This document shows, in pieces, positions 1-64,000 of a DNA stretch of 64,000 nt. Every line of letters starts with the position of its first letter. Within the stretch, counting starts at the first letter, position 1. The position numbers were made by a program, and so were the translations under genes. The notes beneath the pieces are model-generated. The model made no database searches. It was given only the letters and a program-made list of their open reading frames with translations, and was not told the DNA's origin. The stretch is from Edaphochlamys debaryana (Eukaryota > Chlorophyta > Chlorophyceae > Chlamydomonadales): NCBI GenBank assembly GCA_016858145.1, contig JAEHOE010000006.1:1302001-1366000 (forward strand). Reading direction: 5' to 3'.

Positions 1-111
1 TGACCCGGGGAGGGGGGCCAGAGGCCGGCCCAACGTGGTCCACGCACAGCCTGCCGACCGTGCTGATCCGTGCGCCTACCCCTTCCCCTCGACGCCCCCA
101 CAACTCCCCAG

Positions 112-511
112 TCATGTGCGTGTACAGCCTACTATTCATGCGCTTCGCCTGGGAGGTGAGGATCCCGAAGCTCTGAATCCTGGATCCAACATCCTGCTGC
201 TACTTGCCTTCAGGGGCATGCCTAGCGGCTGCTACCTAGCCTTTGCCCGGTGCCCGAGCCCTGCTCCTCGCTACATCACCACCGCTCCGTCCCCGGCCCC
301 CTCCCGCAACACACGCCTGCCCCCACCCCCACCTCCCCAGGTCAAGCCCCGTAACTACCTGCTCCTGGCGTGCCACGCCTCCAACGAGGTGGTGCAGCTC
401 ACGCAGCTCAGCCGCTGGTACGCCTGGAGCTCAGCGCAGAAGGACGCGGGGGCGGTGCCCGCGCCGGCGGTCGCAGCGCCGGCCGCGGCCAAGGAGGCCG
501 GCAAGGCATGA
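112..511 (+). CDS. MPC1: Mitochondrial pyruvate carrier 1 (3' part)
   Basis: These are the last two coding exons, 112-155 and 341-511; the gene begins left of the window and bases 1-111 are the upstream intron. The protein is a subunit of the inner-membrane carrier that brings pyruvate into the mitochondrial matrix, working as a heterodimer with a second MPC protein. The first exon gives MCVYSLLFMRFAWE and joins in frame to VKPRNYLLLACHASNE. This is the family signature: a helix with YSL..FMRFA, then PRN, then ACH.xNE followed by QL.Q..R. An Ala/Pro/Lys-rich tail (AAPAAAKEAGKA) follows and is not part of the conserved core. Both junctions are GT-AG. Identification is secure from the motif block; the N-terminal amphipathic part is not visible. 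Confidence 0.9.
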
Positions 512-1562
512 GGGCCCCCTTGAGGCGCGTGGAGCGCTGGAGCTGTGTTGAGCTGCGGGAGCCCTGGCGCTGCTGAGGCCGCTGCGGGGTGCAGGGCGGG
601 GGCGGGTGGTGCGCAGAGCGCACGTTGAGCGGGAGAACGGACTGGCTTCGCGGTCATGCGTCATGCCGGTCGCGGTCGTGCCGCAGCCGTTCAGGCAGGG
701 CCGCGGTGCTGACCGCGAGCGGTGTGGATGCGGGGCTGATCGCACCAGGACCCGGGTGGGGGCGGGGTGCAAAGGCCTGGCGGAGCAGGGGCTTAAGGAG
801 ATGGCGCGTGCGGGGGCGTGGGCATTGGCGCGGAGCTGTACTGCTGCGGGGCTGATAGGGGATGGTGGCGATGCTTGGGCCTCGTGGCTGTGTACGTCGG
901 CTTACGGATGGAGAGGATGCTCGGAACTGTGTGTGTGTGTGGTGCATACGTGTGGATGAGGACATGGGTGATTGGTGGCTGGTTGGGGGGCTGAAGGCAG
1001 GACTGGGCCAGCGGTTGAGGTGACGATAACGCGCTGTGGGGCGGTCAGGCGGAGCAAAGGGGCTTGGTACGGTATAAAGCTGGCGCGTAGGAGGTTGTCA
1101 CCTGCCCTGGTCTCGTGGCTAGGCTGGCAGCTTCTGCCTTGTGTGCCTTGGGCTAGTGGTGGCGGGTGATTGTGGAAGATTGCAGCTGAGACCTGGGATT
1201 GGGTCGTGCCTGTAACGCTGTTGACTGTGCTGCAGGGCACCAGCCCACGTGCAGGTTGGATCGCGTGCGAAGGGGGGCCTGTGCTCGCAGCGGCCATGCA
1301 GCCTGGGGCGCGGGGGGCAGGCGGGGGCCTTCGCACTGGCGAGGAGGTGGCAGGGGTGATGGGTGGGAATCGCAAGGGAATGCAGCTGGCGGGGCGGGAA
1401 GGCGGTCAGGGGACATCCGCACGGGGGAGGACGGAGCCGGGGGGCAGTCGGGATTGGTGTGTCCGACAGCTTTTCATCGGACTTTGCGCCTTCTCCTGCG
1501 TGCCCCGCGACTGCTCCCGTCGACGACGGTACACTCTACAGCAGTAGCAAAGGACAGTAGCT
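512..1562. other. MPC1 3' UTR and promoter of the chitobiase gene
   Basis: No exon or conserved peptide seen. It holds the MPC1 3' UTR up to about 1230, with a short (GT)n run near 930, and then about 330 bp that must carry the chitobiase promoter and 5' UTR. I see no clear core promoter motif. Confidence 0.5.
1211..1215 (+). terminator. Probable poly(A) signal of MPC1
   Basis: TGTAA, the usual chlorophycean poly(A) signal. It is the first one downstream of the MPC1 stop (700 bp) and lies before the chitobiase start. Confidence 0.5.
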
Positions 1563-4500
1563 ATGTCCACGATACATTTTGCTGCGCTCGCGCTTGCGAT
1601 GCTTGCGACGTTTCGGCATCATGCGCAAGCGGTGCCGAGCAGAGCAGCAGGAGGAGCAGCCAAGGAGCTGAGCGGAGGCTCTGTGCAGCCGAACGCGGAG
1701 CTGGGAATGACAGGGTGTCCCTGTCAAAGGGCGGAGCAGTGCGCCTTCGTGGTGGGCGACCGCGAGCGGGAGGTGCGTGCCGACGCAACTCCGACACTCA
1801 AGCGGGCCCGGCCCGCTCCTGCCCCCCCCCCCCCTCCCCCGCGGCTTCCGGGCCCATCTAGGCTCTGGCTATACCGCCCCCGCCCAGCTGAACCTGCTCC
1901 TAGTCCCTCATCCTTGCATACCGTATGCACGCGTCTGAGCGGACCAGCTGACGAGGCCTGGGGTCCCGTGCCCCAGGCGTGCCGGGACAGCGTGAGGCCG
2001 CAAGGCCCCCCAAGGGGCGCTGCTCCCACTGCGCTAGAGGGCCCACCCAACACCTACCTCTTGCACCCCCCTCTTGCACCCCCTTGCACCCCCGCGCCAC
2101 AGTTCCTTGGCTTCTTCTACCCCGGCGACCAGCCCATCGACTCCATGCCCCTGCACCTGCTCTCCGACATGGCATGGGTGCCCCCGGAGCGCACGGACGT
2201 CTTATGCGCGGCGCACGCAGCGGGTGGGGCGGCGGGGCTTGGGGGAAGGCGGCGGGGCGGTGGGGCTTGGGGGCGCGCAACCGGTGGGGCCACTGGGACG
2301 GCGGGGCAGCGGGGCTTGGGGGCCGGCAGGGCGGCGGGGCTTGGGGGCCCGCGGGGGTTGGGAGTGGAATGAATGCAGGGAGCAGAGGCGGCGGAGCACC
2401 GATGAAGGCGGTGGGCGGCATAGAGAGACCGTGCATGGACCGGCACGTACACACGTAGGGCCTTCAGGGGCAGTGTCGGCCGGGTAGGGGGGGCTGGGCA
2501 GGTAGCGAGTGGTGACACCTGGACGTAGGTGAGCTACCCGGCTAAGTCGCCCTCACCTGCCCTGCCCCTGCCCCCGCCGTGCCCCTGCAGGGGTGCGGGT
2601 TGTACTCAACGCAGGGGACGTGGCGGCGGCCCTCGCGGACGACCCGCCGGGAGCGCGGAAGCAGTGGGTGAGAGGCAGTCAGAGCGGGTGGGAAGGTCGG
2701 GGTGTGTGTGTGAGGAGAGATGTGTTGTGAGGGCCGGAGAGACCCGCCACTGACGCAAAGGCGGAGCGGGGCCGAGACTCCCCGGTTGGCTGCGGGCGGC
2801 CGGCGCGAAGCGCTGGTTTGGAGCAGGGCAGAGTGGATCTTCGCTCATTCCCCTTGCCTCAGATTGACTCCAAGGTGGATCTGGCCAGGAGATACTTCTA
2901 TGACGGTGGGAGTGCAGTGCTGACGGGGCCGGGTGGGCTCTGGGCTTCCAAGGTATCCAAGACACGGGCACCGTCTCAGAAGGAGAGGGCATGGCCGCGG
3001 CCCCTACATGTCACGCCCTGAGCCTCCCCGTGGTGCCTAACCCACATGCCCACGCCACCACACTAGGTATCAACTTTGACTACGAAGAGGCCGCGCAGGT
3101 GCGCGGGCAAGCAGGGGCAGGCCCTATTTGGGATGAACCGCAGCATCTCTGCCAACACGTCACTCTTCTAGCTTGCCCAAAAAGGGCCGTGCTACACCCT
3201 ACCACTCTCTCCGCCCGGCCGTCAAAGGCCAGGCAGACGCTTAAGCCCTTGGCCTCGGCTGCCTGCCTCGCCCGTAAAGTTTCCTCACATCTTTGCCCCT
3301 TCGCCGGACTGCCTTGCCCCAGATGTTCTCCGACCTGTCGTACAACTACACCGCCCTCGTACGGCAAACGTCGGTGGCTTTCAAGAAGCTCAATCCGGCG
3401 GCGCAGGTAGGCGAGCGCGGCCATGCTGTCCATCAACCCAACTCAACCCCCGACCCCAAGGCTCCCTGCCGGCTGCTGCAAGGCTCCGCCGCCCCTTCTC
3501 TCTCGCCCTGCACTCTCCCTAGCCTGAACATGCCGTAGCCATGCCCCAAACCCCGATGGGCCCCCTTCCCCTTCTCTTCGATGAAAGATGCAAAGCGAGA
3601 CCCTAGCTCCCCTTTACGCGGACAGCACCCTCCTTACCACCTACGCATACCCACTGCATCGCAACCGGCCCTCTGGGACTTCCAGCCTCCCCACCCAGGT
3701 CACGCCGGGTTACGGCCCACACGTCCCCTCCCCCCTCCCTTTCACACCCCTTCCCGACCCAGATCACGGTGGACGTGCCCTGGGCGCCCTTCGGCAACGA
3801 TGGCCGGGACTATGACTACGTGGGGCTGGGGGCGGCGGCAGATCGACTACTTGTCATGTCGTACGACATGCAGGCACAGGCGAGTGAGGGGGAGGGGGGG
3901 GGAAGATGCGTGTGTGAGGGCCGGTTGGTGAACGCGGAGACGGCCTGCTTTGAACGTCAACCCCCACCTGCCTTTCTCCACGCATGCATTCCACAGATCT
4001 ACGGCCGCTGTGCTGCGGCCGCCAACAGCCCACTGCCGCTGGTGGGTGGGAGCATCTCAGGGGAGCAGGGGCGGGCCTCCTGCAGGAGCCTAACTGCACG
4101 CGACAACGCCCCAGCCGAGCCGGGGGCGCACGGCCACCTTCGCACCCGCTTCCTGCCTGCGCCCTCGTGCATGCCACCCTACCCCGCTGCCCCCAGATCG
4201 CCAAGGGGCTGCAGCAGTACCTGGACCTCAGGATTCCGCCCGCCAAGCTGCTGCTGGGAGTGGCATGGTGAGCGTGCGGCGCGTGCGGGGCATCGGGGGC
4301 CAGGCCACACTTAATGAGCGTCGTACGCGCGCCACGAAAGACCACCTAAACTCCCATTTCCCGGCGAACGGCTGAGGGGCGCGTTGTTGAGGACTCTCTC
4401 TCGGACGTCCCCTCCACTCCTAGAACCACCCCCCTGCCCCCCCCCCCAACCCAAGGTACGGCTACGTGTACCCGTGCGAGCCGGACGCGCAGGGCCGGCC

Positions 4501-5807
4501 CCCCTCCCCCCGCACCGACGTGTGCCTGCTCCCCCCCACGGAGGTGAGAGCACGTGTCTCGGGACAAAGGGCCAAGGCACGGGCTGCGTACGTAGTTGCC
4601 ACCCACAACACACCTCGCGCACAACCCCGAGCATCCAAACACACCGGGAGCAAACCCCACGCCCACACGTTCACAAGGCCCAAACCTTGCTCCCAGGCCT
4701 CCCCCTCCCCAGCCGCTCGGAATATGCAGCTGAGCGTGGAATTGCGTTGCGCTCTGCGTTGAGTTGCGTGCACGGCTGTTGCGCAGCTGCAGGGCATGCG
4801 CCGAATGGTGGGCTGGGGGCGAGCCTGCCCCTGCCACCGTGCCCTCACCGGTGCTGCTTTACTCTCTCAGCCCATGCCCTCACCACTCCCCAGTCCCCAC
4901 CTGCTCACTGTCTGCCCCCTGGCCCGCCTTGCCCCAGTACCGGGGTGCGCCCTGCAGCGACGCCGCGGGGCAGCAGTGGGACTACAAGCAGGTCATGGGC
5001 CGTGAGCGGGGGCCGGGGGCACTAGGGGTAGGGGGAGAGCGGGGCAAGGCGTGCTGAGGCACGGAGCGCGAGGTGGTTTTGCGAGAACCACTGGGAAGTA
5101 ACGCCCGCCGGTATGCCCGCACGCACCATGTTTAGAAGGAGGCCATGGAGCAGCCCGCAGACCATTTGCTCCCGCCCCCGGCCCCCCAGTGCTCCGCTCC
5201 GGGCGCAACACCACTGCGCCGCTGTGGGACCCCCTCGGGCAGAGCCCGCGCTTCAACGCGCGGCTGCCGGGGCAGGAGGGCATCGTGCAGGTGTGGGAGT
5301 GTGGCGGCATCGATGGGGTGGGGGGCCGGGTGGCGTGTCCGTGTGGTGCCGGGACTGTGGGGTCTGCTGACCATTGGAGGACAGTCTTGACACGCGCCGG
5401 GCGTGCACGACGACCCACACGTCCCGACGCTGTGCGAAGTATGCGCAGGTAGAGGGCAGGGATCAGGGATCGACGCGTTTCGGGCTCTTCAGCCCTCTCG
5501 TTACGGCGCCGGCGCCTCCCGCCTGCGATGCCTTTGCCCCTCCCCATCGCCCGTCACCCGTGTCTCCTCTGCCCCGGCTTAGGTGTGGCACGAATCCCCG
5601 TCCAGCCTGGCCCTGCGCTACGCCCTGGCCGCCCGGCTGGGGCTCCGGGGGGTGGGCTCCTGGAACCTGGGCTGCTTGGACCACGGGGCGGGGGCGGAGC
5701 CGGAGGCGGCGGCGGAGGCGGAGGCGATGTGGGAAGCGGTGCGGGAGTACGTGGAGGGAGAGGGGGCGGGGGCGGGAGTGCGGGTGGGGGCGAAGGCGGA
5801 GCGATAA
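1563..5807 (+). CDS. CTBS: Di-N-acetylchitobiase-like glycosidase (GH18)
   Basis: Thirteen exons: 1563-1772, 2103-2223, 2591-2667, 2863-2905, 3067-3098, 3323-3406, 3763-3879, 3997-4041, 4197-4267, 4456-4543, 4938-5001, 5190-5290, 5583-5807; 425 aa. Chitobiase releases GlcNAc from the reducing end of chitobiose cores during glycoprotein breakdown in lysosomes. Residues 1-23 form a signal peptide. The GH18 catalytic motif is DGINFDYE, with Glu157 as proton donor. Further matches to animal chitobiase are GCPC (51-54), the MSYDMQ strand, WYGYVYPC, YRGAPCSDAAG, VWHESP and SWNLGCLDH near 378. All junctions keep frame; the intron after 3879 starts with GC. Length is close to the animal enzyme (about 385 aa) plus a longer N-terminus and a Glu/Ala-rich C-terminus. 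The likely location is a lytic vacuole or the outside. The donor after 5001 was chosen by phase. Confidence 0.9.
2224..2355 (+). repeat. GC-rich minisatellite in chitobiase intron 2
   Basis: About four imperfect copies of a unit resembling GGCGGGGCTTGGGGG lie directly after the exon 2 donor. It is intronic, with no coding sense. Confidence 0.7.
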
Positions 5808-7538
5808 GAGTGAATGAGTTACATCAGTGGCTTCAGTGCCCAAACGTGCCATGTGGGTACCTCGGCACAGCCCGCGGTAGGGAGGAGGTGGTGGCGGGAG
5901 GGCTGGCGCTGCGGGTGGGAATGGGGGGATGCAGGGATGCAGTATGGCTTGAGCTGAGTTTGCCGGCTGGGGCGCTGGGCGTCTGCAGGGCTGAGGGTGT
6001 GTCGGTGCCGTCTGCCGTGGTGGGAATACGGGGGTGCTGATAGCTGCCAAGGGCATCGGGCTCGAGGAAGCCAGGGGCTGGCGGCACGATTGAGGTTCAC
6101 CACCCAACTGGAGTTTGCTGTGGTTTCTCGACGATAAGAACAGGGGAGTCACTCACGCGGCATCAGGTGCAGCTTACTGGCTCAGCTGCAGAGGAACGGG
6201 GTGCAAGGCTGCCGCCGGGAAGGTGGTGCCCTGCGCGCCCTGCAGTCCAAACGCCCGTGCGCCGACTGGGCGGCACCCTGGCGTGCTGCGACGGCGGCAC
6301 CACCACCAGCTGCCTGTATGTGTAATGGGGTCTGACCCTACGTCTGCGTCTAGTTATCGCTGTGGGAGACGAAGCAGCAATATGCACGTATGCCGGAACA
6401 CCACCGTGAAAGGCAGTGCAAGATGAGTGCCACACACACACGGGCACGTCTTCGTCCAGCGCTGTATCCGCACAGAAGAGGGACACGTAATATATACGCC
6501 CATAGCGAATTACAGAGAAACGCGCAGAAGTGTTTTGGGGCCAGCTGAACCTGTTGAGGCAACCAGACGAGCGGCAGTCAGTGCACGCCAGCGCAGTGTG
6601 TATTTAGTTAGGCTACAGCGGCCTATAGGGCGAGGCGCGGCGAGCACCGGCGCATTGCCCTGCCAAGAGTGTGCAAAGGACGGCCTCGGCGCGACAGCCT
6701 CGAGACGTATCTACTAGAGCGGTGTGGACGGAGCGTGCTTGCTGGACAGGTGCGGCGAGGTGAGGCGAGCGCGATGCACAGCCCGACCGACGCCTTTCGC
6801 GACCGGTTTATAGCTAGCTCACGAATTCAGGTGACAATTCTTAGCTCCAGGGGACATGTTGGGTCGCGTTCGACCGACAGTCGATACCTGGACATTCACG
6901 CGGGGTCGCCATTAGCGCGCCGAGGCTCGGCCAGCGAGCCAGGGCTTCCGTCCTTGAGCCAGGCGACCATTTAAGCATCCCGGGGCCTCCAAGGTGTAGA
7001 CAAGCCTTGGATAAAGGTGCCGCCGGGTCCCGTGCAGGGCGCCCTGCTTGCTGGCGGAGGTGATATGGCGCTTGGCGGAGCGGGGCGTTCTGGCCTCAGC
7101 GGCGATGCTCCCCCACGGATGGAAGCCAAAGTACTTTGAGGGAGGGTAAGTTCAGGGTCGAAGGGGCAGGGGCCGGTGTGCCCTGGGTGGCAGGGGCTCA
7201 CACGCCTGTGTGTGATGTTGCCGCCCTGCGGAGTGCCGCTGCCGCTGGGGGCTTGAGGGGCCAGGCTCTCGGGGTCAACGGCGCAACGTGCATAGAGGCA
7301 TACGCACAGTGCATAGCGCTGGAAGGAGGCGGCAGGGTCGCCATGCCCGCCCTGCACCCCACTCTGCGCTGTCCTGCCGCGCCCTGCTCTGCCCCGCCCA
7401 GCCCTGGGGGCCTAGCTCCTCCCTTGTCCAACGCGCCTTGCCCCGCCCCACCCCGTGGTTGCCTCCCCTGCGCACAGGCGGCGCTAAGCGCGCTGCTCCC
7501 TGTGCGGCCCTGCGCCCGGGGCTGACGCTACACCGCGG
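5808..7538. other. Chitobiase 3' UTR and CDKL kinase promoter region
   Basis: The 3' UTR runs to about 6340. The next 1.2 kb shows no exon, repeat array or RNA gene that I can support. It is less GC-rich between about 6400 and 6950. Confidence 0.5.
6321..6325 (+). terminator. Probable poly(A) signal of the chitobiase gene
   Basis: TGTAA 514 bp after the stop codon, the first one in the 3' region. Confidence 0.55.
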
Positions 7539-14509
<6,971 letters not shown>

Positions 14510-15885
14510 GAGAGGCCGGCGGGACGGAGCTCGCAAATCTGGGGCTGAAGCTGGCCAGAGGTGCTGCCGAGTCTTGTGGAAGCAGAGAGAGGGTCCAGCC
14601 TGTGAGGGGCTGTCAGCAAGAGGAGGGGCGATTATGCATTCGCTGCAGCTTGCGGCGACGGACATTCTGAGCGCGGGCTGCGAGAGGCCCCAGGGGCCTT
14701 CGGCGCTCAGTCGAGATGCATTGCGGCGTCGCCAGATGAAGAGGTGAATACAGCGGGCGCGTCCAGAGGGACGATTGTTTGGTTGAGGAGCGGACCTGCA
14801 ACGGATGTCAATGCGGTGCCAGCCTCTTGACGGAGGGCTGCGGTTGCAGCGGTGGATGGAGAGGCGGGGACGCGAGAGGACCGGGCATTTGGCTGGGGAA
14901 GCGCACGGCTGCGCTCCTGGGCTGGGTGCCAGGTGCCGATGTGTGGCTCGAGGGCGGGCCAGGGGGCTGGCAGGTGGATGGGGGTACAAATAAGCGAGGC
15001 GTGACGCGTGCGCAGCGTTCTTTTGTCGGGGATTGCAGGCGGGCTCACATGGGGCCGTCGCGGAGGGCCATGCATGCTTGGTCGAATGAGTGTGTGGCTG
15101 TGGTGGATGCGGTGATCATGAGTATGGGGTATTCTATCAGGCAGGGGTGTGCGGCCTGAGACTGGCGGCGAGAGGCTAGGCCACGGCTGCGGCGTACAGG
15201 CGTTGAAACCGGTGCCTGTTTGCTGTTGTTGTGCAGAAAAGTCGCGGTTTGCAATCTCTTGGCTGCTACCGTGTGTGGCCGGACAGCAGGCAGTCAGCGT
15301 TGGGCACGTACTGAGCGGCTGGCCGTCATAAACATAATTCACAGGCGTTATTCCTTGCGTCAAGGGAAACCTATCAACCTTTGTCGGTTGTTTTGGCGTG
15401 GGGTGGTCGGGATCTGGCCCGCGGGCAGAGTTTGGCGGTCGAGTATACGACCACGTGTTTCTGCAAGTTGCATGTGCGGTTGCCGCGGGCTTCCAGTGCG
15501 GTATACTACCATCGACTTTGGGGGACCAGAGGGAAGGAAGTGCCGCTGGCAGCTCGTCCAGATTGCACGACGGGGCGGCGTGGTGATGAAGGCCGCAGGA
15601 GAGGCGGGGAGAGGCGGGTTCGTGGTGACCCATGCGCCTTCATGAGAGCCCCCGCTTTCGCTTAAGAGCAGCCGCGTCCCCACGCTTCGCCATCACCAGC
15701 CACCCGCGGCACACAGCCGCTACCTTGGCCGACTGCCGCCGACATGGCCGCAGCCCTTGGCGTGAGCGCCTAGCGCGCACCTCCCGTTGCCTACACAGCC
15801 GCCCGCAAGAAGGAGGAGGGCTGCTGAGGGAGGGGAGGAGTTTTGAGGCTTGGAGGGGCAGTGTGGGCTGGGCAGCCTTGGCAGT

Positions 15886-15890
15886 TGTAA
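15886..15890 (+). terminator. Possible poly(A) signal of the CDKL gene
   Basis: TGTAA 1.4 kb after the stop, the first one seen. The implied 3' UTR is long but stays clear of the convergent rhodanese gene. Confidence 0.4.
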
Positions 15891-16162
15891 GCAATTGCAA
15901 AGAGACTAGCCCCCCAATGCAATGGTCCAGCCGTGTGGGCCCCCCGTTGAGCGGGGCAAGCAAGCCCCGACTGCGTGAGAGGTCTCCTCACGTCTTCACG
16001 TGACCTTGGGTGCCTCCGACTGCCGACCTTCACGTTAACGTCCGCTGGTCGCGCTGGACCCAATCCCCGTCCAGAAAGGAGGCGAGGCCCAAGAGCCGTG
16101 GCGTGCGCGAGCCAGGCCCAGGCAGGCCGCCGGCAGGGGGCATGTCGCTCGAGAGGGATGGT

Positions 16163-16167
16163 TTACA
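16163..16167 (-). terminator. Probable poly(A) signal of the rhodanese gene
   Basis: TTACA on + is TGTAA on -. It lies about 480 bp downstream of the - strand stop codon. Confidence 0.5.
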
Positions 16168-16645
16168 GCGCAACTTGCCCCAGCCATCGACACGAGGCGC
16201 GTGCGCCCTCCCTCCAGCGCCGTCCACCACTCCGCCGCCACCGTGGCCCTACGTGGCAGCCCCATGGCCCTGCGGTATCCTGCCCCGCGCGTGTCAGCCA
16301 AAGCCCAGGAACGAGGGAGGGAACACCAAGCATGCTCTCTCGCAACACCACTCCAAGCGCAACACCATTTTCCTGCCAGCGTCACCAGCATCCCACGGGC
16401 ACCAACTACGGAAGGTATACCCGCATTCACAGCAGCCCTTTGGCTACCCTCAGTAGCGTCTCTCAGTATTATCAGAAAGGTTATCTCTCGACCCCGTAAG
16501 GGTGTATACAAGCATTCGCCGCATGCCGCTCATACTCACTGCTGCTCTCAAAACTCCATCCATGAGCCGTCGAGTCGCGCAACGCGCTTCTCAGCGCCCC
16601 GTAGCCCCAACCGCGGCCCACAAGGTCCCTGCGCCCCGGCGCCGC

Positions 16646-19279
16646 TCACTTGCGGGCACCCGCGGGAACCACCGGCTCGTCCGCCGCCTGCGGGGGGGTG
16701 GGGGTGGCGGACCTCAGCATACGAGTACATCCCCCGTGGCAAGTGCACGGCTGCAGAAGGCCCCAGCACATCCGCACAAGCCTGGCCACGCCTGGACTGG
16801 GCACCAGCGAGAACGCGGCAACCAGGGTGCTTGCGCCCAGTCCCCTCATGTGCCCTGAACCCGCTCCGACCCCCCCGCTCCCTACCATGGGCGTGCGGCC
16901 GATCTCGGGCTTGTACTCGCCCTGGATGGGCAGCCCCGCCTTGAACCAGCCGAACACACCACGGTCTGGGGCAGGAGGGCCGCACACGCGCAGACACAAT
17001 CTCAGGGAACTGCATTGCTGGCCCACCTCCGGCAATCCTGCCGCATCCCTCGGGCTCATTCCCCGCATGCCGCCAACCTCCTCCCGGAATCTCAGAGCTG
17101 TCGTGCCTCGTCCGCCCGCTGCCATCCCTCGGGCCCATTCTCTCGCGCTGCTCCTCTGCGCATGAGTGCATGACCCATGCCACCACCCACCACCACCCAC
17201 CGAGGTGCGCAACCTTGTCCAGGGCCCCCCCGGACAGAGCAAGGTAGGCTGCCTGTGCGGGGGTGGACATGAAAGGCACAAGACACACAGGGCCAGACCT
17301 CAGCACAGCTCCGCGTCAAACATCCAGATCCCAGCCCCCCCCCCCCCCGGACGGGCAGGCACGTGACAGACCCCCCGATGCCCCCCGGCTGCATCAGCCC
17401 ACAACCCATTCAGCGTTCAGCCTTCGACCTCCGCAGCCCGCCATCCAGCCATCCACCCCCACCCCCGCACCTGCAGGCTGCGGCTGGGCTTGCCGCAGGG
17501 GAAGTTGACCGAGGGCTTGAGCGTGCCGCCGGCCTCGCACATGGTGATGACGCCCTGGCCACGTGCGGGCAGGGTGGGGTGCGTGGGGTGTGCGTGGCAT
17601 TGGGTGGAGGCCAGGGGGTGCAGAAGGCCTCGAGAAGGCATGGCTAAGTTGGCTGCTCAGGCGTTGGGGCCAGCCGCACGTTCCCGCGGCCCGCACAGCA
17701 ACACGCCCATCCGCCGGTAGCCGCAAACGAAGCACCCACCTTGCCCTTGGCGATCTCCTCAATCTGGTAGGAAGTAAGGGGCAAGGTAGAGTGAATTAGG
17801 GGCAAGACAGCGTGACAAGTTTGCAGAGAGATTGCTGGTCTAAGCTCTAGCACTATCGCGGTTGCCGTCGGTAACCAAGCTTGCCAAGCCACCCGATGCC
17901 ACCATTGCCCGGGCCTGCCAGGGTGCCAGCCCAGCAACACCCACACCCCTTCCCATCCGCCGCACCCCTTGCACCCCGCAACCCCAGCACCTGGTCCAGG
18001 AACAGGGGGTTGGGGTCCACGGGGCTCACGCCGTTGGCCCTGCGAGAGTGAAAGTGGAGTGAAGTGGAGTGAAGATGCACAACGGTCGAGTAGAGGTAAC
18101 CGCACGCCCAGGCCGCAAGGCGGCAGGCGAGGCAGCGGATAAACGCACTCATTCTCCTTTATATCCTCCCTTTCCCAGCTCCTACATGTAGAAGAGGGCC
18201 TTGAAGACGCGGCGCGTGTCAACGTTGTTGAAGCCGATGGTCTGCAATCAACGGGGGAGGGGGTGGGGCGCAGGCGCCAGACGGGCGTTGCTTGCTGCCA
18301 CCAGCGTCCGTCACGTCACCCTGGCAAGAGGCCCGGGAGCCTCTGAACCGCTGCCCCGTGTGCCGTGTGTGCGCCCTCGGCCGCCACGTGCACACCCGCA
18401 CCCGCACTGGCACCCAGATCCCGGCAGCAAAGCCGAGCTTTTGGGCCCCACCTCGTAGAGGGGAGCCGACAGCGCCCCCTGGGGGGTGCCCTTCTGGTGC
18501 TGCTCCGTGAGGCGGCAGTCCACGAGGACCCACTCGCCTGCGGCAGGTTCCCCCAGGAGGACGAAAGGGGAATGCAAAGAAGGGGAGATTCAGAGGCGCG
18601 CCGGACGTATGTTCCTCCAGCCGTAATGCCCGGGGCGTAGTTGGCGGGGAATCGCCGTTGCCCCTCTTCTTTGGCTCCCAACCTCGTCACACACACACAC
18701 ACCCGACGCCCACACTCCTTGCCCCCCGGAGCGCTCCCGTGCCTTTATGCCGCTATTGGTCCATCTGGGCCTATGCGATCTGGGTGACCACCTGCCCGAC
18801 GTGCACGTCGGGTATCTTTCAAGGCTCCCCGGCTGCGTCTTCAACTGCCACGAACCCACGCTGCAACCCCCTACCTTCCCCGAGTCGCCCCCAGCATTCC
18901 CGAGCTTTCCCCTACGGTATTAATGTAAGGTATCCCTTAAGCTCCTAGATCTTCGTTTGGACCTCCTGCAGGCCATCTGGGTTGAGAAGCCCACGCACCA
19001 GAGGCGATACGGGCCTGCGCCTCCTCGGCGCTGATCGATGGCACCTGCTTGTCCTTGAGGTACTGCCACATCTCTGGCCTGAGCAGATCCAGGAGCGGCT
19101 TCAGTACGGGCCCACAGAACTGTGGATGGCCATCGCGACTCATGATGAGCCAGCGTAACATACCAGCGAGGGAACTCCTTGGGCAGCGACTTGTTCGGGG
19201 TGGCGCGGGCGACCACACGCGCGCGCTGGCTCGTGGCCCGCGCAGGGCGAGCCGTGAGAGTGTTGCGCTGGGCCAGCAT
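16646..19279 (-). CDS. Chloroplast rhodanese-like domain protein
   Basis: Ten exons, 5' to 3': 19279-19164, 19078-18999, 18537-18452, 18241-18186, 18039-17991, 17763-17740, 17554-17471, 17252-17201, 16965-16886, 16687-16646; 222 aa. The first 30 or so residues (MLAQRNTLTARPAR...) are basic and Ser/Thr/Ala-rich without acids, as in algal chloroplast transit peptides. The body follows plant chloroplast rhodaneses of the STR14 type: PSISAEEAQARI, EWVLVDCRLTEQH, GALSAPLYE, NPLFLD, ITMCEAGGTLKPS, SRSLQAAYLALSGG and GVFGWFKAGLP. Cys143 sits at the active-site loop position, so sulfur transfer is possible, though the substrate is unknown. Length matches the plant protein. All splice phases agree, including a 24-nt exon coding IEEIAKGK. 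No transmembrane helix is seen. Confidence 0.9.
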
Positions 19280-19961
19280 TTCTCTGGGCGTTACAGGTAG
19301 GCTCTGGTCGTGTATGCGTGGACTTCGCGCAACTGTAAAGCTAGAGTTAGGGCTAATGTAACGAGCCTGGATCGCCTTAACAGCGGGCCCCCGCATCATC
19401 CGCCCCTCGGTCTGATGCGGAGCTCGGACCATCCATCCCACGTCCGTCCACACCCCCTGCGCCCGCAGCGCGCCCCCGCATTGCAGTCCAGGAGTCAGCT
19501 CCATCCCATGCAGCCCCAACCGGTTCCCCAGCCCTATCTGACTGCGTGTCAGAGCCCCAAGTCCGCCTTGCCCTCAAGGGCCTCCCTCGCCACCCTCGGT
19601 TGTTACCGCCAGGGCCAAGACTATACGCTTTAGCCCAGGCATGGGCAATAAGAGCGGCAAAGCCTTACATTATTCACCGGAGCCCACAGAGGTCTGCTGG
19701 GTATCCGGCACAAGGAGGGCCCGATGGCAAGGAACTCAGCCCCTCCAGAAGGGGAGGGGCAAGCCTCGCATACGCCCGAGGTTGGTCACAGCCCGCACTT
19801 CCTCGTCCCCCGGCGTAACATGTCCTCACTCCATCCCCTTCCCTGTCTCCGATCCTGCCTGTACATCATCAGCCCGCTTGTGTGCCGGTCAATCGGCGTC
19901 CCTTGTGCACCAGGTCACGTCAGCCCAAGCTCACTGCATTCTGTCCCCCTCCCTCCGCTCC
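19280..19961. other. Rhodanese promoter and 3' UTR of the membrane-protein gene
   Basis: Both neighbours are on -. The upstream transcript probably ends at the signal 19665-19669, leaving about 370 bp for the rhodanese promoter and 5' UTR. No other feature is seen. Confidence 0.5.
19665..19669 (-). terminator. Probable poly(A) signal of the four-span membrane-protein gene
   Basis: TTACA on + (TGTAA on -), about 290 bp beyond the stop codon. Confidence 0.55.
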
Positions 19962-22388
19962 TCAGATGCTGCTGTACCGTTTGACGCCGACCCGCGTCAG
20001 TAGCTCCCGCTCGCGCTTGGTGTGGCTGAAGGCGCCCACGTAGGACATGAGCAGGAACAGCCCCGCCGCCAGCATCACCCAGTTGCCCACCTGCACCCCG
20101 ATCTGGGTTGGGCGTGTGGAGGGGGTCAGGGGGGTTTGCAGGCGTCAGGCGTGGCAGGGGCCGAGTGCACGGGTCATGGGGGTCAGCTCGGCAGGCAGGT
20201 GTTGAACCCGTTGCCATATGGCAAAAGCTGCTGGCGCAAACTTGCCATGTTATCGTAGGCGTCTTGGAGCATGCTTTGGGACTCCGTCAGCTTGTCCTGG
20301 TCACAGATGCAGGAGTCCTGGGCAGCGGGCAAGATCGGAAGGACGTAAGCTTCAACCGTAAGCTCTGGAACCCGAAGCCATCCAACCTTCCAACAGGACT
20401 GCAGGAGTCCTCGCCCCTGCATGCCCGGCCGCATCGCAACCCTCTGAACCCTGCGGACCTAATGTACGCTTCACAGGTCCAGTCACCCACAACTCCACGC
20501 AAGCCTCCGCCTCTCCTCTCCACTCCCTCCGCAACCTTACCCGCCACACACCCCCGGACCCCGCCCCCGCCCCTCCCCGCTCACGGTGTAGTCCACTGAG
20601 AGGAAGTTGACCATGCTCAGGTCCAGGCACTGCCCCGGGCAGGGCAGATTACGTGAGGGCAGCCACGTGGCGGGGCCGTACTTGACGATGGCGGCCAGGG
20701 TGCGGTCGCACGAGTCGCTGAGGCTCACGATGGAGCCCTGCCACAGCGTGTTGGCTGCGGGGCGGGAGGGTGCGGAGCTCGGATGGTGGAGCGGCAGCGC
20801 GAGGGCGGGGGGGTTGTGCGGTGCCAGGTGGTGGGGGTGCGGTAACCGTAAAGTGCGCGGGGCACCGGCCTGGGTTGCAGCCCAAGCTCGGCGCCTCTTC
20901 CTCCACCCCTGGCTCTCGGCAGGAGGCTGCCGGCGGCCCACCGGTCCAGCCCCGCCTCTGCCCGCCCCGACCCACCCTGCAGCAGGAAGACCAGCCAAAC
21001 CAGCATGCACCACCAGCATGTGATCCAGATGTACGTCAGCACCAGGAACGCCGTGGCGCCCTTGGCCGTCACGCCTGGGTTCGAGGCACGGAGGCGGGGG
21101 AAGGGAAAGAGCAAATGAGGTTGAGGGCGCCCAGAGAGCCAGGCTGTTAACAGGAAGGAGACAGGGAGCCGGCCCATTGAATTCAAGGCAGGATGGTGCG
21201 ATGGGGCTCATGATGCCCTGGAGTGGACGGCCCGAGTGGATTGGTAGGCGGCACGGGAACGCCTCCCACCTGTCGCGTCATGCGCTGCCTCAATGAACGA
21301 GCGCCAGAGACACATGACCTGCAGGGCGGGGCCGGCTCGGTGAGAATGGCAGCCGCACGTGTCCTGGCCCTCCATCAAGCCCTGGCCCTGCTCGGAGACG
21401 CGCCAGTGCACGCAGCGGAGACCAAGGCCGCCCTGCAGCCGCTTCAGGGACGCTGTACCCCGGCCCCCGGCCAAGGGCTCACGTAGATGATCATGATTAA
21501 TACCTGCACAGGGCGACGGAAGGGATAAGACTGGAGCCAGCACTGCATCAGCTGATCGGCCAAAGGATGGGGGGTCGTAGCTTGCTGTCCTCTGAGGCTG
21601 CCGTGTGTGCCCTCCACCTCTACCTGCCCTGGGGTCTGCGCGGCACCTGCCACAAGGACCCACCAGGTAAGCAATGGAGGTGCCCACGAGCGAGTCATTG
21701 AATCTGTTCAAGTCCGGTGCGTACGCGTCCATGTACGACACAGAGTCCTCCGTCTTGTTTACACTAGTCTTCGTGTAGTAGGCCCTGCGCCGGGGCGCGG
21801 GGTGAGTGTGGGCCAAGAGGGGTGTCAATACCCGAGCAGCTGAAGCCAGCTGAAGCGCAAGGGAGTAGGAGAGGCCTGAGTGCAAGGGGTTGGTGTGGGG
21901 CGGGGCTCCGTTGATGTAGAAAAGCACACACGTCCAAGATTAAGGAGCCATTGCTAGCTGCTAGCCGCGGCAGTGTGTGGAGTGCAGGCGGTCGGTGGGG
22001 GGGTTGCATTGGGGTGAGACACACACTCTGGGGTCCAAGGATACGGAGCTGTTGCTAGCTGACGGAAGGCGCCACGGTACTTACCACACGCCCGTCGCAG
22101 CTATCCCAAAGCACACAAAGACTGTAGCCAGCCATGGGACGTAGTAAGCACAGCCGCTGCGGGGGCAAGGGGTCGGGGCGACGGGTGGGGCAGCCAGGGG
22201 TCTGGTTCCGCGAAGGGTTGGTCACGCGTCACTCCGCATAGCCGCTGTCGCTTCTCCTGCAGACAGGATGCGCCCCTTAAGGAGCCCAGAGCTCTCATTC
22301 AGGCCAGCGGAAAGCCAATGCCCAGTCCAGCAATGTCCAGCAACGCCGTCGCCAAAGCCACTGACCGGTCTCTTGTGATGTTTGCCAT
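19962..22388 (-). CDS. Unrecognised four-transmembrane protein with Cys-rich loop
   Basis: Nine exons, 5' to 3': 22388-22366, 22156-22085, 21784-21664, 21503-21483, 21318-21270, 21074-20976, 20754-20585, 20317-20246, 20102-19962; 255 aa. I do not recognise the family. Four hydrophobic helices are visible: YYVPWLATVFVCFGI, SIAYLVLIMIIYVMCLW, a Trp-rich one around TYIWITCWWCMLVWLVFLL, and WVMLAAGLFLLMSYVG. Loop 1 has two N-glycosylation sequons (NKT, NDS). Loop 2 has six cysteines (SCD, PCPGQC, SCICD). Both loops would then face outward and the charged C-terminus (HTKRERELL) inward. The layout recalls tetraspanin or tweety-like proteins, but no signature was found. The penultimate exon needs a GC donor (ATG|GCAAGT) to avoid a stop, and one exon is only 21 nt. 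The start gives a short MANITRDR leader and was fixed by splice phase. Confidence 0.7.
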
Positions 22389-23019
22389 CCTTTATGTGGA
22401 TTAGGTGCGCTATCGGGTATACTCTCTTTGACTCGTGCGCAGAACTTTGACTAGAAACATTTCACGCAAACTAGCTATACAGGGGGTGGCAAAGCAGCTG
22501 GGAATACTCAATATGGGTAACGCGGGAAGCGGAGAGTGGGGACCGCAGAGCTTCGGTGGGCGCGTTGGGATCCAAAGACAGCCAAATCGCTTTCTGCACG
22601 CAGCGTGCAGAGCGGCAGACTCCCTTCACTGCCTGACAGTGAGACGATACAGCATACAGCACTGACGCGCATACAGAACTTCCCCAAACCAGAGCAGTGC
22701 GTCAGCAAAGGTTCCAATTTGCGCAAGCTCGCTTCTGAAAGGGCCGCACCAGGCGCGGAACTGTACAGCAATTCCTAGCTGCTGCCTGGTAGGAGGTCAT
22801 CGCATTTGGAGCGGTCAGCGACTGGGCGTCTGATGGCGGGAGGTGTCGCTGAGGTGCGCGTGCGACACGGCGTAGTGCTTCTGAACAGGCGCATAGGGGT
22901 GATGGGCTCGCCATTCCTGCCAGACCGATGAATGATTCGCGTGAAGCGCCGGTGTGTGGCCTGGGGAGCGTCTAGGGCCACGTCGTCTGCCCCGCCTCGG
23001 CCCACGCCACCAGCAGGAC
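22389..23019. other. Divergent promoter region
   Basis: This 631-bp gap separates the start codons of the - strand membrane-protein gene and the + strand WDR76-like gene. It must carry both promoters and 5' UTRs. No conserved element could be named. Confidence 0.6.
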
Positions 23020-26000
23020 ATGCCGACAGTCGAACCCGACGTGGATGCCCACGGCGGCAGCCCCGGCTCTGGCGGCGATGCGCCGTCGGTTGCCAAGCGC
23101 ACGTCACAGCGGCGGGGATCCGGGCCCAAGGCCACCGGGCTGCCCCCCCGCCCGCCCCCGCCACCACGGACTCGAGGAGGTGCCAAGCCCTCGCCAGCGC
23201 CCTCCCCTGCTAAGGCCAAGAAGCCCACCGCCGATCATGCAGCATCCGAAGGCGACGCGAGCGCAGACGAGGACGCAGCCAACGGCGAGGAAGACCTAGA
23301 CAAGTGCGCTGCGGGCAGATGGGGGCTGAGGGTGGCGCGCCGTAGTGTGGCGCTGGGGGGGGCTGTCCACCTCCTCTGCTGCCGCGCCCCACAAGAGTAG
23401 CGGCGTCTTCGCCTGCGGCTCAGAGCCATGCGCAACCCTTGACCCCCGCGCGTGGTTGCTTCGCCTGTGCCCCTGCCGCCCCACGCACAGGGAGCGGGCG
23501 GCGCTGATGGAGCGGAACCGGCTGATGCTGCTGCAGCTGCAGATCCCGGGGCTGGTCACGGGGCTGGCGGCGGAGGCCAAGGCCAAGGGCGGCAGCCGGG
23601 CGGACAGCGCCGGCTCGGGCTCTAGCCGGCGCCAGGCCAGTCAGCGCGGCGTGGGGAGCAAGCGGTGGGTGAAGCTGGGGGGCCTGACGAGGTCCTCGAT
23701 GCCTTTGGGAGCGCCGTAGCGTCGACGCACGTCACACCGCACCAGAGCACTGCGGGCCAGCCGCTCACCGGGGCTTGCCTTGGTGTCTCTGGACTGGAGG
23801 AGGGCTACGTGGGGGTGCAGGCAAGGGGCTCTATCGAGCGCTGGTGGAGGCAGCCTTCCCCCCTCCACCTAACCCGCTCCCATGCCTCCGACACTTCCAG
23901 GGCTCGCGATGGCTCCGCCGACGCCGAGCCTGCCCCCCGGCGCGTGTCCCTGCGCGTTCGCGGCGTCAAGGCCGACGAGGCCCTGGCTGCGGGCATCGAC
24001 TCGGAGACCGCGGGCGGAGTGACGCTGGTGGCGGGGGCCCGGGCCAAGGCGGCGGCCACCGGGGGCGACCGGGAGGCGGCGGAGGCGGAGGACGCGGCCA
24101 AGAACAAGCCCCTGCATGTACAGGGTGGGGCGGGGCGGGGCGGGGAGCCCTGGTGTGGCATGGGAGCGGGGATGCGGGGGTGTATATGGGGGCCACGGGT
24201 TGACGGTTAAGCACGGCGGGGTGCATAACCCAGCGCAGGCCAGGTGGCGGGAGGGCGGTGGGTGGGGCAAGCCAACCTAGCCTGCCCCACAGCCAACCTG
24301 CCAGCCCGTCTGTCGGCCGACACTCTTCCCTCCATCCACCGTCCGCAGACGAGCTGCCGTTTCGCAGCGAGAACGGCGAGGAGGCCTCCGACGCCGCCTT
24401 CCTGTCCGGCCTGCAGCGCCAAGTCGCGGGCGCGGGGCGAAAGGGCGGCGAGGCGGAGGCGGAGGAGCCGCCGGTGAAGGGGCACCCGGCGGGCGGTCGA
24501 GATGTGGCGAGGCTAGGGCTGAAGGAGAAGGACGTGGCAAAGGTGAGCGGCGGAGGCGCGCCGGGGGCGGAGCGTGTGCGTGCTAGTTCGACCGAACTCG
24601 CGAGGGCGACGGCGAGGCCGGAAGCTTCGAAGCAGTTTGACGCAGTTAACTTGGTACTTTTTCGCGACAATGCTACGTCGCACGGCGACACCTGGCGCGG
24701 ACGCTCGCACTGTTCGTCAGGCCGAGCTAACGCCGAGCGCGCAAAAGAGGAATTCGTAGCGAAGACGACGTTCCTGCCAATCCGACACGTTGAATGAACT
24801 GCAACGATCATTGAGCAACAGCGAGCTTTGCTTAGCGAGCCGCGGCCAATTTTGTCGCCGTGTAGTACGTCCGCCACGCGGTTGGTACGATCGTCGTCTG
24901 GGAAAGTATTAGTCATTCGGTACTCGTTCTTCAGTCCCTCGGCCACCTCTGCTACCACTCGACCTAGCCACGGCCAGGAGGCCACGGCCAGCGACCCCAC
25001 GGCCTCACACCTGGGGTCAATACAACCTGGTGGTGGTGGCCACCTCCTTAGGGGTGGCGGAGCCCGGCCCCACGGGCCTCAACCCACATGCGCCCCCCCG
25101 CGCCCCCACCCCACCCGCCGCCCGCCTCACTCAACCCCTCTCCAGCCCTCCCTCCCGCCCCTCCTGGCCGCACCACCCGCCCCCAGGTCACCAAGGACGG
25201 CACCACGCAGCTCGCCTGGCTGCCCGGCTCCCAGCGCCTGCTGCTGGCGGCGGCGGACAAGCGGGGACACGTGGCACTATGGGACGTGGACGCTGGGGAG
25301 GGCAGCGCGGCGGCGGAGACCGACGGTCGGTGCGGGGTGGCACGGGGCTGCTGCTTTGCACGCTACGCAGAGCTCTGCAGTGCTACGGTGCTGCCTCGTT
25401 AACCCTCAAGCCCAGTGGCCAGGGTCTAGAGGGGTGCTTCCGGGGTAACCACCGGGACGTTGCGGATTATGCTCGCGGGCGGGCAACAAACTCCACTCTT
25501 CCGCGCCTCCCGCCCGCGCCCCAGGCGTGCTCATGTTCCGTACGCACGACGACCACGTGAGCGGCATGCGCTGGCTTGGGCCTGAGGCGGCCGTGGGGGC
25601 GCACCGCCTCATCACCGCCTCCTACGACGGCTCGCTCAGGTGAGCACCTCTCCCACCACACCTCCACGCCTGCTCTCGTACGACACCCCTCACGTGGCAC
25701 CTCACCGCATCCGTACGGCGCAGGGCCCTGGACCTGGGCGGCGCGGGCACGTGGCTGCGCCTGCCCCTGCCGGCCGCGGCCTCGGGGGCGGGCGCCGATA
25801 CGCCTGAGTGGTCAGCCCTGGAGGTGGCAGCGGACGGCCGCACGGCGCTCCTGGGGGACCCCCAGGGAGGCCTCACGCTGCTGGACCTGCGGGCGCCGGC
25901 GGCGGTGGAGGCAGTGAAGGACGAAGGCGCGGAGGCGCCGTCCGCGGCCGCCCGGGCGGGGGTGGTGGAGGCTGCCGGCAGCGCGACCATCAGCGACAGG

Positions 26001-28148
26001 TGGGAAGGCAGGGACGTGGGAGAGCAAGGCCGTTCCAGGGACGGGCGGTGGCGTCTCTGTGCCGTGGCGGGGCGCTGCAGCGCCTATAGGCCGAGACACG
26101 CTTATTGGGAGCATTTGGCGGTAGCATGTACCGTATCACCGGTCGAAGGGCCCAAGCCCGCATACCACAGGAACCCGCTCACAAGTTCTTGATGTCTTTC
26201 GATGCGTGAAATATGGGACACACAGCCGCAGCGCGACGCAGGGAACAGCACAGCATAGGTTATGATGGCGCAAGACGCCGTCGCCAGTCCCCCCTCGCGC
26301 TCTTCAGTTTCCGCGCGCGTTCCGACCTGTCCTGACGCCGGCGGCGGGGCCTGTCACGCACCTGTCCGGCCCGGTAGGTATTGTGCGATGGCTGCCCACC
26401 TAAGGTACACGTTCGGGGGAGCGTGGGGACAGCGTTTTAGGAAGCATTTGGACAGCGTTTTAGCCTGAGCCATTGCCCTGACATCGCGAAGATGTTGGCG
26501 TCTGTCTTGCCGCTTTCGCCGACAATGCTGTCATGAAAGCAAGCAAAGCTATGACGGCAAAAGCGTGTGCTCGGAAAGAGCCGGGTGCAGACGGCCCCAA
26601 CCCGCCCATCCAGCGATGGGACCGAGCTCACTTGTTGCCCTGCTGGTGCCTGAAGCAGAGTGTATACTCCTCTTGGGGAGTCCACGCGGCCTTTGTGCGC
26701 CACGGCTCCGGGGCCCCGGGCTGCTTGGGCACTTGCTGGAACAGAGCCGGGTCTGGTGTTGGGTCCTCGGGCGCAGCCTCGTCAGGCTCCTTCAGCGAGG
26801 CTCTTGCGAAGCCAGAGAGAGCGACCTCGCTGTGTTGCCGGCCTTCAGAACGCCAGACGACCCAAGTCCCTCGCCTCTTCGCTTGCTTACACACACCACC
26901 CCACCGCCTGCCCCGCCCCCGCAGGAAGGTCAACTGCCTGCACCTGGAGCCCTCCGGGGGCCACCTGCTGGCCGCCGCCTCCACGGACGCAGCCGTGCGG
27001 GTGTGGGACCTGCGCCGCCTGCGGGGGGGCGGCAGCGGGTCGGGGCACGGCGGCGCGGCCAAGGCGCTGAGTGTGCTGCAGCACGGGGCCAGCTGCCACG
27101 CGGCCTTCTGGGCGCACGACGGGTCCAAGGTGGGCAGGCGGCGCGTGGAGGGTGCTGGACGGGGGCCGCCGCGACGGGGTTAGCCGAGAATAGAGTATTC
27201 ACAAGTAGCTGAGCTGAGCTGTACTGGCCTGACCAGCAGATTGGACCTGAGACTGATAAGCAATGGAAAAGTGGTTGGGGCTGTGGCATGTCACCACGGT
27301 CGTTGGAGCCTTGTTCAGCAGCATGCCTCCTTGTGAAGGACGGCAATGCACGTTCGCACCCCTCGACCCTCCACACACCCGCAGAGGCTTCTGTCTACCT
27401 CGTTCGACGACACCCTCCGGCTGTGGGCCGACCCCGCGGGGCCCTCCGCCGCCGACGGCAGCGGCCTCACACAGGCGCTGTCCATGCCCCACAACAACCA
27501 GACGGGGCGCTGGGTGGTGCCCTTCAGGTGCGCCGGCCCCACGCTGGGTTCCTGACAAGTTCAGACCATTCCTGAGCCCCGGCTCCCAGATCACCTCCCG
27601 CCGCTGCCCGCTGGAACCCCACGGCCCCTTACACCCACTACCTTACCCGGCTGCTGCTTCCCCAGGGCTGTCTGGAGCGCCGCCTGCGACGCAGCGCTGT
27701 GTGGCAACATGAAGCGGGGCCTAGACGTCATCCACCTGGGAACGGGCGCGGGCGGGTCGGGCAGCAGCAAGTCCCCCAAGAAGGCGGACAAGGCGGCAGC
27801 CGATGCGCCCGGCAAGGTGAGAGACACTGACAACATGGGGCTCGGGGCCGTAGCTGGGCCTTGGCGTGGTGTTCTGACGAGGTGCAGCGCAAGTAACGTA
27901 CCGTCTGGGCTAGCCCATGTCTGGCGGGGCGGTTGTCGGTGAGGGACCACAACTGCTCCACCCACCCATGCCTTCGTTGCAGCTGTGGCCTGACTCCCTA
28001 CTTGCATCACCCGCGCCCCCCTCCCCAGCTGCTTGCGGCCCTCTCCTCGGACTTCCTGACCGCCATCCCAAGCCGAGCCGCGCCCCACCCCACCCTCCCC
28101 GTGGTGGTCGCCTCGACCAGCAGCGGCCGGTGCCATGTGTTCCGCTGA
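23020..28148 (+). CDS. WDR76: WD-repeat protein of the WDR76/CMR1 family
   Basis: Eleven exons: 23020-23303, 23491-23664, 23901-24124, 24349-24542, 25187-25325, 25525-25639, 25724-25999, 26925-27129, 27385-27527, 27666-27816, 28029-28148; 674 aa. WDR76/CMR1 proteins bind damaged DNA or chromatin and act in replication stress responses, in the nucleus. The first 90 residues are basic, Pro/Ser-rich and disordered. Then comes the family's ERAALMERNRLMLLQL helix, the RRVSLRVRGV stretch, and from about residue 293 the propeller: RGHVALWDVD, HRLITASYDGSLR, AASTDAAVRVWDLRR, LLSTSFDDTLRLW and a final GRCHVF blade. The combination of the N-terminal helix with DKRGHVALWD separates it from generic WD proteins. 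The intron after 25999 (925 bp) holds an inverted Myb gene fragment, and the one after 24542 (644 bp) is also enlarged. Confidence 0.87.
24570..25020. other. AT-richer block in WDR76 intron 4
   Basis: This part of the 644-bp intron is visibly less GC-rich than the flanks and shares nothing with the coding sequence. An insertion is possible, but I could not define terminal repeats or a target duplication. Confidence 0.3.
26131..26843 (-). pseudogene. Inverted truncated copy of the Myb gene 5' part
   Basis: On - this stretch matches 29847-30540 (+) almost base for base, from the Myb 5' UTR through coding exons 1-3 and their introns; homology stops before exon 4. It is broken: the ATG is AGG, the Leu codon before GNK is missing, exon 3 has lost its AG acceptor (GCAG became GCAT) and AAT is changed to AAA. 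A 23-bp tandem duplication lies in the copied first intron. Because introns are kept, it arose at the DNA level and not from mRNA. It sits entirely inside the WDR76-like intron 26000-26924, antisense to that transcript. Confidence 0.9.
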
Positions 28149-29897
28149 GCACATCGGCCGGCTGACAAGGGCAGGGGTGGCACGCTCGTACGGCTCCTCG
28201 ATGACCTCGAGGGCTTACAATCGTGGCTATGACTGAACTGCTCACAGAGAAGGCTTCGTGCAGCTGTGGGCGCTGCCAAGCGGGCGCAGAGCCGGCCGGT
28301 CAGGCCCTGTAGCAACTTGGGGGATTGCCCTGTTGACAAGGGATGGATGGTGCCGCATGCGTTTCTCTACATGGCATGGAGCGGCGTGCGGGCCAAATAG
28401 CATCGGCCTGACTACCTGACGAACAGCACCTAGGTCTGGGTGGCATACAGGACACGCCGATCTCGTCAAGTCTGAAGGCAGTAGCTACGCATGCCTGGAG
28501 CATGTACACCAGGGCGCGCGTGACGCTGCTGTCGAGTTGAGCCCACTGACCGATGCCACCATGCCAAGCGGCTAGAGCATATCGGCGGGTCGGGGCGGTC
28601 CCCGGCTGGCCCCGTGCCTGCATTGCAGCGTTAGAGAGCTGTAATGCGTTCTTCGTGGTGAAGAGGCCCAACCGATTTGTATGCGTGGCTTGGGTCGCGG
28701 CGTTGCGGGCTGTGTGTAGGGCGGTGCCGTATGAAGAGGCAGAAGAGGGGTGCCGTGTGAGGAGGGTGCCGTGCGGCGAGCGGGCAGACGAGCTGCCGGC
28801 CCCACTACCCCCACATGAGGGGCTTCTGTGCTCGCAGGGGCCGTGCAGCGTAGTCCGGACGACGACAAAGGGGGATGCAGGTGATCGCAAACAGGCTTCA
28901 CAACGCAACAGAGAGATGGAGGAGACCGGGCGACGGGCAGCACAAGTAACCGCGTGGGGGATCCCAGGGGCCTAATAACGCAAGTACGCAACGCGTCGGA
29001 CGTGCCACTCATCTTTCCTATGCCATCTTGCGGTGCCGAGGCCCCCCACACGAGGGGCAGAGAGTTTCAAAGAGCCTCAGCTTTAGTCATCAAGCTGAAG
29101 CAAGCACCCGCCCTCTGCCCCCCTTGGTACCCCCCCGGTGCTCAGCAGCGGCTAGAGCCTGACGCAGAAGCCTCCGCTGTCTCACCCGGCCCGCGCAGGG
29201 ATCTACGGCATGGCCGATTTGAGCCCGGAGGCCTGGAGTGGTGCCGTGGCGGCGTGGGCGACACGGCAGGGGGGACACGGCAGGGGGGGCCAGCGGGGGC
29301 AGCGGGGAGTCGAACGCTGTTGGGCTAGAGTTGAGGCACACGACTGATGCTTGCTCTCCTTGGCCACATAGAACTCAGCGCCACACGTAGCACTGTCATC
29401 CAGCGGTGGTCTGCACCTGGCGCGCCTGCAACGTCTCTACGGCGTGCATTGCCGTCGGTCCCCGTGACTGTCGCTTCCGGTTCTTCCGGCTCTGGAGGTG
29501 CGTTATGAAGGGCAAGCTCATCATCACGAGACCCTTAACGCAGTCGACACCGACGAAAGGCCGAGCAAGTCGGTGTTCTCCCGTAGAGCCGATGCACGCA
29601 AGAATGCATCAAGCTGAAAACTTGATAGTAGGAGACACAGCCGAGTATTTAGCATGTGCAGCGCGGGCTAACGACTCCGCGGGTCAAGGCCACTCCGCAT
29701 GTGCACACTCACCTAGGGCAACGACCAGACCAAAGCAATCGCGATGCAGTGAAGAAGAATAGACAATACACCATAGCACACGACGGGATACTAGACTAGA
29801 CACGGTCGGGTTCCGTGCCATGCCACTTCAGGGGCGTTGCTAGCGCGGCCGGCAACACAGCGAGGTCGCTCTCTCTGCCCTCGCGAGAGCCTCGCTG
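28149..29897. other. WDR76 3' UTR and Myb promoter region
   Basis: The 3' UTR ends near 28660. The remaining 1.2 kb has no supportable exon. A short G-rich direct repeat (GACACGGCAGGGGGG unit) lies near 29258-29290, and the duplicated segment shared with the WDR76 intron begins at 29847, within the Myb 5' UTR. Confidence 0.5.
28640..28644 (+). terminator. Probable poly(A) signal of the WDR76-like gene
   Basis: TGTAA 492 bp downstream of the stop codon. Confidence 0.55.
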
Positions 29898-30540
29898 ATG
29901 GAGCCTGACGAGGCTGCGCCCGAGGACCCAACACCGGACCCGGCTCTGTTCCAGCAAGTGCCCAAGCAGCCCGGGGCCCCAGAGCCGTGGCGCACAAAGG
30001 CCGCGTGGACTCCCCAAGAGGAGTATACACTCTGCTTCAGGCACCAGCAGCTGGGCAACAAGTGAGCTCGGTCCCATCGCTGGATGGGCGGGTTGGGGCC
30101 GTCTGCACCCGGCTCTTTCCGAGCACACGCTTTTGCCATCATAGCTTTGCTTGCTTTCATGACAGCATTGTCGGCGAAAGCGGCAAGACATACGCCAACA
30201 TCTTCGCGGTGTCAGGGCAATGGCTCAGGCTAAAACGCTGTCCCCACGCTCCCCCGAACGTGTTCCTTAGGTGGGCAGCCATCGCACAATACCTACCGGG
30301 CCGGACAGGTGCGTGACAGGCCCCGCCGCCGGCGTCAGGACAGGTCGGAACGCGCGCGGAAACTGAAGAGCGCGAGGGGGGACTGGCGACGGCGTCTTGC
30401 GCCATCATAACCTATGCTGTGCTGTTCCCTGCGTCACGCTGCGGCTGCGTGTCCCATATTTCACGCAGAGAATGACATCAAGAACTTGTGAGCGGGTTCC
30501 TGTGGTATGCGGGCTTGGGGCTTTCGACCGGTGACACGGT
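29847..30540 (+). repeat. Parent copy of the Myb 5' inverted duplication
   Basis: This segment carries intact Myb exons 1-3 and is matched by the inverted copy at 26131-26843. It is the ancestral copy, because only here do the start codon, splice sites and downstream exons remain functional. Confidence 0.88.
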
Positions 30541-33296
30541 TACGCTTTCCCCCCATCCGCCACGCGCATAACCGCTACGCTCGCCTCACCTCCTTTCTTG
30601 CCCCGTCCCCGTCGAGCAGGTGGCACTCCACCCTCCGCGCCAAGTCAGCATGCAGGCGCAGCTCGCTTCTATTCAACTACACACGTGCCGTCAAGGACAA
30701 CGTAAGGATCCTTGCATGCTTCTCGGGGAGCGTCCCTCTTAGCTGGATACGCACGCGCGTGATGCCCCGTAGTTTGGTTTGCAGTATGGTGCCAGGTTCT
30801 TGCTCATTGTCGATAATCCTGCGTGGTGACATGCAAAATGCACGTGCCCCCTGCCCCCCCTGCGTGCCAGTGCGACGACCCCGCTGCACGCAAGGCCGCA
30901 TTCGCGCGCACAGAGGCTGCAGAGCTGCAGCGGATAAAGGAGGGTTCTGCATCCGGCAGTGGCCTCGGCGGGGCGGAGGGGGAGGCATCGAGGCAAGGAG
31001 CAGGCGGCAGCGCGGGTGAGCTCACACCCAGCTTGCTGTGGGACGTTACGCCGCCGCCCTGCCATGAGCATAGGTCCCGGTTACGTTCACGGTTATGCTG
31101 TCTACCGAGCCGACGCCGGGCGCTCGGCGCGTTGCCTCGGCTGCTGAGGCAACTTACTGCTGACTGGGGCAAAAGCGCTGCATGATTCCAACTTGTAGGT
31201 CTGGGTTACACGGAAGTCCTTAGAGTCTCCTACCCACCCACTGCGCACATGCAGGACCCACATCGGCCGACGCAGATGCGCCTGGCGCCACTGCCCCAGT
31301 GCAGCCCTCCAGCACGCCCAGTGAAGCGGCGCCCTCGAGTCCGCCCTTGGAGGAACCGAGCAGAAGCAGGGTTCGCGGCGCCTCCCAAGACCGCGGCGAG
31401 GCAGAACTCGGAGTGGACGACGCTACCGGCGTCCTCCCTCCTGCAGCAAGACGCCGCCCTCTCAGCCGGACAATCTCAATGCCGCAGCCTGCGCCCTCCC
31501 TCCGCGTGGCCGCAGCCGCGGCCGGCACCTCGGGTCGCAGGGGAGGGCACTCGGGCAGTGGCGCCGCCCAGCCCGGGCTGCACGAGGAATCTCCGCACGT
31601 GAGCACCGGGGGCGACGGCATGAGCAGCGGCGAGGAAAGCGGCGACGACGTACCTCTAGCCGCCCTGGCCGAGGCAGTCAACTCGCCGGGCGGGGCGCGG
31701 CGCACATCGGGCGCTGGCGGTGGTGGTGGCGGTGGCAGCGGCAGTGGCAGTGGCCGTGCGGCTGCCCAGCGGCAGCAGACGCACCCCCGAGCGCGGCAGT
31801 CCCTGCGGCGGCGACAGACCATCGGCGTGTTTGGCTCGGCTGGGAGCCCGGCTGGCGGCGCGCCCGCATCAGCAGGCGGCTCGGGCTCCGGCGCCGGGAC
31901 GGACGTGGGCGGCGGCGACATGGACCCCGCCGATGGCCTGCATTCCGCCGAGGGGGCGCCCAACAGCCAGGCCGCAACACACGGCAGCATCAGCGAGGGC
32001 GCTCCCACGGACATGGACGTGGACGTGCCACCATCCGCCTCGGACCCTGGCCCGTCGTCGGGGAGCGGCGTGGGCACGCTCTGGCCCACAGCGCGCTCCG
32101 CCGCCGCCACGGCCATGCCCCCGCCGCCCCCGCCGTTGTTTGAGCCCAAGCGCGAGCCCGGTACCGCTGCTGGCGCCCGGGCGGAACCCGGGGCCCCCGG
32201 CGGCGTGGTGAGGCTGGAGCAGGTGGACCCCCTGCGCGAGGCGGAGCAGCAGATGGCGGCCAGGGCGGAGGCTGCGCACGCGCAGCAGCAGCAACAGCAA
32301 CAGCAACAACAACAACAGCAGCAGCGCTCACAGCTGCAGCAGCAGCAGCAGCAACAGCAGCTGCAGCAACAGCTGCGGCCCTATCCTCAGCACCAACAGC
32401 AGTTACCAAGTGAGGATGGGTGGTGGGGCGGGTGGGCGGTGCGTGGAAGGCAGAGAGCACATGGCCATCCTCGTGTTCCAGTCAGCTTCGGTACACGGAC
32501 CTTGCCTGTGCTGCTGTCGTGCAACACTCCAACCGACCCTGCCCCGTTTCGGTTCTGCTACGCAGGCTGGGGCTTCATGCAGGGTGGCGCGGTGCAGCCT
32601 CCGCGGCACGCCCAGTCCGCGGAGGCCTCCTTCGCGGCGCCAAGCGGCCCCTCCTCAACCGGGGCTCTGCCGTCCGCGGTCCAGGGCATGAGCATGGGCG
32701 GGGGCATCTGGGCACCGCAGCCCACGTCATGGGACTCTGCGCGCGCGCGAAACTCGAGCGCCGGAGGCCCGCAGCCCTTCCGGGCGGGCGGCGGCTGGGC
32801 GCAGCCTCAGCCTCAGCCCCAGCCGCCGCCTCCCACATCAGCCCAGCAGACGTGGCAGGTCGTGAGTACCCGCGGGGGGCCACCCATGCACTCTGCGTCC
32901 GTGCGGCCCGAGAGCTACTCAGCGCCGCTGCAGTTCATGGGCCACCGCGGTCCGCCCCCCAACGTCGGTACGGCGCTGAGCACCAGCACCACCGCCGCCA
33001 CGGCCCTTGGACCCGATCCTTTCAGCCCGTGGGCCTCGGGGCCGGGTGCCTCCGATTCGCGCCCCATGCAGCAGCAGCAGCAGCAGCCCTACGGCTTTGC
33101 GGCGCCCGCGCTCTCGGCGCCACTGGGCCGTGGCGCCCCGCGCGTGAGCCTGGGCACGGCCCTCGCCCTCGGCATGCCGAGCCTCCAGCAGCCCACAATG
33201 ACGGACGCCGTCGTTGTGATGGGGCTCGGGGACGAGGACATCGCCATGTGCCTGGAGGGTCTGGAGGCGCCCCCGCCAGGGCGGCTGGGAGGCTGA
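29898..33296 (+). CDS. Single-repeat Myb domain protein with poly-Gln region
   Basis: Seven exons: 29898-30061, 30271-30308, 30469-30487, 30620-30701, 30871-31015, 31255-32409, 32566-33296; 777 aa. It is a probable nuclear DNA-binding transcription factor. The Myb repeat spans four exons: Trp37, Trp56 and Trp75 are spaced 19 apart, with AAWTPQEEYTL, LGNKWAAIAQYLPGRTEN and DIKNLWHSTLRAK. This is an R3-like repeat; no second repeat is seen upstream or downstream. The rest is low-complexity: Gly/Ser/Ala, acidic patches, Gln-rich runs around residues 490-530, then Pro/Gln/Gly to the end. The last intron (156 bp, 32410-32565) is a multiple of three without stops, so its retention would add 52 residues. 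The third exon is only 19 nt. The start is the first ATG in frame, with a short acidic leader. Confidence 0.85.
32281..32403 (+). repeat. CAG/CAA repeat coding poly-Gln
   Basis: Mixed CAG/CAA codons give interrupted glutamine runs inside the sixth Myb exon. The mixed codons argue for a selected protein tract and against a pure microsatellite expansion. Confidence 0.85.
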
Positions 33297-35523
33297 TGCC
33301 GAGCACGGGTGCGTTGGCGGGGGAGCGGCGCCTGCGCGGCAGCCTACGGGAGCGTGCGGGGAGCCAGCGTTCTCAGGCGCAGGGCTTAACGGCGGGTGGC
33401 GGTTGGGAGGAGGGACGGTGGGGATACACCTAGATACATATAGCAAGCCTCTTTAGGTCATACGTAGCTCGGCATATGGTTGGGGTGGGCACGAGCGGGT
33501 TTTTGATTTGGGGGCTGAGTTAGTTTGGATATCCGATGCGCATAGATGTGGTACACTGACGCAGTTGGGCGGCGGACCGATGGCTGCTCAACTGCTTCTG
33601 CTTTCTTTGATTCAAGGCAGAAGTTGTCTGGCCTGGAAACGCGCGAGGCTTAGCTGCGGCCCGTAGGCACAGAACCTTTCCCAGGAACGGTAACCCCGGT
33701 ATCATGTCAGAAGGCAGCGAGGAGGGCGGGCGTTACGCGTGGCTGCTTCTCCGGTTGTTGGATACCAGTGGATGTCGTGCCATGCCGTTTGGCGGCATGC
33801 CGGGAGCATAGAATTGAGCAACACCGAGTGGCTAGCGGCTTGTCGCCGCAGGGTTGCCTTATGAACCACACTGGCAAGTTGGGCCAGCAAAGCATGCTCC
33901 ACAGAGAATGTTGCATGGCTCTGCAGTGCAACAGCAACGGGACATTGTTCAATGATCTCGCCTTGGTGCGCTGGCGCGCAGAATATCAAAGCAGGGAAGC
34001 TGATTAGGCTAGGGCGTGCGAGCGCTGAACAGGGCATGGGCTTTTCGCCTGGTGCGCCCCCTGGAGAACTTCGGATGCTTGGGTCAGGCAGGGCACTGTG
34101 GTCGTAGGGTGGGCGCCTGCAGGGAGGGCTCGCGCTGCCGCCTGTTTTGTGCTTATCTTTGGCGTTGGGAGGCCGCGGAGCTGCCCATATCAAGACGCGC
34201 TGCTATTAATGAATGAACGCTGCTTCTTGTTTACTCCTACTTAGGAGTTGCGCTGGTCCTATATCTGTGGGGAGTGGAGCTCGACGCACAGGGTGCTGCC
34301 GCCTCGAGCACGGGCGAGGCTGCTGCAGGGTTGATGGGCGGATTGCTTATTGCAGGGTTGCAGCGGTCTGGGGCTCACACCGCTGGCGCCCGAATGTGAG
34401 GCTGCTCCCTCTGAAGGGAGGAGGCCCAGCAGGGTCGCACCCTTGCTGCCGGTGCCACTGCGGACTGGTTGGCCTTGCTGGTATTCTGTGATGTGCGGTG
34501 GGTTCTGTGGATCGGGCCAGCACGCCAACATAATGGAGAGGACGCTGGCCACACCTCGCTATATCCGCGGGGTGATGCGGGCATTTGTGTCTTCCAAGGC
34601 GAATCGGCTCCTAGCCTGAACATCTTAAATGCATTAATCGGGGGGATGAGCCGTATGTCGTACATGTTACGGCTGGCTGGTGCGGGGAGGGTGTCCGTTT
34701 TCCCGCTGGCCAGCCACCCTTGTCGTGTGGGCGGGAACTAAATCGGTGTGCGGTTACGGGGATGTGTATCGGTACTTTCCAAGCTAAGCTACAGCTGCTC
34801 GGGGAGGGGACGAACCGACCAAGCCAATGCGGGAAGGCAAGACCGAGCGGCGGTATGAATATCCCCTCATCTGGAGGGGCGAGAGGTTCGGGTGTGCCAG
34901 TGGGCGCAGAGTTAAGCAACGAATCCTGCTATTTACGTGCTCCTGCTGGTTCGCAATCACGTCGCACGAAAGCGGAGATGGTGCTGTCCTTGGGCCATGC
35001 GCTTCGTGCATTACGGTGTTTGCGCAGGTCTTCTGAAATTTAATTTACAGGGCTTCACCCGTCGCAGCTGAGGGTTTCCTGCCTTCGGGCAGCGACCTGT
35101 ATCTTGTACGGGAGGCCGTTCGTGACACGTGTGGGGATTGCGGTCTTAGCAAGCGCTCTGGGAGCCTTGGGGTGGCGGCTTTGGACGCAGGTGGGGCCAC
35201 CAACGCAGAGGTACTCTTGTTCTGCTACGGGCCGAACGCCTGCGATGGCGGATGGGGGCTTTGCGTAATACAGCGGCAGCGCAACAAATGAGTGGCTGGT
35301 GCTGTCATTGATCACGCGGTGTAACCAACTAGCGTGACAAGGAGACGGGGAAGAGGCTAGACAAGGGTGGCTGCCTGAAGGCAGGAAGAGGGTTTAGCCA
35401 CTTGGCGGCCCTCATTCGCTGTGGGGCAGGCCCGGGGACGGAGGGCATAGCCTCCATGCAGTGCCGGGGACGGCAGCCTGGGGACTCCGGGGATGGCAGG
35501 CGGGTGAAGAGAGAGAGAGAGAG

Positions 35524-36310
35524 ATTACACAGGCTGATGGGGATGGGGGCGTCCAGGCACGTAGCTAAGTCACCATCCATCGGTGGGGCCAGATTAAAGG
35601 GGAGGAGGAGGACACATCTCTATGCCACAGTGAGGACTAGGCCAACCTGGGCGGATCGAGGATGCTAGGTCCAGGAACACATTAGCTCCAAGGCAAAGCT
35701 CTACGAATTCCCCTCACTCGTCCCTGCAGTCCCCACAGCCTGCGGCAGAACCAGTGCCCTACAATCTCATCTGAAGTCGCCGCTAATTCCAAGTCCAATG
35801 CGTCGAACCTTAGCCCGCCTCATCCTTCCCTTAACTCCTTCCCACCCAACTGCGCCAACCTCCCCGCTCCTTCCTGCCCTGTCAGCCCGACTGACGCCGG
35901 GGCCCCCCCATCCACGTTTGAAGGGCCCGGCGGGCGGCGGCCCTTGGCCCGTTGCTCCCCACCTCTAATTTCCCCTCCGCCACAGCCGCCGCTGCTCCCG
36001 CCTCCTCCGCGACACGGACACCAACGAACCAACCTTCAGCGAGCCCTGCCTTCAGCTGTCGTTCCGCCGTCCCTTCGCCCGGAAGAGGCTTTAGCTTCTT
36101 CCCCGCGTCTTGACCGCTCGGAGCTCCACTCACAGCTTGAGCTCCATCCATGCCTCACTTGACAAACAGATCCCTGATCCTCGGCACCCGACCCGACCGG
36201 AGATTCGACTGCTGCCTGTGGAAGAGCCCACCCCTGAACTGCCTGAAGTCTGCCTGAAGTCTGCCTTCTTCTCCGCCCCTGTAGGAGATTAATTACACAG
36301 GCTGATGGGG
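35524..36310 (+). repeat. 19-bp direct repeats bounding a 0.75-kb segment
   Basis: ATTACACAGGCTGATGGGG occurs at 35524-35542 and again at 36292-36310, both preceded by GAGATT within a few bases. The segment between them is C/T-rich and non-coding. Confidence 0.7.
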
Positions 36311-36520
36311 TTGTAGTATGCCTCATTGTGCGAGCCAGTGGTCCGCATGCTACGCAAGACCTGGCTATGCTTGCCGGCTCTGCTGTGCCTGCGACCCAGC
36401 GTTGCTATCTTCCCGTGGCCGAACTGCGGAGGGCCCGGCACTTTCAGGCCCTGGCCAGCGGCAAAAGTGAAGGCGCGGCGTGCGCTTCGCAGCCTCCGGC
36501 AGCCCTAAAAGTGCAGGGCC

Positions 36521-36698
36521 GAGGAGGGCGTGGGGGCTGCTTGCAGCCAAGCGTAGGGAAAGACTGCAGGAACCCGCAGGGCCCTAGCCCGAATGCCTAG
36601 TCCGGTTGCTCTGCGGAGGCCTGGGCGAGGAGGGCGTGGGGGCTGCTTGCAGCAGCCACGCGTAGGGAAAGAGTGTGGGAATCCACAGGTCCCGGGTT
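36521..36698 (+). repeat. Imperfect direct duplication
   Basis: A block of about 70 bp starting GAGGAGGGCGTGGGGGCTGC occurs at 36521-36588 and again at 36627-36698 with a few changes. Related GTGAAGGCGCGG sequence lies on both sides, suggesting an older, longer tandem unit. Confidence 0.75.
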
Positions 36699-36901
36699 TG
36701 CAGGGCCCGGGTGTGCACTTCACGCCCAAGACGGGGCAAAAGAGTGAAGGCGCGGACAGCACTTCGGGCGTTCACGGCTTCACTTTCCGTCACTCTGTCA
36801 CTTTGATAGCAACACTGCTGCGACCTCTTACCTCACCACTCACCAGGTGGAACCCGGGCCGGGGCATATATATAATGGCACAGGGTAGTCCGCAAGCTCT
36901 G

Positions 36902-36937
36902 AGCCGAGCAAGCAGCCGAGCAAGCGGCCGAGCAAGC
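36902..36937 (+). repeat. Three tandem copies of a 12-bp unit
   Basis: AGCCGAGCAAGC is repeated three times, the third copy starting GG. Confidence 0.85.
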
Positions 36938-37940
36938 GTGTGATGGGGCGTGCGGGGTTCGGGCGGGGCTGGCCAGCGTGCACCTTCGTACTCCACAACC
37001 CTAGCCCACAGCCCACCCACAGCACACTTTGAGCGCCCAGCGCCGATATACATACTGCGCTTCAATGCATATGTATAGCGGTAGGTTGCGGTCGGAAGCA
37101 ATGCAACCTAGCGCTCAGCGCACTCGAAGTGCGACGGGGCAGATGCCGGCTTTGACGGCCCCAACGCGGCCACCTGGCCGCACGGTTTGACGTCTCATAC
37201 TGCCTTCATACACCAAAGGGCAGGAAACAGCCAATCTGGTACAAAGCAAACACGTGGCCCGTCGTGCAACATGTGCCTCTCGGCCATCCGCCGAAAACAC
37301 CGCCTGCACGCCTTGTGTCGTCGTTCTCCATACATCTACCCTGGGTAACACATTGTACTTGCAGAGGCGAAACCAAACGCGACTGGTTTCAAGCTAAAGC
37401 ATATCGATTCGCAACATCAAGGCTGGCCTAATCCAGGCTCAGAGGGCGCTCATAGGAAACGCTGTATGAGCGCAAGTGTTGGACATGGGCGACACCATAG
37501 CTGCCTCTTGCAGCGCGGCTCTCGCTCCCGCCGACAGAGCACCGGGATTCCCCGTGGGCTCTGTTGGATGGTCACACGGGTCGCAAGTCGCAAAGTTACC
37601 CCAATCGTCCAGATTAGTGGGCAAGGCGTCGAGCTTGTCCACTGCCCTCCGCCGTCTCGGCAGCGGCTTCGAGTCGCTGCTCGGCCGTCGTCGCCACAAG
37701 CTGGCAGACTGCGGTGAGCTTGAAGTCTGTACTTATAATCACCTGTGCTGGGGGGCGGGTTTGGGGGGACCTTGAGAAGAAGTGAGTCGGAATTCTGACC
37801 AGCCCCCACGATGATTGGCACGCAAGCCAGAAGCTCGTTGTGCTACGGGGCTTACTCCTGCATGTCCGTAAGCAGAGGCAGCTCGCGGATGCCTCTGGCG
37901 GCGCCTGGGGTAGCTGCTTCATTGTGAACAGCTGCGGTAC

Positions 37941-38017
37941 AGGCCCTGTGCGGTACTGACCCTGTGCCGTACTGGCCCTGTGCGCAGGAGGCCCTCCTGC
38001 CTGTGCGGTACTGACCC
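37941..38017 (+). repeat. Tandem CCCTGTGCGGTACTGA-like units
   Basis: About four degenerate copies of a 16-bp unit lie 110-190 bp upstream of the first aurora-like kinase start codon, in its promoter or 5' UTR. Confidence 0.7.
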
Positions 38018-38127
38018 ACGCTCGCTTCACTCGCCTTGCAGATCGCGCGCTGCACGGGGGTTCGGCCCACGTTTCCAGCGCTAACCGAGCAGGGGAGCCG
38101 GTACTTCCTTACGGCATCCGGCCCAGC

Positions 38128-40634
38128 ATGTCGGCCACAGGGCTGCCCGCGCTTTCCTGCCGAGCCGAGGGAAGCGCCCACGCGTGCATTCCCTGTCCCG
38201 ACGAGCTCAGCTGCCACCCGCAGCCCTGCCTGCCGACCATGCGCACCTCAGATGGCAGCAGCTGCGCGGCCAACAGCGACCCACTGCCCCCGCCGCTGAC
38301 GCTGAAGGCGGCGGGCGCAAGCATGTGGCAGAGCCCCGCTCTTGAAAGCCCGAACCAGAGGCCCGTCACGCGCCGCCTGTTCGTCCGCAACGGCAGCGAT
38401 GTGGCCGGGCCCCTCGCTGCTGACATCTCGACCCGTGGCAGCAGGGCCAACGATTCCCCAATGTCCGAGCCCGCCCCGAGCAGCCGTAGCCCGGCACACA
38501 TTCTCATGATGGCGGGAGATGTGAGCGGCGCCTGCACAGCCCAGGCCTCCAACTTGCGGCCCCGGCCCCTCGAGGTGTGCCTGTCCGCGCCGCCCAAGGC
38601 GGCAGAGCTGGCGGCCTCGGTCTGCGCCACGGAGTCACCCCGCCACCCCGCCGTGGACTCGCCCTACGGCACGTCCAGACCGTTGATGTGGGACCCCTCA
38701 CCCTCGACCGCATCCACACCCCGCGGCGGCTCCAACCACCACTGCCCGCAGCAGCCGCAGCATGGGTGTGAATCGGATGCCGACGGAGCGGAGCGGGGTA
38801 CGCTGCTGGCCATGTCAAGGACCATCCCGCCCACGATGCGGCGGACCGTGTGGTCCATCGACGATTTTGGCATCACCCGCCGCCTCTTTAAGGGCTCTCG
38901 GACCGCCGTGTACAAGTGCGTGGGTGGGGGAGCCGCAGGCTGCAGGCCTGACCTGCCAGGGGAGCCCAAGTCCGCCAGCAAAAGATTGCGGCACGCTTGA
39001 CACCATGCTGCCTTCCAGTGCCGTGCCGCTGCGTGCCGCCTGCCTACATCATGACACGCTCTGCTGCCCACTCACTCCCGACACGCAGGGCCACGTGCAA
39101 GTACTCCGGAATGCCAGTAGCCCTCAAGGTGGGTCGGGGAGGGGACCTGAGAGCTCCATGCTTACATGCACCCCGACATCCCCTCGCCAGCATTGCTTGG
39201 CCGCCAGCGCCTGGACCCCTTTCGCCCGAGCAGCATGACGAGTGAACCATGCCAAGCCCCTGCCTCCAGCGTTGCTCAGATGCCTAACGCGGAGTTGCTG
39301 CTTGCCCAATGCCCATTTGCTGTCACTCCCGCGCAGGTGTACTTCCTGTCCCGCATTCCAGTCAACACGCTGCACCAGGTCGTCCGCGAGATCAGCATCC
39401 ACGTGGGCCTCGGCCACCCCAGCGTGCTGGGCCTGTACGCCGCGTTCCAGGTGCGGGTTAGCACACGCTTTGGATAGAACAGCGGTGTTGTGCTGCTGCA
39501 ATCTAGGGCCTGCACCCTGCAGCTCTCTCCATGCACTCCTGATGTACCTGATGTACCGCCCGCAGGACTCCAAGCGCCTGGTGCTGGTGACGGAGCTGGC
39601 GGCGCGAGGGGATCTGTACAACATTCACTGCACCCTGCAGCGCTGCATGAGCGAGGAGCAGCTCCGTGCCCTGGTGCTGGCGCCCCTGCTGGACGCGCTG
39701 AGCTACCTGCACGCGCGCGGCATCTGCCACCGCGACATCAAGCCCGAGAACCTGCTCTTCACCGCGGACTGGGGCCTCCGCCTGGCGGACTTCGGTGGGT
39801 GCGCGGGCGGCTGGGCGGCAGGAGTGCCAGTGCCGTGGTTTAGGTCCGCCGCGTAGCATGCGGGGACGGCGAGTCCGAGAAGCTGGAGGCTGTTGGGGAC
39901 TGAGGCATGGCGGTCCCCGCACACAACTGGCGTGCTCCTCAGAAACCTGAACCCACGATCCCGCATGTCTGACCCTCTACCTCCTCTTTCTCGCCGCAGG
40001 CGTGTCTATCAACCTGTTCGAGGAGAGGGCAGTCACGCGTGCCGGTACGGCGGACTACATGGTGAGTTGCGAGGCCCCAGGCACCTGCGTCACACCCGCC
40101 TGCCGCGGCCCGTGACGGCTTCCCACACCCTCTCTACCCCGCCGCCGCAGGCCCCCGAGGTGGAGCGCTGCCCGCTCAAGGCCCGCCCCAGCGACAACAA
40201 GGGCAACGCAGGCATTGCCTACACCACGGCAGCGGTCAGCCACAGGGCCAGGGGCTCGTACCATGGGATGTGGGGTGCGTCCCCAGGGAAGCAAGGGTGT
40301 CCTGTCTCCAGGCTAGGCGGGGCACCATGACGCTGCCTCCTGCCTGAATCTTTCGGCCTGGATCCCCTCTTCCGCTCAGGACGTGTGGTCCGTGGGCGTG
40401 CTGGCGTACGAGCTGCTGGTGGGCTTCCCACCCGTGGTCACCACCTCCGCTGGGGCGGGCGTGCAGGGCTTCGACAACGCGCACCTCTCCTTCCCCGCCT
40501 CCGTCTCCACCGCCGCTCGGGACTTCATCGCATCCGCCCTTGCCCCGTATCCTGAAGACCGACCAACCGCTCGGGAGCTGAAGGCCCACCCTTGGCTGGC
40601 CTCGACCGGAAGGTCGAGCCCCGACGACTGCTAG
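38128..40634 (+). CDS. Aurora-like protein kinase, copy A
   Basis: Seven exons: 38128-38915, 39089-39128, 39337-39450, 39566-39794, 40000-40061, 40151-40234, 40380-40634; 523 aa. The first 240 residues are Ser/Pro-rich and disordered. The kinase domain starts at Trp242 ([12 protein letters not shown]), as in aurora kinases, and continues with PVALK (Lys276), [35 protein letters not shown] and [13 protein letters not shown]. The glycine loop is degenerate ([11 protein letters not shown] in place of GxGxxG). A 22-residue insert follows APEVER before [13 protein letters not shown]. The catalytic Lys, HRD and DFG are all present, so it may be active despite the loop. It has a tandem paralogue 2.4 kb downstream with the same intron positions. 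Aurora-type kinases act in mitosis and flagellar disassembly; the role here is inferred only. Confidence 0.85.
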
Positions 40635-43011
40635 GCGCGTGGAAGCGCAGCATCCCATGTGCTTTGATGACGCGAGAGTGCGCACGACGAAGAGTTGCGC
40701 CTCCTCAGCGCTTTGTCCTAACGCATAGCCTTTCATAGCCTGAGCTGCGGTCCATGCTGTCCCCGTCTCGTGTGGTATGTGAGGAGACGGGTGGTTATGG
40801 AGTACCCACCACTGCAGCTACTATAAGTGATGTGTTGACGGGCCTTCCGGCACCGCCGCAATAACAAGGGCTGTGAGCCCTGTGTTCTCCTCATGCCGGA
40901 CTCCTTCACGAATGCAATGCGCTGGTAGGGCTTCAAGAGACTTCATCAAATGCTCCAATAAGGTGTGAGCGGCGTACGGAGCTGTTTGCACCCCTCCCGC
41001 TGCCAGCGGGGTGCTGTACGCAGTCCCTGGCGCTCATGCGGGTTCGGAGCCATTGCTGGGTGAGCAACGCCAAATTGATCATGGTAAAAGGCTTCTGGGG
41101 GAGAGAGGACGGGGAATGCTGCGTGCTAGCCGGGGGCTACTCTTGCTTCGGGAAAAGCAGTGTTAATACTGAAGACGGGAATCTGTCTTGCCCCTGTAGC
41201 CGGGCCTCGGGCGTGCTACTTTACCGAGGGCGTGCGGCGGGTGGGGGTCTTAGCTCGCTGTCTGTGAACCTTGGGTTCAGGGCAGTCAATGGAGTGTGGT
41301 GAGGCAGGAGCAAGTACTACATAGCAGCAAAGGGGTGGGCGCGTGGGCGCTACGCGCTGCCGGAAGGGGGCGGTGCCGGCGATGGGGTTTATTTATAACA
41401 CACCGGGGCGTATTGCCGCGGTGTGCTGGCGTCGCATTGTTGGCCGACGCACGGTGCCTGTGAAGCGTAGCCGCCTGGGCGGAAGGGGATGGGGTGGTTG
41501 ATAATGGAGGCTCCCGCAGACGCTGAATGCATAGTGGGTAATTTGATCCCAAGTTTCCGTACTGATGGGATGGAATCCTGTGCGGTGGTGCCTTGCCTCC
41601 GGTGGTTGATATGGGGCTCATGAACTTATGCGTGCAGGGTATCGCTACTGGTGGGCAGGGGGCTCAGCCTTGAGGCTGGGGTCCGCACAGGGCTCACGGG
41701 ATGCTTGCTAACTTCTTGAAACTCTGGCCAACCGTCCGAGGGGCCAAGATGCTGACCGCTTGGGGCTCATCGGGACCGAATGCAGCGCACGGTTTGAGCG
41801 GTTTGAGAGTGTGCACGGAGCGCTGGATGCTCATGCCGCTTGTCGGCTTTCACGTGTGCGTCCTCCTCCGTGTATGAGGAGCGCCACACACCCTTACACA
41901 AGCTTTCACAAGTGTGCGCCTCGTCATGACTCCAGATCTAGTGTGGATGCCCAAGCACCTGGACACGGACGGATGGCAGAGTTCTCGTGCAGGGCGCGGG
42001 TGTACCGGATACGGCCGCGCGGTAGGGGCGGGGGCTCCTAGGCCTTCTGGACTGGAGCTACTCATGCCCGTGGTCATGCATATGCCTCGTGGTGTAAGGA
42101 GTGAGGTACGCGCAAACTCTGCAAAGATGCCAAACGCTTTGTTAGGCTCAAGATGAACGCGTGTTGGGTGAAGCTGTGGCTGGCTCACCCGGAAGCCGCC
42201 CCCACTGCCTGCGTTACCAGGACACCGGGCGGTTCATCGTAGGCATTAGGCATCAGGCATTAGGCGACCTATCTCTGGCAGACGTGGCAGGCGTAAGTCC
42301 CCGAGACCCGGGCAGCCGGGCTAAGATGGTGTCTGCAGAGCTCTCGTCCCCGCCCCCAAACTGGTGCCAACAAGCACCTCTCAACCCTCAATGCAAGGGG
42401 CTCCTGGCCCCGGCCCCCCGCCCGTCGCACCCCGTGCCTCACCGGGATCCTAAGACAGCACTTCAAGTCTTCAACGGGGTGGGCTCGAGCATCTAGCAGC
42501 AGGGGCTGCGCAGCCACCCCTCAAACCCGCGCCTGGTGGCTGCGAGGCTTGGAGGCCGGGGGGGAGGCCAGGAGAGGCCGCATCGTTCAGGATCGTTCTC
42601 TCACTCGGGTCAGTTGGGTGCACGTTTCCCCAGGGAGCGCGCACAGAGCGTGCCGGTGAGTCGATGAACAACTACACGACGCTAGCTCACTGCTTGTGCA
42701 GCCGCGGCCTGTCCACTTGCCGCAAACTTGAACGTACCCCTTGGATGACCAACTGTTGCAATTTTGATCGCACGCTAGCATATAATACCCCATTGCGTGT
42801 AGCTTTCTGGGTCGGAAGGGGGCGTTCTGCGAGTTCGCACTGAAAGGCCGCACAACCGTGGCCGTTGGGACCATCCCTGACTTTGGCTTTGGCTTTGGCT
42901 CTGGCGCGCCCTCACCACACCCTCAGCGCGAGGCGAGCTCCAGTAGATGCAACTTCTGCCTTCGTGCTCGTGCTCTTCATTCGTGGGTTGGCGGAGCAGC
43001 ACGAGAACAAC
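40635..43011. other. Intergenic region between the two aurora-like genes
   Basis: No exon is supported. It includes small repeats (TAGGCATTAGGCATCAGGC near 42240 and a TTTGGC run at 42882-42904). The nearest TGTAA for copy A is 42093-42097, 1.5 kb from its stop, so the transcript end is uncertain. Confidence 0.45.
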
Positions 43012-45353
43012 ATGGACCTTTCCGCAAAGACCGTCAGGCCAGTGCCTAGCCTTCGGCGTGCCTTGGGGCTCAGCTCTGTAGCGCCAAATCTGCCAATCCT
43101 CAGAGGCCGTTCTGAGGGCGAAGCTGAGACCGAGCCATCTCGCCGACCGTGGGCGCTAGGGGCAGGAGTAGGCCGACGCAGTCTTCCTCCCCAGGAGGCG
43201 CCAGTGATCGTGTCTGTATCCATGCGCGACAGTGGCGACGTCGCGCGCTCAAGTTGCGATGGCGCCTACGCGGCGAACAGCTGCGCACAGCGCGACTGCT
43301 CCACAACAGCGCCATCGGTAACTACACCGACCGCGACCATGCTACCGCAACGGGCAGCCTCGCGGTCTCTGGGCCGCTGGGGTTCGTTGCTCAAGGGCCT
43401 CGTCACGATGGCCAAGCGCGCCACCGACACACCTCGCGGGAAGGCCCTGGCTACGGATGCTTGCTCCGGCCTTTGCCCCCACGCTCAACCCGGCACTGGG
43501 GACGCACAAACCCGTCAGCAGTCGCCGAGCGCCCCGCCCACCCCGCCTGGCAAACCGCTCGCATACGGCTCCTCAAGCGCTCAACGGCTGCTGGCGGCAA
43601 GCCCCTGCATCCCGCCCGCCATGCTGCGGAAGGATTGGAGCCTGGATGACTACGCCGTTCGCGCCCGCCTGTACAAGGGGACAATGTCTGCAGTCTACCG
43701 GGTAGGACCGGGTGCGCCAGGGTCAGTCGCATACCGTACATCCCTTCACGCTCAGAGTCAGGTTCCGGGAGCCGAGGTTCTGCGCGGGTCTAGGATGGAA
43801 GCGCTTTCCTTCCGCCCGCGTCCTCACGTCAGCCCTTCCGCTCCGTACACGGCCGCCCCTCTCAGGCGCGGTGCCTTCTGTCCGGGCTGCCGGTGGCGCT
43901 GAAGATCTACTTTAAACAGGTGCGAACAAAGGGTGCAATGGTGCTGCGCCAGCGTGCTGCCCCTCGGTGCCTAGGCCGCCGACTGTAAGCCTCCAGGCGC
44001 AGCGGGCTGCCCTGCTCTCCCGGGGATGTGAGCTTCTTACCGTACTCCCAGTTATGCGGTCTGACGCTTCGACTCTTTGCCCCGCACTCAATCCCCCAGC
44101 GGGTGCCGGACAACGTTGTGCACCAGGTGATGCGGGAGGTGGCCATCCACCTGCAGGCCAGCAGCGCACGCAACGCGCTGCAGCTCTACGCCGCCTTCCA
44201 GGTGCGCTTGTGCATTGCGTGGTGTTGGCAGCCGGGCCGTGCAGCTGTCTGGGCCTGTCTGGGCTGCGCTGTCGTAAGCTGGCTGGGCGCTGCACTTCAG
44301 CATCCCTGCATGGCCGCGCCGCTGAGCAGCGAGCACCTTGCCCGCGCAAGTCCTCTGTGTTGATTGACTGGGTTCCCCATGCGCCCTCCACCGCAGACTG
44401 AGGAGCTGCTGGTGCTGGTGATGGAGCTCGCCCCTCGCGGCAGCCTGGAGGCCGTGTGCCAGCAAGGCACCCCCAGTGGGCGGCTGAGCGAGGAGCAGCT
44501 CCGTGCCCTGGTGCTGGCGCCCCTGCTGGACGCGCTGAGCTACCTGCACGCGCGCGGCATCTGCCACCGCGACATCAAGCCCGAGAACCTGCTCTTCACC
44601 GCGGACTGGGGCCTCCGCCTGGCGGACTTCGGTGGGTTGGGATGCCCTGTTGGGGTACCCTTTCCGCCTTCGACGCAACATTTCTTGCCTTCTACCCCCT
44701 TCTCTCTCCAACAGGTGTGTCCATCAACCTGCTTCACGAGCGTGCCGTTACGCGTGCCGGAACGGCGGACTACATGGTGAGTTGCGCTGCCCCAGGCACC
44801 TGCGCCATACCCGCCTGCCGCGGCCCGTGACGGCTTCCCACACCCTCTACCCCGCCGCTGCAGGCCCCTGAGGTGGAGCGCTGCCCGCTCAAGGCCCGCC
44901 CCAGCGACAACAAGGACAACGCAGGCATTGCCTACACCACGGCAGCGGTGAGCCACAGGGCCAGGGGGCCAAAACAAGGGTTGTGAAGTCCCGGTGTGTC
45001 CCAATGAGGTTGTTGTGTCTCCAGGCTAGACGTGGCACCTTGACGCTGCCTCTTAATTAACTCCCTCGGCCTCGACCCCCTCCTCCGGTCAGGATGTGTG
45101 GTCCGTGGGCGTGCTGGCGTACGAGCTGCTGGTGGGCTTTCCACCCGTGGTCACCACCTCCGCGGGGGCGGGCGTGCAGGGCTTCGACAACGCGCACCTC
45201 TCCTTCCCCGCCTCCGTCTCCGCCGCCGCAAGGGACTTCATATCGTGGGCCCTGGCGCTGCGGCCCGAGGAGAGGCCCACCGTGCACCAGCTCAAGTCCC
45301 ATCCCTGGCTGAAGGCTGCAACGGCGGCAGCTTCATTGCAGTCGCTGCTCTGA
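43012..45353 (+). CDS. Aurora-like protein kinase, copy B
   Basis: Seven exons: 43012-43701, 43866-43919, 44100-44201, 44397-44631, 44715-44776, 44864-44947, 45093-45353; 495 aa. The architecture matches copy A: a disordered N-terminus of about 205 residues, then WSLDDYAVRARL from Trp209, [23 protein letters not shown] and [13 protein letters not shown]. The glycine loop is again degenerate (LYKGTMSAVYR). The N-lobe and the linker (SLEAVCQQGTPSGR) differ strongly from copy A, while exons 4, 6 and 7 are nearly identical, including 153 nt with no difference. ATG 43012 is the first in-frame ATG; the frame stays open a further 147 nt upstream without one. The C-terminal end differs (KSHPWLKAATAAASLQSLL). 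Confidence 0.85.
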
Positions 45354-48300
45354 GCGACGATGTAGCCAACAGAGAATTGCTGTGACTATGACGGCCGCTC
45401 ACAATAACACTCCTGGGGTAGAGCGGGCAACAGCTAGCTCGGCTGGGCCCGTCTCTCCGCTCTCTCCGACAGCAGTTTACTGAGGGGCCGGAGGCTCTAT
45501 CTGCTGCCGAGGCGGGGGGGGGGGGGTCAAGAGGACTGCATTGGGTGCCAGCGGGGTAAGGCGGAAGTGCCGACAAGGGCGCTGCCGATCAGCAAGCAGA
45601 GAGTGCGAGGGTTACACCGCTAGCACTGCTTACAGGGTGTAAGGGTTATACGGATTAAGGTATATTGGCGGGTGTAAACTCGCTCAGCATGACAATACAA
45701 ATGGCGGGTGGTCGATCCCTGGGCTTGTCGTACGATACAGAGTAAGGAATGGGTTTGGTGGGTTGCATTGGCCCACACAAGGCCTAGAGCCGGCGCGGCG
45801 CAGCGCATGCTTGCGGCGCCGTGCTGACCAGGCATACGCTCCACAAAGACGGGCTATTGACGGATGATTCGCAGTAAGGGGGCTCCAGTATTCAAGTTGG
45901 CTTCGGCTTCAAAATGTAGGGTTTGCTGTTTGTGGCGCCTTCGTGGCGCCTTGTAGGAGAGTGTGTGCACCCAACAGGTGCTCGCCTACTTCATTTGTGG
46001 GTGTGTGGATAAAGATTGGCGTGAGCCTTCTCAACGCGCGTTCTTTCGCAGAGCTGTACTGACTCCCGCATGGGTACATTCACAATTGTTTCTCGGGGGC
46101 TTGGCCTGTCGTGTAGCGTTCGAACTGCAGGCGTCGCAGTATGCAGAGCAATTGCTCTGTTCGTTTATGGAGAGACCTTTGGAGAGCTACTTATTAGTTG
46201 CGTGCTGTTGTGCTGTGTGCTGTCATACTGGTCTGAGGCCGCTGTACGCAAGGCCTGATTGATACTCGAGTGTGTGATGGGTCCGCAGGACTGTCGTAGC
46301 TCATAGTGTACTGTCCACGGAGTGTGGGTGGCAGGGCGCGAACATGCTCGAGAGCATTTGATGAGAGGGCAGGAGGGCGTTGGGTGAGGGCTCACGAGGC
46401 CATTGCGGATGAACGAGGCCGACCTTTGCGGTCCTCGTTGCCTGCATGTACAGTTTCTCCAAGTACCGTAGTGAATGCGCATTTGCAGCGCTGTAAGGCC
46501 TCGTGGAGTGGGCCCAGACCTTACACTTGTAGACCGGCAGGGTACGACAACCTCTTGGTAATAAGCCAATGGGGACAAGGCTGTGGTTCCATGCGTGCGG
46601 GTGTCCTCTATCCTTCTTATCCTGATTCTGATGCATACTTTTGAGGAGCATGATGCTCTTTGTATACGATGCGTAGTTGCGCTTGCGCCAAAAGATCTTA
46701 TGTTCGTGAGACCAGGAGGACGAGAGCTAGCCTAGGTCCCATGTGTGTCTTCTAGCTTACCTCCGCCGCAGTGTTGTTACATGCGGTTGTCGCTTGCCTG
46801 GGGTCAGCAACACGGGCTGCGAAAGCCTGCATCAGGTGTGTTGGCCTGGCCGCAAGGAAGGTCTCGGAGCACACTCAATTCCAGGCGGGGAAGGGCGGGC
46901 AAGCCCGGGTGCTTCAATCTTGCGATGGGACGCCCGCTGTTTGGGGGGCACTCTACGGCCCATACTGATCGACCCCAAGTTAGGGTCTCAAACGATGAAC
47001 TGGTGGCCCTTTCTCTGGATGCCGCTCTGCTTGCAGTGCTGTCATGGCGGCGCATAGGACCGCTCGCTCGCTCTTTGATGCCTGGCGGCGGGACGCGAGA
47101 GTGGTGCCCCGATGGGGCGATGGGGGTGACGCTGCCCGTTAGGTTGGTAGAGCACCCTTGTCCTTGCACCGCCTTGGTGTGGCATATATGTCTTGCGCCA
47201 GGTGGGGTGTTCGTCTGCAGGCACCCCGCACGGATGCGGGCCGTTAGCCAAGCTGTCGGGCGGAACAGTAATCCATGTGCACACAGACCAGGCCCTGTCC
47301 GTGAGGCCTGTCCCAGGCCTCCCAGCCCGAAGTCCTCATGTGCAAAGCCGCGTTGCCTTAGTGGTCTTACAGCACAGCATCTTAAATTTAATTGTAAGAA
47401 CGTAGCCCCGAGAGCAACAGCTCAGCGCCGGCGCAAGGCGCAGGCGGTGGGTGCTGACTGCTGGACGGTGCATGACGTGCTCACCCTCTGGGCGTCTGGG
47501 CCAGCCGTTAGTCGAGCCCTGGCCGTACAGCAGTACCGCCCAGTATACTAGCGTCAGATTGCTTCTGCTGCCGAACGTAGAAGCTAGCCAGGAGCTCTCC
47601 TTGGACTGCGTTTGGGTGGGCGATGATCCCTGTGCACCACGCGCACTCACTGCACGCTCGCCCTTCTCCCCGGCGGCTTCACAGGTGAAGTCCTCCTCCT
47701 GGTTCTGTCACGACCGGCGCATGGTCATACCAGCGAGTCCTTGCTCCCATGCCCATCATTACCCGTGATCCCGTGTCCCGCCTCGTCTCGCAACTGAGCA
47801 GCCTTGCAGCCGATGGCCCTTCCTTACTCTCACGCATGTCCCACTGACGCGTCCCCGAGGGCGGTAAGGCCCCTGCAGGCCTCACGCTGACCCCGTAACC
47901 ACCTGGTGACCACAGCGCTACCAAGGGCTGCGGGTGAAGCCAGCGGGGGTACGATAAGCATGGGGCACTGACGACTGGCGTAGACCGTTGAGCGCGGCTC
48001 TGTAGCCGGGTAAGGTTTGGTGAGCCCAAGCCTGCCCAAGCCCTCCCGACTCCCAGGGGCTTGCGCTCGCTCAGGGCCCTCGCCACAGGCGCACTTAGCG
48101 TGGCCTCCATCCGCCTATCCAGGAAGCCTGCGAGGGACAGACGGGTTCCAGGGTGGGCGAGGAGTGGAACCCGCCTGGCAAGGCCTGGCGGGGGCCTGCG
48201 GGGCGTGAGCAGGGGTGAGCGAAGTGCCCACTTCACGGCTGCTGTGCCCTCGCGACCACTCGGGACTGGCACAAGCACCGGACAGTATCTTCTTTCTATG

Positions 48301-48609
48301 CGGCTGTCACTCCTGTACTTCTTGTGTCGTTGGCTTTACGGCGCTGCGGCACTCGGGCACTGCGGCGCGCTGCGGCATTGAAACTGGATCCGGACGTACG
48401 CGATTTCGAGCGATGCAGACTTTCGCCTGGCGCTCGCCTCCGTAATAATACTCCCACTGAGCATGAAGCACTTATAGCCGATGCCTGCAGGCTGAAGCAC
48501 AGGCTTGTTTTGCCGTCAAAGGGGCTTCGTTCCGTGACTAGCATTCGAGACAGGTTGAATCCGAACCCGGGCGCACAGTTGCGGCACGAGACCGTACTAG
48601 CCTCGCAGC
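45354..48609. other. Intergenic region before the calpain gene
   Basis: After the copy B 3' UTR (to about 45660) I see almost 3 kb without an exon series, conserved peptide or RNA gene. The calpain promoter must lie at its right end. Confidence 0.45.
45638..45642 (+). terminator. Probable poly(A) signal of aurora-like copy B
   Basis: TGTAA 285 bp after the stop codon; a second one follows some 30 bp later. Confidence 0.6.
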
Positions 48610-51600
48610 ATGGCGAAGAAGCAGGCGGCCTCGCAGCCGGAGGAGCCTCGGTTCTGCAGCTGCAAATGCTGGGCGAAGTATATCTTCTCGCCTTTCATCC
48701 TGCTCTGGCAAGCATTCAGGTACGAGCTCGAGCCTCTTGGTGCCTCTGCTATCCTGCTGTGCACGTATGTGTAACCGCAACCTGCAAGCGCCTGCAACCC
48801 CTCCCGAAGGCGCGCCACCTGCGTGTCTTCCCCCTCTCCCGGCACCTCCCTTCTTCTGTCGCTCAATCAGTTGAACGCCTGTATTCCGCGCAGAATCTAC
48901 GTATTGGGCTGCTTCACGGCCTACGCAGAGCGCGTTGGACGCGGGGTGTTCTGCGGTAGGTGCCGTTGCGCCCCCCGACATCCCTTGCTTAGCGTGCATG
49001 TGCAGTTCATGAGCAACGCGCCATGGATGGGGCGAGGGCAGTCGGACCGGGATGCGGAGGAGCAAGGATGGTCGTAAACGGAAGTAGGGGGTCTGTCCCT
49101 GAGCGGTGAAGGCTAAAGAAGGGCGGGCGGTTGACGTGACTGACCCGGGTCACACCGGCCTTTTCCCGCCACCCGTGCAGGCCTGTGCGTCTGCTGTAAC
49201 TGCACGTTCAACGACAAGCGCTTCCCGCATGACCACCGCAGCATCGGCACCTTCAAGGGCCGGGCCGGGCCCGAGCTGGACAAGGACATTCAGGTGTGGC
49301 GTGAAGCGGAAACGCAGCACCCGGCTGTGAGGCCTTCCAAGTTCCAACCGCGTCTCCAACGGCCTCCGCACCCATGTAGTGGCGCCGCATTGGCCCCCCT
49401 CCCGCCACGTGCAGTCTCAGCATTGCAGTCCGCGAGGTCCTTAGTCCCCAATACCCTCAGCCCCTGACGCCCTGGCTACTGCATTGCAGTGGCGCCGCAT
49501 CGGGGACATCGTCGCCGCCGCCGCGCCCCAGCCTAAGAAGGGCCCCTCCGGCAAGAAACCCAAGAGCGCCGCACGCCTTTTCGCCGGTGAGGGCTCGCCC
49601 TATGGCCACTCACCCCTTGGCTGGAGTGCCACATGACCTAACCCGTTGGCATGTGCCACCCTTCAACAGACGACGTGGAGCCAGCGGACATCTGCCAGGG
49701 CCAGCTTGGGGACTGCTGGCTGATGTCCGCCCTGGCGTGCCTCGCCTGTCAGCCGGGAGCTATCCAGCAGGTCAGGAAGGGGGCACGGGCGGGGGGGCCG
49801 TCCGCAACCTTCGACCATATCCTGTTCCCGGGTCCCAAGAGCGCGTGCTTCCCCAGATTTCTGCCCAGTTCCGCCCAGCTTAGTCCCTCCCCACCTCCCC
49901 ACCTCGTCCCTCCCCACCTCGTCCCTCCCCACCTCGTCCCTCTGCCCCCATCGACATTGTACAGGTTTTCCAAACTAAGGAATGGACTATGTACGGCAGG
50001 TAGGAAGGAAGTAAGGAAGGAGCCCGGCTTGTAGCACTCGTCGCTGGCGTCGCAGCGCCTCGCAGTCCGGACCGTGAGAGTCGGCAAGACCACCAATCCG
50101 CTCGGTGTACGCTCGGTGTACCGCTGGGTTTCGTGTCTTTCCGCGGTCCGCAGCGATTCATGGAGGCCTCCCACGACTGCAGGTACAAGCTCCGGCTGTA
50201 CGACGGCAACCGCAAGAAGTGCGTCGGAGCCAGGGCATGTGATGAGTAGCGTAGTTTGAGCACAGAGCAGAGGCTCGCCTGCTAAGTGGGAAGCCGGTTT
50301 CCCGCCCGTGCTGCTCCGCATCATCACGCGCTTGACTGTGCACCGCTCACCCTCCTCTCCCGCGCGTTGACCCCCCAGGTGGAGCACCGTCACCATCGAC
50401 GACTACCTTCCCTGCGGGTATGTGGGGGGCTGGGTGGCATCGCAGGAGACAGCAACCCGGTCCCGGAAGCCCCATGCACCTCTCTATGGGTCCTTGACGG
50501 CGCGGTTCTGTAGGTCACCCTGCCGGCCCGTCCAACCCCGCTTTCTCTGCAGCGCCGACGGTCAGCCCATCTTCGCCAAGCCCAACGGCGACGAGGCCTG
50601 GGTGGTGCTGCTGGAGAAGGCCGTGGCCAAGTTCATGGTGAGGCCTCTGGCGAGCAGGGGCATTGGGGGTTCAAATCTTACTTGCCCCCGAGTCAGCTAG
50701 GGAGCTGCTACAATGCTGCTGATGCCAAGTACGCTGCCCTTCCGCTTGCGCACCCCCAGGGCGGCAAGTACGAGTGCCTGGACGGCAACCTGATGATCAA
50801 GGCGCTTGAGATGCTGACCGGCGACTTCGTGTGCATGTTCCGGCTCGGAGACGTGCGGGTGGGCGGGGCGGGGGGATGGGGGATCTGGGTCGGAGCGAAG
50901 CCGAGGAGGGATAAGGCTTGCGCTCACCAAAGCGATGCTTCTTGCGGTCAGGTGCCCTAGGCTCCGCCTGCCTGACCAGTGACCACCCTTTCCATGCCGC
51001 GCAGGACTCGACCAGCCGCGGCAAGCCCCGCACGCAGCAGGCCTGGACCCGGCTGGAGCTGTCCCGCGGGCCCCCGCCCAAGGACGCGCAGCCCGGGGAC
51101 GACCTGCGCCTGGTGTACGCCAAGGTGCGGAAGGGCTCCCCCCCAGGCCATGATCCCCAAATGATGTGAGCAGCATGTCCCATGGCCGTGTGGTGACATG
51201 CTGCTATATACGGTACTTCGCGCACCCCCCTCCTGCTGCCCTGCAGGACAAGCCGTTCGACCACGACCTCATGTTCCGGGTGGGGCGGGGCGGGAGGGGG
51301 GCGGGGAAGGAAGGGGCTTGGGCCAAGCATCTACCAGGGGAGAGGGGCCTGAGCATTCGAGCGGGGTTGGCAGGCTGGCAGATGCAGGCCTGCAGGCAGA
51401 GCGCTTACCCCACCACCCATGGCCGCCGCTTCCCATCCCGCAGTCGATCAAGTGGGAGCTGCGCCAGGGCTCAACCATTGGCGCCTCCAACGCCGGCGGC
51501 GGCAACGACACGCAGAACGTCCGCGGCATCGTGCAGGTGCGGGGGGAGGCCGGGGGAGAGTGACGGATGCCGGGCGCGGCCTGGCGAGGGGGCGTGTCTG

Positions 51601-53262
51601 CAAGGTAGCGTTGTGGTATGGGAGGGCGGTTGGTGCTTGGTGTCGCCGAGCGCTGTGCCTCAACGCTCTGCCTCCCCCTTTCCCCTGCCCGGCTGCAGGG
51701 CCACGCCTACGCGCTGATCCGCGCCGAGGAGGCGGAGGACAAGAAGTTCCTGCGCCTGCGCAACCCGTGGGGCAACTTCGAGGTGGGGTGGTGGCTGACG
51801 GATTCGGGAAGGGGCACATTGCGGTGGCCAAGGGAGATATCCGTCCACTCGGCCTTTCGTGGTTTCTCACTTGCCCGCGACTGACCCCCTTTGCCTTGTC
51901 CCTTGCATCCCTCTGCACTCCGACGCGGCAGTGGACCGGCCCCTGGGGGTGAGCCTGGGCACCTGTATGTCGCTGTGCTGCTTGCGGGCGGCCCCTGTAT
52001 GCTGTGCCCTTGTCAACTTTCGGCCCAAGCTAACGACCCTCCGCTCTTCTCCTGCCCGCAGCGACACGAGCCCGCTGTGGGACCAGAACCCCAAGGTGAG
52101 TCGTTTGCGGCACTTGTGCCGTACACAGCAGGCAGCACAGCAGGCAGCAGCCCCCGCAGAACCGCCTGTGCCCAGCGCTAACCCAGGGCTTCACCGGCCG
52201 CAGGTCAAGGCGGCGCTGGACTTCAAGCCGGTGGACGACGGCTCCTTCTGGATGGAATGGTGCGCGGGCAGTGTGGGGGTGTGAGGGGACGCAGGGGCCG
52301 GTGTGGTGAGGGCACAGCCCTGCAGCTGCGTGTGCGGCTTGCTCGTTGCTGCTACCACCCTGATGTAAAGCTGCTTGGGACCTCTCAATCACAGGACGGA
52401 CTTCGTCAACCACTTCAACACTCTCGAGGTGGGATGGGAGGGAAGAAGGGGCATTATGGGACGCCGGGCGGCCGCGAGAAATGCCAGCACCCAGTCGCCG
52501 ACGTATGTTGCTCCCGCCCTCCCCCCACCCTCCGCGCTGTCCTGTCCCTCTCTGCCCGCGTCTACCCCATCCTCCCCATCGCCGACCAGTTCTGCTGCCG
52601 GTGCGTACCACGATGCCGTTACGTTGAGCGCTTAGCCATTGACCAGGCCAAACTATGCTCTGCATGCCGATCGGGCGCTTTCCCAAGCGGCTCCCGCGGC
52701 CGGCCCTCTTGCCTGCCTGCCCCCCTGCCGACCGGTGCCGCCCGCTGTCCCCGCCCCGAGCGCAGGAGCACGGGCTTCGACCACGTGGTCATCAACATTC
52801 ATGAGGAACACCCGGTCGGCAGGGGGGCAGTGGCGCGTTTGAGCTCGCGGACTGGGGGCTGGGGCCTGGGGAATGTGGGGATGGTTGAGAGACCAGGGAG
52901 GGAGCAACGCCGTGCGCCTGGGAGGAGTACCTGCAGGCCAGGGGCGAGACGAGTGTGCCTTACTGACCCGCATTGTGACGTCCCTTCCCTCGAAGGTGTG
53001 CGGGCCCTGCTGGGGCTGCCTGGAGGGGTGCTTCAGGTGAGCTGGCTGGCCAGGGAAGGGCAGCTTGGACGTGCGCGGACTGATGTTTGCAGCATGATAT
53101 GCCTTGCAACGCCTCCTGTGGGCGGCGTGTGACTGCCCCTCCTCGCCGCCGCGTGTCCCCAGGTACTGGCTGTGCTGCCTGGGCTGCAAGGCGCTGTGCT
53201 GCGGCCGCAAGGTGGTCAAATTCGAGCGCCCGCCCCAGGGCTGCTGCGGCTGCATCGGTTGA
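48610..53262 (+). CDS. Calpain-type cysteine protease with Cys-rich ends
   Basis: Twenty-two exons: 48610-48719, 48894-48955, 49181-49293, 49490-49586, 49670-49770, 49965-49999, 50183-50218, 50379-50417, 50553-50637, 50760-50852, 51005-51124, 51247-51279, 51444-51536, 51699-51782, 51932-51948, 52062-52095, 52204-52259, 52395-52428, 52590-52600, 52766-52814, 52996-53036, 53163-53262; 480 aa. Calpains make limited, usually Ca2+-dependent cuts in cytosolic or membrane-associated proteins. The triad is intact: Cys143 in QGQLGDCW, His341 in GHAYAL, Asn361 in RLRNPWG. FWMEWTDFVNHF closes the protease core. No EF-hand or C2 domain is present. The N-terminus (FCSCKCW, GCFTAY, CGLCVCCNC) and the last 66 residues, with 14 Cys, look like palmitoylation or metal-binding segments. 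The exon 10 end could be 50858. The 11- and 17-nt exons are needed for phase. Confidence 0.85.
49887..49950 (+). repeat. 16-bp minisatellite in a calpain intron
   Basis: Three to four copies of CACCTCGTCCCTCCCC lie just upstream of the exon 6 acceptor and serve as its pyrimidine tract. Confidence 0.8.
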
Positions 53263-54008
53263 GGAGGGCGTCGAGAGTCCGCTGCTCAGGGCGGGCCGGC
53301 GCTGGCGTCAACCTGCGAGGCAAGCGCGCGCGTTACAGCCAACATGCGAGCGTCAGGCTGGGGGGGTTGGGACATAGGCTGCATCGGACGGACCGGGAGG
53401 CAGGGTTCCGTCGATTATGTGATGGCGCTTGCGCGGTGAGCTGAAGCTGAGGAAGACGTGCAGGGGGGGGAGAAGCGCTTGAGCACTGTGCGCCCACGGG
53501 AGTTTGCCCTTGGGGCCGCAGTTTGATGGTATGGGGGAAGGCGTAAAGGAGTGTGAACCTGGTGCCGGCAGTGACTCTCTAAGGGGCGCTGGGCTGTGAA
53601 CACTTGGGGAGAGCAACGCACTGGCATGCCCTTGACTTGTGATGTCCTGGGTGCACGGTGATCTGATGTGCTTCGATGGTAAAAGGCGCTGTACGGCCTG
53701 TGATTTGTAGTCTTTTGGGTTGGTCTTGCGCACTTATGTGCGCCCGGGGATGTGTTTGGAACCAGAGGGTATAAGTTCTGGGTGCCGGCGGCTTTGGAAG
53801 GCGGGTAAGGAGGGTTCAGGTACCCGCATAGGCACCAGGGTGATCCGATGCGCAGCTTTGTGGGGGCACGGGGAACCTGCAGGCAGCGGACTCCTGGGGA
53901 GCCTGGCACGACGCAAGGGTGAGGGTGTGCTTTCAACCTTGATCCCCCGCACCAGTAGGGTTGCGCTCTCGCTTGATCCCCTGGGCTCCTCCCCTCGGGT
54001 AAGGGGCC

Positions 54009-54013
54009 TGTAA
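54009..54013 (+). terminator. Possible poly(A) signal of the calpain gene
   Basis: TGTAA 747 bp after the stop codon, the first found. Confidence 0.45.
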
Positions 54014-54240
54014 GCATCGCACCCAATATGCATCTCGCCTGCCTCAGCACAAGTCGACACCTCCTGGCCGCCAACCCTCTCCCATTTTCTATCGGCATGG
54101 CCTTCTGCCTCCGCCGGCACTGTGCCTGACGGTGAGGGCGAAGGGCATGCGGGGCGGCGGGCGGCAGAAGGAGCTGCAGGAGCTACCGAATGATCTCCGA
54201 CCCAGCCCGAACACCAGCTCAATGGCCGTGGTTGCACATG

Positions 54241-54620
54241 CGGACACAGGTATGCCCAAGCAAATTACCGCACACAGTTCCCTAAGGACAGGATAAGAGC
54301 GGCGCACGCCGTCAGTCGGGCATTTCCGCGGGGGAAGAGAGGGGGGAAACGCGCACGTAGACTTGCGGGGCAGTTATGCGGAAAGCATTGGGCCGGCATC
54401 AAGACTAGTACGCGGGGGAGACGAGTCGTTTCGTCGCTTCGTCGCTTCCTTTTCTGGATCCATCTGTCCCGGGCCCATTGGGCCGCGGACGCCCGCCCAG
54501 GCCCCAGCTGCTCGCTGCCCGCTGCTCGCTTTAGTTTTGCACAGCACCAGTGACAGTACTTAGTGACAGACTGCTCGGGCCTTTTGTGTAGCTGCTCGAG
54601 GCAAGCGAACACTTGATAGG
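54241..54620 (+). repeat. Dispersed repeat, copy 1 (NEK promoter)
   Basis: It matches 57645-57978 in the same orientation, from CGGACACAGG to about CTTGATAGG, with substitutions and small indels. Looser similarity may extend further left. No open frame or clear terminal inverted repeat is seen; it resembles a non-autonomous element. Confidence 0.85.
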
Positions 54621-54778
54621 ACCCTGCTGCAACTTGCGCCCGATCGCAGGCATAGTGCTGCAAGTAGCTTGCCCTGAGTACACTCAGAGTACTAGGTATC
54701 AAACACCAGTAGCAACTCCACCGGCGCTTGAGCCGCGACAGCCAAACGCATTGCTCGGCAGCCACTGCCAGCGCCAGG

Positions 54779-57700
54779 ATGGCCAGCGCGGGCCTTGGGT
54801 ATGGAGCACTGCCGAAGTTCCCCAACTTCAAGGTGAATTGAGACTGCAAAGTGGAGCTGGAGGCTCAACAGCCCCCCCGAACTGCTCTGACGCCTCGCGG
54901 GGCTTTCGCATCTGGACGCGCAGGTGCACAAGCTTCTGGGCAAAGGCAGCTATGGCAAGGTCTACAAAGTGGAGCGGGAGAGCGATAAGCAGCTATATGC
55001 GCTTAAGGAGGCGGACCTGGGGTCCATGTCGCAAGCCGAACGAGCGGACGCTGTCAATGAGGTCCGCCTGCTGGTCTCCATGAACCACCACAACGTGGTG
55101 CGTCGTTGGGGCCTGGGCCTTGGGGCGGCCATAGCAGTTGACACGAATTTCCGGGCCCATCCATCGGGACCACCCCCGGACGTGACCCGTGTGCTTACTG
55201 AGCAGCGCACGTGCACTGCCAAAACTGGAAAAGCGCCCACGGTGCTTCGGGTGACGCTTAAGGCAGGGTTCCCCGGTTTGCGCTGAAGCGAGGATAGGCC
55301 CAACCCTTTCTCCTTCCGGCGAGGCCGTTTGCCTTTCCACCTCTAGTCCGGGCCTCCAGTTGTCCCATACACGTTCCCACTTTCCCGCGCCTTTCCCCCA
55401 CCCGACCCCTGATGCAGATCCGCTACCACGAGGCCTTCCTGCAGGGCAACAAGCTGTGCACGGTGATGGAGTATGCCCCCTTTGGGGACCTGCGCTACTA
55501 CATTGGCAAGGGTGCCAAGCTCAGGACGCCTTTCCCCGAGGAGGCCGTGTGGCGCATCTTCCTGCAGCTCTGCAAGTACGTGCAGCTGCGCCTCGTTCAC
55601 GGTGCCTAACAGCTGTAGCAGTGTGTGCGTACTGGTGCCGTTGCCATCGCCTGTGGCACAGTCCTAGAGCGCTGTGCCATTGGCGGAACAACGCATGCGG
55701 TCCGCAAAGCCCTCCATGGCCGTGAGGTCGTGGTGACCGAATTGATCCCGCTCCACCCCACCCCTCTCCCCCTTGTCCTCCTGCAGGGGCCTGCAGGCGC
55801 TGCACTCGCAGAACATCATCCACCGTGACATCAAGCCCGCCAACATCTTCCTGTGCGCCAACGACCTGCTCAAGATCGGTGACCTGGGCATCGCCAAGGC
55901 GCTCACCAACATGAACTTCGCGCGCACGCAGATCGGGACACCCTGCTACATGGCCCCAGAGGTGAGCACAAGTGATCTTTGCTGAGGCTGGCTTGGGCTG
56001 CTTTGCGGGGCAGTATGACGCTCGCCGGGACCGGGCCATAGTGACTGTGTCCTGGCCGTGGGTAGGTCAGGCTACCGTCAGGCTCTCCTCCTCAGTTGTT
56101 GGCGCCCTGACCGCATCTCCTTGGCCGCAGCGCGCGCAGCCTCCGCGCGCTGCCCGTAGTAGTCGTGGGGGCCGTCGGCGCCCTGCCTCGCGCGCTGCGG
56201 GGCGCTGGGCCCCGCGGGCGCCTCCGCCGGCCGCTTCGCGGCCTTGTTGCGCGTCTGCATTTGCAGATGCCTTGCAGAATCAGCAGAAGCTGAAAGGATA
56301 GAGGAAGCTGGTGGGTCGCAGCGAAAAGGCGCGGCGCCGATGTGGCCGGCACGGCCCCCAAGCCCACCCGACCGTCCGTCCACCCCCACCGCACCGCACC
56401 CCCGACCGCCTGCCCCCCCGAAAAATATATGCGAAGACAAGCTGTTGGCGGAGCTCAGTGAAGAAGGACGGAGGCGACGGAGGTGCCGAACCGCCCACAC
56501 GGGCCCCCCCACGATCGTCCGTGCACCCCCACCCCCCGGCTGGCTCCGCCCCATTCCGCCCCATTCCGCCGATCGTCCACCCCGCGCCGGCGTTGGCCGC
56601 GGCCGCGGACGAGAAGCACCCGATCGCGTCCGGATTCTTGGCCGCCGCGCGCGCAGCGTCAGGTTTTGTGGTGTAGTAGTCGTGGGGGCCGACGGCGCCC
56701 TGCCTCGCGCGCTGCTGGGCCCCGCTGCTGGGCCCCGCAGCCGGCGCGGGCGCCTCGGCCGGCCGCTTCGCGGCCTGATTGTTGCGCGTCTGCATTTGCA
56801 GTTGCAGATAATGTGAAGGGTATTGGTGTAGACCAGCTGAAAGGACAGAGGAAGCGGGGCGTAGTGGCAGAGCGTGGTGCCGGGCCGCCCGCACGGTCGC
56901 CCACCCCACCGCCCGTCCACCCCCACCCCACCTTCGTCCGTCTACTTCCACCCCCCGGCCTCTCCTACCCACCCAAAAACCGCATTTGCAGGTCACTGTA
57001 TGCGTAGAGCAAGCAGAAGCTGTTGGCAGAGCTTAGTGAAGAAGGCAAAGCGAGGGAGGCGTGTTGCGGGACGACCCGCGCGGTCGCCCACCTCACCCGC
57101 CCGTCCACACCCTTTACACCGCCCGTCCACCCCCACCCCCCCGTCCGTCCACCCCCACGCCACCCCACCCGTCCGTCCACCCCCCACCCCCCGCCCTGCT
57201 GACCTACCCCAAAGAAAAACCACCCGCCCCCCTGACAGGTGTGGAGCGGGCGGCCGTACTCGTACAGCAGCGACATGTGGTCGCTGGGAGCCGTGCTGTA
57301 TGAGATGATGACCTTCCGTACGCCCATGGAGGGCCGCTCTATGGTGGACCTGCGCAACCGCATCATCGCCGGCCGCTACACGCCCATCCCGCCCGGCCGC
57401 TACAGCTCCGAGCTCGCCAGCATCTGCCACAGCCTACTCAGCACGGACCCCACGAAGCGGTAAGGCCGGCGCCAGAGGAAGCGTTACCAGTACAGGGCAG
57501 AGTGGACGTGTCTTTGGCGCTCAAATATAGTTCACGGCGTTGGGCTCGGAATTGATAGGGAGCGGGAGGTTTTTGCGGCGGGTGGCCGAAAGAGGTATGC
57601 GCTCACAACCAGCCCAAGGGGCACGGCGCCGCGGCCCAACAACCGCGGACACAGGAATGTCCAAGCATGTTACCGCACATAGTTCCCTAAGGGCAGGATA

Positions 57701-59132
57701 AGAGCGGCGCACGCCGTCAAACGGGCATTTCCGTGGGGGAAGAAAGGGGGGAAACGCGCACGGATACGTACGCGGGGGAGACGAGTCGTTTCGTCGCTTC
57801 CTTGGGATCCATCTCCTTGGGATCCATCTGTCCCGGGCCCATTGGGCCGCGGACGCCCGCCCAGGCCCTCGCTGCTCGCTGCTCCCTTTAGTTGCGCACT
57901 GCACCAGTGTCAGTACATTAGTGACAGACTGCTCGGGCCTTTTGTGTAGCTGCTTGAGGCAAGCACATACTTGACAGGAACCGGTGGGCTCGTTGCTGAT
58001 TGTCCGCTTAGCTGTTTACCTGCGACCTGTTCCACTTATTGTATCCCCTGCGTGCCCACAGTCCGTCGCCTGCCTCCATCCTGGGTGGCTCCGCGGCCGC
58101 CAAGTGGCTCCACGTCCTGCCCGAGCCGCCGGCGCTGCCCCGCAACCAGCAGCGCCGCTGGACCGCAGACGGTGAGCAACCCCGAGCAGCCCCATGCGCT
58201 GGTATGGCTCATCTGCACAACCCGTGGTTGACTCCTCCCAACTTGCCGTATCTTCACCTTTGACGACTCCGTGCTCCTTCCGAATGCTGCAGGCGGCGTG
58301 TCCCGCAGCAACAGCGCCCTGCTGGACACCATCATCGTGCCGCGGGACCTCAAGCAGCTGCCCAAGCGCCTGCCGCCGCCCTCGTACGACACGGACGCAT
58401 CCAAGGCCGCAGCGTCGTCCGTCGCCGGCTCCTCGGCTGGCGGCGGCGGTGGCCCTTCGGGACAGCCGCGCGCCGCCTCGTGGAGCGGTGGCCCCTCGTC
58501 GGCACCCAGCTCCAAGCCCCCCACGCCCTCGGGGCCACCGCCCGTGGGGGTGCCGCAACAGCGCCTGCCCTCCATGGGGCAAGGTGAGCGACAGCATCGT
58601 ATGCAGTCCCCTTTACAGCGAGCTGAGCTTGCCAGGCCATGCAGCTGACTCGCCGTCGTTCCTGCTCTTGTCCAGGGCCAAGCAAGGCGCCCTCGCGTGA
58701 GAACAGCCGCGCTCCCTCGCCAGCGGACATCCGCGCGGTGGCTGACAACCGGGCCAAGGCGGCAGGTGAGGGGCCGGGAGCAGAACACAGGCCACACCGG
58801 TGTGCAGGATCGTGCCCAACCCTCATCGGTTTGGGCTTGTCATTTAGCCCCTCGCTGCCCCGGCTCAATGCAGGGGCTTGCCGTCTGCGTTGAGGTTTCA
58901 TTTCGCTGCCACTCCTCTAACATACTCACTCTCCGCCCTCTCTCCTCTTGCGAAACCCGCAGCCGGCCCGCCGCTGCCGCCGCTCTTCCCCCGCAGCGGC
59001 ATGAACCCCGCCGTGGCCGCGGCCGCCCTGGCGATCAACAACGCCTACCGGGTGGGCATGCCCATGGCCAACCCGCCCTCTGCCTTCAACGCACCACGCG
59101 TGGTGCCCGCGCGCCGTGTGTCCTACTCGTGA
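54779..59132 (+). CDS. NEK family protein kinase
   Basis: Nine exons: 54779-54832, 54924-55097, 55418-55575, 55787-55961, 57239-57459, 58062-58171, 58293-58583, 58676-58765, 58963-59132; 480 aa. NIMA-related kinases act in cilia, centrosomes and mitosis. The kinase domain covers about residues 19-275: [75 protein letters not shown] and [18 protein letters not shown] is DLG, as in several NEKs, so this does not predict inactivity. The C-terminal 200 residues are Ser/Pro/Gly/Ala-rich, with no coiled coil or RCC1 repeats, so this is a short-tailed NEK. The intron after 55961 is 1277 bp and filled with a tandem cassette; the one after 57459 holds a dispersed repeat copy. No TGTAA was found close after the stop. 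Confidence 0.88.
56121..57120 (-). repeat. Tandem cassette in a NEK intron, with conserved antisense peptide
   Basis: Two units of roughly 0.5 kb, 56121-56637 and 56638 to about 57120, diverged by substitutions and indels, followed by more CCGTCCACCCCCA-type repeats up to about 57215. On - both units have an AG-preceded open stretch with the same peptide pattern: QTRN, then [23 protein letters not shown] and AARAAAK. The frame is kept although the units differ by in-frame indels. It could be an exon of an unknown element or gene inserted antisense in the intron. Confidence 0.7.
57645..57978 (+). repeat. Dispersed repeat, copy 2 (NEK intron)
   Basis: Direct copy of 54241-54620, shorter because of deletions in the middle and with a local duplication of TTGGGATCCATCT. 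It lies in the intron 57460-58061, in the same orientation as copy 1, about 3 kb away. Confidence 0.85.
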
Positions 59133-60426
59133 TCCCTGGACATTGGGGGGGGGGGGCAGGAGTGCGGGTGTGCGGGTGTGGATTGGAAGCAGGTTGCTTC
59201 ACAGGTTGTCGAAGGGGCTGGGTGAGAAGTGCAGGGGACGAGAGTGGGGAGGCTGGAGGCGTGGAGAGTGGGGAGGCTGGAGGCGTTAGTTGAAGGGCTG
59301 TGCCTCCGCTGCAGATGTTGTGATGCAGGTTGGCCATTTTGCAGTGAGGTGCAAGGGTGTGATCTTGGTCTGCACGTGGGTGGTGGGGATTATCCTACAA
59401 CCAGGATGGACCTTTCTGGGTTTGTGCATCTTCTCTTCTTTTCGGGGGGTACCGTTAGCTGCTCTTCCTTCTTGGCTTGTCCACTAGTACCTATCTTCTC
59501 TTCCTGCCCGGCTCGACAGAAGACCCGACGTGAAGTCCAAGGACTTGTGAGAAGGAGTAAGAATTTGCGTGGGTAAAATGCCCGAACATACTTTTGCCCT
59601 CCAGACCTCTGCCGTAGGCAATGCCAGCTGCATCTGCACTATCTGTACTGCGAGTCTGCGGTGTGTTGCCTGCATTCAGCGTCTGCTGAGCAAGACAAGC
59701 TGTCAGGGCCTTATCTAGGATGACTGGATGAGCCCTTCGGCTTCAAGCTGAACATGGTCCTACTTGATCGACTCCCAATACTTCCAAGGCTGCTACAGTT
59801 CATGACAATTTGCAGCCCCGGTACGACGCGGTGGGCTCAGCGCAGTCAGCGAGGCCCAGCATTAGAATCAGTTACAAGTGGGCCGACAGCTTATTGCTTC
59901 TCAGGATCACAGTCAGTGCAGAGGTAATCACCAAGGCCTGCTCCCGCCGGGGAGTCACTCCCTGACAAATAACACGTGCGGGGTCACCACATCTCAGTCT
60001 CAAGTCGTCTACCGGTACTTGATGATGAACAGACCATGTGCAAGCTTCGTTGCGCCAGTCGCGGAAACGGAACTGAACCTCCTTTTCTGCAGTTCAACAC
60101 CCTGTCTTGCTGTCATATGCAGCGCCCTTGCAGTGATAGCTTGTTGGATCCAGTACTATGATGATGAGCCTGTCAGTCTCCTTGTTCAGAACGGGCCAAG
60201 TCGTCGCTTCCTTAGCAGCCAGCCCTTGGAGGGCAGTACCCCAGCCTCAGGGACCATGACACCGTTATGGAGCAGGCCGGCAACAGCTCCCTTGCCTCGC
60301 GCCACCTCAGTCCTTGACCGGCCTGAAGGACACAGGCGTGGAGCTGAAAGCGACAGGCAAGGGAGCCGGAGGTGGCGGGCGCCTTTGTGCCGGCCCTTGC
60401 TCCAGTCAGCCCTCCAGGTACTCCGC
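59133..60426. other. Convergent 3' regions of the NEK and PLAC8 genes
   Basis: No exon is supported. A G run lies at about 59146-59156. The PLAC8 transcript (-) probably ends at the signal 59872-59876. The NEK transcript end is not marked by a TGTAA that I can find. Confidence 0.5.
59872..59876 (-). terminator. Probable poly(A) signal of the PLAC8 gene
   Basis: TTACA on + (TGTAA on -), about 550 bp beyond the stop codon. Confidence 0.5.
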
Positions 60427-62687
60427 TCACTTCTCCGCCTTCTCCTCCTTCTTCTCCTCCTTCTTCTCCTCCTTCTTCTCCTCCTTCTTGTCGCTCTTGA
60501 CGGCGTCCTTGGCGGCCTGGAGAGGGCGACAGACCGGAGGGCGAGGTAAATTCGGCTTCCCGACTTAAGGAACACATGCACGCCCGACTCCAGAACCTCA
60601 GTCAGGCAAGAAGTCAGGCAACAGGCCGAAGCCCCCACGTTTCTTACCCCAACACCCTTCTTGGCGTCCTCCGCGGCCGTGTCACCGGCCTTCTTGAGGT
60701 CCGAGAAGACGCTGCCGGCTGTTCAGGGGAAGGGGGCATTGCGTTCAGACAGCTTTCTGATCATGGCATCGGCAAGCTGGCTGAGGGCAGGCGCGCACAG
60801 CCCAACCCAAGGACGAGAGCCATCTGCCATGGGCATCCCCAAAGGTCTTGAGGCATCGCCCAGCCCCGACCCCCCGTAAGCTCCAAGGCTGATGGGCTTA
60901 CCCTTGTCCCCATCGTGCCCAACAATCTCGTTGTACTCCTGCGGTCAGAGGCGTGCGGCACAAAGGGGCACGGCTGCAGTCACTGGTATCCCTCCCCTGA
61001 GAACTCAGGCGAGATGCGCCCAACCAAGTCTTTCTAAAACCGCGAGTATGCCCTTGGGCATCCCCACTCTGCCCGATGTGCGGGTGCCCCACGAGCTTGC
61101 GCTGCTCGGCCCTCCGGCCCTGACAGCAATCCCACCTGAATGATCACGCAGCATGAGCAGCACCTGGACGGGACAGTCGAAAGGTTGGACGAAAGTGTCT
61201 TCTGGCTTCACGCATACCGGTACAGATTTCCATCCAACCCCAGCCCCCGTCGCGGTGCCGTGCCCCCATGCGCATGCCAGACCTCCGCCCTTCAGAAAAC
61301 CACCTACCAGGTGCACAGGAAGTCCTCGAGGCCGCCGTGTGCGGGCTCCTTGATGTTGTACTGCAAGGGAGAGGCGCGCACAGACATTCCATAACTGATA
61401 GTTCGCCCGGCTGGTCAAGCAGTATCTGCCCTACATAAGGACTGAGCACAGCTCGGCTGAGCACACGGACTGGCCCAGACAGCTGCATCGACACGCCACG
61501 AACCTTGGTGCGGATGTACTGCGAGTGGTTGACGTTGAGGAAGGCAGTAAAGGGGAGGACACGATGGTGAGTGGGTTGGGCGTACAAGGACAATCAGTGC
61601 GCCAACAGCAGCAGCTCATAACAGAGGCGCGGCGGTGTCCCCCATGTCCCCGGCTGCTTGTCCCGACGTACCTGGCGCGTGGGGATGTGAATGAGGCACG
61701 GGAGGCCCACGGTGGCCGCGGCGCAGTACAGGCAGCATGCCGGGGTAAACTGTCCCGCGCAGAAGACGTTGGCCGACTGCGGCGCCGACCCAAGCTTCCT
61801 GTTGGACAAACGGGCGGGCAATGAAATGATGGGCCGGAGGGAAGTGGATTGATTCCCTGGCCGCACGCGCCAGCAGCCCCCCTGGCCCATGAAGCACCTT
61901 GCTAGATTGTGACACTTGACCTGCCTTGCTCACACCGCTGTCTGCCCCACGTCTAGCTCGCGCACCGCACTCACGAGAGGTTGATGCCGTAGGTGATGCA
62001 AGGGCAGCACCACGTGAGCACTGCGGAAGGTGCGTGGGCAAGGGCGGCTCCCGTCGCACACCAACCGTCGGCAACACATAGCGTCACCAGGCCCCAGCCT
62101 CTCCAAATATACATGGCTGGAAGGGCCGTAGCATCGGATTCGAACGATCCGTGCTGGGTCACGGCACGCGACCAGCGGCAGTTGAGCCTATGAAACGCCT
62201 GTGCGCAGCCAACAACATCGCGCAACACCCAGGGACAGACCGCGCAGGGTCATCGTGTCTATCTCTTGTCTCTGAATTCCCACGGCGCCTGCGCGTCGCT
62301 CGAGAGAGCGAAGTCAATCATTTCCCGGTGCCTTACCGCAAGCCCCCGGGCCACCCGGAGGCGCGACCACATTCCAGCACGGGGTCTGCAAGGGGTGAAT
62401 ACGGGCATCGGGCTTAGTTGGGAGCAGCAGCCGGCGTTTGGGCAGCAGCCGCGCTGAAGCCCGCATGTCGCGAAGGGGTTTGCAGTCTAGGGGCATAGCG
62501 CCCAACCGTTGAACGGCCAACACGACACCGCTACACCACAGCAATCAGCGGTCAAGGGACTGGTCGTGCTTGCTTCACGAGTCGAGCGGGGCGCGAGGCG
62601 ACCGGCCTTCCGTAAGAGTACGCCCAGCGCCCGTTTCCATACGTCTCCTCGAAACAGCACACCAACCTTCCAGTCAATGTCGGACAT
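60427..62687 (-). CDS. PLAC8-family Cys-rich protein with Lys/Glu tail
   Basis: Ten exons, 5' to 3': 62687-62643, 62385-62337, 62020-61975, 61798-61672, 61518-61504, 61360-61308, 61163-61136, 60938-60902, 60718-60648, 60516-60427; 186 aa. PLAC8 proteins (plant PCR/FW2.2 relatives) are small membrane-associated Cys-rich proteins linked to metal or Ca2+ handling and cell-size control. The domain shows LTWCCPCITYGINL, a hydrophobic Cys-rich middle (ACCLYCAAATVGLPCLI), RQYIRTKYNIKEP and CTWCCSCCVIIQEYNE, the order typical of the family. After residue 130 the tail has LEA-like amphipathic units (FSDLKKAGDTAAEDAKKG) and ends in repeated KKEE, which is unusual for PLAC8. The donor of exon 1 is ambiguous (after Lys7 or Asp15, both in phase). 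The 15-nt exon YIRTK fits the motif exactly. Confidence 0.85.
60430..60492 (-). repeat. Coding AAGAAGGAGGAG repeat
   Basis: Tandem 12-bp units code the KKEE tail of the PLAC8 protein. Confidence 0.85.
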
Positions 62688-64000
62688 GGCGCGTTGGCGA
62701 GGGAGATGCTGCAGAGCCCGGTCTTCGTTGACAGCTGGCAGCCTAAGTCGAGTCCCCAAGCCGATAACTGCGTATACGCACTTCTAGCAGTAGTAAACGC
62801 CTCTTCTTGTGTTTAACAGCACTTATAGCGCCTGGGTGCGCGCTTTCTCGCGCACGGCGACATCTAGAGATGGGATTGCCGCCGACCTTCTCGCTCGCTT
62901 GCGGCCACCCGGCTACCCAGGTATCAGTGCGAAATGTAGCCCAGTTAACGATGCGAAAGCTGAAGCGAAAGTCTCAGGAGCGTGCCGATGCGGATGAACC
63001 GCGGGACAGCCTGTACACCGTCGACAGCATTCCACCGTCCCTTTCCCCCAGCACAGAACCCCCAGCTGAATATCACGCCAGATGTCCACGCCACAATACA
63101 CTCCAAAGCGCAGGATGACCGCGTCGAGAGAAGTCTCCATCCCTGCTTATGCGGCCTGCCCCTTCCCCTAGCCCACGAACGTGGCGACGCACCCGACTGC
63201 ACCCGACTGCAGCTCATCGCCCCCTCCCGCGGATCTCTCCCCGCAGTACCTCAACCCAGATACATAGTGCAACACTGGCAACCCCTGTGTCAAAGGTGTA
63301 CCCCCAACCGGGGTGACTTTCCTCGTAAAGGCAGGGCAGAGCCATCCAGCCACTCAACCCCGACCCAATCCTCGTGGCACCCATTCTAGCACCGGGACTT
63401 CAGCCCCCACGTGCTGGACACCCACAAAGCCACTTGTGGTTTTTTCTCACGCGGTGCACCCTTCTGAGCACCTGCTGCATGCGCCATACAGGTGTTGCCG
63501 CCTGGACCTCATACGGTCAGTTTACTCCTTTGCGGCCGCTCTACTGGCGGTTGAGCAGCGTTCCACAGCATCCTTGCTGAGAGGGCTCGCCGCTTGTGGT
63601 CTCTTGATTGGGCGCAGCAGGTAGCAGGCGGGAAAGGCCTGGGCTGGCCCCATCCCGCCAGGGTCGCTGCAGTGTGGGCTCAGAAGCTGAGGGCTCCTTC
63701 CGTGGCCTCCCGAGGGTAGTACTCCTGCAGCCAGGCGCATGCAGCCAACAGGGAAGGCGCGTCAGCAATAGTTTTAGCTCATGACCTCCCTTAGGTGGGA
63801 GGACGCATCTCGGCATGCTCGATCCCTAGGACCGGCCAGGGGGTCGCCTGCATGGCAGTTCTTCACACATTCCCTGCGTACATGCGTTTGGCTGACAACG
63901 AAGGCTGTGCAGCCAACTCAGGCTTCGCCAGCGTGGGCCACTTGGTGGCTTCAGCCAGGCACGTAGGTGCGTGCCGTACACCCAGCAGCCAGAGGTCCAG
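62688..64000. other. PLAC8 promoter side and window end
   Basis: Apart from the doubtful exon at 63680-63724 I see no supportable gene. The PLAC8 promoter lies at the left end of this stretch. Confidence 0.4.
63680..63724 (-). CDS. Possible last exon of a - strand gene running off the window
   Basis: On -, an AG acceptor with GCTGCAG is followed by EYYPREATEGALSF and a stop. The short frame has a plausible acceptor, but the preceding exon could not be fixed; a hydrophobic peptide (LDLWLLGVRH) is readable near 63970-64000 on the same strand. No family is recognised. It may be chance. Confidence 0.25.
   Translation of the reverse strand, partial: EYYPREATEGALSF

Follow-up and report, generated by a model that had tools for sequence, protein, structure and literature searches.

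What does an inverted piece of one gene represent when it lies inside an intron of a neighbouring gene, by which route did it arrive there, and does it act on the gene from which it came? These questions are raised by a locus of the green alga Edaphochlamys debaryana, which we analysed within a stretch of 64,000 nucleotides of genomic DNA (hereafter the window). Here, the 5′ end of a Myb-domain gene is found a second time, partial and reversed, in intron 7 of the adjoining WD40-repeat gene. A first-pass annotation had described the two inverted copies, had taken them to be the outcome of a recent event and had proposed that the intronic copy is a built-in source of antisense RNA against the Myb gene.

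BLAST self-comparison of the window matched positions 26130-26843 (− strand), the intronic copy, with positions 29847-30540 (+ strand), the source arm in the 5′ part of the Myb gene, as an inverted pair (E = 0). Together with pairwise alignment and the gene models this bears out the earlier description of inverted copies that hold the Myb 5′ stretch, exons 1-3 and introns. The two arms share 691 aligned columns without gaps, 18 of which are substitutions (10 of them transitions), corresponding to 97.4% identity; the BLAST identity is lower, at 93.9%, since gap columns are counted in it. The arms also differ by two indels, a 3-base GCT that the intronic copy lacks and 23 bases that are extra in it (26441-26463, − strand; pairwise alignment). 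The latter consist of a 14-base direct repeat of the adjoining sequence plus 9 bases, and may have been either gained by the intronic copy or lost by intron 1 of the Myb gene. The match consists of Myb sequence throughout: 51 bases 5′ of the ATG, the first three exons, the first two introns and the first 53 bases of intron 3. Within the 64-kb window this is the sole inverted pair of at least 150 bp at E < 1e-20. A genome-wide search with the arm sequence, covering 141,892,200 bases in 502 contigs and giving repeat counts that are lower bounds, returned at least two places, i.e., both arms (two of two candidates scored).

The gene that hosts the insertion (23020-28148, + strand) has 11 coding exons and was delimited by spliced translation, a protein match and a WD40 profile. 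Its spliced translation of 674 aa is 100% identical to the public Edaphochlamys debaryana protein HYH03_002596. Pfam returned eight hits on this product, those above the cut-off being to the general WD40 repeat only, and the 26 matches to solved structures were all to WD40 proteins with other names. The host had been called WDR76 at first pass; the WD40 repeat stands, scoring over the Pfam cut-off, and the WDR76 name is weak, a single distant relative carrying it (P0015; 32% identity at 50% query coverage), so the 'DNA-damage-type' role that had been attached to the gene is weak too. Intron 7 (26000-26924, + strand) is set by exon ends at 25999 and 26925 with GT..AG borders, and measures 925 nt including the insertion and about 211 nt without the inserted Myb copy. 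In the gene model the WD40 coding sequence ends at 28148, upstream of the Myb arm.

The Myb-domain gene itself (29898-33296, + strand; gene model and Pfam) is modelled with seven coding exons encoding 777 aa, and its product has one Myb repeat at residues 36-78. Relatives were found in Volvox africanus and Pleodorina starrii, with 67% identity each and query coverages of 60% and 58%, respectively, and a motif in the C-terminal region of the model is, by eye, common to both of these relatives. Of 7988 public-protein candidates scored, none reached E ≤ 0.001 against residues 80-777, and outside the conserved N-terminus and the C-terminal motif the model is predicted by this analysis alone. The four public-protein hits, from a search of lengths 0.55-1.75 x 777 aa, did not include an E. 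debaryana Myb. Within that length range the public annotation seems to be without this Myb as modelled, and the published annotation may have missed, split or merged the gene.

As to which of the two copies is the original, the WD40 and Myb relatives are numbered consecutively in V. africanus (VaNZ11_003447 and VaNZ11_003446, respectively) and likewise in P. starrii (PLESTB_001012300 and PLESTB_001012200), hence the Myb locus looks ancestral. This numbering, which comes from two species only and from gene numbers rather than DNA, suggests that the WD40 and Myb genes were already neighbours before the event. In V. reticuliferus the Myb and WD40 hits are numbered far apart in differently named gene sets (Vretimale_11058 and Vretifemale_10709), and the Myb hit is possibly a paralogue. 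Over the searched length range no Myb hit was obtained for Chlamydomonas incerta, C. reinhardtii, Gonium, Astrephomene, V. carteri or Tetrabaena, all of which have a WD40 hit.

The differences between the arms point in the same direction. The first-pass annotation had stated that the intronic copy has lost its ATG, one codon and a splice acceptor, and each of these losses was confirmed: the Myb start codon ATG reads AAG, the Leu52 codon is gone in frame, and the acceptor G of exon 3 (30468) is a T, with base 30469 altered too. Furthermore, Asn69 is replaced by Lys. Both Leu52 and Asn69 are invariant in a four-sequence alignment of the Myb protein, and the loss of the former and the replacement of the latter are therefore assigned to the intronic copy. 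The start-codon and acceptor changes, which would break the gene, are assumed to be derived in the intronic copy as well, their polarity being set without relatives. Two more differences in exon 1 fall at third positions and are synonymous and unpolarised. From these observations we infer that copying ran from the Myb gene into the WD40 intron.

Very probably, then, the intronic copy is a recent, short-span, inverted and partial duplication of the Myb gene, now persisting in intron 7 as a neutrally decaying relic. The locus holds two inverted copies of high identity, close together and comprising part of one gene with its introns, as a local inverted partial duplication does. A reversed copy of the Myb 5′ end would have been placed some 3 kb upstream, within intron 7 of the adjoining WD40 gene, the likely cause being template switching or templated repair in the course of replication or double-strand-break repair. 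Once there, the copy would leave with the spliced intron and encode nothing, and, presuming that it lacks a function, would decay neutrally. No target-site duplication of four or more bases was found near the two junctions, and no match between the two ends of the insert was seen by eye. An insert made entirely of Myb sequence, with no target-site duplication and with ends unlike each other, would fit short-distance template switching or templated repair. The 97.4% identity and the gene models support the earlier proposal that the copy is recent and inverted and sits antisense within an intron of the adjoining gene, and the origin of the copy is ordinary. Young gene duplicates of short span (median 1.4 kb), inverted and adjacent, have been reported in the worm Caenorhabditis elegans (PMC2728529). 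The Myb copy resembles the duplicates described there in being short (0.7 kb), adjacent, inverted, partial and derived from a single gene, and differs from them in that it lies inside an intron of the neighbour and encodes no intact product.

Divergence between the arms amounts to 5/218 coding and 13/473 non-coding sites (Fisher p = 0.80), a comparison with little power, and on this sequence comparison the intronic copy would seem to bear no sign of constraint; two synonymous exonic differences and an in-frame codon loss form a pattern that constraint would leave too. The differences are spread somewhat unevenly (P = 0.027 for the variance of the gaps; longest run of identity 171, P = 0.11), hence gene conversion between the arms is a possibility. 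A point mutation rate of 11.56e-10 per site per generation has been given for C. incerta (PMC8383909). Dividing the distance of 0.0265 by twice this rate yields, if the copy is neutral, an age of about 11 million generations, a rough figure that borrows the rate of another species. Biased C-to-T decay, as might come from methylation of inverted repeats, was also considered and set aside, because with Myb as the ancestor only three C>T and three G>A changes occur among the 18 substitutions, and because CpG counts are similar, with 62 in the Myb arm and 64 in the intronic copy.

A different reading is that the intronic copy is a working source of antisense RNA or siRNAs, in which case Dicer-like enzymes would cut the duplex formed by the WD40 pre-mRNA and the Myb mRNA and so damp Myb whenever the WD40 gene is active. 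We regard this as unlikely, and less likely again that the locus is a newborn cis-encoded silencing link, in which antisense from the WD40 intron would pair with the Myb transcript as long double-stranded RNA and one gene would lower the other; both gradings express judgement and are not computed figures. In its favour, the gene models predict that WD40 RNA, before splicing, would contain sequence complementary to Myb exons 1-3, and of the 2365 21-mers in the predicted Myb mRNA, 118 find a perfect complement within the intron. Piwi-domain matches occur at two loci of the genome (three of four matches over the cut-off), as do RNase III matches, whose identity as Dicer is putative. In Chlamydomonas, intron-derived miRNAs have been described that are made independently of splicing (PMC4817775), and in rice, pseudogenes close to their parents were reported to be enriched among siRNA-producing pairs (PMC2708354). 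Against it, the copy is without sign of constraint, and its two arms sit in two separate gene models, so a self-hairpin would require read-through past the end of the WD40 gene.

Whether the WD40 transcript ends ahead of the Myb arm can be judged from candidate poly(A) signals, UGUAA having been described as the major such signal in Chlamydomonas (PMC4025486). A motif search placed a TGTAA at 28640-28644 (+ strand), where it could part the WD40 and Myb transcripts, and it is the only one on that strand from the WD40 stop codon to the Myb ATG. Given 18 occurrences on the same strand in 64 kb, about 0.5 would be expected by chance in this stretch, and the motif is therefore weak evidence of a transcript end. 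It is also an unreliable guide at this locus, since TGTAA is absent from the 1.1 kb past the Myb stop codon.

Published systems help to place the antisense reading. Pseudogene-derived antisense siRNAs in rice, for which mouse oocytes are cited in the same source, likewise involve a decayed copy near an intact parent, in an orientation able to give antisense RNA (PMC2708354); the difference is that small RNAs were sequenced there, whereas the Myb copy is known from DNA alone. Similarly, the inverted-duplication origin proposed for plant miRNA genes (PMC5511227) and the intronic miRNAs of Chlamydomonas (PMC4817775) share with this locus an inverted gene copy that sits in an intron and is complementary to its gene, but at this locus one arm only lies in the intron, so the arms would probably not share a precursor. 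A scan of positions 22000-34000 against Rfam returned no families at the curated cut-offs. By title, no study of small-RNA sequencing in E. debaryana was found, nor, by title or the start of the abstract, any literature on the locus, in a search that was thin on subscription journals. The regulatory reading of the intronic copy is thus testable and, at present, unsupported. If small RNAs do arise from the copy, it would be a young, natural, two-gene case of the beginning of an antisense regulator, in which a distance of 3 kb and a divergence of 2.6% separate the copy from its parent. If it is a relic, it is a further example of a short inverted duplication that sets pieces of a gene antisense in the intron of a neighbour, and matters little.

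The RNase III and Piwi searches also gave an observation of their own. On contig C5, an RNase III match (106952-107161, − strand) and a Piwi match (120001-120201, + strand) are separated by about 13 kb and lie on opposite strands, and are possibly a linked Dicer-like/Argonaute pair.

Transposons are known to capture gene fragments in plants, and a transposable element could in that way have taken up a Myb fragment and carried it into the WD40 intron. Of the E. debaryana assembly, 14.11% is transposon and satellite sequence (PMC8226300, Table 1). Even so, we hold such a capture to be very improbable and have set it aside: the insert is purely Myb sequence from end to end, the junctions show neither a target-site duplication nor matching ends, and the arm sequence gave two places (at least two) in the genome search. 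Chimeric long reads are a possible source of inverted repeats. That the pair is an artefact of assembly or library is nonetheless hardly credible, given the 2.6% substitutions and two indels between the arms, unlike a palindromic read artefact, their unrelated flanks and 3-kb spacer, the 40-49x PacBio coverage with Illumina correction given for the assemblies of three species (PMC8226300), and the public protein HYH03_002596, which is consistent with splicing across intron 7.

For the short-span inverted duplication that we favour, the frequency of such pairs in this genome was gauged from 200 kb of contig C25 and 40 kb of contig C13, a small and non-random sample of 240 kb picked around Myb hits. 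At the thresholds used for the window (≥150 bp, E < 1e-20), the C25 stretch contained two inverted pairs and the C13 stretch none. The first C25 pair has arms of 3.1 kb with many partial matches elsewhere (at least 55; 40 of 162 candidates were scored). The second (553416-553817 and 555713-556136) has arms of 402 and 424 bp with 92% identity, 1.9 kb apart, and was found at two places in the genome search (at least two). These counts suggest, and do no more than suggest, that two-copy inverted pairs are not rare in the E. debaryana genome. The right arm of the second C25 pair ends approximately 0.4 kb upstream of the point where another Myb-like gene, by eye one with two Myb repeats, has its first ATG; we treat this adjacency as coincidence combined with the choice of region.

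Two further repeats came to light. The window also has a direct repeat pair (39648-40598 and 44485-45311; about 4.1-4.7 kb apart) in which 153 bases at 100% identity lie near about 640 bases at 84%, an abrupt step that hints at local gene conversion. On contig C25, a tandem array occupies 411389-427138, some 16 kb of the sampled stretch, with a period of ~1.14 kb and a similarity of about 98-99% between units.
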